A stretch of DNA of 32,375 bases, from contig JAPKDA010000016.1 in assembly GCA_028822695.1 (NCBI GenBank), positions 1-32,375 of the forward strand. The letters are read 5' to 3'. The stretch comes from Akkermansiaceae bacterium (lineage in GTDB: Bacteria; Verrucomicrobiota; Verrucomicrobiia; Verrucomicrobiales; Akkermansiaceae). Position 1 is the stretch's first letter; every line of letters starts with the position of its first letter. This document shows positions 1 through 32,375 of this stretch, one piece after another. Under the pieces are notes generated by a model. That model made no database searches and was not told the origin of the DNA. It saw nothing but the letters and a program-made list of their open reading frames with translations. A program made the position numbers and the translations under genes.

Positions 1-28
1 GGGTGCTTGGGGTGGCAAGAGTGGGGGG

Positions 29-952
29 ATGAGACTGGTGATGGGGATGCTTTATTTGTTGCTGGGCCTGGCTAGTGGGGCTCAGCCGCCGGTGCGGGGG
101 GTGTTCAATGCGGGGACGGAATTGCATCGCTATGATGGGTGCGAGTTGGTGCCGACGGATTGGGCGGATGGGGATTCGTTTTCGGTGCGGTTTCCGGATG
201 GGAAGGATTATACGATTCGGCTCTATGGCGTGGATTGTCTGGAGACGAGTGGGGAGGATGATACGGATGCGCGGAGGCTGAGAGCGCAGCGGCGGTATTT
301 TGGGATCGCGAGGTTTGGAGGGAATCCGAAAGCGTCGAATAACAAGGCGAAGGAGATGGGGAAGGCTGCGAAGAAGAGGGTGAGTGAGTTGCTGGAGGGG
401 GAACTGACGGTGCATACGGCCTGGGCAGATGCGAGGGGGAGCGGGAAGTTCAAACGGCATTACGGATTCGTCAGGACCGCGGAGGGGAAGGATCTGGCGG
501 AGGTGCTTGTGTCGGAAGGACTGGCCCGGGCCTATGGAGTTTATCGATTGGGACCGCAGGGGGAAAGCGGAGCAGACTATAAGGAGCGCTTGCGGGATCT
601 GGAACTTCAGGCTGCTCGAAGAGGGGTTGGTATTTGGAAGTTCACGGACTGGGACAAGTTCCCGGAAGAGCGACAGGCGGAGCGCGATGAGGCGGCAGAG
701 TTGGATGCGGCGAAGGACGATAAGAAGGCCCCAGCGAAGAACGTGGATCCGAATACGGCGTCGCGGGATGAGTTGATGTCTTTGCCGGGGGTCGGCGAGA
801 AGACTGCGTTGGCGATTATCGAAGGCCGTGAGGAGGGGAAGTATCGGAAGGCGGAGGATTTGGATCGGGTGCCGAGGATCGGGAAGAAGACGGTGGAGAA
901 ATTGCGCCCGTATTTGAAGTTTGGTCCGGAGGCGAAGGCGGTGGAGCCATGA
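29..952 (+). CDS. Secreted thermonuclease-like (SNase) nuclease with C-terminal helix-hairpin-helix domain
   Basis: 307 residues. A hydrophobic N-terminus (about residues 1-18) looks like a signal peptide, so the protein probably acts outside the cytoplasm. The SNase-like fold is shown by DGDSF (47-51), the RLYGVDCLE block (64-72, matching the catalytic Arg and Glu region of staphylococcal nuclease) and the later GIWKF-type end of the domain near 205. A charged linker rich in D/E/K/A follows, then a ComEA-type helix-hairpin-helix tail (about 238-299: VDPNTAS, LPGVGEKTA, VPRIGKKT), a non-specific DNA-binding module. Known SNase proteins cut DNA or RNA phosphodiester bonds with Ca2+. The fused HhH tail suggests a DNA substrate; a role in nutrient scavenging or DNA uptake is inference. 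The stop overlaps a possible downstream start by ATGA. Confidence 0.85.
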   Translation: MRLVMGMLYLLLGLASGAQPPVRGVFNAGTELHRYDGCELVPTDWADGDSFSVRFPDGKDYTIRLYGVDCLETSGEDDTDARRLRAQRRYFGIARFGGNPKASNNKAKEMGKAAKKRVSELLEGELTVHTAWADARGSGKFKRHYGFVRTAEGKDLAEVLVSEGLARAYGVYRLGPQGESGADYKERLRDLELQAARRGVGIWKFTDWDKFPEERQAERDEAAELDAAKDDKKAPAKNVDPNTASRDELMSLPGVGEKTALAIIEGREEGKYRKAEDLDRVPRIGKKTVEKLRPYLKFGPEAKAVEP

Positions 953-1044
953 AGAAGAAGCTTTCCAGCGTGTTTGGAGGATGGAGGGGCGGCGACGCTG
1001 ACGGAGAATGTGGAGAGGTGGCGGGGATTTTGAGGGGTGGATGA
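949..1044 (+). CDS. Possible 31-residue ORF overlapping the nuclease stop codon
   Basis: An ATG at 949 shares the ATGA overlap with the stop of the nuclease gene, an arrangement typical of translational coupling. It opens with a lysine cluster (MKKKLSS) and is rich in Gly. No family is recognised and no hydrophobic segment is visible. It may be chance, because the composition equals that of the surrounding GC-rich spacer. Confidence 0.15.
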   Translation: MKKKLSSVFGGWRGGDADGECGEVAGILRGG

Positions 1045-1079
1045 TGAAGGCTGATGTGGGAATGGTGGGGGAGATCAGC

Positions 1080-1198
1080 AAGGAGGGGCGTTCTCCAGGG
1101 CGCCCATTGATGGGGGGCGAGCAGAGCGAGGTGGAGGGGGACTTGCTCGCTTGCGCTCGGAGGGTTTTAGACGGCGCCCTGGAAGAACGCCCCTCCTT
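1080..1198. repeat. 119-bp imperfect inverted repeat (MITE-like or terminator-like stem-loop)
   Basis: The left arm 1080-1104 and right arm 1173-1198 are reverse complements over 25 bases with one extra base in the right arm (ends: AAGGAGGGGCGTTCT and AGAACGCCCCTCCTT). Inside are weaker complementary tracts (GCGAGCAGAGCGAG against CTCGCTTGCGCTCG). It lies between the nuclease gene and the 3' end of the ABC-F gene, so it could end transcription from both sides, or be a small non-autonomous element. No T-tract follows either arm, which weakens the intrinsic-terminator reading. Confidence 0.6.
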
Positions 1199-1210
1199 GA
1201 GGTTCAAGCG

Positions 1211-3112
1211 CTACGCTTTGGGGCGGAGGGCTTCGAGGGCTTCCCAGCGGGTGTAGAGGGCGGCGACGGCGGCGCGGTTTGTTTCGAGCTCAGCGGTGAG
1301 TTCGTTGAGCTTGGCGAAGTGCTCGGCTTGGAAGGCGGGGTCGTTGAGTTTGGTCTCGAGGTCGGAAACTTTTTCTTCTGCTTCGAGGATGCGTTCTTCG
1401 ATGGTTTCGAGTTCGCGGGTTTCGTTGAAGGTGAGCTTGCGTTTCTTCTCGGCGGGCTTGGCGGCAGCCGCTTTTTTTCGGGCGGCGGCGTCGCGGTTGG
1501 CGGAGGCGGTTTGGGCGCGGAAGATGGCTTCGCGCTTCTGGCGTTTTTCCAAGTAGTAGGAATAGTTGCCGGGGCTGGTGTGAACGCCGTCGTCTTCGAA
1601 GGCGACGATGTGGTCACAGATGCGGTCGAGGAAGTAGCGGTCGTGGGAGACGACGAGGACGGAACCGGGGAAGCCGGAGATGGCTTCCTCGAGCATGCGG
1701 AGGGAGGGGAGGTCGAGGTCGTTGGTGGGTTCGTCGAGAACGAGGAGGTTGCCGCCAGTCTTGAGGACCTTGGCGAGCATGAGACGGGCGCGTTCGCCAC
1801 CGGAGAGGAGGTCGACCCGTTCGTTGATGCGGTCGTCGGAGAAGAGGTAGCGGCGGAGGTAGCCGCGGGCGCCGATGAGTTCCTCGCCGAAGCGGACCTT
1901 CTCATTGCCTTCCGCGACTTCGTCGAGGAGTGAGCCGGTGCCGTCGAGGACCATGCGGGTTTGGTCGATGTAGTTGACCTTCACGCGCTTTCCGAGTTGG
2001 GCGATGCCTTCGGTGGGCTCGAGTTGGTCGAGGCAGATTTTGAGAAGAGTGGTTTTGCCGGTTCCGTTGCGGCCGACGATGCCGGTGCATTCGCCGGGCT
2101 GGAGTTTGAGGTCGAGTTTGCGGAAGAGCCAGCGGGGGGAGGCTTCCGTGCCAACGTTCATGCCGACCTTGTCGAGTTCGACGACGATGTTGCCGAGGCC
2201 GGGTGGGGGAGGGATGAGGAGGTCCATCTCGCGTTCTTCGGGTGGCGCTTCCTGGCCTTCGGCTTCGTAGAACTTGTCGAGGCGGCTCTTGGATTTGGTG
2301 GTGCGGGCTTTGACGCCGGCGCGAACCCACTCGAGTTCTTCGCGGAGGAATCGCTGGCGGCGGCGTTCGGATTGTTTGGCGATGTTCTGGCGGATGGCCT
2401 TGGACTCGAGGAAGGCGGTGTAGTTGCCGGGGTGGGAAAATGCTTTGCCGTTGTCGAGCTCGATGATGCGGGTGGCGATGATGTCGAGGAAGTAGCGATC
2501 GTGGGTGACGAAGATGACGGCGCCGGTGTAGGTCTTGAGAAAGCTTTCGAGCCAACGAATGGAATCGGCGTCGAGGTGGTTGGTGGGTTCGTCGAGGAGG
2601 AGAAGGTCGGGTTGGGAGGCGAGGGCGCGGCAGAGGGCGACGCGGCGTTTTTCTCCTCCGGAGAGCGGGCCGGTTTCGGACTCGAGGGGTGGGGTGCCGA
2701 GGTTGTTGGAGAGGGATTGGATGCGGGCGTCGAGGTTCCAGCCGTCGGCGTGTTCGATGAGGTGAAGGAAGTCAGCGAGTTCGGATTCGGTGCCGTCGCC
2801 GTTTTCGTAGCGGCGGATCGCTTCGACGACATCACCGGCTCCGGCGGCAATGTTTTCGTGGATGGAGAGGTTGGGATCGAGTTCGAGTTCCTGGGGGAGG
2901 TAGCCGATGCGGAGTTGGCGGCGGCGGGAGATCTCGCCGGAGTCGCTCTCGTTGACGCCGGAGAGAATTTTGAGAAGGGAGGTTTTGCCGCAGCCGTTGC
3001 GGCCGACGAGGCCAACCTTTTCTCCGGCGGAGACGGCGAGGGTGACGCCGTCGAGGAGGTTTTGAGGGCCGTAGGCGAGGCAGAGTTCGTTGGCGGAGAG
3101 GAGGGAGGGCAT
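1211..3112 (-). CDS. uup: ABC-F family ATPase, Uup-like
   Basis: 633 residues with two ABC ATPase domains and no membrane segments, the hallmark of ABC-F proteins. Domain 1 has Walker A GRNGCGKTS (37-45), signature LSGGEKRR and Walker B LLLLDEPTNHLD. Domain 2 has GRNGTGKTT (around residue 350), LSGGERAR and LLVLDEPTNDLD. The linker carries the EWVRAGVKARTTKSKSR stretch typical of Uup, and the C-terminus ends in a charged coiled coil (RKLTFNETRELETIEERI...), as in Uup. ABC-F proteins bind the ribosomal E site or nucleic acid; Uup has been linked to transposon excision and ribosome assembly. The role here is inferred from family only. Length is usual. The gene precedes an S9 peptidase and a sulfatase on the same strand, but repeat-filled spacers argue against a single operon. 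Confidence 0.9.
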   Translation of the reverse strand: MPSLLSANELCLAYGPQNLLDGVTLAVSAGEKVGLVGRNGCGKTSLLKILSGVNESDSGEISRRRQLRIGYLPQELELDPNLSIHENIAAGAGDVVEAIRRYENGDGTESELADFLHLIEHADGWNLDARIQSLSNNLGTPPLESETGPLSGGEKRRVALCRALASQPDLLLLDEPTNHLDADSIRWLESFLKTYTGAVIFVTHDRYFLDIIATRIIELDNGKAFSHPGNYTAFLESKAIRQNIAKQSERRRQRFLREELEWVRAGVKARTTKSKSRLDKFYEAEGQEAPPEEREMDLLIPPPPGLGNIVVELDKVGMNVGTEASPRWLFRKLDLKLQPGECTGIVGRNGTGKTTLLKICLDQLEPTEGIAQLGKRVKVNYIDQTRMVLDGTGSLLDEVAEGNEKVRFGEELIGARGYLRRYLFSDDRINERVDLLSGGERARLMLAKVLKTGGNLLVLDEPTNDLDLPSLRMLEEAISGFPGSVLVVSHDRYFLDRICDHIVAFEDDGVHTSPGNYSYYLEKRQKREAIFRAQTASANRDAAARKKAAAAKPAEKKRKLTFNETRELETIEERILEAEEKVSDLETKLNDPAFQAEHFAKLNELTAELETNRAAVAALYTRWEALEALRPKA

Positions 3113-3240
3113 TGGGAAGAGGTCGGAGGGCAGGGGGCAGAAGAGAGTCGTCGGAGGTCAGAATGGAGACCCTCGGGAGGGCGGGGAGGTTGAACACTGA
3201 ATGTGGGGGGCTGAACAGGGAATTTTGAATGGAGGAGGCA
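3113..3240. repeat. Spacer with short 'word' repeats
   Basis: Upstream of the ABC-F gene the DNA is purine-rich and contains the word GAACACTGAATG (about 3193), which recurs as GAACACTGAATGG near 11348, and GTCGGAGGTC-type words that recur near 11265 and 11875. No ORF is supported. A promoter for the minus-strand gene should lie here but no clear -35/-10 pair is visible. Confidence 0.4.
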
Positions 3241-3244
3241 ATGT

Positions 3245-3271
3245 GGCGCGACCGAGACGGTCAGGCCACGG
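3245..3271 (+). repeat. Dispersed palindromic element, copy a
   Basis: Core GACCGAGACGGTC at 3250-3262, followed by AGGCCACGG. The two 5-base arms GACCG and CGGTC are complementary around AGA. This is the first of two tandem copies spaced 58 bp apart in the spacer between the ABC-F and S9 peptidase genes. Confidence 0.75.
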
Positions 3272-3280
3272 TGGGAGGAG

Positions 3281-3323
3281 TGCGGCTATCGCCGGGGGTT
3301 TAGAGGCGACCGAGACGGTCACC
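3281..3323 (+). repeat. Dispersed palindromic element, copy b (with upstream hairpin)
   Basis: Begins with the small hairpin part TGCGGCTATCGCCGG (3281-3295), then GGGTTTAG, then the core GACCGAGACGGTCAC (3308-3322). The same order of parts is seen in copies f and g, so the element is composite. The GCCACG tail is missing here. Confidence 0.7.
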
Positions 3324-3345
3324 TTACTGGTGGGAACACTTCGCG

Positions 3346-5295
<1,950 letters not shown>

Positions 5296-5377
5296 GATGA
5301 TGGGAGGGGAGGGTTGACCAGAATCCTTCGTCGCTCAAGCGATGAAGGACAGGTTTGGAGAATGGATAGAGATTGGG

Positions 5378-5396
5378 TGGGGACGGTCACGCCACG
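5378..5396 (+). repeat. Dispersed palindromic element, copy c (half copy)
   Basis: GGGGACGGTCACGCCACG in the spacer between the sulfatase and S9 peptidase genes. Only the right half of the palindrome and the GCCACG tail remain. Confidence 0.6.
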
Positions 5397-5402
5397 ACGA
5401 GA

Positions 5403-6695
5403 TCACTTCTTGTTCTTCTTTTTCTTGGGGAGGCCGAGGTGGGCGGGGCGTTGGCCGTGGAATTTGTTCAGGCCGGACTGAAGCATGGTGTGGGTTTGCT
5501 TGAGCTCATCACTGAGGGCGGTGAGGTCGAGTGGCTTCTTTTCGAGGACATCGTTCTTGATGTCGTAGAGTTTGCCGTCGCTGTAGAGTTTGTAACGTTG
5601 GTTGCGGGCGAAGCTCCGGGCCCCTTTATTCTGACCGCTCCGCGAGTACCACATGTAGATGTGGTCGCGGTGCTTGGTTTTGGGGGCTTTGAGGGTGGCG
5701 AGGAGGCTCTTGCCGTCGATGTTGTCAGGAGTGGCGGTGCCGGAAATCTCGCAGAGGGTGGGGAGGACGTCGCTGAAGTCGAGGATCTCGGTGGAGACGG
5801 TGCCGGCGGGAACGGTTCCGGGCCAGGTGGCGATGCAGGGGACACGGTTGCCGCCGTCGTGCATGGCGCCTTTCGCTCCGACGACCTTGCGACCGTTCAT
5901 CATGGAGACGACCGGTTTGTCGGTGCCGTTGTCGCCGAGAAAGATGACGAGGGTATTTTCGCGGAGGCCGGTTTCATCGAGTTTGGCGAGGATCTTGCCG
6001 ACGATCTTGTCCATGTAGGTGACCATGTCGCCGAAGTATTTGGCGTCGCCCTTGTAGGTTTTTGAACCCGGGCTTTTGGGATCCCAATCCTTGGAATCGG
6101 GAGTGGGCTCGAAGGGGCAGTGGGTGAGGATCATGGGATAGTAGAGGAGGAAGGGTTGCTCCTTGTTCTTCTCGATGAAATTGCAGGCGTGATCGCTGAC
6201 GACGTCGGGAAGGTATTCGCCGTTGGTGTAGTCGACATTCTGGCCGTTGACTTCGAGTCCGCCGTTGGGGTAGCGGCTGGGTCGGCGGGTGATCTGCCAG
6301 AGAGCGTAGTCGTCGAATCCGAAATGGCCCGGTCCTTCCATGCCTCCCTTGAGTTGCCACTTGCCGACCACGCAGGTTGCGTAGCCTTCCTTTTTGAGGA
6401 GATGGGCGAAGGTGGTTTGCTTGGGGTCGAGAAGGCCGAACTCGACGTAGTTGCGGATGTTGGAGATGCCGGTCATCAGTTTGACCCGCGAGGGGGTGCA
6501 GATCGGCTGGGAGTAGCAGTGCTCGAAGCGCATGCCTTGTTTGGCCATCTGGTCGAGGTGCGGAGTCTTGTAGGAGGTGCCGCCGTTGGCTGCGATGCAT
6601 TCGTAGCCGAGGTCGTCGGCCATGATGACGACGATGTTGGGTTTGGCGCTGGCGCAGGCGATGGTGGCGGTGAGGAAGAGGAGGAGGCGGTTCAT
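5403..6695 (-). CDS. Secreted type I sulfatase (arylsulfatase family)
   Basis: 430 residues. Signal peptide about 1-17 (MNRLLLFLTATIACASA). The mature protein starts with the sulfatase block KPNIVVIMADDLGY (metal-binding Asp27-Asp28) and has the formylglycine motif CTPSR (Cys66), which a formylglycine-generating enzyme (sulfatase-modifying factor) would oxidise. A second metal site appears as FLGDNGTDKP. The C-terminus ends in a lysine-rich LPKKKKNKK tail. Such sulfatases remove sulfate esters from algal or host polysaccharides, which fits the carbohydrate genes at 25-30 kb. No sulfatase-modifying enzyme is in the window. Substrate cannot be read from the sequence. Confidence 0.92.
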   Translation of the reverse strand: MNRLLLFLTATIACASAKPNIVVIMADDLGYECIAANGGTSYKTPHLDQMAKQGMRFEHCYSQPICTPSRVKLMTGISNIRNYVEFGLLDPKQTTFAHLLKKEGYATCVVGKWQLKGGMEGPGHFGFDDYALWQITRRPSRYPNGGLEVNGQNVDYTNGEYLPDVVSDHACNFIEKNKEQPFLLYYPMILTHCPFEPTPDSKDWDPKSPGSKTYKGDAKYFGDMVTYMDKIVGKILAKLDETGLRENTLVIFLGDNGTDKPVVSMMNGRKVVGAKGAMHDGGNRVPCIATWPGTVPAGTVSTEILDFSDVLPTLCEISGTATPDNIDGKSLLATLKAPKTKHRDHIYMWYSRSGQNKGARSFARNQRYKLYSDGKLYDIKNDVLEKKPLDLTALSDELKQTHTMLQSGLNKFHGQRPAHLGLPKKKKNKK

Positions 6696-6752
6696 TGGGA
6701 TTAACTACAGGGAAATTGGACAGAAATTTCAGATTGGATAGAATTTTGAGTG

Positions 6753-6783
6753 GGCGTGGCGTGGCCGTCTCGGTCACAGGCCT
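6753..6783 (-). repeat. Dispersed palindromic element, copy d (inverted)
   Basis: On the plus strand it reads GCGTGGCGTGGCCGTCTCGG then TCACAGGCC, the reverse complement of the standard orientation. With copy e it forms an inverted pair around a 52-bp centre. Confidence 0.75.
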
Positions 6784-6835
6784 GTTTGGTTGGGTGGGGG
6801 AGTGAATGGAATGGTTGGCGTGAATATTCGGAGTT

Positions 6836-6865
6836 TGGCCTGTGACCGGGACGGTCACGCCACGG
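6836..6865 (+). repeat. Dispersed palindromic element, copy e
   Basis: GGCCTGTGACCGGGACGGTC followed by ACGCCACGG. The palindrome GTGACCG-GGA-CGGTCAC has two complementary 7-base arms. It lies in the divergent spacer between the sulfatase and the Mpv17-like gene, opposite copy d. Confidence 0.8.
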
Positions 6866-6914
6866 TTGTTCTTGGCATGGGAACTGTAGGCCTCAGGGTT
6901 CGGCGGTCGGAGCG

Positions 6915-7616
6915 ATGAATGGAGAATCTGAGGGAGTGAGCGGGAAACCTCCGCCGTGGTTGTTGGGGTGGCGGGCGGCGAAAGCGAATTTCCTGCCGGG
7001 GATGTTGGTGCCTGCAGTGATGGGGGTCGTGCTGGTGCTCTACTTCTGGCATCCGCCGACACGGGAGTTCATCGAGCGGATGGCGGCAGTGAAAGCGCGG
7101 TGGGGGTTCGGTTACAGTGCGCTGGCGGGGATCGTGGCGGGGGCCTTTGTTCCAGAGATTTTGCGGGTGGCGGTGTTTCAGAAGGGCCGGGGGACGAGGA
7201 GGAATTTTGAGAACCTGGTGTTCACGATCCCGCTGTGGTGCGTGATGGGGTTGTGTGTCGATGTGTTGTATCGAATGCAGGTGGTGTGGTTCGGGGATGA
7301 GGCGACGCTGCCAGTGGTGGTGGCGCAGGTGTTCGTGGATCAGTTCCTCTACAACCCGTTGTTTGCGGCGCCGCTGTTGGTGTGGCTCTACGATTGGCGG
7401 AACGGAGGGTATCGGGTGCCGAAGGAGGCGTTCAACCTGCGCTATTACATGGGGCATGTGTTCCCGACGCTCATTGCGGGGTGGGCGGTGTGGATTCCGG
7501 TGACTGCGATTCTCTACACCTTGCCCGAGTCGGTGCAGGTTCCGTTGTTTGCCCTGGCCTTGAGCTTGTGGGTGCTGATCTTCACGTGGATGACTGAGAA
7601 TCGGGGTGGTGGGTAG
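6915..7616 (+). CDS. Multi-pass membrane protein resembling the Mpv17/PMP22 family
   Basis: 233 residues with four or five hydrophobic segments (about 28-46, 66-82, 102-118, 134-160, 182-202, 206-225). Two blocks recall Mpv17/PMP22 proteins: VFVDQFLYNPLFAAPLLVW, matching the '(L/V)DQ..(F)xPxF' region, and WAVWIPVTAILYTLP followed by VPLF and a W near the end, matching the C-terminal 'WPxxQxxNFxxVPxxxR..xxxW' signature in layout but not in every residue. Mpv17 proteins are best known in mitochondria and peroxisomes, where they form channels. The ATG at 6915 gives a short polar N-terminus. Function in bacteria is unknown; the family call rests on pattern, not on an alignment. Confidence 0.55.
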   Translation: MNGESEGVSGKPPPWLLGWRAAKANFLPGMLVPAVMGVVLVLYFWHPPTREFIERMAAVKARWGFGYSALAGIVAGAFVPEILRVAVFQKGRGTRRNFENLVFTIPLWCVMGLCVDVLYRMQVVWFGDEATLPVVVAQVFVDQFLYNPLFAAPLLVWLYDWRNGGYRVPKEAFNLRYYMGHVFPTLIAGWAVWIPVTAILYTLPESVQVPLFALALSLWVLIFTWMTENRGGG

Positions 7617-7650
7617 GTGGGGTGACGGATGAACCCACGAGGGGGGAGGG

Positions 7651-7701
7651 TTTGCGGCTTTGCCGGAGGGGTTTGATCATGACCGGGACGGTCACGCCAC
7701 G
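7651..7701 (+). repeat. Dispersed palindromic element, copy f (full composite copy)
   Basis: TTTGCGGCTTTGCCGG, then AGGGGTTTGATCAT, then GACCGGGACGGTCACGCCAC G. It has both hairpin parts in the same order as copies b and g. It sits 50 bp upstream of the PEPCK-like gene. Confidence 0.75.
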
Positions 7702-7752
7702 TTGTTGCCACGGGGCTTTCCCTTGGTCTGATTTTGCTACATATTCACCAAC

Positions 7753-10700
7753 GTGAAACGGAGACTTCAGGAAGGGATTGGATATTTTCAGACGAGGGAA
7801 GAGGGCGATACCGCCCGGGCTCAGCTGGTGGAACTGGTGAATGTGAAGCTGGCGTCGCAGGGGTTTTCGGTCCCGTTGGGGGGTGAGGATTCGCCGTTGC
7901 TGGCCTTGGGGCGGTCGCTGTCGGCAAACTTTGAGGAGAAATTGAGGATTTTTGGTGAGCCGCTCTGTCCGGCAGACCAGACGATTCATGATTTCCTGGT
8001 GAACTATCTCGGGGAACATGCGAAGGGCGTTTTTGAGGAGGGTGAGGCGATGGTGCCGCGTTCGGCCTTGGCATTGGAGAGGCATGGTTTGGCGCGGGTG
8101 CTTTCGGTGCCGGCGGATGGAGATGCGCTGAGTTCTGATCTCGTTTCTTCGTATCGGGTTTATCAAGGTGTCTGCCACAATCCGGCGAAGGATCGCCGCA
8201 CGACAGAGGGAGTATTCCATGTGGTGGAAGACGGATTGCCGATTCCGGCGGACAAGAAGGGGGTGCCGCGGCAGGCCTTCGCTCGGTTGTTGAAGGCGGC
8301 GTTGACTCCGCCCGACAAATATTTGCGTTTGCCATACACGGCGACGCGGGCCGAGGCGGATCAGGCGAATGCCTTTGCGAGTCTGTTGTTGCGGCCGGTG
8401 GTTTGTCCGGAGGTTCCGGGGGTGATGGCACAGCGGACGATGGAGATCAGGTTTTTTGCGCCGGGTGCGATGGTGAGTAATCTCGATTTTGTGGAGAGCA
8501 TCTTCGGCAATGCGGGTGATCCGTTTCTGCCGGAGAACGATGCGCGGCTTGATGCCGGTGGTTGGACCGGGCACAGCGGAGCGGTGATTTTGGCGCCGCA
8601 TTTGACGACATTGAAGAAGAAGGACCTTGGTCTGCCACATGTTTCGGAGGCGACCAAGCTGCAGAAGCGGGATGGGATGTGTTGGGAGAATGAGGGTGAG
8701 CTCTACAATGACGGCGGGGCCTTCAAGGTGGCTTGTCGTGATGCGTCGGGGGTTTGCGTGACGCTGATTGCGGATAGCTATTACGGTTATTGCAAGAAGG
8801 AGGTGAAGACGCAGATCAGCTTTTCGGCGAACTTGTTTGGGCTTTGTGAAGAGGAGCATGCGGGTGGGGCCTTGGCCTTTCCGTCGTTTGACATGGGGGA
8901 GGATTTTTCGGTGGCGCAGTTGGGCAAGAAGGTGAATCACACTTGGGACGAGGTGGTGAAGCTGCGGGGGGATCGGATGACGGTGATGCCGGATGGCTAC
9001 GGGGTCGATACGCGGTGGACGAACATCATCTACTTGCCGGAGACGACGCAGTTCGATCTGCGGAAGTTGCGGATTTCGTGGACGAAGGTGGATGGGTCGG
9101 AGAGCGGGAAGAAACTCTTGGTGGGAGAGACCTACATTCTCCCATCGGGGTTCAAGGTGGAGATGGGTCAGAGTGTGAAGGGCCAGCGTTGGCGGTTGAT
9201 CGGGACGCAGGCGGAAGGGACGTTTTGCCACAAGCCCTGCACGGTGTCGGGTGGCGGGAAGTCGGAGATTTCGAAGTCGTTGTCCGATGCGATGCTGACT
9301 GGGCCGGTGACGGTGCAGAACCTCGAGGAGGATGTGAAGGCGGTGCAGGAGATCCTGGACAAGGGACAGGAGTTTTACACGGCGCGGTTCAAGCATCCGC
9401 GGCAGCCGCAGTTGCCGAGTCGGCCGATTCTTGGCCCGATGCGTTCCTTTGGTTCGGTGGTGCGGATGCTCACGCCGAGTGATTTGTTCACCGACGAGTA
9501 TAACGCATGGTTGATGACGATTCCGCGCCAGGTGCGTGGGTTTGCCTTGGTGTTGAAACGACGGCATCAGCAGTCGTGGGGCGATGATTGGGCGAAGCGG
9601 TTCAGTGTGGATGTGATTGATGGCTTGCCGGGGATCGAGTTGAAGTTCCGGAACCAGCGCATCATCACGCGTTACCTGCGGGTTGGTTTCAACGAGGCGG
9701 GTGCCTGGCGGACCTTTGGAGTGCGGAAGGATTTTGCGCCGGCGGTGAAATTGCAGCGGGAGGATGATATTACGGCCTCGGTGGTGTTGCCGGCGGAGCG
9801 GTTGTCGGGATTGCATCCACATTTGAAGGAACCCGGCTACAAGTTTTCGACGAACTGTGAGTATCGATTGTTCCAACGGCCGGACGACGCGGTGATTCGC
9901 GGCTACGACAAGGCGGCGGAGGAGGATTTTTCGCGCACCGGCATGTTCTTTTCGAACTACGAGCCGTTACCTCGCACCGAGGCGCAGGAGATGTGCGAGG
10001 ATGCGATTCGCTTTGGGCAATTTACTGATCCGATGCAGGGATTGATTCGGAAAGTGGCGGCAGCAGAGAAGCCGGATTGGTTTGTGTGCACGGCGAACCC
10101 GCGGATCGTGGACGGGAAGCAGACGAAGAATCCTCGGTATCTGCAGAACCGTCCGGATTTGGAGAATGAGCGGGGTGAGTATCTCGCTGAGGTTGGAGCG
10201 CAGATGTTCCGTCGGCTTGGGGCGGAGGCGCCGGTGTTGAATCCGGTGCATGCGGTGTTGCCGGGGCGGAGGAACAATCCCGCTGATCCGGAGGCGGGGA
10301 TCCGTCCGCTGGCGGTGTTTGGCCCGGTGCATTTTCAGGAACTGCCGGAGTTGTTCATGGACTACACGGCGAGTTTGACCGGCAAGTCACCATCGACGAC
10401 GGGGGCAGGCTCGGAAGGGGCGCTGACGAAGGGGCCGTTCAACTGTTTGCTGCCGATTCACGATTTGAACAACGCGCTGATTTCGATGTTGCTGACCGGG
10501 GCGGGAGCCTTTTGTAGCGCGGCGGGACACATCGGGCGGAAGTACCGGGTGGATCATGATATCAGCTTGGTGATTCCGGAGGTGTGGAGTCGGATGCATT
10601 TGACGGAACGCGATCCGCAGTGGTTGATGGCGAACGGTTGTTTGGAGCCGTTGGAGGATTTTGAGCACGAGGGCCGGACGATTCCGGCGAGTCGCCTGGG

Positions 10701-11244
10701 TTGGCGGATTACGTCGGATTTTGTGCAGGGGTTCTTTGGTCGGGTCTTCAGCGATTCGGCGACGGTGTTTCCGGATGACATGCTGCGGCCCGAGGAGCAG
10801 TGCATGGAAGAATATGTCGACGGCATCGAGCACATCGCGGAAGCGCATCAGAAGGCGGCGAAGAGTTATTTTGAAGATGGATCGATCGATCACGCGATTC
10901 CGCCGCTGAAGGCGCTGTTGAGCATCATGGCGACGGGCGAGTGGGAAGGGAAGACGGTGCATGATCCCGAAGTGCGTGGGTTGTTTGCACGGGAAGCGAT
11001 GTTGGAGAGTGATTGGTATGCAGCGCGGTTGGTGGCGAAGGTGGAGTTTGACCGTCGTCTCTGGGCGCGCCACGTGGCGGACCTGACGGAGTTTCGGGAT
11101 AAGAGGGCGCGCTTGCAGGGGAGTGAGCGGGCTGAGGTGGAGGAGCAGCTGGCGAAGGCGGAGAGGGAGTTGGATTCTCTGCAGGGGGAGGAGGCGGTGA
11201 AGTTGTATGCGGGGACGTTGGGGTTGGATCCGGCGTTTGGGTGA
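7753..11244 (+). CDS. Large cytosolic protein resembling PPi-type phosphoenolpyruvate carboxykinase
   Basis: 1163 residues (about 130 kDa), GTG start, no signal peptide or membrane segment. Size and several blocks fit the PPi-dependent PEP carboxykinases of Propionibacterium and Entamoeba, which interconvert oxaloacetate and PEP with pyrophosphate/phosphate instead of a nucleotide. Blocks that look conserved are the phosphate-loop-like SGGGKSE (499-505), HDLNNALISMLLTGAGAFCS (from about 903), RVDHDISLVIPEVWSRM just after it, and PASRLGWRITSDFVQGFFGR. The last 60 residues form a charged helix. The assignment rests on recall of the family, so an unrelated conserved protein is possible. It would place PEP/oxaloacetate metabolism on pyrophosphate energy. 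No Shine-Dalgarno sequence is obvious before the GTG. It stands alone, with repeat-filled spacers on both sides. Confidence 0.6.
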   Translation: MKRRLQEGIGYFQTREEGDTARAQLVELVNVKLASQGFSVPLGGEDSPLLALGRSLSANFEEKLRIFGEPLCPADQTIHDFLVNYLGEHAKGVFEEGEAMVPRSALALERHGLARVLSVPADGDALSSDLVSSYRVYQGVCHNPAKDRRTTEGVFHVVEDGLPIPADKKGVPRQAFARLLKAALTPPDKYLRLPYTATRAEADQANAFASLLLRPVVCPEVPGVMAQRTMEIRFFAPGAMVSNLDFVESIFGNAGDPFLPENDARLDAGGWTGHSGAVILAPHLTTLKKKDLGLPHVSEATKLQKRDGMCWENEGELYNDGGAFKVACRDASGVCVTLIADSYYGYCKKEVKTQISFSANLFGLCEEEHAGGALAFPSFDMGEDFSVAQLGKKVNHTWDEVVKLRGDRMTVMPDGYGVDTRWTNIIYLPETTQFDLRKLRISWTKVDGSESGKKLLVGETYILPSGFKVEMGQSVKGQRWRLIGTQAEGTFCHKPCTVSGGGKSEISKSLSDAMLTGPVTVQNLEEDVKAVQEILDKGQEFYTARFKHPRQPQLPSRPILGPMRSFGSVVRMLTPSDLFTDEYNAWLMTIPRQVRGFALVLKRRHQQSWGDDWAKRFSVDVIDGLPGIELKFRNQRIITRYLRVGFNEAGAWRTFGVRKDFAPAVKLQREDDITASVVLPAERLSGLHPHLKEPGYKFSTNCEYRLFQRPDDAVIRGYDKAAEEDFSRTGMFFSNYEPLPRTEAQEMCEDAIRFGQFTDPMQGLIRKVAAAEKPDWFVCTANPRIVDGKQTKNPRYLQNRPDLENERGEYLAEVGAQMFRRLGAEAPVLNPVHAVLPGRRNNPADPEAGIRPLAVFGPVHFQELPELFMDYTASLTGKSPSTTGAGSEGALTKGPFNCLLPIHDLNNALISMLLTGAGAFCSAAGHIGRKYRVDHDISLVIPEVWSRMHLTERDPQWLMANGCLEPLEDFEHEGRTIPASRLGWRITSDFVQGFFGRVFSDSATVFPDDMLRPEEQCMEEYVDGIEHIAEAHQKAAKSYFEDGSIDHAIPPLKALLSIMATGEWEGKTVHDPEVRGLFAREAMLESDWYAARLVAKVEFDRRLWARHVADLTEFRDKRARLQGSERAEVEEQLAKAERELDSLQGEEAVKLYAGTLGLDPAFG

Positions 11245-11382
11245 TTAGTATTCAGTGATCAGTAGTCGGAGGTCGAAGTGGGGAATTTGACCGCTGATTT
11301 CGCCGATTACGCTGATTAGTGAGGGGGGGTGGGAGAACGTCGAATACTGAACACTGAATGGGGAGTTTGGCGGACTCCGAGA
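11245..11382. repeat. Spacer filled with 'word' repeats
   Basis: Contains ATTCAGTGATCAGTAG, GTCGGAGGTCGAAG, TTTGACCGCTGATTTCGCCG followed by ATTACGCTGATTAG (about 11287-11320), and GAACGTCGAATACTGAACAC with TGAATGGGGAG. Each word recurs in other spacers of the window (near 3193, 11761, 11819, 12095, 20550 and 20802). No gene is supported. Confidence 0.6.
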
Positions 11383-11733
11383 CTAGGGAGTTGGCTCGAT
11401 CTCGAAGGTGTGCTCGTAGTCGGCTTTGAAGGCTTTGCCGCCGGGGAGTTGGTCGCCGCCGTGGGAGACGAGGCGGACGGTGGTGCCGACGGTGACGTAA
11501 TGGATGGGGTGGCCGGAGTGGTCGAGGAGGGTGTCGGGGGAGAGGGGGAGGTCGGTGAGGGATTCGGGGGCTTGGCCGTTCTGCGCGATGTAGGTCTCGA
11601 TGGCTTGCTGGATCAGGTTCATCCGCTCGCTGTCGATCTGGCGAGGAGGGTTCATGTCGCGAGAGAGGATGAGGAGGAGGACGGTGGCGATGGCCAGGAT
11701 CGTGGCGAGGATGATGGGCTTGCGATTTTTCAT
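11383..11733 (-). CDS. Single-pass protein with GspG-like periplasmic domain
   Basis: 116 residues. One N-terminal membrane helix (about 6-23, IILATILAIATVLLLIL) is followed by a soluble part that follows the type II secretion major pseudopilin (GspG) plan: an amphipathic helix (SERMNLIQQAIETYIAQNG), a 'QAPESLTDLP' segment, LLDHSGHPIHYV in place of the usual 'DPWGNPYQY', and a final VRLVSHGGDQLPGG in place of 'FSLGADG'. The leader lacks the GFTLIE prepilin-peptidase motif, so it is not processed like a true pseudopilin. No secretion genes are adjacent. Function unknown. Confidence 0.6.
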   Translation of the reverse strand: MKNRKPIILATILAIATVLLLILSRDMNPPRQIDSERMNLIQQAIETYIAQNGQAPESLTDLPLSPDTLLDHSGHPIHYVTVGTTVRLVSHGGDQLPGGKAFKADYEHTFEIEPTP

Positions 11734-12178
11734 GGGGAGGGGGCGCTTTGCGCCCGGTTATCAGTTATCGGTGATTGGGGAAGAGGAACCCGGAGACGGG
11801 AGACTGGAGATGGGAATTTGACCGCTGATTTCGTTGATTGCTCTGATTTGGAGGAGAAGGGATGAAGGGAGGAGGTCGGAGACGAGAGACCAGAGACCAG
11901 AGCCGGAATCAAGAGGCAAGAGGCTTGGGTCCGCAGATTTCGCAGATTTGCGCAGATTTTTTCTGGGGAAGGGAGGGGAGTTATCCGTTATCGGTTATTA
12001 GGGGGGAGGAAGAACGTCGGACCCTCCTTCGCCAACCTACGTCGCTCCGAGGAGCGATGTGGGTCAAGAGGCAACGGGAGGGCAGGCAGCGGAACGTCGA
12101 ATTCGGAATGGGGAGTGGGGCTGGAAATGTGGGGGGATGGGGTTGTGAAGCGGGTTGGAAGCCCACGCTCCTTTTTGA
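11734..12178. repeat. 445-bp spacer made of 'word' repeats
   Basis: No gene is supported. The stretch is a string of short recurring words: TTATCAGTTATCGGTGATTG (11759), GAGACGGGAGACTGGAGATG, TTTGACCGCTGATTTCGTTG (11818), GAGACGAGAGACCAGAGACC (11878), CCGCAGATTTCGCAGATTTG with CGCAGATT (11932-11959), TTATCCGTTATCGGTTATTA (11981), GAACGTCGGACCCTCCTTCG (12013), GAACGTCGAATTCGGAATGG (12093) and AACCCACGCTCC-like sequence at the end. The words are similar to, but not copies of, each other between spacers. Confidence 0.6.
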
Positions 12179-13111
12179 CTACACGGGGATGGTTGTCTGG
12201 AGGATGACGCTGTTGGCGGTGGCGGTGAGGGGGAAGGTGCCGCGGGGGAGGAGGAGGAAGTCGCCGGGGCGGTAGGTCTCGCCGTCGAGGGATTGGAGTT
12301 CGCCGCTGACGACGCTGAGGATGGAGAAGCGTTCGGGATTGGGGTTGGTGATGGTATCACCGGGCTCGAGGGGGTGGCGGTCGACTTGAAAGAGTGGGCA
12401 GGTGGCGAGGGTGTTGCCGTCGGGTTCGTCCATGGAGGGTTCCTGGTCGTCGAAGTCGATGCACTGGAGCGATTCGCTGACGTGAAGTTGGCGCGGTTCT
12501 CCGTCGAGGCCGAGGCGGTTCCAATCGAAGACGCGGTAGGTGGTGTCGGAGTTCTGCTGGATTTCGTAGATGAGGAGTCCGGCGCCGATGGCGTGGAGTC
12601 GGCCGGAGGGGATGAAGATGGAGTCGCCGTTGTTCGGAGTGACGGCGTGGACGTGATTAGCGACGGAGCCGTCGGCGATGGAGGCTTCGAATTGGTCGCG
12701 GGTGGTGCCGTTTTTGAGGCCGATGTAGAGTTGGGAGCCGGGAGTGGCATCGGCGATGAACCACATTTCGGTTTTTGGTTCGCCACCGAGTTGTGGTGCG
12801 ACGGCGACGGGTGGGTGGACTTGGATGGAGAGGTCGTCCCGGGCGTCGAGGATTTTGATGAGGAGCGGGAAGCGCTCGCCTTCGAGGTCTGCGCCGAAGA
12901 GTTCCTCGCGGTGGTTGGTCCAGAGTTCGTGGAGGGTTTGACCGGCAAAGGGGCCGCTGTTGACGACGGACTGTTCGTCGGGGCGGTCGGTGAGTTCCCA
13001 GGATTCGCCGTAGGGTTGGTCGTCGGGGAGGGTGCGGTTGTAGATCGACGCCAGGGAGCGTCCGCCCCAGACGCGGGTCATGTAGAGAGGCTGGAAGGTG
13101 AGGGGTTGCAC
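12179..13111 (-). CDS. manA: Mannose-6-phosphate isomerase, class I (cupin)
   Basis: 310 residues from a GTG start at 13111. That start gives VQPLTFQPLYMTRVWGGRSL, which matches the usual beginning 'M.PL.F.P.Y..R.WGG'. The frame stays open another 93 codons upstream, but that part is low-complexity and overlaps the phosphatase gene, so it was rejected. Zn ligands fit Gln97 and His99 (SIQVHPP), Glu115 (KTEMW) and His173 (IPSGRLHAIG). The NSDTTYRVFDWNR block is the Arg-containing active-site segment. Length matches the short Bacillus-type enzymes. It interconverts fructose-6-P and mannose-6-P for sugar use or GDP-mannose supply. It lies 67 bp downstream of the tyrosine phosphatase and may be co-transcribed with it, a pairing seen with exopolysaccharide control, though that link is inference. 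Confidence 0.9.
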   Translation of the reverse strand: MQPLTFQPLYMTRVWGGRSLASIYNRTLPDDQPYGESWELTDRPDEQSVVNSGPFAGQTLHELWTNHREELFGADLEGERFPLLIKILDARDDLSIQVHPPVAVAPQLGGEPKTEMWFIADATPGSQLYIGLKNGTTRDQFEASIADGSVANHVHAVTPNNGDSIFIPSGRLHAIGAGLLIYEIQQNSDTTYRVFDWNRLGLDGEPRQLHVSESLQCIDFDDQEPSMDEPDGNTLATCPLFQVDRHPLEPGDTITNPNPERFSILSVVSGELQSLDGETYRPGDFLLLPRGTFPLTATANSVILQTTIPV

Positions 13112-13178
13112 GGATTTAGGATGGAGAGTGGAAAGACGAAGGTCAAAGGTCAAAGGTCGACCTGGATGGTGGCGTGGG
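13112..13178. repeat. Short spacer with GGTCAAA repeats
   Basis: Between the phosphatase and manA. Contains GAAGGTCAAAGGTCAAAGGT, a 7-bp word repeated in tandem, and AGGATGGAGAGTGGAAAG. It resembles the low-complexity words of the other spacers. Confidence 0.4.
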
Positions 13179-13664
13179 TCATGGGATCTCCTTGCGGACC
13201 TGCTCGAGGAGTCCTGCGCAGCCGTCTTCCATGAGGTCGGCGACGAGTTCGAATCCGGCGTCGCCGCCGTGGTAGGGATCGGGGACTTCGTGGAGATCGT
13301 GTTCGGTGCAGAAGTCGGTGAAGCGTTTGACTTTGGTTTCCTCTTCGGGAGTTTTTGCGAGGGCGAGGATGTCGCGAAGGTTGTCATCATCCATGGTGAG
13401 GATCAGGTCGAAGTTCTGGAAGTCGGACCGGGTGAAGTGGCGGGCCTGGCCTTGGATGGGAATGCCGCGATGCTGGAGGACGGCGCTCATGCGGTGGTCG
13501 GGGGGATTTCCGGTGTGGTAGTCGAGGGTGCCGGCGGAATCACAGGTGATGGAGTCTGCTAGTCCGGCTTCCCCGACGTAGTGGCGGAAGACGTTGTCGC
13601 CAGCGGGGGAGCGGCAAATATTGCCCATGCAGACGAAGAGGACGCGGTAGGGGATGGTGGCCAT
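13179..13664 (-). CDS. Low-molecular-weight protein-tyrosine phosphatase
   Basis: 161 residues. The phosphate loop is at the N-terminus, VCMGNICRSP (Cys12 nucleophile, Arg18), and the general-acid Asp is in VPDPYHGG (Asp129). Length and layout are typical of cytosolic LMW-PTPs such as Wzb/YfkJ. These enzymes remove phosphate from tyrosine in proteins such as BY-kinases; no BY-kinase is in the window. It sits upstream of manA on the same strand, and the two could form a two-gene transcript. The pseudokinase at 21.4 kb is a Ser/Thr-type fold and is not an obvious partner. Confidence 0.93.
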   Translation of the reverse strand: MATIPYRVLFVCMGNICRSPAGDNVFRHYVGEAGLADSITCDSAGTLDYHTGNPPDHRMSAVLQHRGIPIQGQARHFTRSDFQNFDLILTMDDDNLRDILALAKTPEEETKVKRFTDFCTEHDLHEVPDPYHGGDAGFELVADLMEDGCAGLLEQVRKEIP

Positions 13665-13811
13665 GGAAGGCGAGGAAATGGCAGGACTGGGGTGGAGGCA
13701 AGGAGGATTGGGTGCCGGGGGGTAGCTGGAGCGGGTTGTTTGGGGAAGTGAGGCAAGATTTCCGCAACTTTTGCTGGATGAGGGGGTTTGGATGGGAGAA
13801 CACTTAAGTAT

Positions 13812-15155
13812 ATGAATTCAAGCATTCTCGTTGGCGTTGGAGCCCTGCTGCTCGGAGGGGTGGGTGGCTATATGGTTGGTAATTCCGGCCCGGTGGAATC
13901 CGGGGCGGAGGTAACGGCCCGGTTGGCCTCTAAAACGGATCGCTCGGGAGGCACTGTCGCCGGTGGTCCAACGCGGGCGTCGCGTTCAAATTTTGAAGAC
14001 ATCATGAAGGAGCCGGGTCAGACGGCGCGGCTGCAAAGCTTGATGAATTATTATGCGGGACTCGATCCGACGAAGTTTGCGGAGGAGGCGGGCAAGTTGG
14101 ATGACTTGCCATTCTCGGAGCGTTTGATTGCGAGCTATCTGTTGTTCTCCCGTTGGGCGGAAGTTGATCCGATCAGCGCGATGGCGCATGCCGATACAAT
14201 GGGCCGCGGAGGCTTCATGGTGCGTCCGACGATTTTGCAGAGCTGGGCATCGACCGATCCGAAGGGTGCGGCACGGTATTTCGAAGACAACCCCCGTGAC
14301 TTTGCGATGATGGGTGGTTTTGGAGGACGAGGTGGTGGCGGAGACAGTGCCGCCGGTCAGATTGCCGCCGAGTGGGCGAAGCAGGATCCGAGTGCGGCTT
14401 TGGAGTGGGCGCAGGGTTTGGAAGGGCGCAATGCGAGTTCTGCCTTGGGGAGCATCTTCCGCCAGATGGCCGAGGATGATCCTGGGAAGGCTGCACAGAT
14501 GGCGGCAGGCCTCGATGATGAACAACGGGCCGGTGCCTATCGTTCGATTGCCCGGGAGTGGGGAGAGACGGATTGGGCAGGAGCGGAGAGTTGGATTTCG
14601 GGATTGCCGGCCGAGGAGCAAGGTGCGGCGATGGCCCAAGCGATTCGTGGTTTGGCAGGCGATGATCCGCAGTTTGCGGCAAAACAGATCAGTAAGATTT
14701 CCGATCCGGAAGCGCGGGACGATGCGATTCGTTCCGTTGCAGAGAACTGGGCGCAAGAGGATCCGGCGGCGGCAGCCGAATGGTTGGTGAAGCAAGACAG
14801 CGAGGAATTGGGTCGGCCGATGCGCGAGGTGGTCTCGGCCTGGACGAACCAGGACAGCGCGGCGGCGTTGGCGTTTGTGACCTCTCAGCCGGAAGGCGAT
14901 CTGAGGGACTCGGCGGTGGCGACCTATGTGTTTGCAAACCGCGAGGGAGAAGTGAGCGAGTCTTTGGCGCTTGCAGAAAGCATCGGCGACGAGGAGTCGC
15001 GCAGTCGTGCGATTGCAGTGACGGCCTTGCGCTGGATGGAGGACGACAAGGAAGCGGCCCTGCAATATATCAAGGCAACGGACAGCCTTGGAGACAAGGC
15101 GAAGCAGCGGATTTGGCAGCGTGCCAACGGCGCAGGCGATAAGCGCAGGCGATAG
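13812..15155 (+). CDS. Exported or membrane-anchored alpha-helical repeat protein
   Basis: 447 residues from the ATG at 13812 (an in-frame ATG 24 bases upstream would put a polar tail before the hydrophobic stretch). Residues 4-24 (ILVGVGALLLGGVGGYMVG) are a signal anchor. The rest is about nine helical repeats of roughly 30-35 residues with the theme 'WA..DP.AA..W...L........A' (for example ADTMGRGG, WAKQDPSAALEWAQGL, WAQEDPAAAAEWLVK, WTNQDSAAALAF). A Gly-rich insert (MMGGFGGRGGGGD) breaks the series near residue 175. Such repeats are common in Verrucomicrobia and are read as protein-binding scaffolds; no function is known. The C-terminus is basic (GDKRRR). Confidence 0.75.
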   Translation: MNSSILVGVGALLLGGVGGYMVGNSGPVESGAEVTARLASKTDRSGGTVAGGPTRASRSNFEDIMKEPGQTARLQSLMNYYAGLDPTKFAEEAGKLDDLPFSERLIASYLLFSRWAEVDPISAMAHADTMGRGGFMVRPTILQSWASTDPKGAARYFEDNPRDFAMMGGFGGRGGGGDSAAGQIAAEWAKQDPSAALEWAQGLEGRNASSALGSIFRQMAEDDPGKAAQMAAGLDDEQRAGAYRSIAREWGETDWAGAESWISGLPAEEQGAAMAQAIRGLAGDDPQFAAKQISKISDPEARDDAIRSVAENWAQEDPAAAAEWLVKQDSEELGRPMREVVSAWTNQDSAAALAFVTSQPEGDLRDSAVATYVFANREGEVSESLALAESIGDEESRSRAIAVTALRWMEDDKEAALQYIKATDSLGDKAKQRIWQRANGAGDKRRR

Positions 15156-15245
15156 GCGCGGAGGCGGCGGCCCGGGGCGTGGGCGATAGAGCGAAATATT
15201 CTCTAGTTTGACACAACGAATATTCGGTTCCATCATGGAGGTTGA

Positions 15246-15674
15246 ATGGCCCCTCCACGCAAAACCTATGCAATCGCGAGGCTCGATCTATCGAGTGGGG
15301 GGACGCATGGGTGGCAGGTGCGGTTGCAGCGGCGCGGGGTGAAGCATGCGAAGTATTTTTCCGACCGGTTGTGTGGGGGGGCGCGTGAGGCCTTTGATGA
15401 GGCGTTGCGCTGGAGGGACCGGGTCTTGAGGAAATTTGAAGAGGAGGAGGCGATCCGTGTTTGTCGGCGCTCGCCACGGAACCGATCCGGAGTGGTGGGA
15501 GTATCGAAAGTGCGGGTGGTGGCGGCGAACGGAGCGGAGTATGAGTTTTGGCAGGCAACTTGGTCGCCGGGAGTGGGGAAGCGGCGCTGCGTGAAGTTTT
15601 CGGTGATGCGCTACGGTGATTCCGAAGCATTCCGTCTGGCGGTGGAGGCCCGGATGCAGGCGGCGGGGCGTTGA
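15246..15674 (+). CDS. Tandem AP2/ERF-domain protein
   Basis: 142 residues, with GGAGG 4 bases before the ATG. Residues of about 20-62 (HGWQVRLQRRGVKHAKYFSD...GGAREAFDEALRWRD) and about 78-140 (SGVVGVSKVRV..., YEFWQATWSPG, KFSVMRYGDSEAFRLAVEAR) each fit the three-strand plus helix plan of the AP2 DNA-binding fold. The domain is best known from plant ERF regulators and from phage and homing endonuclease proteins. Stand-alone tandem AP2 proteins with 'FSD..GG..EAL..A..WRD' occur in Planctomycetes and Verrucomicrobia with no known role. Basic pI fits DNA binding. Target unknown. Confidence 0.75.
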   Translation: MAPPRKTYAIARLDLSSGGTHGWQVRLQRRGVKHAKYFSDRLCGGAREAFDEALRWRDRVLRKFEEEEAIRVCRRSPRNRSGVVGVSKVRVVAANGAEYEFWQATWSPGVGKRRCVKFSVMRYGDSEAFRLAVEARMQAAGR

Positions 15675-15728
15675 TCGGTCTCTGGCCGGGATTGGCGCTT
15701 GTGGGGGAGGTCTGTTAGATGCAGACCT

Positions 15729-16220
15729 ATGCCAATGATCAGTGCAAGCCAGTTGAGCGAGGAGCAGATCGGGCAGGTTCGTGAATGGGCGGAAGGTGGG
15801 GACCAGCTTCCAGAGATCCAGAAAAAGCTCGTGGAGGTGCTTGGATTGAGCGCGACCTACATGGACACGCGGTTCCTGGTTTTGGATTTGGGGATTGAGC
15901 TGAAGTCGGAGGAGCCGGAGCCGGAACCCGAACCGGAGGAGGAAAAGGTCGCCGAGGAGAATGTTGCGGAAGGCGCAGAGGCGCCGACTCCGGCCGAGGG
16001 TGCGGGTGGTGAAATTTCGGTGACATTGGACAGCATGACCCGGCCCGGGGCGGCGGTGAGTGGACAGATCACGTTCAGCGACGGGGAGAAGGGGATGTGG
16101 ATGATTGATCAGGAGGGTCGGCCCGGTCTTGATACGCAGACGCAGGGGTATCGGCCGAGCGAGGCGGACTTGGTTGCCTTCGAGCAGGAGTTGCGTCGGT
16201 TACTTCAAGGTGAGGAGTGA
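15729..16220 (+). CDS. Conserved hypothetical protein with acidic linker
   Basis: 163 residues from ATG 15729 (ATG 15735 is equally possible). The N-terminal 50 residues are a helical module (ISASQLSEEQIGQVREWAEG..LPEIQKKL..LGLSATYMDTRFLVLDLGIEL). A strongly acidic, Pro-rich linker follows (EEPEPEPEPEEEKVAEE). The C-terminal part (about 95-163) is a beta-rich module with 'SVTLDSMTRPGAAVSGQITFSDG' and 'WMIDQEGRPGLDTQ..GYRPSEADLVAFEQEL'. No catalytic motif is seen. It ends 18 bp before the ArsC/Spx-like gene and is probably co-transcribed with it. Confidence 0.7.
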   Translation: MPMISASQLSEEQIGQVREWAEGGDQLPEIQKKLVEVLGLSATYMDTRFLVLDLGIELKSEEPEPEPEPEEEKVAEENVAEGAEAPTPAEGAGGEISVTLDSMTRPGAAVSGQITFSDGEKGMWMIDQEGRPGLDTQTQGYRPSEADLVAFEQELRRLLQGEE

Positions 16221-16238
16221 TGGCGCGAGTAATTTGTG

Positions 16239-16589
16239 ATGAAACTGTACGTTTACGCGAAGTGTTCGACCTGCCGGAAGGCGATGGCGTGGCTGGAAAA
16301 GAAGGGGATCGAGTTTGAAGAAATTGCGATCAAGGAGACACAGCCGACAGTGAAGGAGCTGAAGGAAGTGCAAGCGATCTATGGAGGTGAGCGGCGTCGA
16401 TTGTTCAACACCTCGGGGATGGACTACCGGGAGATGGAGTTGAAAGACAAGCTGCCGACGATGAGTGAGAAGGAGGCTTATGCGTTGTTGCGGAGCAACG
16501 GGATGCTGGTGAAGCGGCCGTTTCTGGTGGGTGCCGGGGTGGGGCTGGTGGGATTTCGGGAGATGGAGTGGGAAGAGAAGTTGGGTTGA
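16239..16589 (+). CDS. ArsC/Spx/MgsR-family thioredoxin-fold protein
   Basis: 116 residues from ATG 16239 (a GTG directly before it is in frame). The N-terminal Cys motif is KCSTCRKA (Cys9, Cys12), followed by 'WLEKKGIEFEEIAIKETQPTVKEL', the LFNTSGMDYREM block and the C-terminal 'LLRSNGMLVKRPFLVG' where ArsC-family members keep an Arg/Lys-Pro pair. The C-x-x-C spacing matches Spx, MgsR and YffB more than the single Cys of ArsC reductases. It could be a redox-sensing regulator or a glutathione/thiol reductase. The poly-T after the stop suggests that the transcript ends just downstream. Confidence 0.85.
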   Translation: MKLYVYAKCSTCRKAMAWLEKKGIEFEEIAIKETQPTVKELKEVQAIYGGERRRLFNTSGMDYREMELKDKLPTMSEKEAYALLRSNGMLVKRPFLVGAGVGLVGFREMEWEEKLG

Positions 16590-16603
16590 CCTACCCGGGG
16601 GAG

Positions 16604-16656
16604 TTTGCGGCTAACGCCGGTTTTTTTTTAATCACGACCGAGACGGTCATGCCACA
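16604..16656 (+). repeat. Dispersed palindromic element, copy g, which doubles as a terminator
   Basis: TTTGCGGCTAACGCCGG, nine T residues, AATCAC, then GACCGAGACGGTCATGCCAC A. The first hairpin (CGGC-TAAC-GCCG) followed by T9 would make an intrinsic terminator for the ArsC/Spx-like gene 20 bases upstream. The order of parts equals copies b and f, so the terminator is built from the mobile or repeated element. Confidence 0.75.
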
Positions 16657-17852
16657 GTGAGCCACGCTAGTGCGGACTGGGCGGCGAGGGTGCCGGTGGA
16701 GAAGCAGCCTTGGATGAGGTAGCCGCCGGTGGGGGCTTCCCAATCGATCATTTCGCCGGCGAGGAAGATGCCGGGGAGTTTGCGGAGCATGAGATTCTCA
16801 TCGAGTTCGGACCAAGAGACGCCGCCGGCGGAGGAGATCGCCTCGGCGAGGGGGCGGGCCCCGGAGAGGGAGAGGGGGTAGGCTTTGACGAGGGGGGCGA
16901 GTTGTTCGGCGGATTCGATGGGGCCGTGGGTGGCCTCGATGAGATCGCAGGCGGCGGGCGGGAGTTTCCAGCGGAGTTGGGCTTCGTGGAGGAAGTTACG
17001 GCGAGCCGACTCCATTTTTGCGAGAAGTTTGCCAAGGGTGAAGGTGGGTTTGAAATCGATGATGAGGGAAGGTTGCTCCATGGAGCGAAGGGCGGGACCG
17101 AGGGCGTAGAGTGGGCCGCCTTCGAGACCGGTGCGGGAGATGATGAGTTCGCCGACGGAGTCTTTGCCACTCGCGTGAAGGAGGAGGTTTTTGAGGGGAG
17201 TGGCTTCGTGTTTCTCGATGAACCCTTCGGGCCAGTCGACGTTCCAACCACAGTTGGCGGGGGAGAGGGGGTTGGTGGCGATTCCGACAGCATCCAAGGT
17301 TTCGGTCCAGGCACCATCGGATCCGGTGTTCGGCCAGGAACCACCGCCGAGTCCGAGGATGATGGTGTCGGCCGTCGCGGTGACTTCTCCGTCCGGGGTG
17401 TCGAAGGTGAGGGTGTGCGGGGTGCCGGGAGTGATGGCGCGGAGTCGGTGGTTCACGTGGAACTGCACGGATTGTTCCTTGAGGCGCTGAACCCAGCGGC
17501 GGAGAAGCGGGGCGGCTTTGAGAGCTTTTGGATAAACGCGACCATTTCGTGCGGCAAAGGTGCCGACATCGAGGCGGGCGGCCCAGGCGCGAATTTGGTC
17601 GTTGGTAAATCCAGCGAGGGCCTTTTCCCAGAAGCCTGGGGGTTGGTCGGGTCCGTGGAATCGCTTTGCGAATTCGTTGAGCGGTTCGGCGTTGGTGAGG
17701 TTGAGTCCACCTTTGCCGGCGACGAGGAATTTGCGACCGACGGAGCGTTTGGCGTCGAAGAGAGTGACCGACGAGTCGCCTTCTGAAGCAAGCTCAGCGG
17801 CGCGAAGGCCGGCAGGGCCTCCGCCGATGATGGCGATACGGGAGTGGGTCAT
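16647..17852 (-). CDS. NAD(P)/FAD-dependent oxidoreductase, TIGR03862-type flavoprotein (HI0933/BaiN-like)
   Basis: 401 residues. The dinucleotide-binding motif is at the start (IAIIGGGPAGLRAAE, Gly10-Gly12-Gly15), then the family block GRKFLVAGKGGLNLTN, the middle ILGLGGGSWPNTGSDG block and the C-terminal FAD contact FLAGEMIDWEAPTGGYLIQG. These three blocks are typical of the HI0933/YhiN group. The reaction of this subgroup is not established; BaiN relatives reduce bile-acid intermediates. Start ATG at 17852. It is convergent with the ArsC/Spx-like gene; the 3' end overlaps the dispersed element copy g by a few bases, so the element supplies part of the coding end. Confidence 0.85.
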   Translation of the reverse strand: MTHSRIAIIGGGPAGLRAAELASEGDSSVTLFDAKRSVGRKFLVAGKGGLNLTNAEPLNEFAKRFHGPDQPPGFWEKALAGFTNDQIRAWAARLDVGTFAARNGRVYPKALKAAPLLRRWVQRLKEQSVQFHVNHRLRAITPGTPHTLTFDTPDGEVTATADTIILGLGGGSWPNTGSDGAWTETLDAVGIATNPLSPANCGWNVDWPEGFIEKHEATPLKNLLLHASGKDSVGELIISRTGLEGGPLYALGPALRSMEQPSLIIDFKPTFTLGKLLAKMESARRNFLHEAQLRWKLPPAACDLIEATHGPIESAEQLAPLVKAYPLSLSGARPLAEAISSAGGVSWSELDENLMLRKLPGIFLAGEMIDWEAPTGGYLIQGCFSTGTLAAQSALAWLTVA

Positions 17853-17866
17853 GGATCAGGATTGCG

Positions 17867-17887
17867 CACCGCGACCGTCGCGCGGTG
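17867..17887. promoter_or_regulatory. Perfect 7-bp inverted repeat upstream of the flavoprotein gene
   Basis: CACCGCG-ACCGTCG-CGCGGTG, 15 bases upstream of the flavoprotein start. It could be an operator or a leader hairpin. There is no further support. Confidence 0.3.
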
Positions 17888-18034
17888 GTGCCCAGTAGTG
17901 AGGACGTCCCCGCTTTTTGACAAGGCACTTATCGGGAATCAAGTGGGAGGTTCACTCCAATTGACGGCTGTCCGTCAGGGGTTGGCGGACCTTGGGCTTT
18001 CGGCGGATGCGCCGAATTGTCCGTAGAAATTCCG

Positions 18035-18208
18035 CTAGAGCGGGATTTTGTCGTGGAAGAGGATGACGAGGACGACAACGACGCCAATGGCGACCAAGAG
18101 TTTAAACAGGGACTTGGTGACCTTGATGATGATGAACAGCCCGAGAACAAAAATGGCAGCCGCCCCGATGAGGGTGAGGAGTTGGTCAGTGGGGAATTCG
18201 GAGAGCAT
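18035..18208 (-). CDS. 57-residue small membrane protein
   Basis: ATG at 18208, TAG at 18035. The sequence starts MLSEFPTDQLLTL and has two hydrophobic runs, about residues 13-29 (IGAAAIFVLGLFIIIKV) and 36-52 (LLVAIGVVVVLVILF), with a KSLFK segment between and HDKIPL at the end. The predicted hairpin topology and clean codon phase argue for a real gene. No family is recognised. It sits between thiC and the flavoprotein gene on the same strand but 250 bp from thiC, so it is probably a separate transcript. Confidence 0.6.
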   Translation of the reverse strand: MLSEFPTDQLLTLIGAAAIFVLGLFIIIKVTKSLFKLLVAIGVVVVLVILFHDKIPL

Positions 18209-18416
18209 GACGTGGGGCGCTTGTAAGTGAGGGGAGGGCCTGGAATTCGGAGAGCGGGAGGCCGGTCCGGATGCGTTCGACCAATGGTGGACAAGACTGT
18301 GGTGAGGCTTCCCGAATCCGTTGGTTGGAGTCGTCTCGGGCCGGGAGAAAGCTGGTTACAATTGGGAGCTCACCATACTTCATGCTCTGAAGCTATCAGG
18401 GGGCTGGCGGGCGTAA
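18209..18416. other. Spacer without recognisable gene
   Basis: Between the 57-residue membrane protein and the thiC terminator. I see no coding frame with a credible product. A promoter for the small gene should lie here. The base composition is less GC-rich toward 18417. Confidence 0.4.
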
Positions 18417-18450
18417 AATCAAAAGAATAGTTTAAATCATTCTTTTGATT
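18417..18450. terminator. AT-rich 12-bp perfect inverted repeat after thiC
   Basis: AATCAAAAGAAT at 18417-18428 pairs with ATTCTTTTGATT at 18439-18450 around the loop AGTTTAAATC. It lies 10 bases past the thiC stop. Read in the thiC direction the stem is followed by TTTACG, a weak T-tract, so it is a plausible terminator; an AT-rich stem in GC-rich DNA also suits a protein-binding site. Confidence 0.5.
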
Positions 18451-18459
18451 AAAGTGTAT

Positions 18460-20565
<2,106 letters not shown>

Positions 20566-20576
20566 TTATCCGTTGT

Positions 20577-20612
20577 TGGGAATAGAAAAGGCCGCGTGGA
20601 GAACGCGGCCGG
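20577..20612 (-). terminator. Intrinsic terminator in the thiC leader
   Basis: On the minus strand GGCCGCGT-TCTCC-ACGCGGCC forms a perfect 8-bp stem with a 5-base loop, directly followed by TTTTCTATT. It sits between the TPP aptamer and the thiC start, the expected place for the expression platform of a transcription-terminating riboswitch. TPP binding would favour termination. Confidence 0.85.
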
Positions 20613-20635
20613 GGAAAGAGGACTTTTGTAAATGT

Positions 20636-20735
20636 CGACTTCCTACGGCGGCGTGATCCGCATCAGGTTCGGAGGATTTTGGCGACGCGCTCGCCAGTCT
20701 CAGTCCCTCGGTCGGGGGGCTCTCCTGTCTGGGTT
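20636..20735 (-). promoter_or_regulatory. TPP riboswitch (THI element)
   Basis: The minus strand carries the conserved TPP aptamer marks in order: GAGCCCCCC, GGGACTGAGAC (the CUGAGA bulge), then CCGAACCTGATGCGGATCAC and GCCGCCGTAGGAAG (the GAACCUGAU..GGAU and CGUAGGA consensus). It lies about 95 bases upstream of thiC with a terminator between. It senses thiamine pyrophosphate and shuts off thiC. Just upstream (20738-20760) is a near copy of the first third, CTCCCCCCGACCGACTGAG, perhaps a partial duplication. Confidence 0.9.
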
Positions 20736-21253
20736 TAGGCTCAGTCGGTCGGGGGGAGATGTCAAGGAGGCGGTCCCGGGGGCCGGATGTGAGTAAGATT
20801 TTGACCGCTGATTTCACTGATTTCTCTGATTGGGGAGAAGGTCGGATGGGCTTTGGCGCAGGCGGGACCGCCAGTGGTTCCCTCTACTTGATGAGTTCGT
20901 GGTAGCGGGAATGGAGGGCCTTGGCTTCTTGATCGATTTGGCGAGGAGGACGCCGCCGGCGGCGAGGAGGGATTCGGGGGCCGGCCTCGAAGGGGAGGAC
21001 CGCAGCGTGCGCCGCAAGCCCAAGGGTGCAAAAACCTCGCCCTGCTACGCGGAGCCCTATTGTCCCTCATCCCGTCGGATCAATTCGATTCGCTCAACGC
21101 CGCCTTTGATCACTACGGGGGCCACCGCACTGCGGCACTCCACCTGCTCACCCGCACTCCACCCCAATGCCCCTAGCCAGTCAATCGCCCTGTGGGTTGC
21201 CGGGGCAGGGATGATTTTTCATGGTAATTCGAAGCGTTGAGGGTTAGTCCAAT
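20736..21253. other. Spacer with word repeat and possible coding scraps
   Basis: Near 20802 is TTTTGACCGCTGATTTCACT followed by GATTTCTCTGATTGG, the same word as at 11287 and 11818. Two scraps look like protein: on the minus strand, ending at 20884, RRQIDQEAKALHSRYHELIK then a stop; on the plus strand, 21045-21178, ALLSLIPSDQFDSLNAAFDH then YGGHRTAALHLLT to a stop. Neither has a start or a full domain. They may be ends of decayed genes. Confidence 0.3.
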
Positions 21254-21316
21254 AGGGCTCCAAGGGGCAGATCCTTAAGTCAGATGTAATGCTTACGCCT
21301 TGCCCCGGAGAGCCCT
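21254..21316 (+). promoter_or_regulatory. Long imperfect hairpin upstream of the pseudokinase
   Basis: AGGGCTC (21254-21260) plus GGGGCA (21264-21269) pair with TGCCCC (21301-21306) plus GAGCCCT (21310-21316) around a 31-base loop. A second perfect palindrome, TTGCAC-CGT-GTGCAA at 21340-21354, lies 10 bases before the start codon. No Shine-Dalgarno sequence is visible, so the structures may control access to the start or bind a regulator. Confidence 0.35.
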
Positions 21317-21363
21317 TTCATGTCAGACCTCATGCCGTGTTGCACCGTGTGCAATTTGACTGA

Positions 21364-23955
21364 ATGAGCGTGCCAAAAATATCGGGTTATCGGATCGAAT
21401 CCTTGATCGGTAAGGGGGCTTGCGGGGTTGTCTACGCAGCCCGGCACACCTCTGGGGCCCGTATTGCGGTCAAGGTCTTACACGAAGATTCCTGCAATCC
21501 GGGGCTGATCGCAAATCAGCTCAATCGGCTCTATCGGACCGAGTGTCCGGAGGGGGCGCTGCCTCTGATCGCTCATTCCCTGAATAAACGCCCAATTTTG
21601 CTCCTGGGATCGCTTGAGGCGGATCGGGTGGAGCAGGAGATCGGGGAGCATTATGTGCCCCGGACGCTGCAGATGCGGTTGGCGGATTACCTCGGCAAGC
21701 CCGAGTCGTGGGATCTCATTTTGAAGTTGGCGGAGACCTTGGCGGACTTCCACCGGCGACGTGTTGCGCACGGCAACCTGAAGCCGGGTAATATCTTTCT
21801 GTCGACGGACGGTGCGCCGTTGTTGTCGGACTTCGCACAGGGGTTGATGCCGGGCATCAAGGCCTTGTCTTATTCCGACGCGCTGCTCTATGCGCCGCCG
21901 GAGCAGCTGAACGATCCTGAGAGTTACCTCGAGGGAGCGGGTTACGGATGGGACGTGTATGGATTCGGGGTGTTGGCGTTTCGTTTGTTGAACGGAATGT
22001 TCCCGCGCTGTGATGAAGTCTTTGCGCAGGTCGCGCCGGAGCCGGGTCAGGCACGGCGGAAGGGAGTGGAGGCAGACTGCGAACGTCTGGCGCGGAAGTT
22101 GGAGGGAAGTCCACTCGTTCCGTGGCGTGAAATTTCGGTGAATCCGGAAGAGACGGCACGTCGTCAAATTCTGGAGCGGTGTTTGCATCTCGATCCGAAC
22201 GAGCGTTACCGCGACATGCGTGACGTGCTACAGGACTTGCGCGACATTGGCACGACCAAGGCAACGGTTGAAGAGCGGCAGGATGAAGAAGAGCGGCTCG
22301 ACGTCGAAGTGCGAAGCAAGAGGCGTTGGCGCGGTGTGGCCGGAGCGGGGATTGCTGCGACCTTGGCCTTGGGAGGCATCGTCTTCCTGATGACTTCGGA
22401 GCAGAACCGTTGGGAGCAGACCCACATGGACAAACTCGCGGAGGTGCAGAGTAACTCGACGAATTTCAAGAATCAGAAGCTGGAGGAAAAGGTCGCCCTT
22501 GAGAATGGGATGGCTATTTCCCGGCGAGACAAGGAAGCCGCGGAAGAATTGACTGAGCGATTGCGGACGCGATTCGGGTCGATGGGTGAGGATTTGGCGA
22601 TGTCTTACGAGCTGAGCGATACGCTCTTGGCGTGGACTTTGGAGCGAGGGGCAAGGCAATTGCCGACTTTGGAGGGACGCAGCGGACGATTGGGTTTGTT
22701 GGAGGGTTCCTTGCGTGAACTCTTGGCGAAGATTCCAGAACTCCCGGCTTTGGAGCGTCAGCAATGGAGGATCGAGTTGGCCTTGGCGGAAGTTCTGGTC
22801 TCCGGCGGGAAGATCGAGGAAGCGCGGAAGTATTTGGCCTCGGCGATCGAGGCCGCTCCGGAGACGGGGACGAAAGTCGGCGAACGGGTGGGCCGGGCGC
22901 GGGTGTTGATTTGTCTGCTCGCCTCCGAGAGTGGCGACGTCAGGGTGAGTGAGGCGGGCATACAGCGTGCCAAGCAGGCTATCGCGAGACTGCCGGAAGG
23001 GGATGCTTCACGGGAGCGGTTGGGGGCGGCGATGCATTTGGTGGAAGCCCGCCGCGACCGTTACGCTGGAAATATTGAGAAGGCCTTGGAGCATTATCGG
23101 GCGGCGTTCGAAGCGATGACCTTGCTTTGTCAGGCGGATCCGCAGAATGGGGCGCTGACCTTGTGGCGGGTGCAGGGATACACCGAAGCGGCGGAGAGTG
23201 CGGAGGGTGCGGGAGTGGCCGATGCAGCGATGGTGTTGCGTCAGAAGGCTGCGGCGGAGTTGATGCAGATGTTGGATCAGGATACGACCGATCCGGATGT
23301 GATGGTGGAGTTGTCCGGAGCCTTGGCGGCACAGTCCGAGGCGAAACTGGAGATGGGTGATTTGAAAAATGCCAGAGAGTTGGCGCTGCGGGGGATCAAG
23401 TTGTGTGAAGATGTTCTCAAGCAAGGGCGTCCGTTTCCGCGGGCGAAGGTGTTGCTTGGTGGACACATGAGTGTGGTGGCGACTTGCCAGCACTCCAAGG
23501 GCGATGCGAACGGGGCGCTGGCGGCCGTGGACAAGGGGATCGCGTTGGTCAACGAAGCGCTTGATGAGGAGGGGAACGATGAGCTTGCTCCTTTCCGTCT
23601 GGCCTTGTTGAAATGGCAGAAGGCGACGATGAGCGGGTTCTTTGGAGAGCGGGCCGACGAGTTGATTTTCGGGAAGGAAGCGCGGGCTCACTTGATGACG
23701 ATTCTCGGTGGGAAGTGCCATTATCCCTCCAAGCGCCAGGTGCGACGGGTGCTGGCGCATTTGAGTGGCGACCTCGGGGTGGCTTCGCTGAACGCGGGGC
23801 AGAACGACGAGGCGATCAAATATTTCCGCGAGTCGGTGGCGCTTTGGGTTGTTCTGACGAAGGAGGAAGAGGAGAATTTCGAGTTTGAGGAAGGGCTGCA
23901 GTGGGCGCGGGAGCGGTTGAGTGAGATGGGTGTGGTGACGTTGTTGGAGGAATGA
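21364..23955 (+). CDS. Membrane Hanks-type kinase homologue with TPR-like sensor domain, probable pseudokinase
   Basis: 863 residues. The kinase-like domain is at about 8-300: Gly loop GKGACGVVY (16-24) and the ATP-anchoring Lys37 (IAVKVL) are intact, and the APE loop is YAPPEQ. The catalytic loop reads HGNLKPGN (136-143) instead of HRDLKPEN, so the catalytic Asp is Asn138 (codon AAC at 21775-21777), and DFG reads DFA (156-158). Mg2+ Asn143 and Asp156 remain, so nucleotide binding may survive without phosphotransfer. A membrane helix follows at about 326-345 (AGAGIAATLALGGIVFLM), then a coiled coil and a 450-residue outer part of TPR-like helices. No phosphatase, FHA or sigma factor gene is next to it. 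A bacterial kinase with weak activity cannot be excluded. Confidence 0.85.
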   Translation: MSVPKISGYRIESLIGKGACGVVYAARHTSGARIAVKVLHEDSCNPGLIANQLNRLYRTECPEGALPLIAHSLNKRPILLLGSLEADRVEQEIGEHYVPRTLQMRLADYLGKPESWDLILKLAETLADFHRRRVAHGNLKPGNIFLSTDGAPLLSDFAQGLMPGIKALSYSDALLYAPPEQLNDPESYLEGAGYGWDVYGFGVLAFRLLNGMFPRCDEVFAQVAPEPGQARRKGVEADCERLARKLEGSPLVPWREISVNPEETARRQILERCLHLDPNERYRDMRDVLQDLRDIGTTKATVEERQDEEERLDVEVRSKRRWRGVAGAGIAATLALGGIVFLMTSEQNRWEQTHMDKLAEVQSNSTNFKNQKLEEKVALENGMAISRRDKEAAEELTERLRTRFGSMGEDLAMSYELSDTLLAWTLERGARQLPTLEGRSGRLGLLEGSLRELLAKIPELPALERQQWRIELALAEVLVSGGKIEEARKYLASAIEAAPETGTKVGERVGRARVLICLLASESGDVRVSEAGIQRAKQAIARLPEGDASRERLGAAMHLVEARRDRYAGNIEKALEHYRAAFEAMTLLCQADPQNGALTLWRVQGYTEAAESAEGAGVADAAMVLRQKAAAELMQMLDQDTTDPDVMVELSGALAAQSEAKLEMGDLKNARELALRGIKLCEDVLKQGRPFPRAKVLLGGHMSVVATCQHSKGDANGALAAVDKGIALVNEALDEEGNDELAPFRLALLKWQKATMSGFFGERADELIFGKEARAHLMTILGGKCHYPSKRQVRRVLAHLSGDLGVASLNAGQNDEAIKYFRESVALWVVLTKEEEENFEFEEGLQWARERLSEMGVVTLLEE

Positions 23956-23968
23956 GGCGCGGAGCGCC
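23956..23968 (+). terminator. Short hairpin after the pseudokinase stop
   Basis: GGCGC-GGA-GCGCC directly after the stop codon. There is no T-tract, so termination is uncertain. Confidence 0.35.
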
Positions 23969-24039
23969 GGTGATCGGTGGCTGGAGTGCGGTGGCATGAC
24001 CAAAATCTGAGCGAATTTATTGAGGCAACGGCTGAACCG

Positions 24040-24117
24040 CCGAAAGCACGCAGTGCTTTCTTGACGTGACCGTCGGTCCAGTGAAGCGGTTGTTGAACTT
24101 ATTCACAATAATATGGG
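24040..24117 (+). pseudogene. Relic of the 3' end of a toroid-lyase-like gene (H')
   Basis: The 29 bases from 24061 (TTGACGTGACCGTCGGTCCA then GTGAAGCGG) match 28651-28679 with one mismatch. They read IDVTVGPVKRLLNLF, against IDVTVGPVKRRLDFSR at the end of the intact gene. No start, no stop in frame and no homology upstream, so only the tail survives. A perfect 8-bp hairpin GAAAGCAC-GCA-GTGCTTTC sits directly before it (24042-24060). Confidence 0.7.
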
Positions 24118-24203
24118 TAAGTAAAAGATTGCCCCCCAAGCGTATACCTAAGCAAAAGATTGCCCCCCAAGCGTATACCTAAGCAAAAGATTGCCCCCCA
24201 AGC
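24118..24203. repeat. Tandem array, 2.8 copies of a 31-bp unit
   Basis: The unit is TAAGYAAAAGATTGCCCCCC then AAGCGTATACC, copies starting at 24118, 24149 and 24180. The parts are nearly identical (one T/C difference in the first copy). Thirty-one is not a multiple of three, so it does not encode a repeat protein. The AT-rich flanks and its place in a relic zone suggest the end of an insertion element; IS21-type ends carry repeated transposase sites. This is a guess: no transposase is nearby. Confidence 0.85.
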
Positions 24204-24256
24204 TCCAGATTTAAATAAAGCCAGCCAGCCCCCTCTCCTAGGGGAAAGGGAAGCCT

Positions 24257-24298
24257 GCATGAATGAATTTGCTGGCCGGCATGAATGAATTTACTGGC
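24257..24298. repeat. 22-bp direct repeat
   Basis: GCATGAATGAATTTGCTGGC (24257-24276) is followed at a distance of 22 bases by GCATGAATGAATTTACTGGC (24279-24298). It lies just after CCCTCTCCTAGGGGAAAGGG, itself a near palindrome. The repeats carry candidate ATG codons that extend the next gene; they are more likely a local duplication. Confidence 0.7.
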
Positions 24299-24379
24299 GT
24301 GGAGGTCGATAGGGTGTTAGGAATGTTCTTTAGGAAGAAAATTCTTCCTGAGAGAGAGCAGGAAGATCAAGCCGCTGGT

Positions 24380-24682
24380 ATGAACACCCTACAAAAAAAC
24401 GACGCCGGACGACTCCTCTTTAAGGACCGAGTCAACGTCCTCATTCGGCTCCATGAGGAGGAGGTGAAGAAAGTGAGAGCTGCGCTCAGGCGTCGACGTT
24501 TCAAGTTCGCCGAGCGCGATTACGCCCACTTCACCGCAGTGAAGGCCGGCTTGCATGTCACCGCCTACCAGAAGGGGCCGAAGGTGTTGATACAGGGGAA
24601 CGAGGCCATGGACTTTGCGCGTTCCGTGTTGGAGCCGTTGGTCAGCGGGTTGAATATCGTTGCGACCGACGGAGAGCATTAA
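24380..24682 (+). CDS. Orphan RNase HIII N-terminal-like domain (DUF3378/TBP-like)
   Basis: 100 residues from ATG 24380 (MNTLQKNDAGRL). The stretch EEEVKKVRAALRRRRFKFAE followed by RDYAHFTAVKAGLHVTAYQK and VLIQGNEAMDFARSVLEP fits the N-terminal substrate-binding domain of RNase HIII, where 'YA.F......V..Y.SGK...QGK...F..F.LEP' is typical. The catalytic RNase H domain (DE/D/D residues) is absent, and the frame stops soon after the domain (NIVATDGEH). It may be a truncated rnhC relic or a stand-alone binder. An upstream ATG at 24263 lies in the duplicated 22-bp repeat and was not used. No partner gene is adjacent. Confidence 0.6.
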   Translation: MNTLQKNDAGRLLFKDRVNVLIRLHEEEVKKVRAALRRRRFKFAERDYAHFTAVKAGLHVTAYQKGPKVLIQGNEAMDFARSVLEPLVSGLNIVATDGEH

Positions 24683-24752
24683 GTCATTGCGGATCTGATC
24701 CTGCCAGAGCTCCAGACAGTCGCCCCGGAGTCGGGGCCCTCTTTGAAGTCAG
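24683..24752. other. Short spacer with hairpin
   Basis: Contains GCCCCGGAGTCGGGGC (6-bp stem, 4-base loop, about 24722-24737) after the orphan RNase HIII-like gene, possibly its terminator although no T-run follows. The pseudogene 24765-25091 begins just past it. Confidence 0.35.
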
Positions 24753-24764
24753 TGAGAGAGGGGC

Positions 24765-25091
24765 TCAGTAGCGCTTTGGGTTGTTCTGAGGAAGGAGGAA
24801 GAGGGCGATGGGGTCAGCAATTTTGATGAGTATGTTACGGGAACGGATCCAACGGATGGCGGCTCGTTTTTCGGCATCGATAGCATCACGCTTGCTCCTG
24901 ATGATGGCTACGTCGTCACTTGGCAGAGCGCCGTGGGCCGCAACTACGTCGTCTACCATTCGGAGCCTCTCTCCGGCATCTGGTTGCCGCTATCCGGAAC
25001 CTTGGCGGGCACCGGCGGTGAGCTCTCGTTCACCGATCCGGAGGATGGACTCACCGAGAGATTCTATCGGATCGGCGTCACCCTGCCCTGA
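24765..25091 (+). pseudogene. Relic: kinase-gene fragment (K') joined in frame to the C-terminus of a secreted Verrucomicrobia-type protein
   Basis: 24771-24804 repeats 23839-23872 of the pseudokinase gene with one mismatch in 34 bases. In the kinase reading frame the text runs SVALWVVLRKEEE and goes straight on as GDGVSNFDEYVTGTDPTDGG, then SFFGIDSITL, VVTWQSAVGRNYVVYHSEP and ends FYRIGVTLP. The second part is the usual C-terminal module of Verrucomicrobia secreted proteins ('DGVSNFDEY.AGTDPTD...SFF'). A stop at 24753-24755 closes the frame upstream and there is no start codon, so it is a gene end without a beginning. Confidence 0.75.
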
Positions 25092-25246
25092 GGCAGTGAG
25101 TTTTGGTGATCGCAAACGCACAAAGCAATGGCTAGGGAGTAGATGATCGGGGGGAGTTAGGGAAGATTCTGGAAGGTATCTACCGGCGCCATCTTCGGGC
25201 TCTTCGTTTCGTTCCCCGGTTCTGAAATGGTCAGTTTCCACGATTG
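25092..25246. other. Spacer before the carbohydrate locus
   Basis: No gene. It must hold the promoter of the esterase gene, but I see no clear sigma-70 boxes. The sequence is less GC-rich than coding DNA around it. Confidence 0.3.
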
Positions 25247-26713
25247 ATGAAAAATATGTATAGATTGATCCCTCTTGTCCTGACGGCAGCCCTGTTTCCG
25301 ACCGTCTCTGTCTGCGCGGCCGCAGAGCCGAGCATCAAAATCGGTTTGATCGGAGATTCCACCGTGGCCGAGCAATCTGGTTGGGGCCCGGCCTTCGCGA
25401 GTCGATTCAATGAACAGGCGGAGATCATCAACTACGCGAAGAACGGTGCCACCCTCGAGGCCTTGTCCGGGAAACTGGACGCGCTCGTGGAGCTCAAGCC
25501 CGACTATGTCCTGATTCAATTCGGCCACAACGATCAGAAGCGATATGATACGGCTGTCTATAGTGATCACCTGAGGTCGTATGTCGCACGAATCCGGAAG
25601 GCGGGCGGCAAGGCGGTGATTGTGAGTTCGGTCACCCGGCGCAGCTTCGATGTTCAGGGGAAGATCGTGTCCAACATGGTCAAAAACGAAAAGTACAGCT
25701 ACCAGGCAAATTTGACCGCTTACGCAAATGCCGCCGAAGCGGTGGCGGGGGAGCTGGCTCTGCCGTTCATCGACCTGCACCGAACCAGCATTGCGCACCA
25801 CAACAAGATCGGCCGGGAGGAGAGCATGAGCTATAACTTCAAGGAAGGGGACAAGACCCACTTCAATCGAAAAGGGGCGGAGGCCATCACGAACCTGATC
25901 CTGAAGGAGATCGAGACCGCCGTGCCGAAGATCTCTGCCTGGTTGAAGTCTGAAGAGGAACTGGTCGCGGCGCGGAGTCGGGCCGCTTTCGAAGTGGTTG
26001 ACTCGGTTGAATGGAAGGGTGTCTTTTTCGACTCCTTCACGAAGGACTGGGAGAAGCAATGGACCCTCGACGGCGAGGTCGGCACGGCGAAGAACACTCC
26101 GGAAGGCATTGAGCTGACCGCTGGTCCGGAGTTTAGAAACGACGCGCACCACATGGTGCTTTGGACCCGGAAGAGCTTCGAAGGTGACGTGAGGATCGAC
26201 TACGAAGTCGTCCGCTTGGATTCCTCGGAAGAGGGAGTGAATATTCTCTACATTCAAGCAACAGGTGGCGGGGAGGGGCCGTATAAGAAGGACATTTCAG
26301 CATGGAGTGATCTGCGGCGCGTGCCGGCCATGAAGACGTATTTCAACAACATGCAGACCTATCACATCAGCTATGCGGTGCCCGGCGACAGGGACTACAT
26401 CCGGGCCCGCCGCTACATGCCGAACAGATCGGGGCTGAAGGGGACGGCTCTCGCGCCGGACTATTTCCGCAACGGACTTTTTGCCACAGGCGTGCCGCAC
26501 AAGCTCACCGTCATCAAACAGGATCGGGACATTTTCATGCGTGTCCGCAATGCGGAACAAACCCGCCACTACCACTGGCACAACGACAAGCTGCCGCCTA
26601 TTGAAGAGGGGCGCATCGGCTTGCGCCTGATGTTCACCCGTGCCTCCAGAATCAAAGACTTCCGTGTCAGCGTTCCCCTCCCGAACCCGACTCAAAAGAC
26701 TCATGATGAGTAG
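25247..26713 (+). CDS. Secreted SGNH/GDSL esterase fused to a DUF1961 domain
   Basis: 488 residues from the second of two adjacent start codons (TTG then ATG). Signal peptide about 1-26. Residues 30-235 follow the rhamnogalacturonan acetylesterase branch of SGNH hydrolases: block I IGLIGDSTVAEQ (nucleophile Ser about 38), block II NYAKNGAT, block III FGHNDQKR, block V DKTHFNRKGA (His). The C-terminal half (about 250-475, VEWKGVFFDSF..., HHMVLWTRKSFEGDVRIDYE, YHISYAVPGDRDYIRARRYMPNR) fits DUF1961, a jelly-roll module found with polysaccharide lyases. It probably removes acetyl groups from a plant or algal polysaccharide. The stop overlaps the start of the next gene by 11 bases, so the two are coupled. 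Confidence 0.85.
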   Translation: MKNMYRLIPLVLTAALFPTVSVCAAAEPSIKIGLIGDSTVAEQSGWGPAFASRFNEQAEIINYAKNGATLEALSGKLDALVELKPDYVLIQFGHNDQKRYDTAVYSDHLRSYVARIRKAGGKAVIVSSVTRRSFDVQGKIVSNMVKNEKYSYQANLTAYANAAEAVAGELALPFIDLHRTSIAHHNKIGREESMSYNFKEGDKTHFNRKGAEAITNLILKEIETAVPKISAWLKSEEELVAARSRAAFEVVDSVEWKGVFFDSFTKDWEKQWTLDGEVGTAKNTPEGIELTAGPEFRNDAHHMVLWTRKSFEGDVRIDYEVVRLDSSEEGVNILYIQATGGGEGPYKKDISAWSDLRRVPAMKTYFNNMQTYHISYAVPGDRDYIRARRYMPNRSGLKGTALAPDYFRNGLFATGVPHKLTVIKQDRDIFMRVRNAEQTRHYHWHNDKLPPIEEGRIGLRLMFTRASRIKDFRVSVPLPNPTQKTHDE

Positions 26714-28700
26714 ACCGCTTTCAATGATCCTGGCACCCTTGTTGGCGGTATTCCTCGGGCCTGCGGTGGCGGAGGAAGAAAGCGCTGCCCGGGACCATGC
26801 TTCGGGCCATCTTCGGGCCGAGGACAGGTATGCCGGCCATGAGGCGCTGGTGGCCGAAACGCACAAGGCATCGCGGGTGGCCCGGGACCGTGCCCTGCAC
26901 AGGACTATTTCGAGGAATACCAGTGGGCCTCCCGGCGCGTGGGGCGAGACGCTTTGGTCGCTCGCCGCGCTGTATTTGAATGAGAAGGTGGACCTCGCCA
27001 ATGAGCGCTTGCTGAAGCGGGCGAAGGAGTACGTCGCGCTGAAACGGTCCAAAGCAGAGGTTTCGGAGTTTCTTCCGGAGGGGTCCAAGGAAACTCCGTG
27101 GAGCTACTTTGCCCTGACTGATTACGTGCGGATCTACTACTTGTTCCATGCCAAGAGTGCTCATTTTCCCGGCCGCCTGAAGCCCGAGACGGAGGCCGCG
27201 ATGAAGGAGGCGCTGTGGTTCTGGGTGAAGGAAGATAGTAAGCTGGCGGATGCTTTGATGGAGAATCTCCTGGTTCTGCTCGGGACCGAAAATCACGACC
27301 TGATCCGGCGACCGAATCACTATCTGGTGGCTTCTCTCCTCAAAGAGGACCCGGGGTATCGAGATCGGCCCTTTGATGACGGGCATACTGCCGTTGAGTA
27401 TGCCGCGGCCTACGAGAAGTTCTTCCGGGAGTGGCCGCGCAAGCGGGCGATGACGGGCTTGTGGTTCGAGGTGGGATCGAACACTTATCAGAAATACTCC
27501 TGGCCGTCGTTGTTCAACCTGCATGAGCTGGCCCCGGATCCCGTGGTGCGGAAGCAATTCGGACTGTTGTTGGATCTGGCGTTCATTGAAGAAGCGCAGA
27601 TCTCGGTTCAAGGTCGACGAGGGGGAGGGCGAAGTCGGGCCAGTTTCGGGAAGAACGGCTTCGAGTCCTACAAGAACCTGTTTTACGCTCCAGACGGAAT
27701 GGCGGCGGGATCGAGTCATTCGAGAGTGATGGAGACCAGCAGCTACCAGCTGCCGGCCGCGGCGATTTTGTTGCGGAGGCGGGAATTTCCAGCGGCGAAG
27801 CCGTTTGTGATTCAGAACCGTGTGCTCGGAGAATTGGAATCTCGTCGACCGGGCGATGGTGAGGGTGCCCGACACGCGGCGGATTCCGCCTTGGTGAACT
27901 ATGCGTATCGGACACCGCACTACCTACTCGGGAGCACCTTGCAAAACCCGGCATTGAGTATGCCGGATCCGGAGGCCGGAGCGCCGGTCCTGAAGTATGC
28001 GGGGATTTCCCGACAGAAGCGCTGGGGTGGGATGCTCTTCCATGACCCGGCGAGCGATGAGATTTGCTCGGTCTCTCCTGTTGTTGAGAAAACCCGTGGC
28101 GGCCGGCCGCAGCATCCGCATTGGAGTGTGCAGCACGAAAATGTGATCCTCTTCCAACGCATCAAGCCGGAGACTCGCAAGCGTTTGGGATCCTATAGCA
28201 CGGGAAAGCTCGGTATTCATTTCCATGGCCGCAAGTTGGAGATGTTGGACGAGGGCGGTTGGATCTTTTCGAGCAACGGAACGGCCTTTGTTGGCGTGAA
28301 TTTTCTGGATGGGGGATACGAGTGGGATGAGGAGAGGGAGGAGGCGAATCCCACGGATTTTGACCAGGCCACGGATACCTCGCGCATTCTTCTTCATGCT
28401 GGCGACCTCATCAGTCACGGTTCATTCGATCAGTTTCGGGAGGAGGTGCTCGCCAATCGTCTGGTAGTGGGCGCGGACAAGGTGGACTATCGGTTCGGGG
28501 CGGCGAAGAATCACCTCGAGGCGACGCTCTATGATGGGGATCGCCCCGAGAAGTTCTCGCTGCCCCGCATCAACGGAAAGCCCGTCGATTTGCGTCCCAA
28601 GCGGACCTTTCAGAGCCCCTACCTCAAGGGGGGATTTGGCAGTGACCAGATTGACGTGACCGTCGGTCCGGTGAAGCGGCGTCTGGACTTTTCGAGATAG
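26703..28700 (+). CDS. Secreted alpha/alpha-toroid polysaccharide-lyase-like protein
   Basis: 665 residues from ATG 26703 (MMSRPLSMILAPLLAVFLGPAVAEE, a signal peptide; 26706 is the alternative). Residues 60-370 look like a toroid of helices (WSLAALYLNEKV, ALWFWVKEDSKLADAL, TENHDLIRRPNHYL, WFEVGSNTYQKYSWPSLFNL), with 'ENH' and 'GxxYxxY' motifs shared by heparinase II/III-like proteins. The C-terminal 300 residues are beta-rich (WGGMLFHDPASDEICSV, GWIFSSNGTAFVGVNFL). Catalytic residues cannot be fixed without an alignment. It is translationally coupled to the SGNH gene, so both likely act on one glycan. Its 3' end (GPVKRRLDF) recurs as a relic at 24061. Confidence 0.7.
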   Translation: MMSRPLSMILAPLLAVFLGPAVAEEESAARDHASGHLRAEDRYAGHEALVAETHKASRVARDRALHRTISRNTSGPPGAWGETLWSLAALYLNEKVDLANERLLKRAKEYVALKRSKAEVSEFLPEGSKETPWSYFALTDYVRIYYLFHAKSAHFPGRLKPETEAAMKEALWFWVKEDSKLADALMENLLVLLGTENHDLIRRPNHYLVASLLKEDPGYRDRPFDDGHTAVEYAAAYEKFFREWPRKRAMTGLWFEVGSNTYQKYSWPSLFNLHELAPDPVVRKQFGLLLDLAFIEEAQISVQGRRGGGRSRASFGKNGFESYKNLFYAPDGMAAGSSHSRVMETSSYQLPAAAILLRRREFPAAKPFVIQNRVLGELESRRPGDGEGARHAADSALVNYAYRTPHYLLGSTLQNPALSMPDPEAGAPVLKYAGISRQKRWGGMLFHDPASDEICSVSPVVEKTRGGRPQHPHWSVQHENVILFQRIKPETRKRLGSYSTGKLGIHFHGRKLEMLDEGGWIFSSNGTAFVGVNFLDGGYEWDEEREEANPTDFDQATDTSRILLHAGDLISHGSFDQFREEVLANRLVVGADKVDYRFGAAKNHLEATLYDGDRPEKFSLPRINGKPVDLRPKRTFQSPYLKGGFGSDQIDVTVGPVKRRLDFSR

Positions 28701-28745
28701 AATACCGCGTGAAACAATGAACTCGAGTCCTACACATCGTCTCAG

Positions 28746-29110
28746 ATGAAGGTGTGTGCCCACCTGTTGCTACCGGTGCTTCTCATGCTGGCGCTGGCGG
28801 AGGTCAGCCGTGGAGAGGGTCAACCGGATGGTGAAGGCGATTCGCAAACATGACGAACGCCATCTGATTACGGTCGGAGTGATTCCCTGGGTGTTCACGT
28901 TTGGTGGAGGCAAGCCCCTGTTCCATGGCCCTCGGGTCGGCAAGGAACTCGACTTTGTGGCGGTGCACTTTCATCCCGAAAAGGGGGGAAGGAGGGACGC
29001 ACGATCGGCGAGGCGATCACCGCTGTGTGGCTGGAGAAGTTCAAGGAAGAGTCCGCTGGCAGAAAGCGGGGATGCGGAAGAGTGACGTGGCGTATCGAGC
29101 CTGAGTTGGG
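28746..29110 (+). pseudogene. Decayed secreted glycoside hydrolase (GH5-like) in several frames
   Basis: An ATG at 28746 gives a signal peptide (MKVCAHLLLPVLLMLALAEV) that stops at 28851. In the next frame, from 28810, the DNA reads [20 protein letters not shown] then [29 protein letters not shown] and HPEKG, a clear match in style to cellulase-like GH5 barrels of this phylum. Then the frame shifts again (29005: [18 protein letters not shown]; then [13 protein letters not shown] and stop). The N-terminal domain and both catalytic Glu residues are missing. The gene lies between two intact carbohydrate genes, so it is a locus member lost by deletion and frameshift. Confidence 0.75.
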
Positions 29111-29207
29111 GTGGTCTGGTGGGTGGAGAATGCCTTCGGGCCAAGCGGTTTTGCAGATTTTTATTTTGTCGGGCTTTCCAGGTGGCACTTGGATTGCTAT
29201 GAGGTTG

Positions 29208-30362
29208 ATGATGAGAAATTCACTGTTGGTCAGCATGACCGCTACCCTGGTGTTGGGAGGTGCGGCCCTTGCCGAGAAGGCTGTGTTGCGCGTCGGGCAT
29301 GCGCAGAGTGAGAAGGACGCGTTGGCGGAGTTGGAGGGGTTCAAGAAGTCCTATTCGGATCTGGCCGGGTGGGAGGAGCGGAAGAAGACGATCCGGGAGG
29401 GGATTCTCAGGGGAACCGGACTGAGCACGCTTCCTGAGAAGACGAATCTCAATGCGAAGTTTTCGAACAAGCGAAGCTACGATGGGTATACTGCGGAGAG
29501 CGTGGCATTTGAGAGTGCGCCCGGATTTTTTGTGACCGGCACGCTCTATCGTCCGATTGGATTTGAGGGCAGGCTGGCGGGGATTCTTTGTCCGCATGGA
29601 CATGGGGGGCGGTTCAAGGAGAGTCGGCAGAAACGATGTGCGGTATTGGCCCGGATGGGGGCGGCGGTGTTTCTATACGACATGGTGGGGTATGGAGACT
29701 GGAAGGAGGCGGGGTGGTCTCACGGGGAGACGCCGGAAGTTTTGAGGCTGCAGACCTGGAATAGCATTCGGGCATTGGACTTCGTGGGGTCGTTGCCGAA
29801 GGTGGATGTAAAACGGCTTGCGATCACCGGTTGCTCAGGTGGGGGGACACAGAGTTTCATTCTGGCAGCGATCGACGAGCGGGTGGCGGTGAGTGTGCCG
29901 GTTTGCCAGGTGTCGGCGCACTTTTTCGGGGGCTGTGTTTGTGAGAGCGGAATGCCGGTGCACCAGAGTTCAACCCACAAGACGAACAACGCGGAAATTG
30001 CGGCGCTTGCCGCGCCCCGTCCGCAATTGATTGTGTCGGATGGTGAGGACTGGACCAAGAACACGCCCCGCCACGAGTTTCCCTACATTCGCGATGTGTA
30101 TCGATTGTACGGAGCGGAGGGGAAGGTCATGAATGCGCATTTTGCGGATGAAGGACATGACTACGGGGTCTCCAAGCGCATGGCGGTCTATCCGTTTCTG
30201 GCGAAGCATCTGGGCTTGACGCTTGCGGAAGTGCAGGGAGCGGGAGGGAAGGTCGCCGAGTCATTTGTGACGGTGGAGACGCGGGAGGAGATGCTGGTGT
30301 TTGGGAAGGGGAATGCTCGCCCGGAAAGTGCGGTGAAGCCGAATACAGCCTTGCCGAGGTAG
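29208..30362 (+). CDS. Secreted alpha/beta-hydrolase, acetyl-xylan-esterase-like
   Basis: 384 residues from ATG 29208 (ATG 29199 and 29211 are alternatives; GAGG at 29202 supports 29208-29211). Signal peptide about 1-22. The catalytic Ser sits in TGCSGGG (Ser about 210) and the His in GHDYG ([11 protein letters not shown]); the acid is probably in SDGEDW. The '[12 protein letters not shown]' oxyanion block and LYRPIGFEG are typical of large acetyl-xylan-esterase-like hydrolases from Verrucomicrobia and Planctomycetes. It would remove acetyl or other acyl groups from glycans, next to the SGNH esterase gene. Internal Cys residues (GCVCESG) are unusual but do not affect the triad. Confidence 0.8.
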
Positions 30363-30391
30363 GCGGTGCTTCCGCTACAAGAAGATGGCGT

Positions 30392-30820
30392 TTACTTGAT
30401 GAAGCGGATGGACCAGGGGTAGCGGTGCCATTCGCCTTTGTTGGCGGCGATGCAGGCCATGATCTCGAAGACGAGGAAGAGGATGATGACGATCATGAGG
30501 AGAGGCACGATGATGATGAGGGCAAATCCGAGGGTGAGGACCCCGGCGATGGTGCCAATGAGGATGCCGCTGAATTCGATGATGATGAGGGTGATCTGGA
30601 AGTTGAGGGCTTCCTTGTTGTGGTGCTGGATGAAGGGGGAGCGCTCTTTGGTGACGCAGTACATGATGACTGCGCCGATGATGCCGCCGAGGATGGAGAC
30701 GAGGTGGGCGAGCATGCCCATGGTGAGGTCGTCCTGAGTGAGGGAGTTGTTCGCTGGTGCGGCCGGGAGAGCCGGGGCGGGGGAGTTCTCCGGGGGGAGG
30801 GTTGGCGGGGTGTTGCTCAT
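30392..30820 (-). CDS. DUF4870 (Tic20-like) small membrane protein
   Basis: 142 residues. A Pro/Ala-rich N-terminus (about 1-28) is followed by MGMLAHLVSILGGIIGAVIMY, CVTKERSPFIQHHNKEALNF, then two more hydrophobic segments and a short C-terminal tail. The 'F..HH.KEALNFQ' motif identifies DUF4870. Function unknown; the family is widespread. Its start codon overlaps the stop of the upstream S10 peptidase gene by ATGA, so translation of the two is coupled. Confidence 0.88.
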   Translation of the reverse strand: MSNTPPTLPPENSPAPALPAAPANNSLTQDDLTMGMLAHLVSILGGIIGAVIMYCVTKERSPFIQHHNKEALNFQITLIIIEFSGILIGTIAGVLTLGFALIIIVPLLMIVIILFLVFEIMACIAANKGEWHRYPWSIRFIK

Positions 30821-32319
30821 TTCGTTGGGGCGAGAAATTTGACGAGGTCCTTTCGCATTTTGGCGAGGTCGGGTTCGTTGAGGTAGAACATGTGGCCGGC
30901 ATCGTAGTAGGTAAACTCGACGTTGCTACGTTGTTCGGCGGGGAGGGAGAGCATTTGGCGGAAGCTGTGTTCGATACCGGTGGGCGGTGTGGCGAGATCG
31001 GTGTGGCCGCACATGACGAGGACCTTGAGCTTGGGGTTCTCGACCATGGCATTGCTGATACGGCTGGTGAGGTTGACGATGGAGTTCTCGCGGCCCCATT
31101 TCCAGGGACGGACTTTGCCGGTGAGGATCTCGTAGGGATTGTCCTCTTCCCAGCCGAGGTCGGCAGAGAGGTAGTCGAGCATGGCGGTGGAGAAGGCGCC
31201 GTAGGCAACTGCATAGGAGGGGTCGTAGGAGGCGTAGTCGGAGTCCTTGGATCTGGCGGCCCAGGCGACGCGGGCATCGAAGCGGCCGAGGACTTTTCCT
31301 TCGGCTCGGAGGAGTTCCTTGCGGAAGCGGGAGGAGGGGAGGCGGAGGTCGGTTTCGAGCCAGATGAGGGTGGAGATCCCGGTCATCTTGGAGAGCTGGA
31401 TGGCGGCTTTCTGGCGGGTGGTTTCATCGACTTCGTTGCCGCGGAGGAGGAGGGTGGCGTATTCGCCATGGGCGTAGTCGCGGGAGTCCTTGAGGAGTTT
31501 GGCGAGGTCGCCTTTCACTTTGCCGTGGTGGTGGGCGACGGCGGCGAAGGCGGGGAGGTAGACGATGTTGACGAGGCCGTCTCCGTCGGCACCGCGGAGG
31601 GTGCGGAAGTCGAGGAGGGAGGAGAGCATGACGACGCCGTTGAGGGACATGCCGTAGCGCGACTGCAGGTGATCGGAGAGTCCGGCCGCGCGGATGCCGC
31701 CGTAGCTTTCGCCGAGGAGATATTTCGGAGATCCCCAGCGGTCGTTTTCGGTGACCCAGCGGCGGATGAAGTCGCCGACGGATTCGATGTCCTGGGTGAG
31801 GCCGTGGAATTCGGAGGGTTTGGCGTCGCCCTCGACCCGGGAGTATCCGGTGGAGACGGGGTCGATGAAGACGAGGTCGGCGACATCGAGGATGGAGTGG
31901 GGGTTGTCGATGAGGCGGTGAGGTGGGGCGAGGGGTTTGGTGCCGTCGGGGGAGGTGGGGACGAGGCGGGGACCGAGGGCGCCGAGGTGGAGCCAGACCG
32001 AGGAGGAACCGGGTCCGCCATTGAAGGCGAACATCACGGGGCGGTCCTGGGGTTTGTCGACGCCGGTACGGATGTAGCTGATGTGGAAGATGTCGGCGCG
32101 GGGCTTGCCATCCCCGGTCTTCAGTTGGAGTTTGGCGGCGGTGACGGTGTAGTCGATTTTCTTGCCGTCGAGAGTGATGCTTCTCTCTTGGGAGACGTCC
32201 TTGGACTTCTCTTCTTGTTCTTCTTCTTGATCTTTCTTGTCGGGCTTCTCTTTGTCTTGGGCGGGTGAGACGGCGAGGCCGAGGGCGAAGAGGACGCTGA
32301 AGGGTAGGAGTATGCGCAT
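30817..32319 (-). CDS. Secreted S10-family serine carboxypeptidase
   Basis: 500 residues. Signal peptide about 1-20 and then a very charged segment (DKEKPDKKDQEEEQEEKSKD, 22-41). Catalytic blocks are GGPGSSSVW (oxyanion, 101-109), GESYGG (Ser205), GHTDLATPP (Asp about 441) and DAGHMFY (His about 476), a full triad. Family enzymes remove C-terminal residues at acid pH; bacterial members of this sort are found in Verrucomicrobia, Planctomycetes and Acidobacteria. The acidic stretch may tether or chelate, but that is a guess. Downstream coupling to DUF4870 gene by ATGA. Confidence 0.9.
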   Translation of the reverse strand: MRILLPFSVLFALGLAVSPAQDKEKPDKKDQEEEQEEKSKDVSQERSITLDGKKIDYTVTAAKLQLKTGDGKPRADIFHISYIRTGVDKPQDRPVMFAFNGGPGSSSVWLHLGALGPRLVPTSPDGTKPLAPPHRLIDNPHSILDVADLVFIDPVSTGYSRVEGDAKPSEFHGLTQDIESVGDFIRRWVTENDRWGSPKYLLGESYGGIRAAGLSDHLQSRYGMSLNGVVMLSSLLDFRTLRGADGDGLVNIVYLPAFAAVAHHHGKVKGDLAKLLKDSRDYAHGEYATLLLRGNEVDETTRQKAAIQLSKMTGISTLIWLETDLRLPSSRFRKELLRAEGKVLGRFDARVAWAARSKDSDYASYDPSYAVAYGAFSTAMLDYLSADLGWEEDNPYEILTGKVRPWKWGRENSIVNLTSRISNAMVENPKLKVLVMCGHTDLATPPTGIEHSFRQMLSLPAEQRSNVEFTYYDAGHMFYLNEPDLAKMRKDLVKFLAPTK

Positions 32320-32375
32320 GGTGGTGGATCTAGCAGATTGATTTGGGAATGGAATGGGAAATGGGGATGGGAGGG

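Follow-up and report, generated by a model that had tools for sequence, protein, structure and literature searches.

A candidate modular polysaccharide-processing cassette in an Akkermansiaceae genome that couples an SGNH esterase-DUF1961 fusion to a protein family unmatched in Pfam, NCBIfam and PDB sequences

Introduction

In the 32,375-nucleotide stretch of Akkermansiaceae DNA analysed here (the window), a gene that joins a predicted SGNH esterase to a DUF1961 domain overlaps the start of a second gene, and the question raised by this arrangement is what the second protein does and whether the three parts work together. An earlier note on this DNA had read the first gene as an SGNH-DUF1961 fusion, the second as a toroid-lyase-like partner with an 'ENH' motif, and the pair as one machine for a complex acetylated polysaccharide. 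We lean towards a reading along these lines, a probably secreted modular polysaccharide-processing cassette made of a deacetylase, a glycan holder and a lyase.

Results

An SGNH-DUF1961 fusion overlaps a gene of an unmatched family

The features of the locus are collected in Table 1. Both domains of gene 1 match Pfam and the sequence contains the 11-nt overlap, so that the fusion overlapped by a second gene is there as the earlier note had described it; an alternative gene 2 ATG at 26706 would shorten the overlap to 8 nt. The SGNH domain matches PF13472 with 70.2 bits, exceeding the gathering score of 32.9, and the DUF1961 domain matches PF09224 with 27.7 bits, just above the cut-off of 25; in a whole-genome search the latter was found again at 26054-26668 with 29.9 bits. 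In its own genome (94.66% complete), each of the two proteins matches just itself, and both have a signal-peptide-like start as read by inspection of the sequence.

Table 1. Coordinates of the features of the locus, in positions of the window
Feature	Positions	Strand	Description
Probable relic of a second gene 2 3' end	24061..24100	+	34/40 bases as 28651-28690
Gene 1	25247..26713	+	ATG 25247, TAG 26711-26713; 488 aa; signal-peptide-like N-terminus, SGNH esterase, DUF1961
SGNH (GDSL-like) esterase domain	25349..25882	+	aa 35-212; PF13472 Lipase_GDSL_2, 4.1e-19
DUF1961 domain of gene 1	26054..26665	+	aa 270-473; PF09224, 2.0e-6
Gene 2 start/gene 1 stop overlap	26703..26713	+	11 nt, ATGATGAGTAG; from the sequence
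Gene 2	26703..28700	+	665 aa from ATG 26703; family unmatched in Pfam, NCBIfam and PDB sequences
E196-N197-H198 (ENH)	27288..27296	+	E and N 56/56, H 52/56 in alignment A6
E256 to Y262	27468..27488	+	E256 and Y262 each 56/56
R312	27636..27638	+	56/56
Alpha/beta-hydrolase-type esterase, neighbour	29199..30362	+	GCE_fung and AXE1 matches (Pfam); candidate module member

Alignment of the SGNH domain finds Ser38, Asn95, Asp202 and His205, which we take to be its catalytic set, all in place. The best matches among PDB sequences are YxiM (2o14, 3.6e-9) and a rhamnogalacturonan acetylesterase (1deo, 0.011), and the SGNH rhamnogalacturonan/pectin acetylesterases (1deo, YxiM 2o14, PaeY) are among the best structure and NCBIfam matches of gene 1, which has their GDSTV, GHND and DxxHFN blocks. 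It differs from them by the added DUF1961 domain, and its NCBIfam score of 20.9 bits is far below the equivalog cut-off of 1000. From these similarities, the SGNH domain is probably a sugar-deacetylating enzyme.

For DUF1961, the closest parallel is Bacillus subtilis YesU (PF09224, PDB 1oq1), which, according to PMC6120924, binds glycans, fucosylated ones by preference, much as fucose-binding lectins do, and adjoins the rhamnogalacturonan acetylesterase RhgT. YesU and RhgT thus set a DUF1961 protein beside a carbohydrate acetylesterase, as in gene 1, but they are separate genes whereas the window parts are fused, and the window subfamily aligns weakly to YesU (E 0.58). The PF09224 model also matches the B. 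subtilis control genome. By analogy with YesU, the DUF1961 domain of gene 1 is probably a sugar-binding domain. DUF1961 is also named in a paper on Fusarium effectors.

Comparison with two relatives gave differences at 0.22/0.16/0.53 (L002) and 0.29/0.21/0.60 (L063) of first, second and third codon positions; changes are commonest at third positions, the pattern of a protein-coding gene under selection. Searches of Pfam, NCBIfam and PDB sequences gave no match for the gene 2 protein. Pfam searches with 25 family members returned stray matches alone (seven families, one member each, best E 0.0075 to CBM_25), and against PDB sequences a 25-member profile gave no match up to E 10 and a 56-member profile one designed protein alone (E 1.2). 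The smaller profile (A3) derives from 28 domain rows minus L050, which is in two pieces, and L062, which is cut; for the larger alignment (A6), 31 of 33 added frames were kept and two short L145 pieces dropped. AlphaFold models, given two-sequence alignments as input, had mean pLDDT values of 32.8 and 38.5 and are unusable; at this very low confidence, the front half is helical and the back half contains strands.

The three parts are fused in several orders among relatives

Profile searches place the gene 2 family in 26 of the 288 genomes of the window's order and, counting partial and remote matches, in 53 of the 387 genomes across its phylum; among members, identity to the window's gene 2 protein drops as low as 17%. 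Of the 26 order genomes, 22 had their gene 2 neighbourhoods inspected (all but G013, G120, G167 and G197). A scan of GTDB contigs added a relative, 68% identical, on a Fuerstiella (Planctomycetota) MAG contig; viral contigs scanned with profiles A1, A2 (DUF1961) and A3 (gene 2) yielded no relative. Some genomes of the phylum carry several gene 2 copies in a row, and the relatives L061 and L057 lie within frames of 1500 and 2222 aa carrying Big_5 or PATR repeats.

What is divided over two overlapping frames in the window is joined differently elsewhere. DUF1961 precedes gene 2 in one fused frame in L002, and in L070, where the gene 2 part is incomplete, and the order is reversed in L011 and L054. 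SGNH is fused ahead of gene 2 in L052 and in L062, which ends at a contig edge, while L072 and L073 have DUF1961 ahead of SGNH, the L073 copy breaking off. An SGNH-SASA-DUF1961 protein adjoins gene 2 in L149, and in L148, which belongs elsewhere in the phylum, a single 1153-aa frame holds all three parts as gene2-SGNH-DUF1961. The Fuerstiella contig has DUF1961 joined to gene 2 in one 922-aa frame, and upstream of it lie a sulfatase and a SASA-type esterase. The association therefore recurs across the window's phylum and on this Planctomycetota contig, and the idea of one machine is borne out; we are highly confident that SGNH, DUF1961 and gene 2 are one functional unit. The SGNH residue blocks are retained in L062, L072, L148 and L149 and have diverged in L052 and L012, the latter without the catalytic-position Ser in the alignment.

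The ties between the parts are of unequal strength. The A2 profile derives from DUF1961 domains that adjoin gene 2, which biases its co-occurrence with gene 2 (11 of 13 genomes); for this reason, DUF1961 was also searched with the independent Pfam model. PF09224 was found in 17 of the 288 order genomes, 16 above the Pfam cut-off and G197 below it, and together with gene 2 in 12 (Fisher p 8.7e-11, or 6.8e-10 without the window's own genome; these and the p values that follow are too small, as the genomes are related and not independent). Five order genomes have DUF1961 and no gene 2, and 14 of the 26 with gene 2 have no DUF1961 match; among the matches listed, DUF1961 lies within 10 kb of gene 2 on the same contig in 11 of 19. 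Among the 288 genomes, 30 have the window-type SGNH, often as short separate frames. Seven of these 30 also hold gene 2, a weak tie (p 0.011, or 0.028 with the window's genome set aside), and seven hold the A2-profile DUF1961, itself present in 13 (p 7.4e-5). DUF1961 and gene 2 thus look like the tighter pair, and SGNH, tied better to DUF1961 than to gene 2, resembles a recruited general tool.

Sequence identities are also uneven from part to part. The window SGNH shares 82% identity with that of L062, where the fused gene 2 is 28% identical (482 aa), and 75% with that of L072; ThiC of both genomes is 84% identical to the window's in its core and 66-68% in its N-terminal part. Gene 2 is 68% identical on the Fuerstiella contig, where ThiC is 57% identical, and 64% in a genome of the same family, where ThiC is 91% identical. 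These part-by-part identities, out of step with ThiC, suggest lateral exchange of cassette parts, a reading to be taken with caution as MAG contigs may be mis-binned.

Invariant residues of gene 2 follow the order seen in toroid lyases

The 'ENH' motif picked out in the earlier note is present at residues 196-198, and the alignment of 56 sequences allows five invariant residues to be named: E196, N197, E256, Y262 and R312. An Asn followed by a Tyr is also the order in the Asn-bearing ones among the lyases with a toroid and an antiparallel beta-sheet (PL12, 15, 17, 21, 35 and 39) and PL8 and PL23. Spacings computed from the residue table of PMC12088678 put the Asn neutraliser 54 residues from the Tyr acid/base in PL35, PL12 and PL15 exoheparinase, and 57, 53, 59 and 63 residues in PL17, PL39, PL8 AC lyase and PL23, respectively; the N197-Y262 spacing of 65 is 2 beyond the 53-63 of these Asn-bearing rows. 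The helices ahead of strands in the very low-confidence model of gene 2 may resemble the layout of these lyases. Unlike them, gene 2 has an extra invariant Glu ahead of the Asn and no conserved beta-sheet His, a residue used by PL12, 15, 17, 21, 35 and 39 enzymes according to the same paper; H198 is the sole window-occupied column with His in at least half of the 56 sequences.

Heparinase-like proteins of the order provide a second comparison. The first set of 21 was heterogeneous, so the NNH-bearing ones were used instead, and later both sets. Among the sequences listed, 11 of 21 show NNH and, about 50 residues later, a Glu and a Tyr, the Glu 5 residues ahead of the Tyr, which gives E256 a lyase parallel. 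Comparison of gene 2 with heparinase II/III-like proteins of the order by hhalign was negative (probability 0.0-0.6%), PF07940 and PF16889 were not among the Pfam matches of 25 gene 2 members and had no match in the own genome, and neither sequence nor profile searches linked gene 2 convincingly to any known lyase. Judging from its conserved residues, gene 2 may plausibly work like a toroid lyase; membership of such a family is unsupported by profiles. We consider a toroid fold somewhat likelier than not and lyase chemistry an even call.

Sulfatases accompany several relatives

Polysaccharide use with many sulfatases is reported for bacteria of the PVC group (PMC6388578); several gene 2 relatives have sulfatases nearby, and the window locus has none adjacent. 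Sulfatases lie beside or near gene 2 in L148, L152, L046, L054, L045, L062 and L002, and in L148 the stop of the fusion overlaps what is probably the start of a sulfatase gene (TAATG), with four further sulfatases after it. Of 26 scanned loci, 8 have sulfatases or their remnants no more than 5 kb from gene 2 (L002, L011, L045, L046, L047, L052, L054 and L062), a raw count obtained with a profile derived from four of those loci (L002, L046, L054 and L062). The sulfatase neighbours that the earlier note had thought worth looking for are thus present in several relatives but not at the window copy, where no sulfatase adjoins gene 2 and the sole one found is 18.5 kb away (5406-6695). As these genomes abound in sulfatases (at least 35-72 matches per genome in 19 genomes), we rejected their proximity as proof.

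Discussion

Taken together, these observations would fit a cassette in which the SGNH domain strips acetyl or similar esters off a polysaccharide chain, as its homology supports, the DUF1961 domain holds the glycan in the manner of YesU, and gene 2 cuts uronate-containing chains by beta-elimination. In such a lyase, N197, with H198 in most members, would neutralise the carboxylate, Y262 would serve as acid/base and R312 would assist. The activities would be kept together by overlapping genes in the window and by fused proteins in relatives, several of which would have added sulfatases. That the cassette acts on an esterified polysaccharide is likely. The presence of an esterase suggests acyl esters on the substrate. 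Sulfatases near several relatives suggest sulfate on the substrate of those relatives, and the lyase reading requires a uronate. Our guess is therefore an acetylated, uronate-containing substrate, in relatives perhaps sulfated. A narrower guess is a polysaccharide that is acetylated and has both fucose and uronate, for example a brown-algal fucan; Luteolibacter reportedly has a fucoidan deacetylase and a lyase, which offers a lead.

The main rival keeps the machine and makes gene 2 a glycoside hydrolase in which E196 and E256 would be the acid and the base. Both residues are invariant in all 56 sequences, and helical-barrel folds are common among glycoside hydrolases too; however, an Asn-His followed by a Tyr is the order of the toroid lyases, near their spacing, and the heparinase-like proteins of the order give E256 a place in a lyase, which leaves a hydrolase unlikely.

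It is more doubtful still that gene 2 and DUF1961 are modules for binding or surface display, with SGNH as the sole enzyme. The lectin-like glycan binding of YesU reported in PMC6120924 would suit such a role, as would the long repeat-bearing frames of L061 and L057, but gene 2 keeps five polar residues without exception despite identities down to 17%, which makes an active site likelier than a binding face. As for chance neighbours and a window overlap without function, the many order genomes with gene 2 and no DUF1961 match are what one would expect of them; the several fusion orders in relatives contradict this explanation, as does the co-occurrence p value from the independent model, in which kinship is ignored, and we rejected it as barely credible.

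The preferred cassette reading would assign DUF1961 and the gene 2 family to a defined step of a pathway. Should gene 2 prove to be a lyase, bacteria that break down decorated polysaccharides hold a depolymerase class missed by the libraries searched, and some such depolymerases already share one chain with their deacetylase. We tentatively entertain the further possibility that gene 2 founds an undescribed lyase family, 'undescribed' being judged against Pfam, NCBIfam and PDB only, that is spread widely through the window's phylum. It would form a portable cassette together with a deacetylase of SGNH type and a lectin of the DUF1961 family, and the three parts would have been re-joined in several orders and moved between lineages.

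The surroundings of the window copy may carry traces of an earlier arrangement. Upstream, the segment at 24061-24100 gives DVTVGPVKRLLNL in one frame and is probably, from its resemblance to the gene 2 end, a remnant of a second copy. Downstream, 28700-29110 opens with a signal-peptide-like start and continues as pieces in changing frames. The earlier note had called this a decayed glycoside hydrolase; the glycoside hydrolase label is unconfirmed, since the one frame scanned (28756-29082) had no Pfam match at E 0.01. In agreement with that note, the locus in the window may be what is left of a small set after the loss of members.

Traces of a possible second gene 2 copy upstream of gene 1

Two stretches of the window form a 40-nt direct repeat that is 85% identical between its copies. 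When translated, the upstream copy resembles the tail of the protein encoded by gene 2, the candidate polysaccharide lyase gene, and this likeness suggests that a second copy of gene 2 may once have been present around that position.

Features in and around gene 1 and gene 2
Feature	Window positions	Details
Ser/Thr kinase with TPR repeats	21364-23955	
Direct repeat, upstream copy	24061-24100	
Tandem repeat	24118-24210	31-nt unit, 3 copies (100, 97, 74%)
RNase HIII-like frame	24263-24682	DUF3378, 8e-5; rnhC, 1.7e-4; each under its own cut-off
Open frame	24791-25090	one frame stays open
Direct repeat, downstream copy	28651-28690	

The tandem repeat lies directly upstream of the partial RNase HIII-like frame, whose likeness is limited to the N-terminal part of RNase HIII and which is perhaps a fragment. 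The open frame has the look of a large surface protein's C-terminus. Against the MAD6 defence kinase model the kinase scores weakly, far under the cut-off of that model.

Gene 2 and DUF1961 relatives in other genomes

Gene-2-like domains are also contained in large frames of 1048-2222 aa at four loci in other genomes (L013, L057, L060 and L061), with Big_5 and PATR repeats in the two that were scanned (L061 and L057). Genomes of family f9, which belongs to the same class, hold several remote relatives of gene 2 next to one another (L142-L145), an arrangement like that of an expanded enzyme array. In a further fusion (L075:313-2145), DUF1961 is placed behind another domain, which reads like an endonuclease/exonuclease/phosphatase.
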